Assembly (NCBI GenBank): GCA_964023275.1
Contig: OZ029921.1
Location: 17,768,204-17,832,203 of the forward strand
Origin: Norana najaformis
Taxonomy: Eukaryota; Annelida; Clitellata; Crassiclitellata; Hormogastridae
Direction: 5' to 3'
DNA length: 64,000 nt
Part shown: in pieces, positions 1 through 64,000 of the stretch
Layout of the letters: the number at the start of each line of letters is the position of its first letter
Position numbering within the stretch: the first letter of the stretch is position 1
Program-made: the position numbers and the translations under genes
Notes under the pieces: model-generated
Databases searched by the model: none
Told to the model about the DNA's origin: nothing
The model's input: the letters and a program-made list of their open reading frames with translations, nothing else

Positions 1-2026
1 GGCTTATCAAACATAGATCCTCACCACATGACCTACTTACTGGTCAGACTGAGATCACCGTCTCCTATTAGGCTGTGTGCCCTCTTGGCTAGAACAGGGT
101 CACTTTCACTTAACTTAGAAACAAGTCATTGAGTTCTGCCACATGACCTCTAGTTTAGAATGGGATCACTTCATTTTGCCAGAGTTTTCTTGGCGGGAAT
201 GTGATTATTTTTTACCCCATCACCATGGCAAGATTGCCATGAAGACCAACTGACATTTCAGCATCTTCTAAGTTGGAAGACAATGTGCAGACCTATACGA
301 GGCATTGAAATCTCTTGTGCAGAACCACGAGATTAGAAAGAAAAAGAAAAGAAAAGAAAAAGGAGGACAGAAAAAAGTGAAAGGTCAAAAAGTAGAAAAG
401 AAATTTTCTACTCATAAATATTTGCAAGGAAATTCTACGAAGAAAACAAATCAAGTAGAAAGATTGTGGTGGGCAAGAGTAAAATTCACATTAAAAACCG
501 CTAAAATTAAAATTCATTCAACTGACTAAAAAAGCTATGCAGCCATACTATTCAGAAATGCAACAGTCATAAATGCTATTGAAAGGCATCAGACAAAACA
601 AAGAAGGATCAAAAGTTGCAACAATTACACAGATTGAAGACCCTTGAAAGCAAGAAGAAAACTAATAACCTTATTAGTAACCTTATCAATAACCTTCTAA
701 GTCTTGCAAACTAAAAACGTAATGCTTATACTGAGTAAAATGAAGGTTGCTATGACGACAGCAGCTTAGACAAAGATGATGCTTAATTAAGACATCAACA
801 GTCGCCAGCTCAACGGTATTTCATATCAACTGAGATGATAGACACTACTGCTGTTGTTACAGTGCAGAAGATGACAACAATGATGAAGACGATGATGATG
901 ATGATGACGCTGATGACGATTACAACAACCGATGATGAAGCAGGGAAGCTTAATTAATAACCTACCGGCATATCAGAGAGCTTAATCAAATTTCTGCTAC
1001 TCACCCAGGCCATGCGACTGAAGTCAGTGGAACATTATTACTAGAATAGTCATTGAATGGCCACGCAAGGTTTATCAAGAGGCTTAAATTGGAATATTAT
1101 ATCATTAGCCAAAAGCAGAAAAGAATAAAGTCAAAGCCTGATAGCAAAACTATGAGAAACATTAAATTAAATAAGTACGATACTGATATCACAATTCGTA
1201 AATTGATGAGAGAATCACTGAGGAGGTTAAGAGTCAGATTAGAATCTGCAAGGGCTGCTGTGATCAAAGACAGTGGCTTAGGACTTATTCCTTGATCTCA
1301 TAAATTACTGCACCTCAAACATAATGATATTAATAATTTAATCAAGTAATTAAACTAAAACACAAAAATAAAAAATCATTAGATTCGTGTACAGAATGAT
1401 GAGAAAGCAAATAACAAAACCAGAGGATAAAATGCAATCTTGCAAAGAAGCAAACTGCAGTGAATAAGGAAGTAAAGCTTCACCAACTGGAATAGCAGAA
1501 AACTAAATGATAGAGAAATTTACGGAAGAAACTGTGCTTGTAATTTTGCCTGCACTTTGGAGAATGGATTTCACAGACATCTGAAGTGTATATAGACGTT
1601 CATGCAGTGCCTTTTTAAGAACGTCAAATGGTAGTTCAATCATATTTTCTTGAAGTCATTCATAAAGTATGTACAGTGAAAGAAACTCATTCGTTCAAAG
1701 GATTCTTTCACCTTTGTAAAGAATCAGCATAAATCTGAGAGGTTCTGTCAAGTGCAAGAGATAAGCAGATGTTTTACTATGAACACATACCCATCTAGCC
1801 AGTCAGTTAACAAAAGTTCATAATATTCATTCAACTGTAAAAAGAGAAAATAGCAAAAGCATAAAACGTGAAATGTGTGTCACAAGGAGATGCATCTTCA
1901 GCAAAGGGCTTGGTTACTTACGACGTATTGGCTGGATATGGCGAGAAAATCCTAAACAATGAAACGAACAGATCACACACCACCCATGCAGCTGCTTGCA
2001 ACTACTGACCCATTTGACAAGGAAGA
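1..2026. other. No gene recognised; AT-rich unique-looking DNA
   Basis: I see no convincing exon, RNA gene or recognisable transposon here. Short lysine-rich open frames (for example 305-529 on the plus strand) look like AT-rich chance frames. A small GAT-triplet-rich patch lies at about 864-920. It could be intergenic DNA or an intron of the minus-strand gene whose first coding exon is proposed at 5734-5809. Confidence 0.5.
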
Positions 2027-2027
2027 A

Positions 2028-2073
<46 letters not shown>

Positions 2074-2172
2074 GTAATAATAATATAGGGATTATACCTA
2101 CCTCGGGTAAAAAAACAATTATTATTATATAATTATATAATAATAATAATTATTATTATTATTGTTATTGTT
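2027..2172. repeat. (AAT)n microsatellite flanking a recurrent block
   Basis: About 12 AAT/GATAAT units are followed by the block ACCTACCTCGGGTAAAA (about 2096-2113) and then by ATT/TAT triplets of opposite polarity. The same CCTCGGGTAAAA block with adjacent AAT triplets recurs at 13.9, 14.2 and 51.5 kb, so this is a copy of a dispersed element end rather than a lone microsatellite. Just beyond it, 2190-2215 reads in reverse as CCGGCACAATAGAAGT, which resembles the LINE 3' core seen elsewhere in the window. Confidence 0.7.
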
Positions 2173-4883
2173 ATTATAATTAGTAACTTCTATTGTGCCG
2201 GTGTACAGTATACTGCACAGGACATCGACCGATGGTACACCAAAGCCAAGCCGCAATCAGGTCAATATCCAGAAAGTCGGTCCAAAAGACAGATGACAGG
2301 GTTACCCATACTGAATGATGTATGTTTTGGGGAGATAAACAAAACCTTTCTTATATTACTTCAGTCCAAAGTAAGCTACTGATTTTCACAGTTATACATA
2401 ATGCACAAGCCAGGTAATCACAAGATGTTGCCCACATATCTTGAAACATAACAACATGTTCTGTGTTCACACTACAGTGGACATGCTCCCCTAGATTTTT
2501 AAGTATGGGAGTCTGTGTAGAACTGTATTAAGAAAATGGTGTTCTCATAGGCATATCTTCTATAAATTCATTTGGCATGAGCTTCCCACAGAATTTAAAG
2601 TGTTAAGTTTGATCAACCATGATCCATCAGTAATTTACAAGAGCTTCATCCTTTGGCATATTTTAAATCTAAAAAACAGCAGAATTATACAATTTCAGCA
2701 ATTTGCAGGTAGAAAACCTCACTTAAAAGCGCACTGGCATAATCAGTATCTATGGTCGCAATTCACAGTTTTGCAGTTGCAAGAAACTAACTATGCTCTT
2801 GAAACAGCAGACGGGCATTTGTCTTAAGAGGATTCTGCAGCTGGCCCATGAAGCATCAGCAGTTTTAAACCCATTCTTTGGCTGCTAGTGCTAATCATTG
2901 TACAGTACAAGCCATACTAGTCATAATTCACAAGTTAAATAATGACTACAGTTGTTATTATGTAGAAATATTTTATTTAAATCTCTCAGTTTTTAGCCTA
3001 AAATTTAGTCCTTACATTGTTTAATAGAAGCAGTCAATGCAATAAAGTTTGCCAATAAATTTTGCATTTTCAATTGCACTGAAACACTGCACTGTACTGC
3101 TTACAGTAATCCATACATTTACATAAAGTAAATGTAAAAAGTAAAAAGCAGAATATAATAACTGGATGAGCACAGTAAGCCTGGTGATGGGGAAGCAGAG
3201 AAACCTGTTCTGTCCTTATTGCTAACTCCCAAGATTTTGAAACATATATGCGCAAATAGTGGATCTCTATACTCCGTTGGCAGACAGTTCCTAAGAATAA
3301 GCAAGCCCTTTAGGATAAAACTACTGGCTTCTTAATTTTTACATGAAGTTCCTGAAATTCAAGGATCTCACTGATACACACCTGGTATTGGTAATTTTAT
3401 CTCTTACCATACTTAAAATTACTGTTCAGACGTTTTAAGCTGCTCGGTTCAATAAAGCTCTCATTATCATTCACCGAATCAATATGATCTATGTTTGGGC
3501 ATGTACCCAGCTTCAAACAGAACAAAGTGCACTGGTTACCTCTGCAAAAATGCATTGAATTTAAGTTGCTTATGCACAACTGTCTTGCTATCTTTGCTCC
3601 AAATTAACTCAAGGAGCAATGCATCTCGGTCTCATTCCTTTGCTCTGCTGCACAATGCGCCATGGTTGTCCCATTGCTCCACACTTCCACAGTCCCAGCA
3701 TAGCACCTTCGCTTTAATTGGCTCATCTTTCTAGAATAAGCTGCCTGGCAACTTGCCACATAATCTTCTAGGCCTTTCTTTGCCTCTTTCCTGTATGCAC
3801 TTGGAAACCTTTCTATTTATTGTAGTTTTGTGTTGACATGTCGGGAGCACCTACGATGAGTTTCTCTTGAAGTGGCATATATAAATTTGCATTTACAACA
3901 ACAATTACAGTTTACCTTAGTGAACTTAGACCTTGCCTATCTCGTTCTCACATAACTACTTAACTGCTTTTTATTCTATGCTGCACTAACTTAACTTTGT
4001 TAAGTTTCCTTTTTGGCAACAAATGGTTAAATCTAATGCATGATATTTTCTAATATTTGAAGAATATAAAGAATTAATGCTTCGTCTTATTATTCCGAAT
4101 CAAAAATAAAGAAAAGATTAATTTATGAAATTGCTGGTGCTAAGTAAAATCCTGCTGCTTTTATTATTTTTATGATTATTATGATTATTGTGATTCTTAT
4201 GATTAGGACTGCAATTATTGATGAAGATTATGATGATGATGATGACAATGACAACAACTATTACTATTTATTTATCAATCTATCTATTAATCATTGTCAT
4301 TACTATAACCACTAGTCAAATTCTTATGGTAATAATATTGTAAGAATTTTGGTAAACTTAAATTCCAGACGTTTTCTCCTTGTGAAATGCAAGAGTGTCA
4401 TTTGGAACTAAAATGCCAAGGATTGGTATTTAAAAGGCACACATCCAAGGAAAGGTTCTTGAGAGGCAAGTGATCATAGTTTTGTCCCAGTCGGTAACAG
4501 AATCCAGAGGACAGTAAGGAGCATTAGCTGACATGCCTCAGTCACTCCCTATGTTTAGGTTCCTCTGCATTCCATAACCAGAACTTGGCCCCATCCCCAA
4601 ATTTTTATCACAGCCCCAAAATAGACGCCTTTGCTCTATCCTAGGAAGTACCCATACCAGTTCACTCAACAGTGCAGTGCACTTATCCTTAGGGTAGAGG
4701 CCACTGCAGCCACTCTAGTGCTTAACAGTTTGCAGCAGAATCAGCCACTTGACTGCAACTCTTAGGATATTATATGCTACTCTAATATAAATAGTAGCTA
4801 TGACTGTGAAAAACTAGTGGCCTTAAACATAACTGAGATAGAAAATGTTTCACTACTTTGTTTTGCTTCTCATTATCAGAAAG
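2173..4883. other. No exon recognised; possible intron of a minus-strand gene
   Basis: There is no frame I can match to a protein family on either strand. If the signal-peptide exon at 5734-5809 is real, its gene continues towards lower coordinates through here, but I could not find a supported second exon. A GAT/GAC-rich stretch lies at about 4222-4252. Confidence 0.4.
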
Positions 4884-4971
4884 AATATAACTCTGCAAAT
4901 AATATTTATAGCATATTAATTTCAACCAATATAACTCTGCAAATAATATTTATAGCATATTAATTTCAACC
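4884..4971. repeat. Perfect 44-bp tandem duplication
   Basis: Two back-to-back copies of a 44-bp unit (4884-4927 and 4928-4971) begin AATATAACTCTGC and end TTTCAACC. I see no differences between them, so the duplication is recent. It is followed by a short GACT tetranucleotide run at about 5019-5043. Confidence 0.9.
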
Positions 4972-5733
4972 AACTTCCCATTTACTGCTTATCGTGGATT
5001 GATGATCATGCAAGTGTTTGACTGACTGACTGACTGACTGACTATAGTGGCTGATTGACTGACTTGCTAACTGACTTACAGAAAAGTTTATTATATGATT
5101 ATAAAATCATTGTTTCTATCAAACTGTAATCCATATCTTTTTCAAATGTTGAACAGAACACTTAGAACTGCACCTTTCAGTATCAGCATAACAAAAACCC
5201 TTAACTACCCTGGATATTCTTCAGAAGAAGTTCAACATATAGAGACAGTACAAAGCAAAGCTTTCTATTCCATCACATTAGTCAATTTTGTGACCTGCCA
5301 TTTATATTTTGTTCAACTGCTATTTCTGTGGAAAGTAACAAAGTGTCACCTGAGAAATTTTATATTTTGTTCTGAAAAACTATTCAAGCCTATCAAAAAC
5401 TGGATTACTGCATACACTTTTATTCTACACACATAACTGGGTTGCATTAACATTGTTCTCAAAACTAAACAGTGGTGTCAACATATTCAGTGATTTGCAT
5501 CTGACGCCAGCAAGGTCTATACATAGTTGTGGCATTTGCCTGAAAGTACACTGCACCCATTCAAATGGGCAGCTATGGCAAAGGATCTCACCCAGTGGAA
5601 ACTCCTGCAAAACTGATAAGGGCCAAGACTATACAGTTAATACAGAAAAACAGAACACATGTGCAATATATAATAGTTAGATATTGTTTAATATTTCAGA
5701 TAATGACTTATTATGGCTGGTCAGATGACTTAC

Positions 5734-5809
5734 CAGGCTTTTTTGCTAATCGAAGTGCTGCCAGAGACACCAGATAAAGCGCAATGATGACAAATTTCCA
5801 TGATGCCAT
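5734..5809 (-). CDS. First coding exon encoding a signal-peptide-like start (gene unknown)
   Basis: Reading the minus strand, an ATG at 5809 opens a 25-codon frame plus one base that stops exactly at a consensus donor: the exon ends CCTG and the intron starts GTAAGT. The peptide begins MASWKFVIIALYLVSLAAL and continues RLAKKP. It is a short start, a roughly 15-residue hydrophobic core and small residues before a basic stretch, as in a secretory signal peptide or signal anchor. Upstream sequence (5810-5900) is CTG/GCC-rich and plausible as 5' UTR. I cannot identify the gene because no following exon could be matched. A chance hydrophobic frame next to a donor is the main alternative. Confidence 0.5.
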
Positions 5810-7140
5810 CGTGCTCTCTCCTACCGGCTGCTGCTGCAGCTACTAGTAGGCCTACTTCCTTCCACCTGCCAGTAAGTGATCAGCCACTGACCAACCAGTA
5901 AGCACACACAGCACCTCCTTCAAGCAGAACCTCACGAAGCCTTCTTCTCAGGTCAGTTGATGTTAAGTTTCGTTAAACTCTTTGACTTTGACAGTCTACA
6001 AGAAAAAAACATAGGCCTGCATCTTGGTCTTCTCTTCTGCCTCAGAGAAAGAGGAGTTTTTGGAACCCTCTTCCAGGCCAAATGAAAACAATTACTTTAT
6101 TATAATTATTTACGAGGCCTATCTTTTATTTTCTGATAGGGTGTAATGCTGCATTTGAATCTTTTATTACAGCAAGTCTTTCCCATTATTACCTAATATA
6201 TTTTCAATAATAGTACTGACTACACATTCTCCAACACTAAGTTCAAGCGCTGAATTCGGTGATGTTGGTGGGAAATTTCACCTTTTACTACGATTAATCG
6301 AGACTTACAAACGCCAGCTATATATTGGTAGACTTTTTGCCCCACCACAGCCATACGCCGACGAGTGGTAATGTCCACTAAGAGACCACCTTTAATTTTT
6401 ACAGTGCAGAACATGATCTGGCTATCAATTGGAAGGTTGAAGCAACATCTGCCACAGAATATTGTGCGCTCTCTCGCCTCCCTCTGCAGGCAGCAGTGAA
6501 ACCTGGAAATGCCACTGTATGCTGCTGGCTGCTGCTGCTGCTGCTTGGTATGAGACTGGCTCATCGTGTGGATGTTACGATATCCATCACACAAGAGACA
6601 GTTTAGCCATAAATGTCCTGATGTTGCTGCAAAATGACACATGATTTCCTCTGCATTTGATTCTGCATAAATATCTCCTCTTCTTCCTCTGCTATTTCTA
6701 TCCCTTCTGAGGAAAAAGCAGATGGAAGGACAAACGGACGAAGAAGTAGAAGGATGGACGGATGGACACAAGGGTGGACAGGCAGACAGACAGTGTGCCA
6801 TCTACACTCGAGTGATTTCCAGACACAGTTGTAATGGCACTGTCTGCAGCATCTGACCCAATCTGCCTTCACAGACAGTGACGTATTAATACCAAATGCC
6901 AACATCAGCATCCAGTCAGTCGAATCCATCGGACTATGAATGCTATGCCAAATATCCTCATATCACGTGATGTACTGTCAGTTCATGTAAGGAGAATTGT
7001 CTACGCCATCTCTTCGAAACTGCTGCTGATGGTTAGTCCCAAAGGACCATTGCAACTGCTTTCGATATACACAGACCTCTGAAAGTTAGTCCTTGTAGAC
7101 TTCGTCATCTAAGGGAACTACTGCCATAAAGAAGAAATGT
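5810..7140. other. Upstream region with CTG/CAG runs; no gene recognised
   Basis: Immediately upstream of the candidate first exon on the minus strand. It holds CTG clusters (about 5827-5840 and 6520-6545) and a GGAC/GGAT/GACA-rich stretch at 6720-6795. A 193-codon minus-strand open frame (6220-6801) is low-complexity (Ser/Pro/Cys, polyGln), has no recognisable domain and is not called as a gene. Confidence 0.4.
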
Positions 7141-7142
7141 GG

Positions 7143-7520
7143 GAGCTACCGGTACATCCATGAATTCAGGAGCTACACCCAGCGGATTCAGGAGCTGCTC
7201 TACTGGACTCTGCATGAGCCACTCCCATGAATCCAGAATCCATGCCCAATAGATTCAAGAGCTGTACTAATGAATTCAGAAGCTGCTCTGGAGCAGCTCA
7301 AATCAACTCATGAGCTGCAACAATGGACTCAGGAACTTCTCCAATAAACTCAGGAGTTGCATACATGGCCTACGGAGTTACACCTATCAATCCAAGAGTT
7401 ACATCCAACAGCAGCTACTCCCATGGACCTGGCTAGTAATGATTTACTATAGCACTACATATTTTGGATACAAGAAGCTACTCCCCAAAGGCCTTTGAGA
7501 GCTATTCCCTTGGGCCTGGA
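7143..7520. repeat. Degenerate minisatellite, unit about 25-30 bp
   Basis: Around a dozen diverged units resemble ATGAATTCAGGAGCTGC followed by a variable spacer (variants TTCAAGAGCTG, CTCAGGAACTTC, CTCAGGAGTTGC, ATCCAAGAGTTAC). Spacing varies by several bases, so this is an old, decayed array. No open frame runs through the whole array. Confidence 0.65.
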
Positions 7521-7689
7521 AAGCTGATGGATTTTTGATAGAAGGCCTAGAAATAGCAAGAACTGTAACTGCAAAGGCTGAGGCAGATGGGCTATTTAAC
7601 CTCTGAGCCCTGATGAGCTGTATTCACAGAAGGGACTCAGTGAGATAGGCCTCCATAGTACATATGTATGTACCTGGTCATTTATATAG

Positions 7690-8000
7690 CGCATTTTAGT
7701 GATCATTTATTTTTTGCACTTTAATAACCATTCAAAGGTACTGAGACAGAATGAAACTTAAGATAGGCTGAAAATGTTTCTTGAGTTCTGTTTGACAGAA
7801 CAGTAAATATTTGTAGTGGAATACTGTTCCAGATGGATGGTCCAATGCACAAGAAAGTGCAGTTTGTCTACATTGTTGTATGGGACCACGAGGACCAAAA
7901 ACTGGGCTGCAGAACAACAACCTTTGATATGTCAAGCTGGAGACAGGAATACAGAGGTCTTTGCTGAAATGTAATTCTGTCCTTGACAAGATGTCTGTGC
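7690..8000 (-). pseudogene. Possible LINE 3' remnant (minus strand)
   Basis: On the minus strand the sequence near 7830-7750 translates to a segment like GPSIWNSIPLQIF followed by SAYLKFH. This resembles the conserved C-terminal GPxLWNSLP...FKxxLKTHLF stretch of L2/CR1-type LINE reverse transcriptases. It is followed towards lower coordinates by GCGCTATATAAAT (about 7684-7696 in reverse), which matches the 3' core of other LINE ends here. It is fragmentary, with no intact frame. Confidence 0.4.
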
Positions 8001-8639
8001 AGCATGTCTAGCATACAACTCAGTACATGCAAGAATTTTGGCAAGTCAGCAACGATTTGCTTCATACAGCTGAGGATGGACTGAATTGTCATATCTGAAA
8101 CTTTGGCAGGGTTGCATGGATAGCATTACAATAGTCCAGGTGAACCAGAATGAACGGTGGACAAGAGTACAGCAGCATTAAAGGACAAAGTTTGCTGCAT
8201 GGTTCTGATCTAATGCACTTGGCAAAAGCCTGCAAGACCTGCAGAGGGAACTGACGTGCTCTGCCATAGACATTTATTCATCCTTGACTTGGTAGGAAAT
8301 GGCTGCCCATGCTGAGCTGTCCAAGCCAAAAGCTCCCATTAATGTTCTCCCACTCAGGAAAGTGCAAAGCAACTCCAACGGCCGTCCTACGTATACAAAC
8401 ACTTAGGATACAAACACTACGGAAGAAGAGTCAATGAGTAAAGCAGCAGACAGTACAGTAGAAACAAGTTGTCCCTTTTATGCCAAACCTGGAAAACGTT
8501 CCAGCAACTTAATTTGAAAGGTGTAGGCAAATGTTGTATTTGGCCAGTTCCTCCCACAAAGTATAATCCTACCTTTAACAAATTGTAGCAGATGCACTCA
8601 TTTTAAGGCCAAGTTTATGACACTGTGCTAATAGAAAAT

Positions 8640-8755
8640 AAGCATCTTTATGTGGTTGTAGGCATATGAACAACTCCCAACTTCTGGGTTGATAGCCCTG
8701 CACACTAACCACTAGAGTAACTAGACTACTGTGCCAACAGAAATTCAGTAGCCTC
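8640..8755 (-). mobile_element. tRNA-like SINE fragment (minus strand)
   Basis: The reverse complement reads like a degenerate tRNA head: a box-A-like TCTAGTGGTTAGTGTG and a weak box-B-like GGGAGTTGTTCATATGCC at tRNA-like spacing. It has no clover-leaf complete enough to be a functional tRNA. The region around it (8000-9560) shows nothing else I recognise. Confidence 0.4.
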
Positions 8756-9571
8756 AAAATGTAGCTGCAGTGAAATCAAAGCGAGAAGAGTCAAGACAAT
8801 GCTGAACGATGAAACACAATTGCTTCAGACAAAAGATCTAACAAAGCTAAAAACTGTACATTTGAGAGGCAGAATAGGTGATCAGTGCCTGAACTTTATA
8901 GAAACTGTCTGGCAGCTAAAACTTCAATCTTGGAGACTAGATCTGGATAAAAGTTACCAACTAACCTCAAGTGTCCCTGACACAGAATTTTTGTGCCACA
9001 GAAGAACTGCATAAGTTTATGTTATAACACATTATGCCAAATAGGCCCATTACATCTGATGTGGGTTTCTGACTGGATGGAACCAATTTTTGTTCTATTT
9101 ACACAGGAAGGAGACGGCAGACAGATAGTGTCAACAGTTGGCTCATATCAACAAACAGTCAATCTCAATTAAATGCAGTTAAACAAAGAAAAAAGTTCCG
9201 CTTCAGTGATGACTCCGCCAAAAGCATGGAAGGGGTGGTTAGTGGTAGATACTGTACTACACTGATAAAACAAGTGTGAACAAATACTAGACAACAGTTT
9301 ATTTTAAAAACGATAACAGGAAGTGTCTGCTCTTACAGCTTTGCCCGGAAAATGAGCAGACATTCAAAGTTGCATACTTACTAGACACTGAATGTTTGAA
9401 TAGACTAGGCCAAAATTTTGACTCAAAAGCAGCATATAACACATTTCATGTTGCAAAGCCTAGCTATATTGTAGCATTATGTTATGCCATTTAGTTTTCT
9501 CAAAATACTGTCCTAACTCACAGAAACTGAATAGTCATTAATAAAAATTAATACAATTAATGTGAGGCAAA

Positions 9572-9785
9572 AGGTACATGATAGTATAGTGATCACAGTG
9601 CTGCACTGTCAACACAGAGGTTGGTGGTTTGAATCCCCACCTGAGGAGAAAGGTATGTCATGATTCTGTTCCATGTGATCCCTAGTGAACTTAGCTACAG
9701 GACAAGTACCCTGACCATGCACTGTCAGTCGTATGATCAAGCCCTGAAGTATGTCAAAGTTAAGAAAATGAAGTCCTAAAGACTT
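9572..9785 (+). mobile_element. tRNA-derived SINE, family 2 (plus strand)
   Basis: The head has a box-A-like TAGTATAGTGATCACAG, and a box-B-like GGTTTGAATCCCC about 35 bp on, the layout of a tRNA-derived pol III promoter. The body continues for about 130 bp and ends near AAGAAAATGAAGTCCT. That AGAAAATGAAGT tail also occurs, in reverse orientation, at the end of the SINE at 24583-24745, so the two look like one family. Confidence 0.65.
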
Positions 9786-10913
9786 CCTACCTATGGGCTA
9801 CCTTTTGGGCTACCTTTTGGGGCCAGAGTATATCAGACTGTTCTTTTCTTCTTCTAACATGAAATACGAGAGCAACCAAAATGTTTTCTAGGCAACATTT
9901 TAGCAAAGGAGAAGCCTAACTAACATATATATTGTCATACACAACACATTCACCATTCACTACCAACAGGTAGTTACTGCATATTGAACTGAATGATTGA
10001 TCGCCAGGTGGTCAGGCGGGCAAAAAAGACTGACAGGAGTTGATCATCTGCGAAGAGCTGCATTTGTCTAGCAAACTGTTTGCAGCTACTAGTGACTGAT
10101 AATACTCATCACCTTCAACATGAAGGCAGTGCACTGCTACCAACCAGTTTTAGCACACTGCTGTTAGCAAACATCGGTTTTTCAACTCTCAATGACTGAC
10201 ATCCGACTGACCTGAAGACAGAAAAGCCTCAACAGGCAGCTGGTTAATCTGTGGATTGCTTTTCTTTCGTAACTGCTTTGCACATCTGTTGCTATTTTTA
10301 ACACCTATGACATCCTCTCCTAGCATCAAATGAGCCAGATGACAGATGTCTGTTCGCTGTATCTTATCAACGAACTTGGTGCACCCTACAGTGAACCAAT
10401 ATAGAGAGCTGACAGGTAAATGGGAATTACAGAAGTTCAGAAAGAGCTCCAGGGAAGTGAGGGAACTCAGGACTCAGGTCTGTGCGTGGTTGCTTTCAAC
10501 CCCGAATAGATTGGCCTCAAACTTTGCTTGCAAGTGAATGGAACCGAATCTGACCTTACTTGCCTATCGATTGTGTTTTGACTGAGCACCTGTGAATAAA
10601 CTGGTTCTCATGACTTAGCTTTCACAGGGCACTGTAGAAATCTCAAATTTACAATTATAATTTATGCACATGGGTGCCTTTGAGGAGTGCTCCTCTCCTT
10701 ACATACTTACTTATAACGAACCACTGCAGCCTGTTACATGTAATCTTATCCTACTAATTCAAAAGACCCTTTTAGTGCAGCCTGATGGAAGATGAAAATG
10801 AAATGCTGCAAATAATGCCTGCGCTGTTGCCATGGAAGCTGGAGACTGAAACAAACGACACCTGTATGGGTGATGTGGAAAACAGAGCCGTCAATATAGG
10901 CTGGTAAGATACA
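9786..10913. other. No gene recognised; possible LINE 3' end near 10630
   Basis: There is no supported exon. At about 10627-10645 the plus strand reads GGGCACTGTAGAAATCTC, a diverged version of the LINE 3' core found elsewhere in the window, so 10240-10665 may be a decayed LINE 3' UTR. The 63-codon frame at 10346-10537 has no recognisable domain. Confidence 0.35.
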
Positions 10914-10982
10914 CCAGGCAGGCAGGCAGACGGGTAGGCGGGCAGGCAGGCAGGCGGGCGGGCGGGCAGGCAGGCAGGCAGG
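10914..10982. repeat. (GGCA)n/(GGCG)n microsatellite
   Basis: Imperfect tetranucleotide array mixing GGCA, GGCG and GACG units, GC-rich compared with its AT-rich surroundings. Flanking DNA up to 12480 shows no exon I can support. The hydrophobic frame at 11842-12156 is not recognisable. Confidence 0.85.
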
Positions 10983-12483
10983 ATCAATATATTTAAAGCC
11001 GCGTCCATCTACAGGAAACCGAAGTCTAGACGATATTTGGATTGCAGCTTACTCTTACAACAAGACATGCATCCAATGTTGAGTGCTCACTTTGAATCAC
11101 CCCACATTTGCCCCTCCTACCCCTACATGGCTCAAATATGATAAAAAGGCACACGTGACCAGTCGAGATTCCAAAGGAAGATTCTGATGTGAAATCATAA
11201 CTATGGACGTCCACAAGAGAATAGAGTACACACTGTTCTAGATTTTTAATAATTTTCCAAACATTTTCACATAACTGGTGTTTTTACAGGTGGAAACAAG
11301 CAAAATACTGGCTTGATCCTCCAAATAATTTAAGTGCCCTTATTTTCATACATAAACCAAATGATCCAATGGTCTGTCATAAGAGATACAACCCTTGGCC
11401 GACGTTAAAACCAAATGTAGATCCATCTCATTTCAACAATTAACAGAAAGAAAACCCCATGTTATGCACATTGGTTTAAGGAAACTCATGGCTACATTTT
11501 ATTGCAGACTAAAGGAAAGTTCTATTGTTTTCCTTTCCAATCATTTCATTATTTGTCTCATTGTAAAAAATTCATGGGCCTGAAACAGTGATCTGGCATT
11601 TGTTTCAGGAGTATTTTACAACTGGGTTCAAGGAGAAGCAGTCCTTGAAATTCATATTTTGACTGTGAATTATTAAGTAACAAAAGTAATGTCAGCAATA
11701 AATGCTCACGTTATGAAGCAAAACATTTGACAAAAATAAAAAGGTTGGACTAGGTGCATTTGTGTAAAAAGTTGGCTATAACTTTAATGAATTGCATATC
11801 AGATAGACTTTCTGTGACAAAAGTTAAATAAACAATTTAAGATGGCTATTTATACAGACATAATGATAACGACAACTGCACCACCTCCCTGGGTCACTGT
11901 CAACAAACAACTTCTCAAATTCCTTCTTCTCCTCTTTCTACTTCTCAGTTCACAGACAGCCACATTCATTTGGTTTGTAGCACACCCACGCTGTGCCACT
12001 GGTGGCAAGTTCTGGCCCCAATGTAGGGCCCAAATAATGCCGTGGTCTTCCTCTGTCTCCTCTTACCAAATACAGGCTGCCAATCGGCCTGTAGCAATAT
12101 ATTTTCAGAATATTTTGTCTGAAGCACTGGCTGATGTACCTCCACAACCTGCTTAAAAACGTCCCTATGAGATCTCCTTCATCTCACGCCTTCCTCTTAT
12201 AGGCTGAAGGCCTGAGGCAAGAAGGCGTCCAGTACCACATAAGGTCATGACTCAGAGTGCTTTGTCCTAAATCTCTGTCCTCCACTTGTTGGAATTTCAT
12301 CTGAAGCGTTCAGCAGCGGCTTTTGAAAGAGTGGAACCTGAGCACTTGTGTACCGGACATCAAAGACCACCATAACTGCAAAACACTAATTTCCCCAGCA
12401 GAAGTCTGACAACCCTGTAATAAATTGGAAGGTAGCTGATTCATGGCAACTAACTTTCCTCGGCCTTTGCCCCTTTGTCTTGT

Positions 12484-13130
12484 TGTGTCAAATACCTCAT
12501 GCTCCTCCTGCTCCTAATCCTCCTCATTTTCCTATGCTTCTTCTTATTCATCCTCCTCACTTTCCTATGCTTCTTCTTACTCATCTTACCTTCCTTCTCT
12601 TACTTCTTCCTCATCACCTCCATCATTAATTCTAAGTTTTTCTCTCCTCTTCCTCTTCATTCTCACCTTCCTATAATTCTCCTGCTTATCCTCCTCACCT
12701 ATCTTCCCTTTCTTCTTCCTCTTCATTCCAAAACCTCTTCCTTGCTTTCCTATACATTTCATTTTTTGGTCAATTACCCAATCTTCCACCTCATATTCCT
12801 CCTCGCCCTCCTTTGCTTCCTCTTATTCTTCCTCCTCACCTAATGTTTCTCTCCTATTTCTCCTCACTTCTCATGCTTCCTCTTACTTATCCTCCTAGCA
12901 TTTTTTCTCTTTCTTCTTCCTCATCATCTCAATTATCAATCCTCTTAATTTATTCTCACCTCCTCCTATTCCTTTTCACCTTCCTAAGCTTCTCTTGCTC
13001 ATCCTCCTCATCTTTCTTTTCTTCCTCTCTTTCATCCACTTCATCTTAAGCCTCCTTCTCATCTGAAGCATTCCCCTCCTCTTCTTTCTAACTTCTGCTA
13101 TTTCCTCCTCCTCTACCTTCTCTTACCCCT
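12484..13130. repeat. Long polypyrimidine (CTT/CCT) tract
   Basis: About 650 bp in which the plus strand is overwhelmingly C and T (repeats such as CTTCCTCTT and TCCTCCT), so the opposite strand is purine-rich. The 122-codon Leu/Phe/Ser frame at 12475-12843 and the Lys/Glu frame opposite follow from the composition and are not genes. Such mirror-like tracts can form triplex DNA in principle. Confidence 0.8.
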
Positions 13131-13599
13131 CCTTTGGCTAATTGCAGGGTCCAGGTGACAGCACTGGCTGACCCTGTCTTGTCTTCTTAGGATGGAAGTG
13201 CTTTAGCATCATCCACTGAAACCCCTTGCTGTTAAATGGGACTAAATTAGTAACCATGTCCCAAATGGTGAACGGAAATCATAGATGGACTTCTGACTGA
13301 GGTCATGCTGTGTCAATATTATCCCAGCTCAACTTAATAGATGCACAACAGCAGAGGAAGGGACATCCAAATTAGAGGGGCCCTCGTTTTACTGTGCCTG
13401 AGCAAAACAAGTAGGTTAGTAAACCGACTCATAAACAGAGGCACATAGAAGCAGTGCCTACAGTCACTGCTACTTAAATGCCTTAGAATACAGTAAAGCT
13501 GCAAACCTTCAAGTGTCCATACCACTACCCACTACATGAAATAAATTAACCAAATGCAGCTTACAAAAGATTAGAAATATTAGTGCTTATATAATAATT

Positions 13600-13762
13600 A
13601 TGTATATATATATGTATGTATGCATGCATGCATGTATGTGTGTATGCACATATGTGTATGTATGTATGTATATGCATGCTGGTATGCAGGTATTGTGAAA
13701 TATATATATATGTGTGTGTGTATATATACCGGTATACATGCATGTATGCATATACAAAGACA
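13600..13762. repeat. (TATG)n/(TA)n microsatellite
   Basis: Interrupted TATG, CATG and TA dinucleotide units over about 160 bp. Short Met/Tyr/His/Ile-rich frames here on both strands reflect the repeat. Confidence 0.85.
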
Positions 13763-13844
13763 TTATGTTGAGCCTCCCAAAACAAAAGCAAGCAGTATTA
13801 GAAAAAATAATTATAATAATTATAAATAATTACAATAGTAAGAA

Positions 13845-13910
13845 ATAATAATAATAATAATCTGAAATCCTGAGGGATCATAAATACCTCGGGTAAAAAA
13901 AAATAATAAC
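13845..13910 (+). repeat. (AAT)n plus recurrent TCCTGAGGGATCAT...CCTCGGG block
   Basis: AAT triplets are followed by TCCTGAGGGATCAT, six bases, and ACCTCGGGTAAAA, then by an A-rich AAT tail. The block is nearly identical to 14177-14208 only about 300 bp away and related to those at 2.1 and 51.5 kb. Confidence 0.75.
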
Positions 13911-13917
13911 ACTGTTG

Positions 13918-14222
13918 CACAGAATTACCACTCTGTCCCTTTGGCGTTCAAGATTCTTGGCCCAATCAACAGCAGTGGTCTACCCTTCATAACAGAGTTA
14001 GGGCGCTATCTCTCTCGTATAACCAGTCACACAAGAGAAACCAGTTATCTTTTCCAGCTCATTGCTATCACAATTCAACACTTAAATCTATTGCCTTCCA
14101 TGGTACTTTTGTTCCATCAGTTCTTGACAATTTCTTGCCATCCCAAAATTTTGTATTCTCTGAAGAATTTTTTAAAATCCTGAGGGATCATATATACCTC
14201 GGGTAAAAACAAAAAAAAATAA
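13918..14222 (+). mobile_element. LINE 3' fragment (plus strand)
   Basis: A frameshifted fragment whose translations contain a decayed version of the LINE C-terminal stretch (LPSMVLLFHQFL then ILYSLKNFLKS, compare WNSLP...FKxxLKS). It is followed directly by the TCCTGAGGGATCAT / ACCTCGGGTAAAA block and an A-rich tail. This suggests the block is the 3' terminus of this LINE family. Coding potential is lost. Confidence 0.5.
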
Positions 14223-15229
14223 TCACAATCATCTTACCCAAGGAATTTTATCCTTTCACTTAAAAAAAATAATAATGCATTGGAGGCAACAGGTCAAACT
14301 CCAGTAGGTCAGAGACACCAGAAGTTAGGCTATGGTTAGGCTATAAGCAGAAAAGAAGTCAGAAAGCATTACTTATCATATAAGCATAAATGCTTTTAAA
14401 AGCAAATAATAATTATGTGATAGTAGTGTGACAGAAAACCAGTTCAGTAATAGGTTTTCATAAAAAAACACAAACGTCAGGCAAAGCGAACTCCTGCAAG
14501 CAACTCAGATCTTGAATGTTTTGCTCTTTCAATCCAATTGTTTATACTGTCTGTCAAACACTGGCTTACTTATAGCGGAGAATTTAAAAAGAAGACTATT
14601 GGCATCTCTGTCAACAACTAAACGTCTGTCTTATGCAAATACTCCTAAATATCAATACTCTGCAGAACACACAGACATACAAACAAACACATGAACAAAC
14701 CCACATGTAGACACTAAGCACAAACTACCACATGTGGAGACAGACAGACATTTACAAAAGCTCAGATGCATACATACATACATACATCCATACATATACA
14801 CATACATAAGCCAAACAATGAAAGTACTAACTTCTAAATGCAAACATTGTCTATTCATATTTACCCAAACTCCAAATCACCCTTGTCTCAGTGATTGTCT
14901 TGGGTGCTGCTTCTGCTGTTGCTGGTGATGCAACTGTTGATGTTTATGACTCTGCTGCCATCTAGTGCCTCAAGAACCGCTTTTCTGTAGCAGGCTCTAT
15001 ATAAATCTGAACAACACAACAGCCTTGTCAGTGCAAATGAGAGAAGAAGTGAGGCTCAGCTGCTTCAGACATCATGACTTCTAGAGCATCTAATGGGTGC
15101 AATTCAAACTCAGATACTTGATAAGAATTTAAGGAGTGGTAAACTGGATGCATATACTGACAATTGCACCAAATGTGGCGTCAGTCAGTGAATAACTGTA
15201 CACAGCCATAGAAGTACTCCTGTACAGCA
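14223..15229. other. No gene recognised; CATA microsatellite and a LINE-like tail
   Basis: Contains a CATA run at about 14767-14806 and, at about 14996-15020, CTCTATATAAATCTGAACAAC, which resembles the terminal sequence of L2-type LINEs. No exon was supported. Confidence 0.4.
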
Positions 15230-15720
15230 CTTTTTTTCAGTCTCGGCCGTGCCATGGCGCTACATAAATTGTCTTATCATCATCATTTTTATTGCCTTCA
15301 TCAAATATCGCAAACTATTTACCATCCAATCGGACCACTCTACTCGCTTATCCTCCTACCTCACTCTTGACCGTCCATCCGTAACTAACCGATTCATAAA
15401 CTACACTGTACCTCGACTCTGGAATGATCTCCCTCCTGAATTTTTGCAAATTCTCTGCTTCTTTATCCCTTCCATCATTCACTCTATCTATTACTCCTCA
15501 GGTATTCCATTCAAAACTGAAGTCTCACCTCTTGAAGAAATCCCACCCTGATCAGTCTTCCCATTTCTCTCAGCTTAAACACAATCCATCTTGGCCTCCT
15601 CTCCTTCCTCTCTCTGGTCTCCTAGAAACCAGACTTGGTTCTCTACATGGCATCGTTGGACAACCCCACAGACTTGACACAGTGCTTGTGAATAAGCTGG
15701 CGCCCTGCGGTTAGATTTTA
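15230..15720 (+). mobile_element. L2/CR1-type LINE C-terminal fragment (plus strand)
   Basis: A LINE-tail-like stretch (GCCATGGCGCTACATAAATT at 15249-15268, then TCATCATCATT) precedes a frame at about 15310-15440 encoding DHSTRLSSYLTLDRPSV and VPRLWNDLPPEF. A frame-shifted segment near 15500 gives VFHSKLKSHLLKKSH. These match the conserved end of LINE reverse transcriptases (PxLWNxLPxxF...FKxxLKTHLF). At least one frameshift separates the parts, so it is a fossil. Two elements, a tail and a new C-terminus, may abut here. Confidence 0.7.
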
Positions 15721-17500
15721 AGTAGTGCTTTAGTAATTTTGAGTTTACGATTATGATATCTTGCCTTGCTCTCGGCAGACTGAGTATTAGCAACCAAGAT
15801 ACTGGGTACTTACCAATCTCTTTCAAATGTTTGCATATTCTCATCTGATTTATCCTTTACAACATCTGCAATGTTTACTCATTATGTTCTGCTCAACTGT
15901 TTCAAATGTTTCGGATTGTTTTAAATATTGTTCGGTAGCAGATCTGAATCTCAGGCAAGCAAAAGGTTCAAAGGATAAATGGTATCCTCTGCTCAACCAC
16001 GCAGTCCGTCGGCTCAGCCACTACAGTCGACTCTCAACTTCCTTTTGACCTGTAATTTAGTTTTAGCAAAGCATCTGTCCCTCAACACACTATACCCATC
16101 CTGCCTACTCCCCATTGTCCCTCCTTATGCCCATTGCCTGCCAGTCAGTCAGTCATGCCTTCTACGGGAGATCATCTTCTGCTAGGCCCTCTTTCAGCTG
16201 AGCCTAAAGGTAATATACCCCAGTGATGCAGAGAGGGTGGGAGTAGGTGAAGGGTGGTCGGAAGGACCTTTGCACCATTCTGCCTTCAAGGAGCCATGAA
16301 TTATTACTGCCCCAGATCAGTAACAGGTACATAATATGGATACAGAAGTCTTCTGACATCCTTAGCCTTTGTAACCACTGCACTTGGAAACATCTAAACA
16401 AATCCAGACAGACTGACAGAGAAAAACTCATTTAGGTCAACACAGACTGACATACAAACAAACATTTGCACAGAGACATATACACATACATAGATGCATA
16501 GAGACAGAAAGACGGGCAAAGGGCACCCAGATGATGCAGGAAACAGGATTGGCATCCTTTTTATGATACAGTAAATTTTAGAAAAGAAAACCACTTTCGT
16601 TTGGCCTCTGTAAAAATGTATCTGCATTTTCTATATTTCTGGATGTCCTCTTCTGCCAGCTGTTATCTCTACGTACGTCTCCATCTCTGCTTGCTTTTAT
16701 TTCTCTATATTTGTTCTTCCCCCGCTATTTACATCTGTGTCTGCAACCTTTTTGTGCAACAGTTCTGCGGCTCCACAGTCCCTACTTTATGATCAGTTCC
16801 TCTTGCAGCAATGTGATCAATGGTATTCATATAAATTGATCGATTCATGAGGTGCTACTTGCACCATTTCACCGTTTGTGTTAAAGCCGTTGTGATTAGG
16901 GGTTATTAAGCAAAGCACTTTCTGGCAAGAGCCATAAACTGCCATTGCTGCAGAAGAACATGTAAATGAATGCTCTTAACTCCGCAATACAGCAGCATTT
17001 GGTAATATCAGCGAACGGATGTATTACCAGACTGACGGATGGAGTGATGGATGAATGGACAGATAGAAGAGTGGGTTAACAAGTGGGTGGATGAACGCAT
17101 GAAAGCAAGCATATATCCATGCGTGGATGCCTTGTGGATGAACAGAGAGAAAGTCACCCACAAAAACAGCAGAAGGGCAGGCACAATAGAGGTCAAAGTG
17201 TCTGAAGAACAAATGGACCTATAATGAAGATAAGCCGATTAGGGGCTGTCTGTGCATGGGCAGTGGTGATGGCTGACCTAAGTGGCAATGGCAGACAACA
17301 TGCCCTGTAGCAGCAGCAGCAGCAGAAGCAGCAACCACAGGCAATCACAGCAGGATGCCTAATAACACGACCTTGTTGTTTATGATCATCTGGCTAATAA
17401 GAGCCTAATCTGTCGCTGCCGGTCAATAAGCCTCTCAACCAACAAACACAGGTATCATCGTCAGCACCTTTTACCTGACACCTGACAGATTCAGGTACAA
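15721..17500. other. No gene recognised
   Basis: Low-complexity patches only: GACA/CATA-like runs at 16405-16520, GGAT/GATG-like units at 17030-17110 and CAG units at 17311-17334. Short frames on both strands have no recognisable domains. Confidence 0.4.
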
Positions 17501-18632
17501 CATGGTATTTCTTATGCTCCACTTTGCCCTATTCTTGGCCGTATTACAGCACTCTATAAATCGTCATCGTATTATTATTATTTTTTTAAACCTGCACTTC
17601 TCAGATAAATTCATAAATTATTATTATTATTACCAACAGTGCATTACACAGTCTATGGCATGGTATCTCACATTGCTGATTGGTTCAAAGCTAACCGTCT
17701 ATCTCTTAATTTATCGAAAACCAACTATATTATTTTCTGTTCAAACCGTAAACCCCTTCCTCAACTTAATATGGGTCTTTGTATTGATAATAAATTAATT
17801 CAACAAACTACTTCTACCAAATTCCTTGGTGTGTACATAGATGACCATTTAACCTGGAAAGAACATATCAAACATGCATCTTCTAAACTTGCTAAAAACA
17901 TAGGTGTATTGTCACGTATTAGCTACATTTTACCCCAACAAATAAGACTTGCCCTTTATTATACGATAATCTACGCATATTTATCTTATTCCAATATTAT
18001 TTGGAAACGAGCTGTCCGAGTCACTGCAGAAATATCATCCTTTTCTCATACTGAGCAATATTTTAATGATTTGAATATTCTTAAAAATAGTCAAATTAAT
18101 AGATTTCAAATAAGTGAATTTACGTACCAGTATGAACATCACTTCTTCCTTCAACGACTGCTTTGTAATTTAGTCTGAGCCCCACACTTATCTCACTAGA
18201 TCTGAGGATAAATATTACTGTGAGTTTGCTCGAACTAACACTAGGATGTTTTCTATTAAATACATAGGCCCTTCTTCCTGGAATAGACTGCCTCTGGATA
18301 TTCGTAGTTTACCCAATTTATGGTTATTTAAGAACGCATGCGCGTTTATGTGAATACAATATGTACTAATTAAAGTTAGTTAAGTTAGTTAATCTGTTTG
18401 TCATCATTTTTCTTTGTTCTAATGTTCTGATTCCTGTAACTGGTATTTCTCAGATTACTCATTCACCATAATATGTTGTATCGTATCACAGATGTCTTCA
18501 TTTAGCGGGATTTTATCCCTTCGAAGCTGCCTTTTGCTTCCTGTATCTAAGAATGTATGTAGTCTTAAGTTTGTTTGTTGTTACTGGTAGCAATAAAAAA
18601 CTGACTGATTGATTGATTGATTGATTGATTAT
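17501..18632 (+). mobile_element. LINE (CR1/L2/Jockey-like) reverse-transcriptase 3' portion with (GATT)n tail
   Basis: An open frame at 17639-18178 encodes the region downstream of the reverse-transcriptase catalytic centre: WFKANRLSLNLSKTNYIIF, then TKFLGVYIDDHLTWKEHI and IRLALYYTIIYAYLSYSNIIW. The usual spacer before KRAVR is missing: SNIIW joins KRAVRV directly, an apparent in-frame deletion of roughly 15-20 codons. After a frameshift near 18178 the ending continues as KYIGPSSWNRLPLDIRSLPN to about 18350. A short 3' UTR follows, ending in AATAAAAAACTGACT and five GATT units (to 18632). The catalytic YADD and endonuclease regions are absent (5' truncation), so it cannot move by itself. An AT-rich, tail-like stretch (GCACTCTATAAATCGTCATC) at 17550-17569 precedes it. 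Confidence 0.85.
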
Positions 18633-18639
18633 CTGACAT

Positions 18640-20095
18640 TGGTAACAGAATAAGATGTCTCCCATGAGTGCATACCTACGCTGATGACACACAACTATAT
18701 TCGTGACCATGCAGTTGCTACCTCACTTCTCGAACAGTCTACCCTCTGTTAGCATGAACTGAGCCACAGGATGAAGTTAAAACGTCTGAAACTGAATGCA
18801 GAAAAGACCCATTTTCTGTATTTTGATACCTGCCAAACGCTTCACAAACTTCCACGAAGTGAGATCGAACTTGATGGTAAGGCATCCAGCTGTCTTGTGG
18901 TTTGGTAAAATGGTATTGACTTTGATCATGTATTGACATTTGAGACACATCAGTAAATTCTCTGCAGTCCATACACTGATTCAACTATGAAAACCAGCTG
19001 CAACACTGGTTAGCTCACACTTACTTTCAGTGCTGCCAAGGCACTCGTCCGTGCTTCTTTCATCAAGGGTGTTTTATTATTGTTTGACATTATTGCATCG
19101 CACATGGGAATGTTATAGTCACTCAGTTTTCAACAGACAGGTGTGCAACTACAGTCACACAACATCCACACAGTGATCAATTATTACTTGGATATTCCAC
19201 GCAGTGACTTAATAAACCAAAACTTCCATGTGCAGAGCAAAATTATTATTCAGTATGACTATGAAGGTCTATCAAGTTCAGTCCCTGCTACATTGATTTT
19301 ACTAGCTGACATTAACGATCTTACAGAACACCCATGAATTTCAAATTGAATGTAACTAACTTCACAAACTGACCATCACACACTAGCTGTCCCAACTCAA
19401 CTGACCTCTCGTTCCAAAACCTTATAGTCCCATTTCATTTCTGTTTTCTTTTCCTGCTCTTTTTTAACTAGCTGATCAGCTGCCTTCATCATGGGTGAAT
19501 AGTTACAAGGCTAACTTCATGTGCATGATACTATTCCTACATTTATTAAGTGCCACTATCTAATGACCACGCATCAGTGTATCGGCCTGAGCAATAACTA
19601 CGAGTGAAGGACTTGCTCAAGGTCCCTACATGGTAACCGTCTCAATGGAGGAAGCTCAAACCCGTACTCTACGCGTCTAAGCTCAGCGCTCTAAACAATC
19701 GGCTACCATGTCCCACAATGATAAAACTGCAACTAGCCTGTTAGGGGACCCGTTCTAATATGTATCTATAACTAATCATCATGAAGCTGAAGTTCAAACT
19801 GGTCCCCATATCTCTATATGATGACCTCCACTGGCTCCCTCTCAACCACCATATCAGTACAGAATGACGTGGCTGTCTACATTTAATCTAGGTTATCTTG
19901 TTGGATTATATATGCCCATCCCTTTGATTCAGAACCATCGTCATCAGCACTCAGCAAATCATAGCAACATTTCAGCAACGAAAACCACTCCCTGAACCAC
20001 TGTTTTGGAACAGCCTACCATTTATAAGGTTTGACTAAAAGCTCTGCATTGATTGATTTAGAAAAGAACTTAATGCTACAATGTTCTGTTAACAA
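18640..20095 (+). mobile_element. Second, older L2-like LINE remnant with a nested SINE
   Basis: Starts with the reverse-transcriptase catalytic motif YADDTQLY (18677-18700). Heavily frameshifted pieces follow, such as MKLKRLKLNAEKTHFLYFD, AKALVRASFIKG (about 19035-19070) and, much further on, LHWLPLNHHI and LFWNSLPF (about 19830-20030). These are the expected order of conserved blocks in an L2-type LINE. The C-terminal part is split by a minus-strand SINE at 19535-19717. Many stops; dead. Confidence 0.7.
19535..19717 (-). mobile_element. tRNA-derived SINE, family 1 (minus strand)
   Basis: In reverse the head reads GTAGCCGATTGTTTAGAGCGC (box A) and GTACGGGTTTGAGCTTCC (box B), then a body of about 100 bp ending TAGATAGTGGCACTTAATAAAT. 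It is a close relative of the copy at 23352-23530. The 3' end resembles the GGCGCTATATAAAT end of L2-type LINEs. Confidence 0.75.
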
Positions 20096-21914
20096 TATAC
20101 GTGTGACCTAGTGAACCCATGACAGACAAGGCTGTAAAGGCCACTAACTAAAATGTTAATGTAAGAGGAAGAGGAACTGGACGAGGAACAGGAGGAAGAA
20201 AAGGAATGGACGTAGGCACAGCAGCAGCAGTAGCAGGGGTAGTACTAGCAGCAGCAGCAGCAGTAGTAGTAGCAGAAGAGCCACGGGAGTGGCTTAAAGT
20301 AGCAGTAGCTATAATTGATAACATTATGTAACCTTTTCATTCATACAGCCTGTTTTAAAACCTCTTGAAATCACTAGCAAAACAACATTTAGTGACTTCT
20401 GGGACCCAAAAGTGTCAAATGCTGCTGATGAAAGCAAAGGCTAAAGGGCAAATCCACAAAAGCATTTGATTTACTCCCTCTGTAATAAGAGGAGACACTT
20501 TACCCCAATGACAAAGAGAACCAATTAAGTTACTGCCCCCTAGGACATTTATTTAGCTGACTGCAGAGAATCATTACAGTCCTCCTCCATGCTACTCACA
20601 CTCACCGGCAGGACAGTGCTATGTCATTATCTGTCTCTCCCATCCTCCTCGTATTCCTCCTCCTCCTATTTGGGTCACCAAAAAGCAGCAGTTAGGACCC
20701 AAATCCAACAGGCTGCATAGCATTTAGGTACTTACAGGCCATGACATCAAGACTACAGACACAGTTGAGCAAATTCATGTCCCCAATGGGGGAGCCATTA
20801 ACCTCAAATGCTACTGTAGTAGAGAGAATAACTCCAGGAAAAGCGGCACCAATACAGGAGATGCAGAAGCCAAGGATTTCTGCTGAAAAATTCTAACCAT
20901 TATCATCTCATACCAGAATATTACATATTTTTCATTTCAAAACATATTATCACTGTTGTCAGCAGCTGCAGTAAAAGCAACTACTAAACCTTAATTTCAT
21001 TAGAAACAGGAATATGTTTCTTAAATGTGAGCTGTATAAATGTGATACAAAATCTGTTGAAAGGGCAAAACATACGAATGGTTACAAAGGCAGATGACTC
21101 GATATTCATCCAGAAATGTTGTATAAGCACAATTATAGGAATACAATGGTTCTCTGTCATTGTCAAAGGTCAACTTCATAACATTTATGGTTTCATTTTC
21201 AATACCATATCCATCATATAAGAATGACATCAACACCAGAAACTGTCACCACATCACCATCTTCATCGCTGTTACTACACAAAAAAGTGGCTTTCATCAA
21301 TCACGTCTTGTTGTTCGGGTAACTCATATCAAACAAATTATTGCTCAAAGCTGCCTAAAATGTATCATGAAAACAGGAAAATCAAGACTCTACAGAATGA
21401 GTTTGAGTCATTTTTGGATTCAACTCTGATGCTCAGCATTAGCTGTTCACACTTTGTTACACTGATGTTGTTGATTCAGTGTATGACTTTTAATTCAAAT
21501 CCACTGCAAAATTCTATCATCAGTTCTTGACAATTTATAATCATAATACAGTCAACTCAGCAGAGCACAAAGCAGTTGCTACTCCTGTTGAGAAAGATGA
21601 CATAGATACGAATTTCAATGGTAAACAAGACAAAAATATTCCAGAAGACCATCTGACTGTCATCGCACTTTGCAGTTTTTAAAGCCAACCGGTGAAGTGA
21701 CCTTCAGTAGAACTAATATCAATTAACCATATCAGAAGATAAAGATTGAACTTAGCACCAGAGATAAGACAAAACACAAGAGAAAGAAGAAACAGAGATA
21801 AGGAATGTCAACACCAGTTTTTAATAAAGTAATCAAATTAGAATCCAATTTAAATCAGGGTCAGCAGGGATAACAACAAGAAGTAAAGAGATGTAACAGC
21901 AATAAACAAGATCA
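20096..21914. other. No gene recognised; CAG/CAGTAG-rich patch
   Basis: Contains a GGAA-rich then CAG/TAG-rich stretch at 20160-20290. The remaining open frames (for example 21027-21429) have no recognisable domain. Confidence 0.4.
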
Positions 21915-22175
21915 TTCTCTCTCTCCCTCCCTCTCTCTGTCTCTCTGTCTCTCCCTCTCTATCTAAACTCTCCCTCTCTATCTCAGCCCTCCCTCCTTCC
22001 TTTCCTCCCTCCCTCCCTCCCTACATTTCCCTCCCTCCCTACATTTCCCTCCCTCCCTACATTTCCCTCCCTCCCTACATTTCCCTCCCTCCCTACATTT
22101 CCCTCCCTCCCTACATTTCCTTCCCTCCCTACATTTCCCTCCCTCCCTCCCTCTCTCTGCCCCCTTTTCTCTGTC
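21915..22175. repeat. TC-rich low complexity with an 18-bp minisatellite
   Basis: TCTC/CTCC low complexity surrounds seven tandem copies of the 18-bp unit CTACATTTCCCTCCCTCC (22021-22146). One unit has CTTCC in place of CTCCC. The Arg/Glu/Gly/Lys/Cys repeat frame on the minus strand (21978-22187) is a product of this array. Confidence 0.9.
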
Positions 22176-23351
22176 TCTCTGTGTCAAAAGGCCCCTGTGG
22201 ACTCTGTCATTGTCTCGATACTTCTTGCGAAATTTTGTAGCATTTCCATCAGTTTAACTTAAAACAGCATGCCCTATATTCAGATTAATTCAAAAAGTGT
22301 AAAAGAGATTTCCAAAACACAGTAGGGTTAAACCAAAGCAGTTCAGTTTGAGCCATTAACTTGCTTGATGTTCAATTGCAATTGCCCTTTGGGTGAACAG
22401 TGACTGATAAAACTGACTAATGATGAAATAAATTAAAGCAATAACCGATAAAAGCCGCTGACCAACAGATCCAGACACTTTGGTCACTGCTGAGTTGCTT
22501 GATCCAATGAAGCAGGATGGGATTTGTGACATTCCAGTGGAAAACACCATCTTCAACTTTAGGCTTGGCCGTCTCAAAATCAGTTGGCCAGTGGGCAATG
22601 TGCATCGAGTCTTTATATTTTCCGGAATGGCAGCCATTTCACCATGGAACAACAAATTGTCCAAACAGAAAAGAAAAAACTCAAGATCCAGACTTAAACC
22701 TGCTAGAGAAGTGGATATGGGCAATATAGGATTCCGCACCACTAGAAGCTCTGCAAGCAAATTCACTGAATAGCACAAAAAATAAAAATCATTCAAACTG
22801 AATAAGATGGCAGCCGTAGGGAGCCTCAGTGAGTTTTTGGTACTTGATAGATGCTGAATTGATTGAAGTCATTTACTGATTGTACAGCTTGCAACATCCA
22901 GATGCAATTATCACCGCAAAATCAAAAGGTCAACCCTAAATAACTAGACTGGCCTATATTTACAATTATTTCATTAAGTGAATCTTGCGGGAATGTATAT
23001 TTTTCCTTCAGTGTATTTTTCGTGCATACCTTCTCCAAGAAAACCAAATGAAATCTTTGATGTCTGCTGTAAAAACAGCAACATAAACATAACAGCTGAG
23101 AAACTTTCCTTTTCGTTTTCATGGTCTTTTAATAATCTGTTCACTTAACAATAAAATTCAGACACAGTGATGAAGGAAGCACAAGGCATCAGTCAAAACC
23201 AGCCCCTGACTGCCAAAGAAGAAAACTCTTAGCATGTATCAGATGTTGTGGGTGTAGTTTCTAGAAATTCTAAGGTGTTCCTATTTAGAGTTTTAGAACA
23301 CAAGCTAAGCTATGGACCTAAATTAAGAATTTCCTATCTGCACATAATTAT
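22176..23351. other. No gene confidently recognised
   Basis: Two overlapping open frames occupy 22356-22796 (146 codons minus strand; 97 and 70 codons plus strand). The plus-strand segment DPDLNLLEKWIW is faintly like the SPDLNPIExLW motif of Tc1/mariner transposases, but the sequence before it does not fit, so no call is made. Confidence 0.35.
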
Positions 23352-23530
23352 TAATATTTCTGCATTTATTAAGCGCCACTATCTAATGACTAGGAGAATC
23401 CTTGATGGCAGTTGTGAATAAAGTACTTGCTCAAGGTTCTTACACAGTAACTGACTCAGGGGAGGGGCTCGAACTCAAACTCGTACTCTCAGAGTGCTCT
23501 AACCAATTGGCTACAGTAGCAGTGCCCCAC
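23352..23530 (-). mobile_element. tRNA-derived SINE, family 1 (minus strand)
   Basis: In reverse the sequence opens GTAGCCAATTGGTTAGAGCA (a good box A) and then GAGTTCGAGCCCCTCC (box B). The body ends GATAGTGGCGCTTAATAAAT. The B box is well preserved, but the acceptor stem and overall fold are not, so this is a SINE rather than a tRNA gene. Body and tail match the copy at 19535-19717. Confidence 0.8.
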
Positions 23531-23590
23531 ACAAAAGAACAGTACTACTGACTAGAATAAGTGGCAACAGGACATCAACTTTCCCTAGCT

Positions 23591-23930
23591 CCAAGTTCAA
23601 GGCAAGCAGTCCAAGTTCAAGGCAAGCAGTCTAAGTTCAAGGCAAGCAGTCCAAGTTCAAGGCAAGCAGTCTAAGTTCAAGGCAAGCAGTCCAAGTTCAA
23701 GGCAAGCAGTCCAAGTTCAAGGCAAGCAGTCTAAGTTCAAGGCAAGCAGTCCAAGTTCAAGGCAAGCAGTCTAAGTTCAAGGCAAGCAGTCCAAGTTCAA
23801 GGCAAGCAGTCCAAGTTCAAGGCAAGCAGTCCAAGTTCAAGGCAAGCAGTCTAAGTTCAAGGCAAGCAGTCCAAGTTCAAGGCAAGCAGTCCAAGTTCAA
23901 GGCAAGCAGTCCAAGTTCAAGGCAAGCAGA
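23591..23930. repeat. Minisatellite: 17 copies of a 20-bp unit
   Basis: Seventeen exact-length units of CYAAGTTCAAGGCAAGCAGT, differing almost only at the second base (C or T). The order is C C T C T C C T C T C C C T C C C, so the first ten units form two CCTCT blocks of 100 bp. The last unit ends AGCAGA. The array sits about 60 bp beyond the head of the SINE at 23352-23530. Confidence 0.98.
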
Positions 23931-24582
23931 TGAACCGACACAACTGTCAACAAGACTTAAAGATTAACAGGCTGAAATAATTATGTCTGAGCAAAACAAT
24001 GTCCAAACAAGAAGACCCTATCTCAGTGCAATAACATACATGGGTGACATTTGATATAAACACGCTTTTTCAACAAAACGTAAGCCGGGTGACACACCAA
24101 AAATCATTAACAGCAGAACCCCAGACCCTGCCGGGTTCACTTATAAGAAGGCTGCTCTGTGAGTGTGTGTGTGTGTTCTGTAAAAGGCGTAGACATTAAA
24201 TTCTTCCTTTCACAAACATTAGCAGTATCTCTGTCTTTACTCATTTAAATAAAAAATTACAGAAATTATCCAATCCAGGTTTAAAAAACAACAGAAGAAA
24301 ACATGAATATAAAGACTTTATGATGTTGCATTATAAATCTGGCTGTAATTTAAGAAAGAAAAGATGTGAAATTGAATAACCAGTGGAATAAGTTTTGACT
24401 GAATGCAAATTGTCAGACTTCATCTCTTTGCAGAGACACAGACGGGACGGATTAGATGAGGAGAGAAGGAAGAAGTGAGTATTCAAGTCAGAAATCAGTA
24501 CATCTATGAATTCAGTCATCAAAGACAAAAAGGTTGAGCAGTCCCTTAAGCTAACTCAGGGGCAGCCATGGGTAAATGTGAG
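23931..24582. other. No gene recognised
   Basis: AT-rich DNA with a short GT run at about 24159-24174. No recognisable exon or element. Confidence 0.4.
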
Positions 24583-24745
24583 CAACTTCATTTTCTCAGT
24601 CTCGGCTTTGTTTTGCTATTTCACAGCTGAGTTTGTTACAGGAACTAGAGCACAGAAATCATAGAATACCTTCCTTTCCTGGCAGGAATTTGAATCCCAA
24701 CCCCTGGGTTGTCAGTCCAGTAACCCTACATTAACTATTTACGCT
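24583..24745 (-). mobile_element. tRNA-derived SINE, family 2 (minus strand)
   Basis: In reverse the head has AATAGTTAATGTAGGGTTACT (weak box A) and GGGATTCAAATTCCTGCC (good box B). The other end reads GAGAAAATGAAGTTGC, matching the tail of the plus-strand SINE at 9572-9785. Confidence 0.6.
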
Positions 24746-25099
24746 AGATTATAATAAACACCCCCTAACTAAATCATTATAATTAATGGGTAATTTTGAC
24801 AGATGCTTATACAAAATCCTCTCTCACAGTTCACTGGCAGATGAATGAAATTTAACTGCTGTGCACTCATCTGCTAAGTTTACTAAGATTTGCCGGTTTA
24901 GAACTACGTAATCAATGATCTTACTCACGCCGAAGTGCAGACTGCATCGTTGGATAATGCACAAGTGCTTAATTTATTGCCTTCCACGCGGGAAATCAAT
25001 CGCACACTCGGCCTTTGGTGATCTACCTGTCTAAACCACGGCCCAATTCAGCGATTTTCATTCAAAATGTAAAAAAACAACACGGCAAACACGACACCG

Positions 25100-25850
25100 A
25101 ACGCAAATAAGACATAAATCATTGGCATTTTGACCAAACCCTATCGCACGTACCTTGAACACCGGCAGTGGTCCACTCCCCGCTGCCACGCGACGATCGC
25201 CCAAAGGCTGCGTTGCTCAGCCGAGAAATCTCCAGACGGCCTACAACGAATATCCAGAAACGTCCTTATACGTCATTCCAGCAGCAGGCGTAGTGGTCAA
25301 GTATGTCTCTGGCAGCCGAGCAGTACTGACGGCGATCAGAAAAATCGGGCGACGGTGAATTCCATGGCTGGAAAGAGTCGACGACAATGTCCTTCCATCT
25401 GTCTGTCAGTCCGTCTGTCGATGTCCAAAGGAGTGACCAGACGACCGCAGGGCCCTTTTGCTGTTGCAGCAGCTGCTGCTGCTGAAACGGTCAGTGCTTC
25501 TTCAGTCGCCCCTCGTTGCGAACACAGGCCGCGCCGCCGTCTGATCCATCGGTCCGGACGGCTTAGTCAGCCTCTCGCTGCTGCTGCTGCTGTTGCAAGA
25601 AATCAATACAAGACTAGGACAACGACGATGACGGCCTATACAGCAGAAAGCTGACTGGGGCATCATCATAATCAGCAGCCACTGCCGCAGCAGCAAGCAT
25701 ATCGACTGTGGTACATCGCATCATCATATTTTTCCTCTCTCCCCGCGCTCCGCCTAAGCCTCTGTGGCCGTAGTCTTGTCATTTTACTTTGGCCTCAACT
25801 GCTGCTGCAGGCCAATGCACTCGACCGCTTCAGATTATAATATAAGCGCT

Positions 25851-25899
<49 letters not shown>

Positions 25900-26150
25900 A
25901 CTGCCGTGTTTGGGTGGTGCCAATTCCAAGCCTGGATAAAAGAGAAGGGCGATGCTAATCATCTTCGTTATGACAGCGTCGTTAAACAGCAGCAGCAGCA
26001 GCCACAGCAGATGTGGCAGAATTTTCCGCAGAGTTAGTCGACCCAGGCAGCAGCAGAGACACATTTGTCACGATAGACCAAGAGGAGTGGTCACTCCTCT
26101 GCGGTTCAGCTGCATGCCAGATCTCTGCATCCCTTTGTCTCACTCTCTTT
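25100..26150 (-). promoter_or_regulatory. CpG-rich candidate promoter with a minus-strand first-exon donor
   Basis: CpG dinucleotides are visibly denser here (for example 25150-25350 and 25520-25570) than in the surrounding AT-rich, CpG-poor sequence. On the minus strand GGTGTTCAAG|GTACGTGCG gives a strong 5' splice site with the exon ending at 25154. No long frame leads into it, so the exon would be 5' UTR. The region also carries CAG/CTG runs on either side. The gene it would serve is not identified. The frames at 25130-25654 and around 25502-26246 appear composition-driven. Confidence 0.4.
25852..25898. repeat. (AGC)n / CAG trinucleotide run
   Basis: About 15-16 uninterrupted AGC triplets inside the CpG-rich segment, with shorter CAG/CTG runs nearby (25470-25490, 25577-25595, 25988-26002). 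It would read as polySer, polyGln or polyCys depending on frame, but no supported gene uses it. Confidence 0.95.
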
Positions 26151-26549
26151 GTCTGTGTGTCACTACCTCTCCCCTCCCACTGTCCCCAGAAAATCATTTT
26201 TACCCCGTCCCCTCATGTTGTCTACCATAACTCTCCATTCGAGTAAGTAGCCTGCTGCAGTCCCTCCCTGATGAAAACCAAAGGCATCTTCTATCTCCGA
26301 GCGGATTCCATCACGCACTGCATCATTCAAATTGTTCATTATCTATGGGTTCCTTCATCAGTCACTCGCCTGTGTCTTCCTTTGCTGTTCCGCTGATCCA
26401 TGACCTTACTGACCCGCAGGGCTGGTCTGCTCAAAATCTGGCCGTCATGTTTATGGTTGTTATGAAAATTTATTCACCAAGCACACTCAGTCCAACCTCT
26501 GACCTAATAAGAGGTCAGTGCCAGTTCAATAGTAGGGCAGGCTAAACCA

Positions 26550-27185
26550 AGCAGCACATACAACATATGATTTGTGCAAATCTCCTATTAGAAACCTAGT
26601 TTATAAACCGGTCTCAGTTAGGTTAGGGTATAATTTCTTTCCTTTAATTAGCTTTTTTAAAGAGTCTTAAATCAAAAGAGAGTTTCGTTCCAATTTTATG
26701 TCCAATACATCTGATTCTAGAATTCCACTGAGAGCGATAATCCCCTCTTCTTCAGTATTGTACATCTGGCGACTCTTATTGACTGTACTGTCGATGTTCT
26801 TAATGTTTTTAAGACGGAAAAGCAAAACTAATTGCTCATTTATTATATTGTAAACTGATTTGATGTTACATAGGCGACCACTTTAAGCTGGACCTTGATC
26901 CATTAATTATTGGTCTGGCCTTTGTATCCCAAAAATATTTCTGTATGCTGTGTCTTACAAAGTTGTTGCTGTAAACAATGAATGAATGAATGAATGAATA
27001 AATGCATGAATAAACAAATAAATAAATAAATGAGAAAATGAATGAATGAATAATTGAATGAATAAATGAAGGGCTTTATGCCTCTCTAACCAACTCCTAT
27101 ATGAAATGATCTTCGATTTAATTTAAACGGTCTGTTTGCCTGAAGCACAAATGTGATATCGAATGAATGAATGAATGAATGAAGG
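26550..27185 (+). repeat. Possible LINE 3' UTR ending in (AATG)n
   Basis: A non-coding stretch of about 420 bp ends GTTGCTGTAAACAATGAATG and runs into interrupted AATG/AATA units (26978-27068), with a second GAAT run at 27160-27184. Ending in a short tandem tail of this type is usual for L2/CR1-like LINEs, but no coding remnant was found to prove it. Confidence 0.4.
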
Positions 27186-29136
27186 ACATCCTTAACGGAT
27201 GACTCCAAAGCTCCTTCAGCTAGTCAGCACTCAATGGCCAATGAGCAGCATTTTATTTCAAGGTAACATTTAACACACATATGAATATACAATTTACACA
27301 TTATAATACCATCTGCATATACTGGAATACATGTTGTACATCTTTTATGTGTGTGTGTATGTGTGTATTTTCAGTACTGGTATGATGGTTAGTCTGCTAC
27401 ATATCAGTGGTGCACTAAAAATATATTGCACTTAAACTAATTGGTTTGGCCTGTATAAAATTAAATGATGTCTGAGAAGTTGACTGTAGAAAGTGTTCAA
27501 CTAAATATTTGTTTCTTAATTAAATATATCATATGCCTCTTCCTACTCCTATTTGTTGGCCTCTTTTCTTTATTAACTGCCATTCTTCCATGGCAACAAT
27601 GATTACTTTACTAGTAATGCATACAGTATACACATTGGTATATAGCTGACTGCCATCCCAACATTTGTTCATGTAAATTAGCTGTCATCCAAAGAAATGA
27701 CCATGTAACCAAATGATCAAGTAAATAAGCCATATGACTGCAATCCGCACCCACGTCCTGAAAATACCTAACATTCTTTCGAACTGGATTGCAACCTTGA
27801 TTTCATTTTAAATAATGTCAACAATCTTGATTTGATTTGATTACAAAATTCAAATGAAATCACATGCTGCCTCAAAATAGCAAGTAGGCTAGTAAATATA
27901 ACCCACATGTGCATATGTTGCACATCATATTTAATATCTACCTGAAAATCAGAGTGCATCTTTATTACTGGGCACATCCACAAGGTAAGAAAGTATGACT
28001 TGACAGATCTAAACTGTGTCATTTAGACAAGGCGAAAATATTTCTTTATCCAAGTCTGGCTGATTAGTTCAGATTTTCTGTGGAAGTTTTCTCTAGAAGG
28101 GCAGTTCAATTCACAAGACAGCATGATCAGCTCAAATCATCTTTGACTTGGCTGTCTCAAGACAGGAACTCAAGGATCTTTCCCAAAGAGGATTTTGAAC
28201 CTAAACCTTTCCTCAACTGGAAGCCAACATGGTATCTCCACCAAGGAATAGGTAAAGGATAGAATCTGATCTAAATGTTCATGTCTCCAAGTTGAGAATG
28301 ACAAAAAGGGAACAACCGACAAAACAAACAGCTTAAATCAAACAATAAGTTTAAAAGTTGTAAGAATACTTAACTTTCTTGGCAAACAGAAACTACAATG
28401 CTTTGAAAATGCTCCCAATAATTAAATGACAAAATAGGATGTGAAGATATCATGCGTAAATTATTTGTTGTAAATTACACCCATGCTTTATATACCAAAT
28501 AAAGATCTTTCACTATTTCAATGGGCCGTTGCTTCCAATTGGTATTCAATTTCACAGCATGTTTGCATTTTTCACATGAACACAGCCAATAAACAATCTA
28601 CCATCCCAAAACACGATAATAAGCCGACTACCATTTTAAAATGTAAACATCTTCTGCTGCTAAAACCATGAGTAAGTTACACTGTATATTACTATCAATG
28701 ATTTTGAATTCAGCAGTGTATATTCACAACTTTAAAAATTTAAATTAAAAATTTAAAAAATGTAAAGTTAATCATTTATTATGACTAATGCACTTCCTCG
28801 CTGCCACCAGTATGAAGCCCGAAGTCAACGAATACTGAAACATGTCTTCAGTCATCCTGAAACAAACGATACTCAACAAGTTAACAACTTACAACAGAAG
28901 AATTCTTGCAAAGTAAAAAGCTTGTTCTCCAAAGTTAAATCATAGTTTGAGTAAATGAAACAACTGAAATTTATTCCATAAAGTCATAAGAAAGGTCAAT
29001 TCAAGGTGATAATTTAACTGGCATAAATCTAGAAACATTCATTCTGAGAAAGAAGTAAGTTTCAAAACAACAATACAAACACAGACACTGATAAATGTCA
29101 GCAACACTCAACACTCACCTCAGATATCACTATGGA
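27186..29136. other. No gene recognised; downstream of coronin-7
   Basis: AT-rich sequence beyond the last recognised coronin-7 exon. Minus-strand AATAAA hexamers occur at 28970-28975 and 28776-28781 and could end its transcript. Nothing else was identified. Confidence 0.4.
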
Positions 29137-29545
29137 CTAACATACCCATTCATTTACAATACCACTATGCAATTCCATAATCCATTCATTTACAATACCA
29201 GTATGTAGCAACAAACCTACTCATTTACGATACCACTAAACAGCAAAATACCTGATTAAATACAATACATGAACATCTCCTAAGAGAAAAGATTAAACAT
29301 ATCATTAAAAATTAAAGAGATTCAACATTTAAGACACCAATATGCAGTGACATACCCACTCATTTAAAATACCACTTTGCAGCTACATAAACCATTCACT
29401 TAAGATGCCATTAGGCCCCAACATAGCTGGTACCTCCTGGTATTCATTTAAGACACCAATATGCACCTACACACCCATGCATTTAAGGTACCACTAAGCA
29501 GCAGTATATGCATTCCATTTGCAGTGACATACCCATTCATCAGGA
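29137..29545. repeat. Degenerate about 35-bp tandem repeat overlapping the coronin-7 terminal exon
   Basis: Eight or nine diverged units resemble ACATACCCATTCATTT followed by AAxATACCACTATGCAG. Examples start near 29139, 29346, 29466 and 29527. On the minus strand each unit resembles AATGGGTATGT...; the best-preserved one (29527-29539) is the end of the last recognised coronin-7 coding exon with its GTATGT. The array therefore looks as if it grew from, or into, the gene's 3' end. Confidence 0.7.
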
Positions 29546-30478
29546 TCACAGCCTTCAGCTAAATCCTGTGGCAAAGGACCATCATCAAAATGAAGTTTGT
29601 TGGTCATTGCACTCAGAAGCTGTCAACAAATAACAGAACAAACAGAAACATTTATTGTATATGATTACTTCAATTTGCACATCATCAGTGTGGGCCTAAA
29701 TTTGTCTTCAGGAATGCAACTCACACCTTTAACTGCCTAATCAATGATTCAGCCAACCCAATTATCTGCATCTACCAACATAGCAGTTACTGGTAATTGA
29801 ACCAAAACTTAAAGCACATGTGACCACATCCAGCTTGCAATGATTAGCTGCAATAACTGTGTCTATAGTTATGCGACATGGCATCATTTGATGTTCATTA
29901 AACATGAAATCACAGCATAAATCACAGAAATCACAGCATAAAGTCCGTTATGTCAATCAAACCCAAGACACAATTATTACACTGCGTTTATTGATGAATG
30001 AATTTTTAACTTAGCATAAGTCAAAATTTAAGGTGGAACAACTAAAGTAAAGCAGTTTCTCACTTCTTCTTTCTTCTGTTCATCTGTTTTGTATGTTGCT
30101 TTATAAACTTCAAAGCTCTGATACTTCTGCTGTTTTGGAGCCTCAGCTGGAGCCTCTGATACTGAAACAACCAACCCAACAAACAATACCAAATGATGCG
30201 AAAGACCAATACCATGTAATTGTTCATTCTTATGTTCTAATTAATATACAGACAAGGAAACTGGTAAAAAGACAAAGATTTCAAAAAGAAAGAAAGAAAA
30301 GAAGATAAGAAAAACATAACTGAAACATTGTAAGGTTGTAATATTAAACTATTAAGCTCAAAGTGCAAACCTAAATAGTTCTTTTCTGCAAGGCACAGTA
30401 TATAAATACAACAATACAATAGCAAACAGAACCCAGATAAAAAAGCCCAACACAGAATGTAGTATAATGGGATAACAC

Positions 30479-30561
<83 letters not shown>

Positions 30562-33500
30562 GTTGTCCCATGGCAATATATTTATTGACATTACAGAATC
30601 AACTCAGAGCCACAGAAGTGAACTAAATCAACGAACTGTTTAATTAGAACACCAAAACAACTGTGAAAGATTTATTTAGCTACTATGATTTTGATGCAGC
30701 AACACTTTGCGTCCTCATTTCAAACAATCAACACTTGTTTAGTCTGCATGCACAAAGCAGAGATATATGCATTCTATAAGGAAAGCAAGCATACTCAGAC
30801 TTACAGGACTTCATGTCATCAGGTTTAAGACTGATTCTAGGCTGACTCTTGTTCTGACCGCTAAACCATTCGGATGAATCAAGAACTGGTTTCCAAGTGA
30901 CTCTAGTTTCAGGAAACAGATCATCCTGAAAGAATTCCACCTGCACAGGCAGAAACAATGCCTCAGTTTAAACCATAAATCACATATAAAATGACAAACA
31001 TCACTTGAAATTAAGGTATTTTTACAAATGCTAATTATAAACAAGTACAGAACAAAAACACCAACCAACTGAATTAATGCAACGTAATTAAAAAACTATC
31101 TCTGCAAATTACATTTCTGCATTAAACAGATTCAGTTAAGTTGACACCTTTGAGAACACAAATAACTGTGAAATATTTTCTCAATATTTTCTCATAGACC
31201 CTTTTCAAGAAAGATTTAATAGACATGGTTACAAAAAATTGCTGGAATTTCATGAATTAAACACCTACAAAATAAAAAAGATAGAAACAACGAAAAAGGA
31301 AAGTCCTTGGACAAAAAAACAACTATGGTGGATGAAGTTGTTTAATGAAGACTTGAGTGGTTTAGTCGTATTTAAAGAAAGTCATTTGATTGGCTCCTAC
31401 AGAAGGCATGTATGCATGAATCAGTGAAAATAGAAGCAGTAGAAAACTATGACTACAACAGATAATAAACCAAGACATAACAAGACCCAAAGTAAATCTG
31501 AGGATAGCACTGGACTTGATGAATGCCTGAAACAGTGGAGATCATTCGTTTCCACCTGTTGCTACCAAATGGAATCAGGACTGATGATGATCATGATGAT
31601 GATGATTTGCAGGTAAAATATGTAAAGTTGAGGAAGACAAACAAAGACATGGACGGAAAATGTGAAAGAAGATCTAAAAGCGCAAGACATGGGTATGAGA
31701 ACTACCACTAACAGAATCAGAGACAGAACAAAATGGAGACATCTTGTTCAAACTTCATCATCGGCACATACCTGAGGGAAGAGAGAAGATAAAGATATGT
31801 GAAGTAATCCAAATTTCATAGATGTTCTTACTTTAGTCCTTGGAACTGTAAATGAGATTGGTTCTATGCTGCTGGATGTCAGACGAAATGCTCTTGCAAA
31901 CTCCACCTTCCTGACATCAACTTCTGTCTTTGGTAGAAATGACAGAGCTTGATGAAGGCCATCGGCCTTATAATCGGACAAAGGAAACAAGTGTGGATAA
32001 TCCTCAGCTACTTCGTATGCTCTCACCATACCATCTCCCTGTTCAATGAAAGGACAGAACGTACGTAAAAACGACAAATACACTATACCTACATTAAAAA
32101 AAGTTAAAAAACAGGTTAAGATTATTGGACAGAAAACACTTTGGGACACAGAGTTCCCTGTCACACGATTCATTTTCAAGATGTGACAAACAAATTGCAG
32201 CATCTCTAATCTAATCAAATCTTAAAAACTTACAAAATGCCACTGTATCAATGAAAAAGCATGAATCGATGGTCACTTCTGATTAAAATTCATAAATGTG
32301 CTAAACTCCAGGGTCATTCTGGTCAAAACCCTAAACCACTATATTTAACAACAAATAAACTAAACATTATTACAACGAAATCACTCCACTGTTGTTACAT
32401 TACTCTATCTGAGAGGCTAAAGCGATTTTAAACCAAATGGCATAATACAGGGAATGTTACCATGTCTTCAAGACTTGTTCACAATAACACAGCATTTGAA
32501 AGCGTTAAATCTAGCAAAGCCACCGCATGACTTAAGCAATACTGTATATCAGTTGTTGGTGAACTTCAATCCAATTTCCCACAGACGCTTAGTGCAGTAC
32601 CTTGCAAACACCTGGTGCAATCTTCCGTGGAATCACCTTTCAATCTTGGCTTGACCTCATATACATATCAACCCCCAGACAAATGACTTTTAAAACTGTC
32701 CAAAATTTTTCGACTCATACAAGAGAATACACAGTAAAAGTGACCATCAAAAGATGCCATGTGTGTTGTGAGAGCAGAACTACAAAAATCTCTAGATTCA
32801 ATACGATCAGAATACTATACAATAATCATATCTAATTTAAATTTAAGGAACCATATCCAACTGTATCAATAATCATTCTGACTCACCCTTCCTGTAAGAA
32901 ATAGAGTTGAGCTGTCATCATCATAATATGGAATAAGAATTGAAGGTGATGTATCCAGATCAATTTTGTAAAGCACAGATGAAAGATTGGTTGAATCAAA
33001 GGCAGCTACCTGTCTAACACTTGATCTACAGAACCAAAAATGCTCAACACAATAATGACAATGTTAAAGCTTGATCAATGCAACATCTTATGATGCAATG
33101 TAATGTCTATTTCTGTTATTGAAATAGTGATTGATGGCACCCTTGCTCCCCAATATTAAGTTGATCATTTCACTAACTCAGTATGGTAGGCAAGAATGTA
33201 GTGACAATTCCTTATCAACCAGTAAGACCGCGTGACATGTCATTTCTAAAATGACTTGTTACTTTTGCTTCTACCTTTGGAATTACAGCCCTATTAGAGA
33301 AATCCTTCTCTATCTAGTAACTTTCCCCACAAAATATCTGCATCCAAGAAGATAGCAATGTCTAATTAGAGAAAAAGAAAAGAAACAAAACAGAAACCTA
33401 TCAAATCCAGTGACAACCAAGAGATTATCGTTGCATGTCCAGACAACTCGACCTCCACGGCTGCCTTCCAGACCAGATCCAACCTTCACAATTTCACAAA

Positions 33501-36500
33501 ACAATATGTCATACAAAAGGAGACTAGGACAAAGGAACATCTTAGGAATGAAAGAAGGTGTATCAAGTGCGGACGCTACTCAAGGTAATAATAATAATAA
33601 AGAGAATTTCTATAGCACCGTAACATGGCCGAGGCCGAAGAAAAGGGCGCTATAAATAAATAAGTTTAAGCGACAATAGAAAATTAACTACAGTCATACG
33701 ATAATTTAAATAGAAACGCTTTAAGCCCTTTCTTAAACGTATCCAAGGATGGAGCGTTCTTCACATGGTCGGGAAGGCTATTCCACGCAGTGGGCCCGGC
33801 AATCGAGAAAGAACTTTCGCCAAACTGCGTGGAAGACCTCGGGACCTGCAGTAGGTTCCTCAACGAGGACCGCAGCCGACATCTGTTCCCAGGACCGCAG
33901 CCGACATTTGTTCTCAAGTTATCTGAGGTCTTTGAGCATGCTAGCCGCTCTATCAGACCTTGAGTCAGTGGAATTGCAATTATGTGCTCACATCATAAAG
34001 ATCAGGAAATAAGAGAACCTTAAACATTTTCAGTTTTAACAGCTGGATACTGTGTTGTGTTAGCCTGCTACTATGGCTATTAAAAAAATTCCACTTTATG
34101 AAATTCCAGATATGCACATATATGTGTATTTATATATATTTGCATACAGTTGCATCACATGCTGCATATTACTGCAAGATTGTGTTAATGGCTATACAGC
34201 CTAAATATATGAAATGTTTTTACCTAGATCTGAAGCCCCTGAACTGATTGACTTGAAAACTGATAGGGTGAATGAACTGCCAAGATCTCTGCCGATAATT
34301 TGAAAGTGATTGGATTACAGCAGTGTTCCCACAACACCCAACTATGCAAACTATGTACTTTTTTATACAGTATGATACTTGTCAGGCTTGCCTACAGCTC
34401 ATTGATTTGTGCACTATGGCTCATTCAATGCTGCTTGATGCAGGGATGTGCTTTTCTGAAAAAGCAATAAAACTGTCTTCCGAGTAAAAGCATGAAATTG
34501 TATTAATCTTTGTAAACAGTTTTGGACCGGTTTTCAAACCTCTTAAGCTGGACAAAATGATGGGCCAATTAAAAGAAAATACAAAATTTAATAAAACTTA
34601 CATTTGAATAAAACTTAAATTTGTTTAAAAAATTTGACCTATAATGCTACATCTTAAGATAATATTATGCATATTAAGCATATGATTATGCCAGTTGGCT
34701 TTAATTTTGCAGCAGTCATTTACAACAATACAAATGTCACAAGTAAACAGCAAATATTAAACACCACTACTCTTTAAAATTTACTGCAGGGGCACATGAT
34801 CAGCAAAAAGGTTTTAAAAAGTATCAACATTTAACATTTGCAGTTTTACAGGTGTCAGTTTCATTGTGTTGCCATTAACACCCATTCTGAAACTTTGCAG
34901 TTATTTTACAACAGTTTACAAAAATCACCTGATAACTTTGGAAAAGCTTAGTGAAGCAGCCTCAAATTACACTGATGAAAATTAACAAACACTCACAGAA
35001 ACTGGTTCAGCTGAATGCCGAGGATCGTAAATCCGTATTTTTCCATCCTTGCAGGATGTCGCACATCTCTGTCCATCTTGACTCCAAGAAAAACTGAAAA
35101 TCTGTTGTTCAAATGAAAAACCACATTGCAGCCAATATTTCAAACATAATAATAGGCTGTAAAGTGCCCAACTCTTCTCAAATGGATAGCATCAGTTGGC
35201 AGTATAAGAAGAGATCTAACAGAGAATGGGTGGCAGAGGAATATATACTATGGTGACCACGACGATGACACTGACAACAATGAAGATTCACAGCATTTGT
35301 AAACAGTGATTAATTATCTTGCTCACACATGGCATACTGCTCCCATGCTTCTAAATGCCCTGACATCCATACTCAATCCCTTTGCATTTGATCCATCTTA
35401 AAATCAGAAGTACAGGGACTTAAAAGCACATGACTACACAGAAGCCCTTGCTTACCGTATCCGTGTGACCAGTCAGCTTAATTTTCTCTTGCTCTGACTG
35501 CAAATCCCACAGTCGAACGGTCATGTCGTACGATCCAGATGAAAGAACATCAGAAGCCAGAGGATGGAACCTCACAAAATACAACTTCTCTGAGTGACCT
35601 GCAATCGACAATCATCACTTTCACATTCTCAGTCATTCAGCAAAACTTCACCTTTACACAAATAAAAAGTAGGACCTATACAGACCTTTAAATGATGATG
35701 TCAGTGCGTGGAACCACTGCTGTCATCTGGTGTTCACGGATGGCTCATGTGAGAACCTACAGACTGGACATGTTACAGTACAACAAGGCACCATAAGAAT
35801 CAACTGGCTACATTTAGAATTACTAGTCACAAAGCTCGACATGTAATTTTCCACATGGACTATTACACTGGCCAACAGAAAAAAAAATTTTTCTAGTTGC
35901 CTTCGGTTTTAGACCTGTTCTTGGGGTAATTTTGGGCGCTGATTCAGAAAATGTCATTGGATTGAGTGCATCAGGTCTAGTTTCTGAGATATCGTCGATT
36001 TTGTAAAGAAAACCCAGTCCACTCTTTAAACGATGTCTTTGGCAAAACTAAAATGTCATAATAAGCTTTATTTATGGCTAATTATAATTCTTGCTGATTC
36101 ATATAATGCCTACATCCTTATAATGTAAAATCAGCATATCTTGCCGCGTGCTGAGATATTGCTGATTCAACGAAATAACTATTCCGTAGCCTACAGCTTA
36201 CTCAGCACTAAATTCATGGCCTCATTTAGAATTTATTTGTGCTTATACAGCGTTTCATGGTTTCGAACTATGTAAATAGATTATGCTGAAGTCAGCATTT
36301 ATAGCCTATATAAACCGCCTCCTTGAAAGCTAGAGCAGCCGCAGTCGTCTTAGGGCATATTAAGAGTTGGTCGCAAGAACAATCTGTGAATGTGAGCATT
36401 AAATAACTACATGTTCTTACTATTTTTTAGGTTAGTCATTTAATTCCTCAGATGCGAACATCCTTAAGGTTATGGCTACTTCCAGACGGAGCTGCATTAA

Positions 36501-39164
36501 CCATCCAGACATATTCTGCTACATTTGTGGGGAATACACACTAAAAGCAAACAGGAAACCGATTTCTGAGTTTGTAAAAAGAGCATATGTAGGTTATTTT
36601 GGTGTCAAACTTGGAGATCAAGATAAGCAATGGGCTCCTCATACAGTATGCAAAACTTGTATTGAACAATTGCGCCACTGGACAATTGGAAAGAGAAGCT
36701 GCCTGAAATTTGGTGTACCGATGGTTTGGAGGGAACAGATAAACCACTTCGACGACTGTTACTTTTGTATGGTTAATATCATAGGCATCAATCGAAATAA
36801 TCGTCACAAGTTGTCTTACCCTGATATACCTTCAGCCAGGAGACCTGTTCCGCATTCGGATATTGTACCAGTTCCACCTTTTCGCGAACTACCTCAGCTC
36901 TCAGACGATGAGACTTGCATGTCCAATATCGGACAAGATGATGAAAGTGAAGAAAGTGGGGGCAGTGATAGTGATTTCCAATCAACTTCACACAGTGAAC
37001 GTTTTGACCAAAAAGAGTTGAGTGATCTGATCAGGGACTTACATCTTTCCAAAGAGTCCTCTGAATTGCTTGTGTCCAGACTAAAGGAAAAGAATGCACT
37101 TCAGCCTGGAACGAAAATTACAATTTATAGAAACAGAGAAAAGGATTTGCTGCCATTCTTTACCGAAGACAACAACCTAGTATTCTGTAATGACATCAGC
37201 AACTTATTGAAGAAAATTGGTCTGTCGGATTACAGCCCAGATGAGTGGCGTCTTTTTATCGACAGTTCAAAACGTAGTCTGAAATGTGTGCTTTTAAATA
37301 ACGGCAACAAATTTGGTTCTATTCCAATCGGTCACTCCACCAGGATGAAAGAAGAGTACAATGCCATCTCTTTAGTACTGGAAAAGATAAAATACAAAGA
37401 ACATCAATGGGTAATTTGTGTAGACTTGAAGATGGTAAATTTCCTCCTTGGTCAACAAAGTGGCTACACAAAGTATCCCTGCTTTTTGTGTCTTTGGGAC
37501 AGTAGAGCCAAGCATGACCATTGGACAAGAAAAGATTGGCCTTCGAGGAAAGACATGGTGGTTGGAGCTCAAAATGTAATCAAGGAATCTTTGGTGGCAC
37601 GAGATAGGATCATACTGCCACCACTACATATAAAGCTAGGCCTGATGAAACAATTTGTCAGGGCTTTGAATAAAGAAGGTTCATGCTTCGAATACATAGT
37701 ACACAAGTTACCAGGAATTACAATGGAAAAATTGAAGGCTGGAATCTTCGATGGTCCACAGATCAGGCAACTTATGAATGACCCACTTTTCATACCATCA
37801 ATGAATGAAATCGAATCTTGTGCCTGGTCTTCCTTTGTTCTTGTAACTAAAAATTTTCTTGGCAACAAGAAGGCAGACAATTATGCACAACTAGTAGAGG
37901 ATATGCTTCTTCATTTCAACAAGCTTGGCTGCAACATGAGCATTAAAGTCCATTATCTCCACAGTCACTTAGATCGCTTTCCAGAGAATCTTGGTGACTT
38001 CAGCGAAGAGCAAGGTGAAAGATTTCACCAAGACATCAAAACAATGGAAAATCGATATCAAGGAAGATGGGATGCACACATGATGGCAGACTATTGCTGG
38101 AATATTATGCGCGATTGTTCCGGCAGATGCCACACTCGGAAATCGTACAAAAGGAGCTTCTTCGGTGTCGAATGACTTGAAATTTTTATAACAAACTTTT
38201 TCTGTTTGGTATCATATAAGTACAGTTTCAGGTACTACCATTTTCTTTTAAGTATTTGTATTATTATGTTTATTTAGTGTATCACATAATAAATTGAGCA
38301 CTACATAATTATAGCTATAGCCTTATGTTTTATGGGCGAGCAGAGGCAAGGACTGGTATATGGCATAATGTTCTATATCTCGAAAACTAGACCTGCTGGG
38401 AGAAAACTGGTGCCTTTTCTGGAATCAGCAGGTCAAATATACCCAGAAACAGTTCTAACATTTGAGGCAACAAATTATGTGTTGGCCAGTGTTATGCTAC
38501 TGCTTTGAGTGACACAGGCAGAAACTAACCACGAAGATATCCTGATGGGCTGTCAATAGTTTCAGTCAGTCCACCCTCCGGAATGTTCCAGATTCTGATT
38601 TTCGCATCATCACAGCCTATAATGCATTATCAGTTTAATTCACATTTTTTAGTTAATCACTTCAATAACAAAAGTTTAGCAATTCAAGTAAACACCAAAA
38701 ACCCAGTTAGATTCCAGCCTAAAGACCTGTTCAGCAAACTAATGATTCACATGATTTTGGGTGCAACTTAAGAGTTGTTGATAAGCTGATGGCAGGCTCA
38801 CTGGATTTAAGCATCATTGCCGGTTTGTACTTTAAGTGGAACATCCGGCTCAGAGTAGGAAACTCAATGCAGCAGAAGGGACAAATATGGCAAGGAAGAG
38901 AAAGACCGAAAATTAGTGACATAGACTGAGATATAGAATGAGGCAGAAAAAGAAAGAAAAACAGAACAATAGACATAAAGTGACAGGATAGAAAGGCAGA
39001 GACACAGAGAGAGACAAAGAGAAGACACAGAACAAGATATTACAGCTGATCTTACCGACAGCAAGACGATGATCGTTAAATGGATCCCATTCAAAATCTG
39101 TTACAGCGCTTCCATTCTGCACGGCAGGCAGTGTAGTGTCTGTTAAGCGGCCTCTTTTGTCTGT
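29494..39164 (-). CDS. CORO7: Coronin-7 C-terminal propeller and acidic tail (residues about 579-989)
   Basis: Ten exons. WD blades are visible as TDFEWDPFNDHRLAV, DDAKIRIWNIPEGG, KLYFVRFHPLASDVL with YDMTVRLWDL, FSWSQDGQRCATSCKDG with IRIYDPR, and RVVWTCNDNLLVVTGFDR. The extension follows: LIPYYDDDSSTLFLTGRGDG, FLPKTEVDVRKVEFARAFRL, SFTVPRTK, VEFFQDDLFPETRVTWKP. The tail has a charged helix (TDEQKKEE) and an acidic end with a single Trp (DPDEW), the feature described in coronin-7/POD1 as Arp2/3-type acidic tail. The intron between 38530 and 35598 holds the 2.6-kb DNA transposon. Confidence 0.93.
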
Positions 39165-42100
39165 CTGACCACATCAAAGCAAAACAGACCAAATAAGCCA
39201 ACAAATACGAGTGATATTACTTCCACCTAAAAAAAGGCAAAAAAATGTTGGTTTGTGCTCTTAAGTGAACTTTAACATTTCATAAAATATAGCTGCAAAA
39301 CTGAATCCTCCATTTCCAAAGAAAAAGATTCATGCCTTAATTAAAAGAAATTTAGAAATACTGACAGAATACAACTAAAAGATCAGATATATCGGATCTT
39401 TCAGATGTCATCAAGTCTTTCAGCCTCTAACATCTCTAACATGCCTCCCATAACCTCTTTCAAACCAGCACGATCCAATCCAATCTGTGCATTAAAGTCT
39501 CCCATTAAGATCTTCATATCATGCCTCAGCACCTCACCCATAACATCCTGAAGCAGTTCATAAAATCCCTCCTTTTCTTTATCATCTGCTGTATTTGTCA
39601 GCACATACACAGAACTACGGTTGTGTAAACCTTGTCTGCAGTCTTGCTATTACTACTCTGTCACTTATCAGTTCCCAACTTAGTAATGTCTCGGAGACTT
39701 CTTTACCGAAAAGAATTCCCACACCTCTGCCCTCTGGAACAGAGCATTGTTCTGCTCAACTCCAATTTTCCACTCTCCACTCATATCATTTCACTTATCC
39801 CAATTTTCCACTCTCCACTCATATCATTTCACTTATCCCAATTTTCCACTCTCCACTCATATCATTTCACTTATCCCAAGAATAAGTAAGTTGTATGTCT
39901 TCATCTCCTGTATCACCTGTGCTAGCCTTCTAGTGAAGTACAAAGATCTCATATTCCACAGCCAACTCCAGTTAAAAACCTGGTTGAAAGGAGCTGAAAT
40001 CTCTGAACTCTGACTTCCAAAAACCGTTGTCTTTTATCAAGGCTCTTTATCAAGGCTTCTGATATCGACGTTTGGTGGCCCACCATCCCTCATAAGACTG
40101 TGCAGCCTCTCCACTCTATCACCTCCACTCATCCTGCATTTAGACAAATGAAATTGTGTTGTTTCTGTTACTAAAGTTGTTTTACCCGGTTGGCTGCAAG
40201 CCCACCGCAAGTTGACTAGCTGAACCAGAGAATGGTGACTGATTACTAAAGTGACTAGAGCTGAATGCTGAGAGACTGATGATGTCTACCTGTAAAATGG
40301 CAATGAGACCACCAGCGCCACCTAGTGGCACTGCGCAGAAAGTGCAGTTGGCATGGAAGAAATTACTTTCACCCGGAATGCCTTTTGATAAGTTACGGAT
40401 GTTATCGATATTTAGACTTTTGTGCATTGGACTTCCCTGAAGATGTTTGAACTTTGACTGCCTCACACCTTTGTCAAAAACCACACAAAAAAACATGAAA
40501 ATGGAAGAAAGCAGCAAGTGAAAAAGTTTCAGCATAAATGAAAATTGGTAGAATCACTTCTCAGTGATACAAATAACACTCAAAAAGTAAACTCAAATAA
40601 TCACTTCACCAGCATTAAGAAGATTAAATCATCCGCTACAGTGTTACTGAATTATTAATCATTGCTAGCAGCAATAATCATTAAATTTTGCAAAAAATTT
40701 ATAAAAATCTGTTACAAACTTATTTAAGGAAAGTAATACTGTACTGTAGCTTTAATTCAATTATTAAAACACATATGTAGCACATGCATAGTTGCACAGC
40801 TGTAAGGTTCAAGGGTACACTTTCTACTCAAAATCTGGAAGACTGCAAGAGAAAGAACATAAGGAAAATGTTTGAGCTTTAGTTTTTTACCTGCCAGAAC
40901 TTTAGTAATTGCTCTTGTTTTGATTGGCTCCTGGTCATTTGACGCTGCTTGTCTCTCTGCTGTGGAGCTGCTATTAACGGGAGTGGATTTAACCACTCCA
41001 CCATCTCCACTTCCAGAATCGCTCCTCTTCTCAGATGAAATATTCCCTGCTTGACCTTTGACCTGTACAAACCAGTATATACTTATTTATAAGTTGCACA
41101 GTTCTGGACATTTGCAAGATTCAGAAGTGAATCTCTTATACTTGATCCTGTTTGGAACCTCATGCAGTACTCAAGTTCTTGACTTAACAACACCAGACAC
41201 TTGCAATAACATCCACATAAAGAATCTCATTGTGGCAAGGGCCAGGTCATACTGAAATGGTATTTTGCGACCAAGTACTCATCCGTGTAACTGTGTATAC
41301 GCAGACTGTGATGGGCTAAGGAAGCATTAGAACACGGTATGGTTACAAAAAAAGAGGCTACAAGATACATCGTTTACATGGACATCATTGGACTTGTACA
41401 GGCTGCCAGAAAAAAATTCTGTTTAATTCGCACTGTGATTTGGAATGGAAGCAATTTTTAAATAAGTTTGGTTGAATGATTTGTTCTGATTTTTTGTTTT
41501 CAGGTGCAATAAACACCCAGCTGCGCGTATGGAATACCGTAGGTAAATCTATTTGCCAATTTACGTGCAATAACAAACTTCATGCTTTGTTCGGGATTTA
41601 ATTCAAGCAGATAAACTAAGTTCAAGTGAATTGCAGGATATTATCGTACAGCATCAACTCATACATCATTTGCTGAATATACCTGAGTTTCCAATTCAGA
41701 TGCGGCTGGTGGTGGTTCTTGTACAGTCTTCTCCACTTCCCTAGTTTTCTCTAACTCCTTCCTCAATGGCTTAGAAGAAGCATCTTCAGACTCGTTTCCA
41801 AATTTCCGCCTCAGCAAAAGCTGGCTCTTTTTTGAAGGATCTAGGCTAACAGAGGTAATCTGAAATCAATCAATAACCCATTGAAATCAAAATAATATGC
41901 CACTGAGATCAATCAGCAAGCAATTATATCAATCAATAAGTCTCAACAACCATGCAGACTTACACTGTCTGTGTCTGTTACTAGCATCATCACAACAAAA
42001 CCAAATATCTTCTCTTTGATACTACTGTCATTAAGCTGTGGTCTACTCTTTCAACTGTATGCTTTAATTTATAACAAGTGACCACCACAGAAGAGTACAT

Positions 42101-45100
42101 ACCGGCTTGGATTCTCCGCTTAGCCATTGTGCACTGTCCACTGTAGGTGTGCCACTGAAAGTATCCGGAAAAAGATCGGAATGAAATTCTCGCAATGACT
42201 AAATAAGAAAAAGCCAAAACAACAAACTTTTTAGCAATATGAGAAGCAGATGACTGCCATGGTCAATCAAAAATAAGAACTACTACTTCCAACTGCACCA
42301 AGTGGGCCAACCAAAAGAAACCTACAGGGGCCATTTGCCCTCAGACAAAGTTCCATGATCAGTTTTCTGCCAGCCACCAACTTACATTTGTCACCTCTCA
42401 CAACTTGTGCAGATTCTGACTATTCTAAAACAAAGGCCAGAAAATGGAGACTTTGACCATTTTCAAACCGAGTGATGGCATTTCTGATAAGAAAATCTGC
42501 CAAAACAGATCATCTAAGGTTCAAACACAGAATCTGGAGAAAGCCTCAATAGTCAGTTGCAAGTACTGTTAAAGATACTACCAGTGCACAGTACTTTTAA
42601 TCATTCATACCAACATAAGTACTGCATTTTCCATGGTTTAAAAGATCATCTAACAACTACTTTTGAGTGTTTCTGATATTTTGTAACTGTGATTTTAGAT
42701 GTTCAATTATTTTATGCCAGAAATACAATTTCAGTTTCAGGCATTTGGCCAGCAAAGCCACATACAAAGAAGCATGTGTATGCCAACCTTTCTTGGAACA
42801 AAGTAAGATACTGGAATGATGGACTGTTGAGCAAGCACAAGCAAACGATTAACTTCACATTTCATAACATCCAACGCCCGCTTTGGCACAACGGCCAATC
42901 CCTTCAGCTGCTCCACTGCATCCACAGAATCTTAAAACAAAATTACATCACTGAACATAATGGACATTTACCAGCACCTTCTGTTAACATAGGTGCTCAT
43001 CTCATTCATCCAATCACTTGGAATTAACTGCCATAGGCTTTTATGTTTTCTGTACATTGCTCTACTTTGCATTAAGTCATTTACATATAAGAGAACTCAC
43101 TCTTTAAATGCAACAACATGATGCGTCTTAGAACTAATATTGTACACTTCAACAGTTCCTAAACAGAAATTTGAATACATGTATGTACGTATACCTTGTG
43201 TTTGCAGAAGTACAAACATCATCTCACATTGCTTCTTATCATGCTTTTCAGGTCTCAATTCTATGACCTTGTGTTGGTGTGTTATGAAATTTTTCCAAAT
43301 TTATTCAAGCTAGTTTCCATTGCTTCTCATTCGAATATTCAAATTCCTAGCCAGTAATCAGGTTTTTCCTCGATCGCCACCTCACAACTCTTTCTGTTAC
43401 AAAATACATCGTCTGCCTAGGATTCCTCGCTCTGTCGATGGACATATGGCATGTTAACAAAAGTATTACTTACTTACTTACTTACTTCTGTTTCAATATT
43501 TTTTCCTTTATTTCTGTCATAACTTCAGCGACTCTTTTCTAAGCAAAACAGACTAAAAGTAAGCAGAGCATATGCAAGCTCATTTGAAGAGCCAAATCAC
43601 ATGCAAAATGAAAGACAAAAAAATCAAAGTAAAAGTTAAAAACAAAACCAACATATTTACTTTCAACAAGATATGGATCTTTGTCGGCAAGTTCCAGATA
43701 ACGGATTGACATATCTCCCTTTTACACAGACAAAAAATAATGTTAGCAAAAAGATTGAACATCTTTAACAGCTACATAACATTTCAAAATTCTGTGCCCA
43801 TTTGAACAGAGCATAAAGACAATCAGCAGACTGTAAATGCATGCATTTATGAAAACAAATTCCAGATATCACATACAGCGTGGAGGAAACAGATCTACAG
43901 ATGAACAGATATACATTTAACAAAGAGAAACCCTTTTCCTGAAGAGTTACTCAACAAAAACTTGCCAAATGCATAAGTTACACTCATCTTTGAACCCAAA
44001 CTTAGGTTCAAGTTTTCACATGCCAATGAGCTTAACCATAAGATTAAAAACTTTAAGCTATCCCTTAAATTGCTGAACTAATTTCAGTTAATCTAATAAA
44101 TTATGAAGGGAAGTGAGGTTTGGATTGTGAAGGAAGGCAACTCTGCTACCAAGTCCATCCCACTGAGGTTCATTTAGGAGAGAAAAGGAAAGATGCATTA
44201 TGTCCAACAAGAGAAAGATGTTGGAGCCAAATTTCATTGAGAGCAACAATATCTACCGGATGATTCAAGATGTAATTGCAAAGAGGCGACTTATTTCAGA
44301 CTGAACAAAAGGTGGCAAAGTTAACAGTTTTAAGATGGCAGGGATCAGGGTTTAGCTCAATATCACAGTCGGCTGGATAAGGTAATATAATGAAGGATGG
44401 TGAAATAAAACCAAAGAGCTTGTTCTGACAGGGATGGGAGGCAATGCCTCAGGAGATAGAGAACACAAGTGCCAATGAACAGAAAAAGCAACAATAATAA
44501 GTACCAGTAGTGATGAGAATGATGTGTATAGTGTGACGTAAGTTTGAAACCTATAGCAACAACAGCTTGTGGAGATACTGATGTCTTGGCTCGTAAGCAT
44601 AAAAAGGAGAAACCAGCAGGAATAAACAAGGTAGATGAGGTGATCAATATAGGTAATAACAGAGGATACAACATGTTCACCAAATTGTTGGATAAAATGC
44701 AACTATGAACAGACCAAGGTTAAAACATGATAGGCCTAATTCCTTAAGTGAAATGTACAACCAGCAAGCGATATCTAACAATTTATACATGTAAGCTTAA
44801 ACACATGTTTAATAGCAATTTAACGAACTAAATCTGACACTAAACAACAAGTAGTCCCAAAACCAAACAACACGCAGAACCAATGAAGAATAGTTTCAGC
44901 CTAGCCAATTTTGTTTTTATAACACTTTGAAGATTTTTCAGAAAAAATATCATGCAAATGCTTGTTTTATTTACAATAGGTTTAAAGTATGGAGTCCTGT
45001 TAACACTAATCCACTTATAGTTATAGTTAACATTTATAGTTAACATTAATAGTTAACATTTATAGCAAATGCTAAAAGTTAAGAATGGTGTTGTGCCTTA

Positions 45101-48100
45101 CTTTGCCAGCAAGAAACAGCATAGAGGTGTCAGGATCATAAAATGGCATTAGGATTCTAAAACAAGTCAGATATTAAAATTCTAAGTAAGTCAGACATAA
45201 TGTTTTTAGAAAAAAAATTAAAATTCTAAATCAGGTTACCATCCGAATGCTAAAAGACGTCAATAGGTTTTTAAAACAAATCAAACATTACAATTCTATA
45301 CAAGTCAGTTTTTGCCTATAACGAAAACACAAAATGGCCAGAACCATGATAACAAACAAGGAGCAGCTTCTCTCCTTGTCACCAATTCTGCTGCTAGCCA
45401 CTTCCCATCTTGCCTCAATACATCCCTCCATTCCCCTTTAGTTCTTTCCATGTGATTTCCATCCATAAACATCCATAAAAGACTACAACATATACTATGT
45501 AACAAGGCAGAGGTGTTTCTGAATAAAGCAGCTGCAGAACAATGAAAAGCTTCAGCAGCAGAATGTGGTCAGAAATGGTGTTACTGTTAAAGAAACATTT
45601 CTCATTTACCCTGTGGATGAATCAAGAGATATGCTCTTGAGTGACTTGCTAAGGTTCCTTGTATCCCAAAGGAAAGCCTCTCTCACCCTTGCCTGCAAAA
45701 GAGAGCCAACAGACAACAGTCAACAGCAAAATAACATTCAAGACATAAAGAACTAATCTCCTCCTCCTCCTCCTTAAACGGTAACCATCGAAGAACATGA
45801 AGAACATTTGAACTCAAGATAACATAGAAAATTACTCTATGCACGAATGATGCTTTAGAAAATGCAAGTCTCCAGACTGAGAAGACAAGCAGGCACACGT
45901 TCTGTCGCAACAGCATCGGCAAGAAGGAAGCAAGACCAGCTCCTTCTCCGAGTCCATACAGAGCAGGGGATTTCCAGCAGTACAGTGATTACTCTATGTA
46001 TCTAAGGATGAAGGCAGCCAAGCAAGAGAGGCAGATGATTACTAAGCTAATTTTATACGACAAGATGCTCAGACACCTAGCAACCATGACAAAACCAGAA
46101 GCATTTACTATCACCTTCAATCTAGGTAAATCAAAGAGCTCTAGCAGAATACTGTTGACAGACATTACTTTAAATTCATTTATTGAGATCTCTTTATTAG
46201 AGGTAGAGAATTCATAATTTACCGAACTAAATCCAGTAGACAGGATGAGATCTTTGTCACCTAGCCACAAAACACGAGAGTCTTTGTTGTTCTGATGTCC
46301 ACTAATAGACTGTTACAGATAACAAATAAGAAAACAATCAGTTAAACCTAGAAGCAGTCACTACAGAACAGTCCATTCTCAGCTAGCTATAGCCAGTCCA
46401 TGTACCCAAACTGTGTCTTTATAGCAGTGTCTTTCTCAAGACACTCTCAAAAGCACAATATATGAAAACAACGTAAATCAAAAAGAGCCACATATGGTCT
46501 TATAAATCACATAATGTTATCGTAATAGGTTACCTGTTGTTTCTGAGCAGCTCTAACATCAAACAATCGTATGATCTTATCACGGCATGAAGTAACCATC
46601 AGCGACCCATCTCCTTTCCAGCTCAAACTCTGAATCTGATCTTCGTGATCTTTAAGTTCTAAAATATTACCACAAAAATAGACTGATTACATAGACATTT
46701 CAAATGGAACACTAGAGAAGTCAACACTAGAGAAGTCTGTTTTACAGATAGTCATATCACAAAGTGGTTCGACAAGGTCATAGGGCTCCCTAAGCAAAGC
46801 AGACTGCAGAAGTGAAGAGAAATAAAGAATTGGATTATTGCATCAAATATAATTTGAGATATTCTATGGTGCCACAGTAACGAAGCAAAAGTCATCAATG
46901 ACAGTTGCTTCTAAATAAAAATGATCTAGTACTCTACTCAGGTCAAGGATTCGAGTCTTAGCTCGTGTACTCAGACTCAGGCTATCATGGCTCAGATTCA
47001 ACTTGAAGCCCCTGGACTCAAATCTGACTCAGGTTCCAAGTCACGATTATAAAAACCAGTAATTTCATCAATAATACAGAAGAAAATAACTAATAAGCTT
47101 GCTTATGCATCTGCATTGAGTGATTCTTGTAAACCAAAGACAGTGGACAGGATAATCAATGTCTGTGTTATATGACAACTTTATCTTCCTTTATTTCATG
47201 GTGCACAAGTTTTTATTTCTTAGTAAGTATTTATTTCTAGAAATCAGAATAGTAGTTGTTATAACTAAAATTATGTTTGAGGCATCAAAGCCAACAGTTC
47301 TGGCTTATGCGAATTAAAAACTACATTACTTTCAACAATATGAAAACTGGTGCTACTAAGCATAAGGCTAGACGCATATGTTGCAGTATGAATTTGATGA
47401 TCGCTGAAAAATATGCAAGCACCTTAAATTTTACTCAGCATTTCAGCAATTTCATACAACGCAGTGAGGTTTCTACTTTTCTGCAGTTACTAAGTAAATT
47501 GTTCATGAATAAAATTAGTTAAGCTCCGTAGCTTTAGTTAAAGAGGCCCACAGAAACATATAAAAGTTTTAGTATGTGAAGTTGGCAACAAAGTTGGCTG
47601 CTTTATACTACTGGAAGATGACTTACATGATATTTTCAGATGGTTTTATCAAGTAGCTTATTTCATAATTACTCTGTGTTTTATGAAGAATAATACATGT
47701 GCTAATATCTCTGTGCTGGATAATGGGTCGCTGATGCCACTGTGGTTTTTCACATTTTTATCCAATAATGGACTAAATGAATGTGTTTCAGAAACAAATA
47801 TCACACAATAAAATGTGTAATGCATTAGGTTTGAGGCCATCAGTCTATACACAGCTGTAGGTGACAAAATAAGTAAGCAATATATACCACTTACATGTCA
47901 TGTGCAAAGAGCTGTTTTTAGGCAAAGCAATCTTGTTTATTAACATCAGTAATACGGAAGAAATAGGATGACGTTGATGAATATGACCAAAATATTATAT
48001 AACAAATACTAAGGCAGCTGTGAAAGCTGATACAGGTTAACATTCATTAATGTCACCCAATAGGTTAGACTGGCTGTAGTCACAGCTGCAGCTGGGTTAT

Positions 48101-50616
48101 TAGCCCACTCAGCCCAGTTGTAGTGGTGAATGCAGCCAGGCAGGGCAGCTGTGATGCAAGCAAACTTCTGATAGATGCATATTCCCAAGAACAGTTCACA
48201 AATAAGCCGCCCCTTTCAAAAAGACACACCCCAAGAAGTTCATGTGAAAAACTGCGACTTCTAGTCCTGAAAATACAGTAATTCTGATATGCAGCTTACC
48301 AACTGGTGCAGTCTGCTTCAAAACATCGAAGATTTTTACACATTGACCCAAAGACAATGCAAGCACATTCTCAGCAACAGGATTCCATGCTATGGTGTCA
48401 ATTCTCTTATCTTCCTGAGTCAGAATGCATGCTGGGTTGCAGAATGTTCCCTTGATATCTTCCACTGGAAGATGCCAAATCTTGGCCTAACACATTCAAA
48501 CATCATCAAAAATCATCACTTAGTGGAAAAATATCAAAGAAAACAAATGGGGTTAATAAGAAACTTCACTCTTCCTGAATTCTAAAATCATATATAGTGA
48601 CTGTTAGTTTATCTAAACTTCAGCCCGCACAGGTCTTTTCCTGACTACAGTGTCATGTGCTTCTGATCAGTAAAGGCGTTAGAAGTGCATAAAAAAGCAG
48701 TGATGTATGGTATTGTATCGTGTTCTTAGCTTCTGGCAACCATCTGTCACAGTTGGTAAAAAAAGACCATTACCGTGAAGTCCTGCGAGCAAGTGGCCAG
48801 CAAATAGTCATCAAAAGGACTGAAGTCAAAATCCGTTACAAAGTCTGAAAAAAGAAAAAACAACTTGTGTATGTTTTCTCTTTAGCAAGTAAGTGAAGCC
48901 ATGAGAAATATTAAAATAGGTCCTGCGTGCTTGAAATGATTTAACGAAACTTTGATTTTCTTGAATGTAAATTCCGTCATTGCATAACTGTTAACCACAT
49001 TTAAAATTGTTACCAAGTTCACATTTGAGATTTTGGATTCAATCTTAGTTAACCTGTTTTAATGCCATTGCTACTTAAAAAACCTTTTGTTTTGGTCAGT
49101 AACCACTAACAAGACTTCATACATTTGAAATTTTAAATAAGCTCATATGCAGACGTTATAAATTAGCATAGCTATTATGGCAGCAGTTCATTTGCTTCAC
49201 CACGCACCTGAATGTGCCTGAATTGTTGACAGGCTTTCTCCATTGTACCGTCCTTTAGCAATGAGTGGCAGTACCCCAAGTGCACTTCCACCTAAAGTTC
49301 CAAAAACATTGTATGTACTAAATTTTTATTATTCAAATTTAAGTAATGTTGTCATTTCTACTTGATGCATTACGATATTTCCTAATGCCGTCATGACTGC
49401 ACTCAAAACAATTCTGAGCGAATGCTAGGCAGCCACTATCAGCTTAATTGAGATGAAGTCACTAACTACTAAAGTTTGGTCTGTTCTATGCCAAAAAATG
49501 CAAGTATATGTCTAAAAAGATAAAAGACAAATAACATACCAGCCTGATCAACATTGAAGACTATATAACCAGCACTGGCTTTAATATGATTACCACAAGA
49601 ACTACTCAAGCTGCTTGCACTGATTTCAGTGATCCATTCCTAAAAATAGTACAAGAGTACACCGTTATTTGTAAGTTATTACAAACAGTCTTTGACACTC
49701 CATGTTAAAATGCTCCTAGGATAAACTAATTCCAGAAGGAGAGATTAAAATGTGCTGTGGGTCAAGCCACAAGCCATACCCCATGCAATTCAACAGACTG
49801 CCAAAATATTACATAACTCGTTCTCCTTACCATGCTGTGATCATTATGCAAAGAATTTCAACAAGAAGTAACAACAGAGTGCATAAGCTACATTTTCTTT
49901 AAAAAAATTTATATACAAACATGGATAAGGTATGTGAAGGTACAAGTGGATTAATGCAGCAGTGCAGAGATCTTGGATTTGTGGACATATGACTCAACAG
50001 CTACTTGATACAAAATGGGACACAATTAGCAGCTACATGTGAACAACAATATCGTGATCAACTCAGACCAAAAACACTGAATAAGCAGTGGCAGTTCTGG
50101 ATTTCCCAACAGGGTGGGCCACAGGCTGGGGTAAGCGACCAGAAGGGGGACCAGCTGGATGCCTGAGTTTGCTGAACACTGAGAATGCTCTGAAAAATTT
50201 TCATGCTGAGTCACAAGTTGACAAGAGATCTGAATTGGAGCTACAGAATTTGTTCACTTTGACTACCTGAAGTTAAAACATGACAACTGAAAACATAATC
50301 ACTTTATTTAAAACATAAAATATAAACAAAGTAATTGTATACATGTACTCAGTGAAACACAAGTTTCTGATTGTCACACCTAGAGTAAACATGACTCATC
50401 TTCAAAAAACATGCATATTAACCATATGCCTGCTACAGGTGCAAAATTACAACACCAAGATTTCATTTTGGGGGCCAGGTACTAAGTTGGGGCACTGAGC
50501 ATAAGATGCATAATACTTAAACAGGTCAAGATAATAGCAGAGATGCTACAGGGTACCTCCTTTTTAGGAATCTTAGCAGCTGCATTTTTATACTTTGATG
50601 GTTTAAACTTCCACAT
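29494..50616 (-). CDS. CORO7: Coronin-7 (two-propeller coronin, POD1 type), 26 coding exons
   Basis: Spliced minus-strand gene. Exons in coding order: 50616-50557, 49639-49540, 49291-49208, 48844-48774, 48486-48300, 46658-46534, 46309-46223, 45692-45610, 45156-45102, 43718-43661, 43158-43101, 42930-42788, 42198-42103, 41859-41683, 41062-40891, 40468-40290, 39164-39056, 38616-38530, 35598-35456, 35101-34997, 33483-33398, 33025-32887, 32038-31832, 30940-30805, 30161-30064, 29619-29494. The product is about 989 residues; from memory human coronin-7 is about 925. Order and sequence match coronin-7 from end to end: start MWKFKPSKYKN, WITEI near residue 22, DFDFSPFDDYLLAT near 90, SGSYDMTVRLWDL in the second half, and LPQDLAEG..DPDEW at the end. 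Introns are GT-AG with matching phases, except that 43101/42930 is one base out of frame. In other animals the family acts in Golgi trafficking and in cytoskeletal organisation. The ATG is preceded by an acceptor at 50647, so there is a non-coding first exon upstream. The stop at 29494 assumes no splicing at the GTATGT after DEW. Confidence 0.95.
30481..30560. repeat. (TA)40 microsatellite in a coronin-7 intron
   Basis: 80 bp of uninterrupted TA within the intron between exons 30940-30805 and 30161-30064. Tyr/Ile repeat frames across it are artefacts. Confidence 0.98.
31440..31760 (+). mobile_element. RTE-type LINE C-terminal fragment in a coronin-7 intron
   Basis: The plus-strand translation around 31640-31760 gives TKTWTENVKEDLKAQ and, after a short gap, IRDRTKWRHLVQTSS. 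This is the conserved ending of RTE/craniofacial-like LINE proteins (GRPxxxWxDxVKxDLKA...AxDRxxWRxLV). The frame is interrupted upstream; the sequence before it carries GAT/CAT triplets. It ends about 70 bp from the donor of exon 32038-31832, antisense to the host gene. Confidence 0.65.
33580..33990 (-). mobile_element. LINE C-terminus with 3' tail (minus strand) in a coronin-7 intron
   Basis: On the minus strand a frame at 33917-33684 encodes RSSLRNLLQVPRSSTQFGE, SFSIAGPTAWNSLPDHVKN and DTFKKGLKAFLFKLSYD. This is a clear, well-preserved end of an L2/CR1-type reverse transcriptase. The 3' UTR continues to GCGCCCTTTTCTTCGGCCTC and ACGGTGCTATAGAAATTC, then a TTATTATTATT tail (33585-33600 in reverse). 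A direct duplication of GGACCGCAGCCGACAT (about 33869 and 33892) is present. It is 5'-truncated. Confidence 0.85.
35866..35992 (+). repeat. Left terminal inverted repeat of the transposon
   Basis: Outer 12 bp CACTGGCCAACA match the right end exactly. The inner part aligns with gaps to the inverse of 38375-38491; shared blocks include GTTGCCT, CTGATTC.AGAAAA and CAGGTCTAGTTT followed by GAGATAT. Within the repeat TAGACCTG (35910-35917) and CAGGTCTA (35972-35979) form a perfect 8-bp inverted pair. Confidence 0.85.
36307..36314 (+). promoter_or_regulatory. TATA box of the transposon gene
   Basis: TATATAAA stands 158 bp upstream of the start codon, inside the element, followed about 25-35 bp on by a plausible start region (TAGAGCAGCCGCAGTCGTC). 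It is the only strong TATA motif between the left repeat and the open frame. Confidence 0.55.
36472..38175 (+). CDS. Candidate DDE transposase with ZAD-like zinc module (567 aa)
   Basis: Single uninterrupted frame filling the transposon. Residues 16-63 have paired CxxC motifs (C16/C19, C60/C63) spaced like an insect-type ZAD zinc domain; a further CxxC is at 96/99. Residues about 145-172 are an acidic Ser/Asp/Glu linker. The C-terminal two-thirds looks like an RNase-H-fold transposase: D264 in LFIDSS, D318 in CVDLKMV, C337/C340 in PCFLCLW, H386 in PLHIKLGL, H494/H499 in KVHYLHSHLD, then E512, E513 and E516 in SEEQGERFHQD. The spacing D-x18-C-x2-C and H-x4-H just before the final acidic residue parallels the zinc insertion of RAG1 (from memory D708, C727, C730, H937, H942, E962). 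I recall similar proteins as uncharacterised entries in other invertebrates, but cannot check. The start is the first ATG in frame after the TATA box; a pyrimidine-rich TTTTTTAG at 36423-36430 could be a 5' UTR acceptor. A domesticated host gene is the alternative, disfavoured by the flanking inverted repeats and TTA duplication. Confidence 0.8.
   Translation: MATSRRSCINHPDIFCYICGEYTLKANRKPISEFVKRAYVGYFGVKLGDQDKQWAPHTVCKTCIEQLRHWTIGKRSCLKFGVPMVWREQINHFDDCYFCMVNIIGINRNNRHKLSYPDIPSARRPVPHSDIVPVPPFRELPQLSDDETCMSNIGQDDESEESGGSDSDFQSTSHSERFDQKELSDLIRDLHLSKESSELLVSRLKEKNALQPGTKITIYRNREKDLLPFFTEDNNLVFCNDISNLLKKIGLSDYSPDEWRLFIDSSKRSLKCVLLNNGNKFGSIPIGHSTRMKEEYNAISLVLEKIKYKEHQWVICVDLKMVNFLLGQQSGYTKYPCFLCLWDSRAKHDHWTRKDWPSRKDMVVGAQNVIKESLVARDRIILPPLHIKLGLMKQFVRALNKEGSCFEYIVHKLPGITMEKLKAGIFDGPQIRQLMNDPLFIPSMNEIESCAWSSFVLVTKNFLGNKKADNYAQLVEDMLLHFNKLGCNMSIKVHYLHSHLDRFPENLGDFSEEQGERFHQDIKTMENRYQGRWDAHMMADYCWNIMRDCSGRCHTRKSYKRSFFGVE
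38288..38293 (+). terminator. Poly(A) signal of the transposon gene
   Basis: AATAAA lies 113 bp after the stop codon and before the right inverted repeat, so the element has its own transcript end. Confidence 0.6.
38375..38491 (-). repeat. Right terminal inverted repeat of the transposon
   Basis: Inverse of the left repeat as described there. It also contains an internal perfect 9-bp inverted pair, GACCTGCTG (38390-38398) and CAGCAGGTC (38426-38434), so both ends can fold on themselves as well as pair with one another. Confidence 0.85.
39401..40150 (-). mobile_element. RTE-type LINE endonuclease fragment (minus strand) in a coronin-7 intron
   Basis: Minus-strand translations give, in order, NMRSLYFTRRLAQVIQEM and YNLLILGISE (about 39960-39870), then VSETLLSWELISDRVVIARL and MGDFNAQIGLDRAGLKEVMG (to about 39401). 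These are the endonuclease blocks (NVRTL...LDILGxSE...MGDFNAxxG) of RTE/craniofacial-like LINEs. A 39-bp, 13-codon unit is repeated three times at the GISE block. The frame shifts and has stops; reverse transcriptase is absent. Confidence 0.75.
40290..41859 (-). CDS. CORO7: Coronin-7 inter-propeller linker (residues about 403-578)
   Basis: Three exons. The first opens ITSVSLDPSKKSQ, the conserved end of coronin unit 1, then turns into a charged, low-conservation stretch (Lys/Glu then Pro). The second (40891-41062) is Ser/Gly/Asp-rich and probably disordered. The third (40290-40468) restarts the coronin signature as KFKHLQG and continues IPGESNFFHAN, parallel to the SKFRH start of unit 2 in human coronin-7. 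Low conservation here is typical of the family. Confidence 0.88.
42103..50616 (-). CDS. CORO7: Coronin-7 N-terminal propeller (residues about 1-402)
   Basis: Thirteen exons encode the first coronin unit. Visible landmarks are the short basic coronin signature (KPSKYKN) at residues 4-10, GNHIKASAGYIVFN, the WD blade core DFDFSPFDDYLLATCSQD, AKIWHLP, KIIRLFDVR, HQNNKDSRVLWLGD, FLWDTRNL, PFYDPDTSMLFLAGKGD, SIRYLEL and finally VPKRALDVMKCEVNRL with YFVPRK. These are in the expected order of a seven-bladed coronin propeller and its C-terminal extension; EFHSDLFPDTFSG closes the unit. The junction at 43101/42930 breaks frame by one nucleotide although the protein alignment on both sides is uninterrupted. 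Confidence 0.93.
44150..44390 (-). mobile_element. CR1-like LINE fragment with 2A-like motif (minus strand)
   Basis: On the minus strand the frame reads CDIELNPDP (44372-44346) and then VNFATFCSV, a stop, NKSPLCNYILNHPVDIVAL and NEIWL. The first is a decayed form of the DxExNPGP 2A-like signature reported at the start of some non-LTR retrotransposon proteins. The second is the start of the apurinic-type endonuclease domain (NARSLxNKxxxLxxYIxxxxxDIxALTETWL). Stops show it is inactive. It lies in the intron between exons 45156-45102 and 43718-43661. Confidence 0.7.
50086..50260 (+). mobile_element. Possible hAT-type transposon end
   Basis: CAGTGGCAGTTCTGGATTTC followed by GGTGGGCCACAGGCTGGGG resembles the widespread CAGTGGCGGATCTAGG...GGGGGCC ends of non-autonomous hAT elements, as I recall them. 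No second end or 8-bp duplication was found. Confidence 0.35.
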
Positions 50617-50646
50617 TCTCAAAGTATGATGTTAAAGTAATCCGAT
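50617..50646 (-). other. CORO7: Coronin-7 5' UTR segment after a non-coding first intron
   Basis: Upstream of the ATG the minus strand reads TTATTTATTTTAG|ATCGG, a pyrimidine-rich acceptor 31 bases before the start codon. The transcript therefore begins in at least one further exon upstream, which I could not locate with confidence. CpG-containing sequence near 51.08-51.13 and 52.14-52.26 kb is a candidate. Confidence 0.6.
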
Positions 50647-51395
50647 CTAAAATAAATAACCACATGCAAATTACTTTTTCATTATTACGGAATGTGTATA
50701 ACTTAAAATCACTTATGTATAAAAATACAACACAGCAACTGATAAAACACTGGTGTCAAGGCTGGACCGAGACATTCTGACTATGAAAGTTCAAGAAATT
50801 CAAGGATAAAGAAGATATTAACATACTCATTAAGTTCACTAGATGAACTGTTTGATAAATACTCGGTGGTTGGAGCAGTTGTTCGATTGCAGATTTGTTT
50901 GTTTGTATGGGGAAATTGAATTTAAAAAAAAACAAGAAAGCTCCTACTGAATAGCGACAGCATCACACAGAAAACAGAGTGCCTTATACTGTGAATTTAC
51001 AAATGCTCATGTGTAATATATTCTGTTTAATCCTACTGTTAACAAAAAAATTTAACATTTGTTGAATCTTGACAGTTTCGTGTGTACGAAAAATGGGCGT
51101 GTACACCGGTGCCGCGGATTGTGGCGTAAGCAAATGCATATAAAGTTACATAAACAGCTGTCGCTATATATCTTACTCTGCTAACTTTTCATTCTTAAAA
51201 GATCTACCCGTTGTCAAATTAGGTACCCATAATGGATTAATTAAACAAAATAAACCATTTTAAAAACAGAAACTGAACTGACCCACTTCCGTCAACGACC
51301 TTATACTCTGAAGCAGGAAGGCCAGCCAAGGGCTTTATTATTGACGATTGGTGACATGAGATTGCAAACTTAGAAACCTGGAGTTTAATATAAAC

Positions 51396-51397
<2 letters not shown>

Positions 51398-51454
<57 letters not shown>

Positions 51455-51600
51455 TCCCAGAACAACGCAATCCCTAATTTCTGAAATCCTGAAGTAGGCC
51501 TACCATAAGTAGGCCTACCTCGGGTTAAAAATTATAATAGTAATAATAATAATAATAATGACGACGACGACGACGATGATGATGATAATATTAATAGACA
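51398..51600. repeat. (AAT)n arrays around a recurrent CCTCGGG block
   Basis: About 19 uninterrupted AAT/TAA triplets (51398-51454) are followed by CTGAAATCCTGAAGTAGGCC (51481-51500), where the other copies read TCCTGAGGGATCAT, then CTACCTCGGG and a second AAT/GACGAC/GATGAT run to about 51595. A GTAGGCCTAC pair sits inside this copy. It lies upstream of coronin-7. The 77-codon Leu-rich minus-strand frame is an artefact of the triplet run. Confidence 0.8.
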
Positions 51601-51759
51601 ATTCAACGCTTCAATCCAATTGATTTCCGTAGCACCGTCTTCGTCATCATAAAATCCCTAGTAAGATCGCGAGTAAGAAAAATTTTTAATTCAAATGAAA
51701 AATCATTGAAAGAATGACAGAATAACATAAAAACATAAAACACAACTATTTAGGGAAAA

Positions 51760-51824
51760 TGGCGCCTCTAAAGTGAGGCGCTCCAGGCAACCGCCTGCTC
51801 TGCCTTTACCTAATGCCAGCCCTG
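51760..51824 (-). mobile_element. hAT-type transposon terminal remnant (minus strand)
   Basis: In reverse it starts CAGGGCTGGCATTAGG and continues GCAGAGCAGGCGGTTGCCTG, GAGCGCC and GAGGCGCCATTTT. This is very like the CAGGGCCGGCATTAGG...GGCGNCNGCCCAGGGCGCC ends of hAT non-autonomous elements common in animals, recalled and not checked. Only one end is visible. Confidence 0.5.
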
Positions 51825-52687
51825 TTTCCTTGACCCCTGTTCGGATTTTCATTTAGCAATAAAACCGACCCATTAACTTGGTCTTGCAGATTTGACTGGC
51901 GCCCCCTCGAGCTGCTTCTTGAATGCGCTAGGAAATTTCGGCCACTTAGGCTTACTTTATATTACAATGCAACACATCATAATCGATTCATCGTAAAAGT
52001 AGGCCTAAACCTACATTTGCTGGTCCTTAACAGAGAAAACTGGAAAAACAGTCAACTTGGTAACAAGCTATGAAAGTACCCTATACTGAAAACTTAAATA
52101 GAATAATGATGTTCTGCTGCCAATCTTTGCCATGCAATTACCGAACTGGTGAAACTGCACGCCCAGAGACCACCGCGAGGAGGTGTTGGCAAAGGTCTCC
52201 GTAGTCCATTCATCGCTGCTCTCAAGCAGTCGAATTTCATCGCCAGTTTGATTTTAACCGCATAATTTCCAATTTAGAAAATTCTCAGTTTAATTCATTT
52301 TATATTTACTTGAATAAGAATGGAAAACAAACATTCGCACCCGTGCAAAGCATGAAGAAGCGACACAGCGGCAGAGACACTCGAGTATAAGGACAGAGAA
52401 CAATAGGTAGATCGAATGTGACACAATGCATAAGTACATATAAGATGACTTGAGCGAATGAGAAAATAAGACTAGGTAATAGGGAGAATAAAGAATGAGA
52501 GAAAATGAAGAGCGAAAGACAAGACAAGGAAGCGATGCTGAGGAAGTGTGTGTGTGTGTGTGACAGACTTTCAGAAAGAGAGAATGACAGAGTGAGACTG
52601 GTTGAGTGACAGCAAGAAAGATAACAAACAGACAGAAGTGCAGAAAGACAACTATAGGAAGTCCCAGAAATAGATAAAAATGCAGAA

Positions 52688-52689
<2 letters not shown>

Positions 52690-52738
<49 letters not shown>

Positions 52739-52896
52739 GGACTATAATGATATAGAAGGCAGATAGAGAAAGACAGATCGATAGATAGATAGATAGATAG
52801 ATTGATAGATAGATAGATTGATAGATAGATAGAGAGACAAACAGACAGACAGACAGACAAACAGACAGAAAGATGGTTAGATAGATAGAGAAAGCG

Positions 52897-52927
<31 letters not shown>

Positions 52928-53027
52928 GAGAAATACAGATGGATGGATATAGTCAGAGATAAAGAAAGAGAGAAAGAACGATAGATAAATAGATAGAGAC
53001 AGCAGATAGATAGCTACTAAGGATACT

Positions 53028-53058
<31 letters not shown>

Positions 53059-53077
53059 TTAGATAGATAGATAGATT

Positions 53078-53111
<34 letters not shown>

Positions 53112-54110
53112 AAGATGGTTAGATAGATAGAGAAAGCGAGAAAGAAAGATAGATAGGTAGATATATGGATAGACAGATAGATAGATGGATATAGTCAGAG
53201 ATAGAGAAAGAGAGGAAGAAAGATAGATAAATAGATAGAGAAAGGAGAGAGATAGATAGATACTAAAATAGATAAATAGATAGACAGACAGACAGACAGA
53301 CAGAAACATGGTTAGATAGATAGAGAAAGCGAGAAAGAAAGAAACAAAGATAGATAGATAGACAGACAGATAGATGGATGGATATAGTCAGAGACAGAGA
53401 AAGAGAGAAAGAAAGATAGATAAATAGATATAGAAAGCAGATACATAGATACTAAGATAGATAGATAGACAGATAGATAGATAGATAAATGGATATATGG
53501 ATAGATGAAGAAAGAAAGGTACATACAACGGACAGACAGACAGACGGACAGACAGATGGTTAGATAGATAGAGAAGGCAAGAAATGAAGAAAGAAAGAAA
53601 GAAAAAGATAGATAAACAGATAGATAGATAGATGGATGGAAATAGTTAGAGATAGATATAGAGAGAAAGAAAAAAGATAGCTAGACAGATAGAGAAGGCA
53701 TATAGATAGATACTTAGATAGATAGATAGGTAGATCAATAGATAGGTAGGTAAATAGACAGACAGGCAGACAGACAGACAGACGGACAGATAGACAGACA
53801 GATAGACAGATAGACAGACAGATATATAGATCGATAGATGGATAGATGGACAGATGGATAGATGGATAGATAAAGAGAAAAAAGATAGACAGACAGACAG
53901 ATAGATAGATGGATGTAGTTAGATATAGTTAGATATAGAGAAAGAGAGAAAGAAATAAAGATTGATAGATAGACAGATAGATGAATAGATATATGGATGG
54001 ATGGATGGATGGATGGATGGATGGATGGACGGACGGACGGACAGAAAGACAGACAGACAGACAGATAGACAGATAGATAGATAGAGACATGCAGCAAGAA
54101 AGAAAACAAG
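52690..54110. repeat. GATA/GACA tetranucleotide block, first part
   Basis: Begins with a (GA)n run (52690-52733), then interrupted GATA, GACA, GATG and GAAA units. A longer semi-repeat (GACA cluster, GATGGTTAGATAGATAGAGAAAG, GATA, TAGTCAGAGATA) recurs about four times between 52855 and 53660. A GGAT/GGAC run lies at 53990-54045. The period-4 composition leaves minus-strand frames open as Ser/Leu/Ile/Tyr repeats, which are not genes. Confidence 0.95.
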
Positions 54111-55559
54111 ACTGATACCGAGTGAATTTATATAAAATAACAAGAATCAGATTCAGCGTAAGAAGGCGAAATGGATGAATAGAAGTGCGATAAGAGACGG
54201 CGAAAACGGCGAAGAATAAAGTGAGTGTCGTAAAGAGCGAGCATGAGAATAAAAAGTCAGCACGTCTAAAAAAGCGAGATTGCTGGAACGTGAACGAGAT
54301 CAAAAGTGAGAGAAAGACAAAAGTGGTCGACTATATCAGAGTGAGAGATACAGCTTAAGTGTGAGACGCACAGACAGACAGACAGACAGACAGACAGATA
54401 GCCAAAAGATGCGAAGCAGAGATTTAGAGTCTCTGCTTAATTCCTTTTGCTTTAACGCACAATAACTCATAAGCAACGACGAATAGGCTAATTTTAATGA
54501 ATGCACTACAAACTGGAACCCAAACTGCTCGAGAGGCTGGCAAGGAATGGACTACCCAAATGTATTTCTTGCAATTCTAAGGCCCTACAGAGATGTGATG
54601 CATTTGGCTCATCACATTTCTCACGCAAAACATCAGTGAACAACAGTTATAAACTCAAATCTCATTCAGTGCTAAATGTAATTCATTCAGTGTAATATGA
54701 AGGGAGCTTAGTTTATGCTTTATTGCCGACAAATCAAACACTGCTCGCTAAAGATAAACTCCAAATGGATACTCGGATTCTAAACCTACCTTAACCGCAA
54801 TAGACCTAAAGCATGTCAAACAAGAAGATTGCAGCACACAATTAGCTAGAGCAAGACAGATGGAAAAACAGAGAGTCAAAGATCTAGAGTAAGGCACAGA
54901 ACGAGACAGAAAACAGAGAAGGAATGATTTTTAGTTAGATAGAGGTAGAGAGAGATAGGGAGAAAGAGATAGATAGGGTGAGAGGGAAAGAGTTAGGGAG
55001 AGAGAGAGAGATTAAGATCGAAAACAGAAACAGAAGAAATTAGGGTAAGACAGGGAAGGAAATAGACAATGATTGAGAGTAAGACAGACAGTAAAACAGA
55101 AAGCATAGATACATATGTCCTGCAGTAAGACAGAAAATATGATGGAAAAAGAGACACCGAGGCTCTGAAAAAACGAAGGCAGAAAGTCCGAGAGAAAGAC
55201 ATAAAAGAAGACAGAAAACAGAGAGACAGAATGAGCAGAAGACAGAAAGACTAGAGGAGAACCAAGAAAAACCTAGAGGAAAACACAGAAGAAGACAGAT
55301 CGACCTTGAGGAAACAAGAGAAGAACACCAAAACCTCTAGCAGAAAATGAAAACAAGGACACAATAGGATCTAAAGTAGGACAGATATGAAGAAAGGAAA
55401 GTGAGACATGGAGACCTAGATATGGGGACAGTAAAACTAACAGAATAACAGAGACATACAGAAGAAGAAAGAGTGAAGCGTATACGACAGTCAGAATATA
55501 AAGTAATGTATGAAGGAAGTAAGAAAACAGTGAGACCAAAAGACGCAGAGTAATGTAAG
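54111..55559. other. Purine-rich DNA between repeat blocks; no gene
   Basis: Purine-rich, AGACAGAA-like low-complexity sequence with a perfect GACA run at about 54370-54399, probably decayed members of the flanking GATA/GACA block. No exon supported. Confidence 0.5.
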
Positions 55560-55870
55560 CTAATGACTTCTCTAGCGCCGTTATCATAACGCACAAGACA
55601 CCAATTGATGGTCTCTTCGAGTGAAATCGTAATAAAACTCGTAATCCATTTGAGAAGCCAGGTCGAATTCCCTTAGGTCAGGGAAACCAGACGTTAGTCT
55701 ACAGCAGGTGTGCAAGTTGAAGCAGATGTGTCTTAAGTTTAGACCTGAATGATATCACTGAACTGACAGAACGAATCGAACTTGGCAGCGATTTTCAAAG
55801 CCCTGGACCAGCAACCGACAGCGCACTAGAACCCGACACTATTTTGATACGAGGGACAACAAGAGTAAGA
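55560..55870 (-). mobile_element. LINE C-terminus and 3' tail (minus strand) inside the GATA block
   Basis: In reverse a frame near 55860-55700 encodes VVPRIKIVSGSSALSVAGPG, a stop, then KSLPSSIRSVSSVISFRSKL and KTHLL. This is the standard LINE C-terminus (SVAGPxLWxSLP...FRSKLKTHL) with Trp replaced by a stop codon. It ends TTATGATAACGGCGCTAGAG (55592-55573 in reverse), the same 3' core as at 60.37 kb on the plus strand, so both probably belong to one family. Confidence 0.8.
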
Positions 55871-55977
55871 CAGAGAACAACATTACTACATAGAGATAGA
55901 GAGACTAGAGCAAGACAGAGAGGAACATGGCAGGTAAAGGAACATAGAAACACCAAGAGTTAGTCACAGAACAAGAC

Positions 55978-55986
55978 TGCAAACAG

Positions 55987-56025
<39 letters not shown>

Positions 56026-56088
56026 TAGATAGAGAGAGAGAGACAGAGCAAAAGAGATAAAGATATAGATAGATAAATAGAGAGAGAT

Positions 56089-56120
<32 letters not shown>

Positions 56121-56626
56121 TCGCGCGAGATAGATAGAGAGATAGATAGATAGATAGATCGAGAGATCGATCGATAGATAGATAGATAGGTAGATAGATA
56201 GATAGATCGAGGGATCGAGAGATAGGTAGATAGGGATAGAGATAGAGAGAGAGAGAGTGAAAGAGAGAGAGAGATTAGGAGAAAGAGATAGATAGGGATG
56301 AAAGAGTTAGTGAGAGATAGTGATAGCGAGAAATAGAGAGAAAGGGGATAGATAGATGATAGATAGATAGATAGATGGATAGATAGATAGATAGACAGAC
56401 AGACAGAACAAAAGAGATAAAGACATAGATTGATAAATAGAGAGAGAGAGATGGGAGAGAGAGAAAGATAGATAGCGCGAGATAGATAGAGAGATAGATA
56501 GATAGAGAAAGACAGATAGAGAGATATATAGATAGAGAAAGACAGAGAGAGGAAGGTCGAGAGATAGATAGATAGATAGATCAAGAGAAAGATAGATAGA
56601 TAGATAGATAGATCGAGAGATAGATC

Positions 56627-56661
<35 letters not shown>

Positions 56662-57353
56662 CGAGAGATCGAGGGATCGAGAGATAGGTAGATAGAGATA
56701 GAGATAGAAAGAGAGTGAGAGAGATTAGGAGAAAGAGATAGATAGGAAAGAAAGAGTTAGTGAGAGATAGAGATAGCGAGAAATAGAGAGAGAGAGGGGG
56801 ATAGATAGATGATAGATAAATAGATAGATAGATAGATAGGTAGGTAGGTAGATAGATAGACAGATAGACATACAGACAGACAGACGATCGATCGATCGAT
56901 AGATAGATAGATAGATGATAGACAGATAGATAGATAGATAGATAGATATATAGATAAAGAGAGAGAGAAACAGAACAAAAGAGATAAAGACGTTGATAGA
57001 TAAATAGAGAGAGAGAGAGAGAGGGAGGGAGAGAGAGAAAGATAGATAGCGCGAGATAGATAGAGAGATCGATATATAGAGAGAAAGACAGAGACAGGAA
57101 GGTCGAGAGATAGATAGATAGATCGAGAGATAGATACATAGATAGATAGATCGAGAGATCGATCGATATAGAGATAGATAGATAGATAGATGGTTAGATA
57201 GATAGATAGAGATAGAGATAGAGAAAGTGAGAGAGAGAGATTAGGAGAAAGAGATAGATAGGGAAGAAATGTGTTAGTGAGAGATAGAGATAGCGAGAAA
57301 TAGAAAGAGGGGGATAGATAGATAGATGATAGATGATAGATGATAGATGATAG
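55978..57353. repeat. Mixed GATA/GACA/GA/GATC block
   Basis: Interrupted GATA with GACA, GAGA and GATCGATC units. A long semi-repeat of about 450-500 bp (starting near 55990, 56395 and 56968, each with AGAGATAAAGA and GATAAATAGAGAGAGA) recurs three times, showing higher-order duplication of the block. Confidence 0.9.
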
Positions 57354-57716
<363 letters not shown>

Positions 57717-58190
57717 TGAGATAGATAGTGAGATAGATAGTGAGATAGATAGTGAGATAGATAGTGAGATAGATAGTGAGATAGATAGTGAGATAGATAG
57801 TGAGATAGATAGTGAGATAGATAGTGAGATAGATAGTGAGATAGATAGTGAGATAGATAGTGAGATAGATAGTGAGATAGATAGTGAGATAGATAGTGAG
57901 ATAGATAGTGAGATAGATAGATAGTGAGATAGATAGATAGTGAGATAGTGAGATAGATAGTGAGATAGATAGTGAGATAGATAGTGAGATAGATAGTGAG
58001 ATAGATAGTGAGATAGATAGTGAGATAGATAGTGAGATAGATAGATAGTGAGATAGATAGATAGTGAGATAGTGAGATAGATAGTGAGATAGATAGTGAG
58101 ATAGATAGTGAGATAGATAGATAGTGAGATAGTGAGATAGTGAGATAGTGAGATAGTGAGATAGAGAGTAAGATAGATAGTGAGATAGTG
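57717..58190. repeat. 12-bp repeat (TGAGATAGATAG)n derived from GATA
   Basis: About 16 regular copies of TGAGATAGATAG directly continue the GATA array, followed by variants with one extra or one fewer GATA unit and a run of TGAGATAG. The minus-strand 390-codon Tyr/Leu/Ser/Ile frame across 57274-58446 is created by the 4- and 12-bp periods. Confidence 0.97.
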
Positions 58191-58892
58191 AGATAGAGAG
58201 ATAGAGAGGGAGAGGGAGATATATACAGTTAGATAGATAGATAGAGAGAGACAGACAGACAGACAGACAGAGCCTGATAGAGAAAGAGAGAGAAAGAGAG
58301 AAAGACAGAGACAGAGAGAGACAGAAAGATAGGGAGAGAGAGAGAGAATACAATTTTGACGAATACAGCATACAAAGAGTAAAAGACATAGACCAAAGAC
58401 AGAACGTAAGAAAGAAAAAAGAGAGATAAAAACACGGGTTAGACACGGATTAACGTCGAAGTCAGAGTGTCAAAAAATAAGGTCGAATACAAAACAAAAA
58501 GAACTGGGTAACGCTAGAAGTCAGAAATTAAACACAGACGCAGTCGGGCCTAGAATAAAAGAAGGCTAAAGAAAAAAGTAAGAGAAAGACCTGAAGTAAA
58601 CAGAAAGTAAAAATAAACACTTATAGACCTAAAGTAAGAGAGATATTCATACAGAAACTGTAACGCATGCGAAGACAGGAATACAGAAGACCTAGAGTAA
58701 AACAGAAAGTAAGAAAAATAAGAGAGACAGACTTAAGAGAGGGAGAGGGAGAAAGAAAACAGGCAGACAGGTAGATCTGGAGAAAGACAGACAGAGAAAG
58801 AGAGAGAGATGGAGAGATTGAAAGAGATACAGAGAGAGATATACATAGAGAGAGATTGAGAGAGATACAAAGATATATATATATATATATTT

Positions 58893-58925
<33 letters not shown>

Positions 58926-59611
58926 TTGAGAGAGAGAGAGAGAGAAGGAGAGAGAGATAGCGAGAGAGGGAGAGTTAGAGAAAGAGAGAAATATATATAG
59001 ACCGAGAGAGACAGATAGAGAGAGAGAAAGAAAGAATGACAGATAGAGAGAGACAGATAGAGAGATACAGAGAGATAGAGATAGAGAGAGAGAGAGAAAT
59101 TGAGAGAGATACAGATATATATACATAGAGACAGAGAGATAGAGAGAGAATGAGAGAGACAGACAGAGAAAGATAGAGAGAGACAGAGACAGAGACAGAG
59201 ATGTATATAGAAAGAGACATAGAGTAAAAAATATAAAGACAGGAGACTGAAGGAGATACACCTGTAGTAGACAAATAGTACGACATAAACAGAGAGAATG
59301 ATAGATAGCGTAAGAAACATAGTAAAAAGGAAAACAGCAGAGTTCTAGAATAGGCCAGAAAATGGGACAGACTGGCCTAGACTAATACAAATAGTAAGAA
59401 AGAACACGTAGAGATGGATAGACTTAGAGTAGGACATATAGTAAGACAAAATACATAGAAACAGATAAACCGAGAATAAGGCAGAGACCAATACGGAAAA
59501 CAGAGAGACTGATAGACCTAGATTAAGAAATATTGTAAGATGGAAAGCAGACACACAGACAGATAAACTTAGATTAAGACAGAAAACAGAGAGGCCGATA
59601 GAGTTAGAGCA

Positions 59612-59615
<4 letters not shown>
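58191..59615. repeat. GA/GACA/GATA low complexity, degraded
   Basis: GAGA-rich sequence with short (TA)n (58864-58889) and GACA runs, interspersed with unique purine-rich stretches (58330-58720 and 59220-59600). Minus-strand Leu/Ser frames up to 195 codons are compositional. Confidence 0.85.

Positions 59616-59689
<74 letters not shown>
59616..59689. repeat. (GA)37 microsatellite
   Basis: 74 bp of uninterrupted GA closes the purine-rich block. Pyrimidine-leaning unique sequence starts immediately after. Confidence 0.98.
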
Positions 59690-59692
<3 letters not shown>

Positions 59693-60059
59693 TCTAAGAC
59701 AGGTTTCTGCATCTCTTTGGATTATTCAGCCAGTTGAAGTAAACCCTTCCTAACATTTCACCCCTTAGGTCTCTCTGCATTCAACTTAAGATCATCCTTT
59801 CTTAGTCCTCATTTCCGTGTGGTCTCTCCTTTTATTAAAGTTCTTTCTTTACTACGCTTCAATTCTTCCATGTCTCTCTGCCTTCATCTTAAGGCCTGCC
59901 TTTCCTATACTGCATCGCCTCGAGGTCTCTTTATGGTCTTCTTGTCGTGTTCACCTTATTCCGGTCCTTGATCCAACTTAGTTTACCCTTTTTACACAAT
60001 GGGAACCATTCTTAAATCGTGAGATCACTCATTCCCTATCCCTTTACTCTACCCGGTCT
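59690..60059. other. No gene recognised
   Basis: C/T-rich, LINE-like sequence leading into the fragment that follows. It may be the decayed coding part of that LINE, but no conserved block was seen. Confidence 0.4.
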
Positions 60060-60510
60060 CTCAATTTAAATTACCATCACATATTATTCCATCTATCTAC
60101 CACTAAGGGCGCAGAACGGCACTTGATTTCCAGGAATTTTTGTTACTGGTCCGAAGCTCTAGAATCAGCTGTTTTTTGCCGAGTACTCTTCAAGTTTTCT
60201 TGCATCGTTCAGGTCCGTTATAAATCTCTGCTTTCTCGAACTGCTTTTCCTCCATGGCTTGTCTTTCGGTCTCTGGAGTCTCTGGTCTCTGGTCGATTGA
60301 GCCTGCTTCTGTTCAATAGATTGTGATTTGGGAATACAGCTATCGATTGATGCTTTGTGCTTTATGATAACGGCGCTATAGAAGTCTCGATATATGTCTC
60401 CAGGCTAGATTGGACGCCGATTGTGATTTCAGAATGCGGTTTTGCTTAGATGCGACCATCGATAGATGCCTTGCCCATTAATGTAACGGCGTCACAGAAG
60501 TTTCTACATA
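60060..60510 (+). mobile_element. Decayed LINE 3' end with duplicated tail (plus strand)
   Basis: A frame near 60130-60200 gives FPGIFVTGPKL, a stop, then NQLFFAEYSSSFLASFRS, a decayed LINE C-terminus (SVxGPxLWNxLP...FRSxL). The 3' UTR contains GATTGTGATTT and ATCGATTGATGCTTTGTGC followed by ATAACGGCGCTATAGAAGTC. About 110 bp later the same series occurs again in diverged form, ending TAACGGCGTCACAGAAGTTT. Confidence 0.6.
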
Positions 60511-60959
60511 AGATTACCTATTCATTGTAAAGTCACCTAGTCTTATATATCTCCGTACTTACTTCGGTCTCTTTCCTTAATGTCTGTCTACAATAAAGAA
60601 CTTACTGGAATCTAGACGGTCGTTGGGTATCTTCTCAGAACAACTTTCTAGATATTCTTATGCATGTATTTCTATGACTCAAATGCACTTGCGTCGCCAG
60701 GTGTTGTTCCGGTCACGACAACCGCCATTTGTTGATTTCCTCGATAGGTTTTGCGACTCGAAACCATCGTTGACGGTAACCTTCCAGTCATCACAACACC
60801 AGCAACAAAAAGCAACAGATAGATCAAGTGTAAATGTACAGGTTTTCCTATAGCGACCGCATGGCCTCGACCCTGCTCATTTTTCAATGAATTAATCGGG
60901 TGAATACTTCACCACCCGTGCCCGTTTAAATGGGCTCCACGCCACTTAAGGTCCCCGTG

Positions 60960-61095
60960 TATGGACCGTGCTAGCCCGAGATTCAAATCTTCGAAACAGA
61001 GCCACTATCGGTATGCGAACCGGAATCTTCACGCTCAGAGGCCCTTGACGTACGCTTTAACCAATGTAGATATCTAGAGCAGGGATTATATAGTG
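60960..61095 (-). mobile_element. tRNA-like SINE fragment (minus strand)
   Basis: In reverse: ACATTGGTTAAAGCGTACG (box A-like) and GATTCCGGTTCGCATACC (box B-like) at tRNA spacing, then about 80 bp of body. No usable anticodon arm or acceptor stem could be drawn, so a functional tRNA is unlikely. Confidence 0.5.
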
Positions 61096-61378
61096 GCGCT
61101 ATAGAAGTAAATGAGTCTGGTTACGCTGGAAGGCATTTTATTCGTGTCTTTTATTAAGCGAACACCATCAGTTCAACGCATTCCGATTTTTATATACGAT
61201 TTAGCCTTAGACTACCATCTATTGATGCCTTGTTCTTTATAAAAGAGCTCTCGGAGTCAATAGATTAAATCAAATGAGATTTTTAACACTGATCAGCGCT
61301 TTTGAGGCTATACAAATGTTCTTATACCTTCACATGTTATATGAATGAACATGAATATAATACATAATCATATAATAA

Positions 61379-62547
61379 TTATGTAAATGCACCGAACATT
61401 AATTGTATATTCAAAGTTTGCCAACTGCTTGCGAGGTTATGGCAGCCAGGGCTGTGGCCTTCGACCTTACCTTCACATCGCGAATCTATGTTTACATGGA
61501 ATCAGTGTTTATCTAACACAACGGTTCCCTGCTGTCGTTAGTATGTCACAATGTTGTATATTATACACCGTTGATTCCGTGATTTCGCGATTTGAGGGAA
61601 GGTCACCCTAACGGCACTGGTAAACATAACTTCAAAGTTGTCGTTAAATACAAAATAGCTTACTACTAGTTCTTCTGTCGTCATTCCTGTTCGGCCAACC
61701 GAAGGTTCCTGGTCGAAGGAAGTCGAGCGTATTCCTATAAAGGTGACAGATAACCCTTTATAATGTCCTCAGAATGGAAGAATGGAAAAAAGGAAAAGAG
61801 GAGGAAGACCTAGACAAATGCTCCTAGACTGGATGATAGTGGACGGATACAGTAAACTGAGGGAGGAGGCCCAACAACGTCAGGAATGGCGCCATTCCGC
61901 TTTCAAACCTGTCCGAGGCAGGGAACTTGAAGAAGAATGTCGTCAGTGCACAAAACAATTGACGTCGACAGAACAAGATTATTCTAAAAATTATGTAAAT
62001 GCATCCTAACATTAACTGTATATTAAAAGTTTGCTAGCAGCTTGTGAAGTTATGGCTATTGTCGTCGACCATCGCGAAAGGAGACAATCAATGTTGTATA
62101 TTATAAATTTTACAAGCAGGGAATCAATGTAGTACATGAAACAGCATTGCTTGTTTCTCTGCTGTCGCTAAGCGAGGTAAGATTGAATCAAGGAATCAAT
62201 TATGTAATGTTATGCGACACTGAATCCCCGATATTGCTATGTGAGGTAATGTTGAATCAGAGAATCAATGTTGTATATTATACAGCATTGATTCTGAGCT
62301 TTCATTATGTGAGGTAAGGTCACGCTAACGGCCCTGGCACCATAACTTCAAAGTTATCACTAATTACAAAATAGCCTACTACCACTTCTTCTGTCGTAAC
62401 CTCTTCAGCCATCCGCCGGTTTCTGGCCAAAGAAAGTTGAGCGACTTCCTATAAAGATGACAAATAACCCTTTGTAATGTTGTCAGGGTACAAAACAATG
62501 TATACATCTGCAATCGATGTTGACAGAACTAGCTAATTCTAAAAACT
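61379..62547. repeat. Diverged tandem duplication, about 0.5-0.6 kb units
   Basis: Copy A (61379-61989) and copy B (61990-62547) align in order: TTATGTAAATGCA..., AAGTTTGC..CTGCTTG..., AACTTCAAAGTT, ACAAAATAGC.TACTA, TTCTTCTGTCGT, CCTATAAAG.TGACA and ACAAAACAAT...GACAGAAC. Copy A carries a LINE fragment (61775-61945) that copy B lacks. Copy B carries extra internal repeats of GAATCAATGTTGTATATTAT-type units (about 62090-62300). Confidence 0.75.
61775..61950 (+). mobile_element. RTE-type LINE C-terminal fragment (plus strand)
   Basis: A frame starting at 61782 encodes EKRKRGGRPRQMLLDWM, then YSKLREEAQQRQEWRHSAF. This is the usual ending of RTE/craniofacial-like LINE proteins (GRPRxxWxDxI...LxxxAxDRxxWRxxV). 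It is the only difference-by-insertion between the two duplicated units around it. Confidence 0.7.
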
Positions 62548-64000
62548 TAAGCCAAGAGTACCAACTTTTCTAAGAAAAGAACCTGCCTAGTTATTTCTAC
62601 AACTCCATAGAACTCTCCAGCATTTTCAAACAAATTATCTTCCCAAAAGTATAAAGAACCAGCTTGGTTGTCCTTAAACACTGCTGAGCGAATCACATAA
62701 TCTTAAAAAATTATATTGTGGCGCTATAGCAATTTTAGAGCCAGTCTACCTTACTAAAATTATATAGAGAACCAATTTATGTTTTGTAAAGCAGAAAAGC
62801 TTATTCTAAAAGGAAAATCTATGAAACCATCTTTATCGATTCAAAGCGTTATTGTAAACGCGGTGCATTTCGGGATTAGTAGCTTACAAATCGCAAGCAC
62901 GATTTGTAAGTTGCAAATTTCGATACAAACTCGTTGTTTTGTGCTTATTTGGGTTGACCTGATTGACTTCGACGTAGATTCGATCGTAACAGAAGTTCGC
63001 AGATCAGAAATCGGCAGATCTTCGATGAAGAAACAGCAGATTCTGAAAATTTCGCAACATCTTCGAAAATGTCTGCACCCGCCAAGATCTGAGCATCGAC
63101 TGAATAATAATCGAAGTGATCGGGACAATATAATGACGTAGGCATTTCGTCATTTAGACCTTTCGCTTATATTGGCAACGTTCCAACGTATGTCATTATT
63201 AGGCTGTAGACTAAAAGAAATAAACTGTCTGTGTGTCCGTAAGTATGTAAGCTGAGACTCTGTGTGTGTGTTTGAGTGAGAGTCTGTCACGAGAGAGATA
63301 GAAAGACGGAGAGTCTATGCAACATATAAACAAAGCGGCAGACACACAAGCGCCTCTGTTTGTCTTACATGATAGACAGAGACAGAATCGGTCCGTTTGA
63401 CTGCCTATCTAGAAATGAATTCATCCAAACGTCAAGGGAGAGGGCTTGCCACCTGCCATCATATGCCGAGGCTAAGAAAAATGAAGTCACTAACATTTCA
63501 TACTCATGGCTGCCTCAGGGTTGGCTTATTTGTAGTGTAATGCAGCAAATATTTCTCCAAACAATAAATGTAAATGTAAATGCGCTGCATAAAATCGAAG
63601 TCGAACATGACAGAATGAGCAAGAAACAAACGCCAAAGTTACCCGCGGAGTTTCGAACTAAGGCCACAGTGATTAAATTCCAACTACACCGGACCATCTT
63701 TCTAACTCTACCTTTGAAAGCCATCACCAAAACTGCATTGCAACTGGGTTATCTATAGATAGCTTCAAGGTCAGAATTTGTGTTATGAGGGGTGTTCAGT
63801 ATATGTTATAATATTTTAACACAAGATGATCTCTACTATATTCACTTTGGTTAAAACGTGTTTTTCACAAGGTTCAAAAGTTCAAAGCTACTGATTGATT
63901 AAAATTTAGATGCGTGATTTTATCAGCTGTCTATCGCCTTAGTAAAATCTTAAAACAATATAAGAAAGTCTGAATTTATAATTTTACACATTCTAAGGTA
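62548..64000. other. No gene confidently recognised
   Basis: Contains a LINE-tail-like GTGGCGCTATAGCAATTTTA (62718-62737), the hairpin above and two plus-strand frames (62779-63141, 120 codons; 63360-63758, 132 codons) without recognisable motifs. The second is relatively CpG-containing and could be an exon, but no splice or family evidence supports it. Confidence 0.35.
62883..62910. other. Perfect 11-bp inverted repeat (hairpin)
   Basis: CTTACAAATCG (62883-62893), six-base loop CAAGCA, then CGATTTGTAAG (62900-62910). It lies within a region open on both strands (62779-63141 plus, 62841-63128 minus), but neither frame has a recognisable domain. Confidence 0.7.

What the first reader, a model, noticed from the sequence alone, without database searches (positions are those of the whole stretch)
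35863..38494. Intronic DNA transposon whose protein has a RAG1/Transib/CMC-like zinc-inserted DDE layout
Seen: TTA duplication, CACTGGCCAACA ends, long inverted repeats and one intact 567-codon gene. In the protein, D318 is followed by C337-x2-C340 and, later, H494-x4-H499 shortly before E512/E513/E516, with D264 54 residues before D318. Known (from memory): RAG1 uses D600, D708, C727, C730, H937, H942 and E962, with the same D-to-Cys spacing (19) and the same His spacing (5). The N-terminus has paired CxxC motifs like a ZAD zinc domain, which I do not associate with CACTA, Chapaev or Transib transposases. Inferred: an active or recently active element related to the CMC/Transib/RAG1 assemblage, perhaps an unnamed superfamily.
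Basis: partly seen in the sequence, partly recalled or inferred. Interest (0 to 1): 0.9.

Follow-up and report, generated by a model that had tools for sequence, protein, structure and literature searches.

The report
A young Chapaev3 cut-and-paste transposon
This is a complete, recently multiplied "jumping gene" of a known animal transposon group (Chapaev3) sitting in an intron; its enzyme shares active-site features with the antibody-gene recombinase RAG1, as already described for that group, and what stands out is how many near-identical copies this genome carries.

Summary
35866-38491 is an intact 2,626-bp DNA transposon with CACTGGCCAACA ends and TTA duplications, antisense in an intron of a WD40 gene. 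Its genome holds 1,395 exact matches to a 31-mer of its ORF and 1,296 to one of its left end. Thirty-two end-to-end copies differ by 0.62% on average, star-like. A 3-bp flanking duplication is seen in 24 of 32 (TWA in 21 of 24, usually between A and T); repeat copies without the insertion show an uninterrupted site. The protein keeps D264, D318, C337/C340, LH386, H494/H499 and E513/E516 in divergent families. An AlphaFold model gives the RNase-H strand order with both Asp placed as in DDE enzymes; fold matches are weak, and RAG1/Transib are not among the 50 listed. CAC...GTG ends, A-TWA-T targets, C(2)C/LH/H(4)H motifs, protein size and an N-terminal cysteine-rich domain match published hallmarks of Chapaev3, a Chapaev lineage of CMC. 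It is a family of a known group, probably active until recently. No Chapaev3 protein was available for direct alignment, nor Repbase/Dfam to check whether this family is listed.

The parts
35863..35865 (.). left target-site duplication TTA (context A-TTA)
   Evidence: 3-bp duplication in 24 of 32 end-to-end copies
35866..35877 (+). left terminal inverted repeat CACTGGCCAACA (perfect 12 bp; weaker symmetry for about 260 bp)
35866..38491 (+). whole Chapaev3-type transposon, 2,626 bp
36472..38175 (+). transposase gene, single ORF, 567 aa
   Evidence: 25 of 32 end-to-end copies keep a 567-aa frame
36493..36768 (+). N-terminal Cys/His-rich domain (C8, C16-x2-C19, H57, C60-x2-C63, H92, C96-x2-C99), candidate Chapa zinc domain
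   Evidence: invariant in 3 intact families and in a 4-row N-terminal alignment; weak zf-AD hit in 1 of 3; Chapa domain of Chapaev3 in PMC4411706
37261..37263 (+). codon of D264, candidate first catalytic Asp, on strand beta1
   Evidence: D in 7 of 8 aligned rows; beta1 259-265
37423..37425 (+). codon of D318, candidate second catalytic Asp, after strand beta4
   Evidence: D in 11 of 11 aligned rows; beta4 314-317
37480..37491 (+). C337-x2-C340, C(2)C motif
   Evidence: C337 in 8 of 8, C340 in 7 of 8 rows
37624..37629 (+). L385-H386, LH motif (PPLHIKLG)
   Evidence: L in 7 of 10, H in 9 of 10 rows
37951..37968 (+). H494-x4-H499, H(4)H motif
   Evidence: H494 in 9 of 11, H499 in 8 of 10 rows
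38008..38019 (+). E513-Q-G-E516, candidate catalytic Glu (one of the two), on helix 512-529
   Evidence: each E in 11 of 12 aligned rows; helix in model
38480..38491 (-). right terminal inverted repeat
38492..38494 (.). right target-site duplication TTA (context TTA-T)
35599..38529 (-). host intron of a WD40-repeat gene that holds the element in antisense (about 302 bp without it; right end 38 bp from the splice donor)
   Evidence: splice sites and reading phase read; WD40 exon

Best explanation
A young family of the Chapaev3 group (Chapaev lineage of the CMC/CMCT assemblage). Its single-exon 567-aa DDE transposase, probably with the N-terminal zinc domain helping to bind the inverted-repeat ends and an RNase-H core split by a mainly helical insertion that carries the Cys and His pairs, excises the element and inserts it at A-TWA-T, leaving 3-bp duplications. 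The family expanded in one recent burst. Shown here: ends, target, duplication, empty sites, copy number, star-like divergence, conserved catalytic-type residues, RNase-H strand order in a model. Inferred: cut-and-paste chemistry, zinc binding, end recognition and present activity.
For: 3-bp flanking duplication in 24 of 32 end-to-end copies against 11.0 expected by re-pairing flanks (max 19 in 2,000); 21 of 24 are TWA (TAA 12, TTA 9; others ATA 2, AAA 1), preceded by A in 21 and followed by T in 22; 17 are exactly A-TWA-T. TWA beside CACTGG ends also, read by eye, around three related ORFs (L079, L080, L081) of nine loci listed. Insertion-free relatives of the L062 target are uninterrupted at the site in all six copies displayed, five with CTTA. 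Published Chapaev3 hallmarks match. 1,395 and 1,296 exact matches to ORF and left-end 31-mers, reversed-pattern controls 0. Pairwise divergence mean 0.62%, 200 singleton against 17 shared variants. D264, D318, 2C, LH, H494/H499, E513, E516 invariant in three intact families about 50% identical. AlphaFold model, mean pLDDT 70.6: strands 259-265, 270-276, 284-289, helix 296-305, strand 314-317, Glu helix 512-529.
Against: No annotated Chapaev3 protein was at hand, so membership rests on hallmarks, not on an alignment or tree. Pfam and NCBIfam give no transposase match. No PDB sequence relative. No Foldseek match at E<=0.001 in PDB or BFVD; the 50 shown of each include RNase-H-like nucleases and transposases (best: ISCth4 transposase, E 2.7e-3) but also many unrelated folds, and no RAG1/Transib. 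Residues 332-362 and 497-510 have pLDDT below 50 and the Glu helix only about 63-70. 8 of 32 copies lack a 3-bp duplication.
Confidence: 0.88

Rival explanations
1. A new, unnamed superfamily of the CMC/Transib assemblage that only resembles Chapaev3 in its ends and motifs.
For: No curated family model matches the transposase; no direct alignment to a Chapaev3 protein could be made; RAG1/Transib not found by profile or among listed fold matches.
Against: The Chapaev3 hallmarks that could be tested are met, including the A-TWA-T target that PMC4079192 reports for all Chapaev3 elements it examined; an N-terminal Cys-rich domain is present as described for Chapaev3.
Confidence: 0.07
2. A CACTA/EnSpm element (another CMC lineage) with a 3-bp duplication.
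For: CAC...GTG ends and 3-bp duplications also fit EnSpm (PMC12730594); C(2)C and H(3-4)H motifs are shared by CMC lineages.
Against: A fixed A-TWA-T target and an N-terminal zinc domain are the Chapaev3 description; the passages that I read do not give these for EnSpm.
Confidence: 0.04
3. A single domesticated transposase gene kept by the host in this intron.
For: The window copy has an intact ORF.
Against: It has intact ends and a target duplication, and 1,395 sites in the genome match a 31-mer of its ORF; it differs from the majority base of 32 copies at 9 positions, within the range of 2-18 of the other copies.
Confidence: 0.01

Closest known systems
Chapaev3 group (Merrow, Garfield, Conan; Repbase Chapaev3-1_PM and others)
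   Same: CAC...GTG ends; TWA duplication inserted between A and T; C(2)C, LH, H(4)H; transposase of similar size (Garfield_BM 556 aa in 2,289 bp); most others single-exon (PMC4079192); N-terminal Chapa zinc domain (PMC4411706)
   Different: Single exon, unlike Merrow and Garfield; 2,626 bp; full-length copies prevail in the sample counted here, whereas that paper also describes miniature derivatives; sequence identity to those families not measured
Chapaev (other groups), CACTA/EnSpm, Mirage: the CMC lineages
   Same: CA..TG ends in most cases; C(2)C and H(3-4)H between second D and last E (PMC12730594)
   Different: Chapaev as a whole has 3-4 bp duplications; the fixed TWA target is reported for Chapaev3
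Transib and RAG1
IS256-type transposase ISCth4
   Same: top Foldseek match, E 2.7e-3; a DDE transposase with a long helical insertion (recalled)
   Different: bacterial, 12% identity, TM-score 0.13; weak

Membership tests
Chapaev3 | 5'-CAC ... GTG-3' terminal inverted repeats | tested here: met
   CACTGGCCAACA at both ends of the window copy; same ends in most fetched copies
Chapaev3 | 3-bp TWA target duplication inserted between A and T | tested here: met
   24 of 32 copies duplicated, 21 of 24 TWA, 17 exactly A-TWA-T; empty sites
Chapaev3 | C(2)C, LH and H(4)H motifs in a DDE transposase | tested here: met
   C337/C340, L385-H386, H494/H499; invariant in 3 intact families, mostly kept in fragments
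Chapaev3 | N-terminal Chapa zinc domain | tested here: inconclusive
   conserved Cys/His-rich N-terminus present; no Chapa profile available to align; N-terminal profile has no PDB match
Chapaev3 | transposase groups with Chapaev3 proteins in a tree | not testable with these tools
   no reference Chapaev3 protein found in the collections searched (searches gave no relative)
RNase-H-fold DDE transposases | beta1-beta2-beta3-alpha-beta4 core with Asp on beta1 and after beta4, Glu on a later helix | tested here: met
   model strands and helices around D264, D318 (blocks of pLDDT 80-95) and E513/E516 (about 63-70); predicted only, and no fold match at E<=0.001
Transib/RAG1 | detectable sequence profile or fold match to RAG1/Transib | tested here: not met
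   no match in PDB sequences nor among the 50 fold matches shown of 811; Pfam RAG1 not returned
Transib | 5-bp target duplication (recalled) | tested here: not met
   5-bp flank identity in 0 of 32 copies
CACTA/EnSpm | membership by transposase tree | not testable with these tools
   no reference protein at hand

The most novel reading that the evidence does not exclude
This Chapaev3 family is active today: the transposase encoded by intact copies would excise and reinsert the element in cells, giving a working Chapaev-type relative of RAG1/Transib for biochemistry, in a genome where full-length copies of this family outnumber short derivatives.
Probability: 0.35. Interest if true: 0.5.

Novelty: new member of a known kind. 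Interest (0 to 1): 0.27.

Why it matters
It is ordinary in kind. Its use is practical: a very young, very numerous Chapaev3 family with many intact transposase genes is a good candidate for testing how CMC-type DDE transposases with Cys/His insertions cut and choose A-TWA-T, and for comparing them with RAG1/Transib. The prevalence of full-length copies (69 of the first 100 ORF sites of one contig have the left end at full-length spacing) is also a useful case beside families that are taken over by miniature derivatives.

Tried and rejected
Single-sequence AlphaFold model: useless, mean pLDDT 33.8; replaced by a 40-row alignment. Relatives in viral contigs and GTDB genomes: none confirmed. The protein query gave nothing in viral contigs and 3 unconfirmed pattern hits in genomes; a motif pattern gave 14 viral contigs whose best tblastn E was 0.23, so not relatives; two further patterns gave 0; one bacterial contig (L077) carried a pattern and has no tblastn match at E 1e-3. 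Phage records: none at E<=1. The plasmid and E. coli collections were not searched. Sequence search for RAG1 likeness: none; one search found no Pfam RAG1 match in this genome, but its controls were silent too, so it says nothing. A ZAD origin of the N-terminus: only a sub-threshold hit in 1 of 3 families; not claimed. tRNAs and Rfam families in the window: 0 and 0; tandem repeats: 59 rows, none inside the element. A first N-terminal alignment held a wrong slice of L090 and was replaced.
Full report
What is there. The window holds a complete DNA transposon at 35866-38491. The ends are CACTGGCCAACA and its exact inverse, the flanks are A-TTA and TTA-T. Past the first 12 bp the two ends still align with gaps over about 260 bp (score 60.5; 300 single-base shuffles of one end reach at most 39). 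One ORF of 567 codons fills the middle.

Setting. On the minus strand the flanks read as two exons of a WD40-repeat gene...GYLR/GHSEKLYFVRF..., with donor gttagt from 38529 and acceptor gcag to 35599 (read; the lower exon matches PF00400, E 3.4e-7). The element therefore lies antisense in an intron that would be about 302 bp without it. The gene looks like a coronin (recalled, not shown; the 60 best PDB matches listed are general WD40 proteins).

Copies in the genome. The genome (608 Mb, 17 contigs, species unnamed) was searched with the protein: 77 copies were scored out of 6,418 first-look candidates, all 77 at 99-100% identity, 75 without a stop. Exact 31-mers gave 1,395 sites for the ORF and 1,296 for the left end, with no match to the reversed patterns. 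On contig C1, of the first 100 ORF sites 69 have a left end at 1,990-2,030 bp upstream, the full-length spacing, 7 at another spacing within 8 kb and 24 none; of 89 left ends, 11 have no ORF site within 8 kb downstream. These are exact-match counts, so mutated copies are missed on either side and old miniature copies would not be seen.

Target and duplication. Forty copies were fetched, 20 of the 77 in the protein list and 20 of the 40 in the left-end list. With the window copy, 32 of 41 are end-to-end; the other nine are cut short or rearranged. A 3-bp flank is repeated in 24 of 32 (2 bp in 2, 4 bp in 1, 5 bp in 0 by the same test); re-pairing left and right flanks gives 11.0 on average and never more than 19 in 2,000. 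Of the 24, TAA 12, TTA 9, ATA 2, AAA 1; A precedes in 21 and T follows in 22; 17 are exactly A-TWA-T. Eight copies lack the duplication (L023, L025, L041, L043, L056, L057, L058, L061). Insertion L062 sits in a repeat; six unoccupied copies displayed (74-80% identical) show CTTA (five) or CTTC (one) where the joined flanks of L062 read ATTA, none with extra bases there. Two further sites (L060, L032) align at about 71% and are less clear; weaker spans for L042 and L056 were not looked at base by base.

Age and selection. The 32 copies differ pairwise by 0.11-1.11%, mean 0.62%; 200 variants are singletons and 17 shared. Adding the per-copy counts listed there (281 substitutions in 32 copies, range 2-18) gives 8.8 per copy from the majority base, about 0.33%. 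Both samples were drawn from best-scoring hits, so this is biased towards young copies. All 15 end-to-end copies from the protein list and 9 of 16 from the left-end list keep the 567-aa frame. Distinct ORF variants are 79 nonsynonymous (4 of them stops) and 37 synonymous, ratio per site about 0.53. This fits one recent burst from functional copies; no absolute date is claimed.

Relatives in the same genome. A codon pattern for EQGERFHQD with a His codon that the window copy does not use found 14 sites, control 0. They comprise five near copies of the window family (97-99% over most of the protein, L075 in part 88%), families about 62, 49.5 and 49% identical, and broken relatives matching in pieces; with later fetches the pieces range from about 24 to 55%. 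The 49.5% family has 79 scored copies at 99-100% to its query and the 49% family 80 scored copies at 94-100%. A second pattern, around the H(4)H motif, has 1,395 sites with control 0 (the same total as the 31-mer by coincidence; the strand counts differ), and a variant 53 with control 0. Read by eye from the CACTGG/CCAGTG lists, the elements around L079, L080 and L081 have matching ends with TTA, TTA and TAA flanks, L082 perhaps TTA; no clear pair was picked out in the other five loci.

Protein. In the three intact families D264, D318, C337, C340, L385, H386, H494, H497, H499, E513, E516 are invariant, as are C8, C16, C19, H57, C60, C63, H92, C96, C99. In the 40-row alignment, made largely of fragments, D318 is kept in 11 of 11 rows, D264 7 of 8, C337 8 of 8, C340 7 of 8, H386 9 of 10, H494 9 of 11, H499 8 of 10, E513 and E516 11 of 12 each. 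E512 is not conserved. The AlphaFold model from that alignment has mean pLDDT 70.6 and pTM 0.57; it shows strands 259-265, 270-276 and 284-289, helix 296-305, strand 314-317, mostly helices across the insertion, and helix 512-529 with the Glu residues. That is the RNase-H order. The stretches holding C337/C340 and H494/H499 have pLDDT below about 50, so zinc geometry is not shown. Foldseek gives no match at E<=0.001. Best is ISCth4 transposase at 2.7e-3; IS621 recombinase, terminase nucleases, Ty3 reverse transcriptase/RNase H, Argonaute, YqgF and viral resolvases recur in the two lists, beside hexokinases, ribosome particles and other unrelated folds; RAG1 and Transib are absent from the 50 shown.

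Identification. PMC4079192 (passages and section 14 read) gives as Chapaev hallmarks CAC...GTG ends, 3-4 bp duplications and the C(2)C, LH, H(4)H motifs, and reports that all Chapaev3 elements examined had TWA duplications between A and T. PMC4411706 (passages and section 6 read) states that the Chapa zinc domain occurs in Chapaev3. PMC12730594 (passages and figure legends read) places Chapaev3 as a sublineage of Chapaev and lists 2C and 3H as conserved with the DDE residues in the CMCT clade, which includes Transib. PMC3630058 (one passage seen) only lists Chapaev3 among fly elements. The element meets the hallmarks that could be tested; the Chapa domain and the tree position could not be. 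I recall that proteins beginning much like this one are common in animal genomes; that recollection is from no call.

Verdict. A young and very numerous family of Chapaev3. It works like other DDE cut-and-paste elements (inferred). Whether this particular family is in Repbase or Dfam could not be checked.

Noticed in passing
own genome: Several Chapaev3-like families of different ages share this genome; for two of them (77 and 79 scored copies) copies are 99-100% identical to the query, for a third (80 scored copies) 94-100%.
   Followed up: partly
own genome contig C1, 4020272-4029359: Four left ends of the window family spaced about 2.3-2.4 kb apart on one strand, with one ORF site after the last: a tandem or nested array.
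   Followed up: no
L048, L049, L055: Copies with internal deletions, inverted pieces or large insertions.
   Followed up: no
window 52767-54085 and 55987-59201: Kilobases of AGAT/GA simple repeats giving long artificial open frames.
   Followed up: no
window 17609-18175 (+), 33687-33992 (-), 15192-15548 (+): Frames that look like remnants of non-LTR reverse transcriptases (by eye; the first two were given to Pfam with no match at E 0.001).
   Followed up: partly
window 10561-10644: A dispersed repeat, a relative of which received the L062 insertion.
   Followed up: partly
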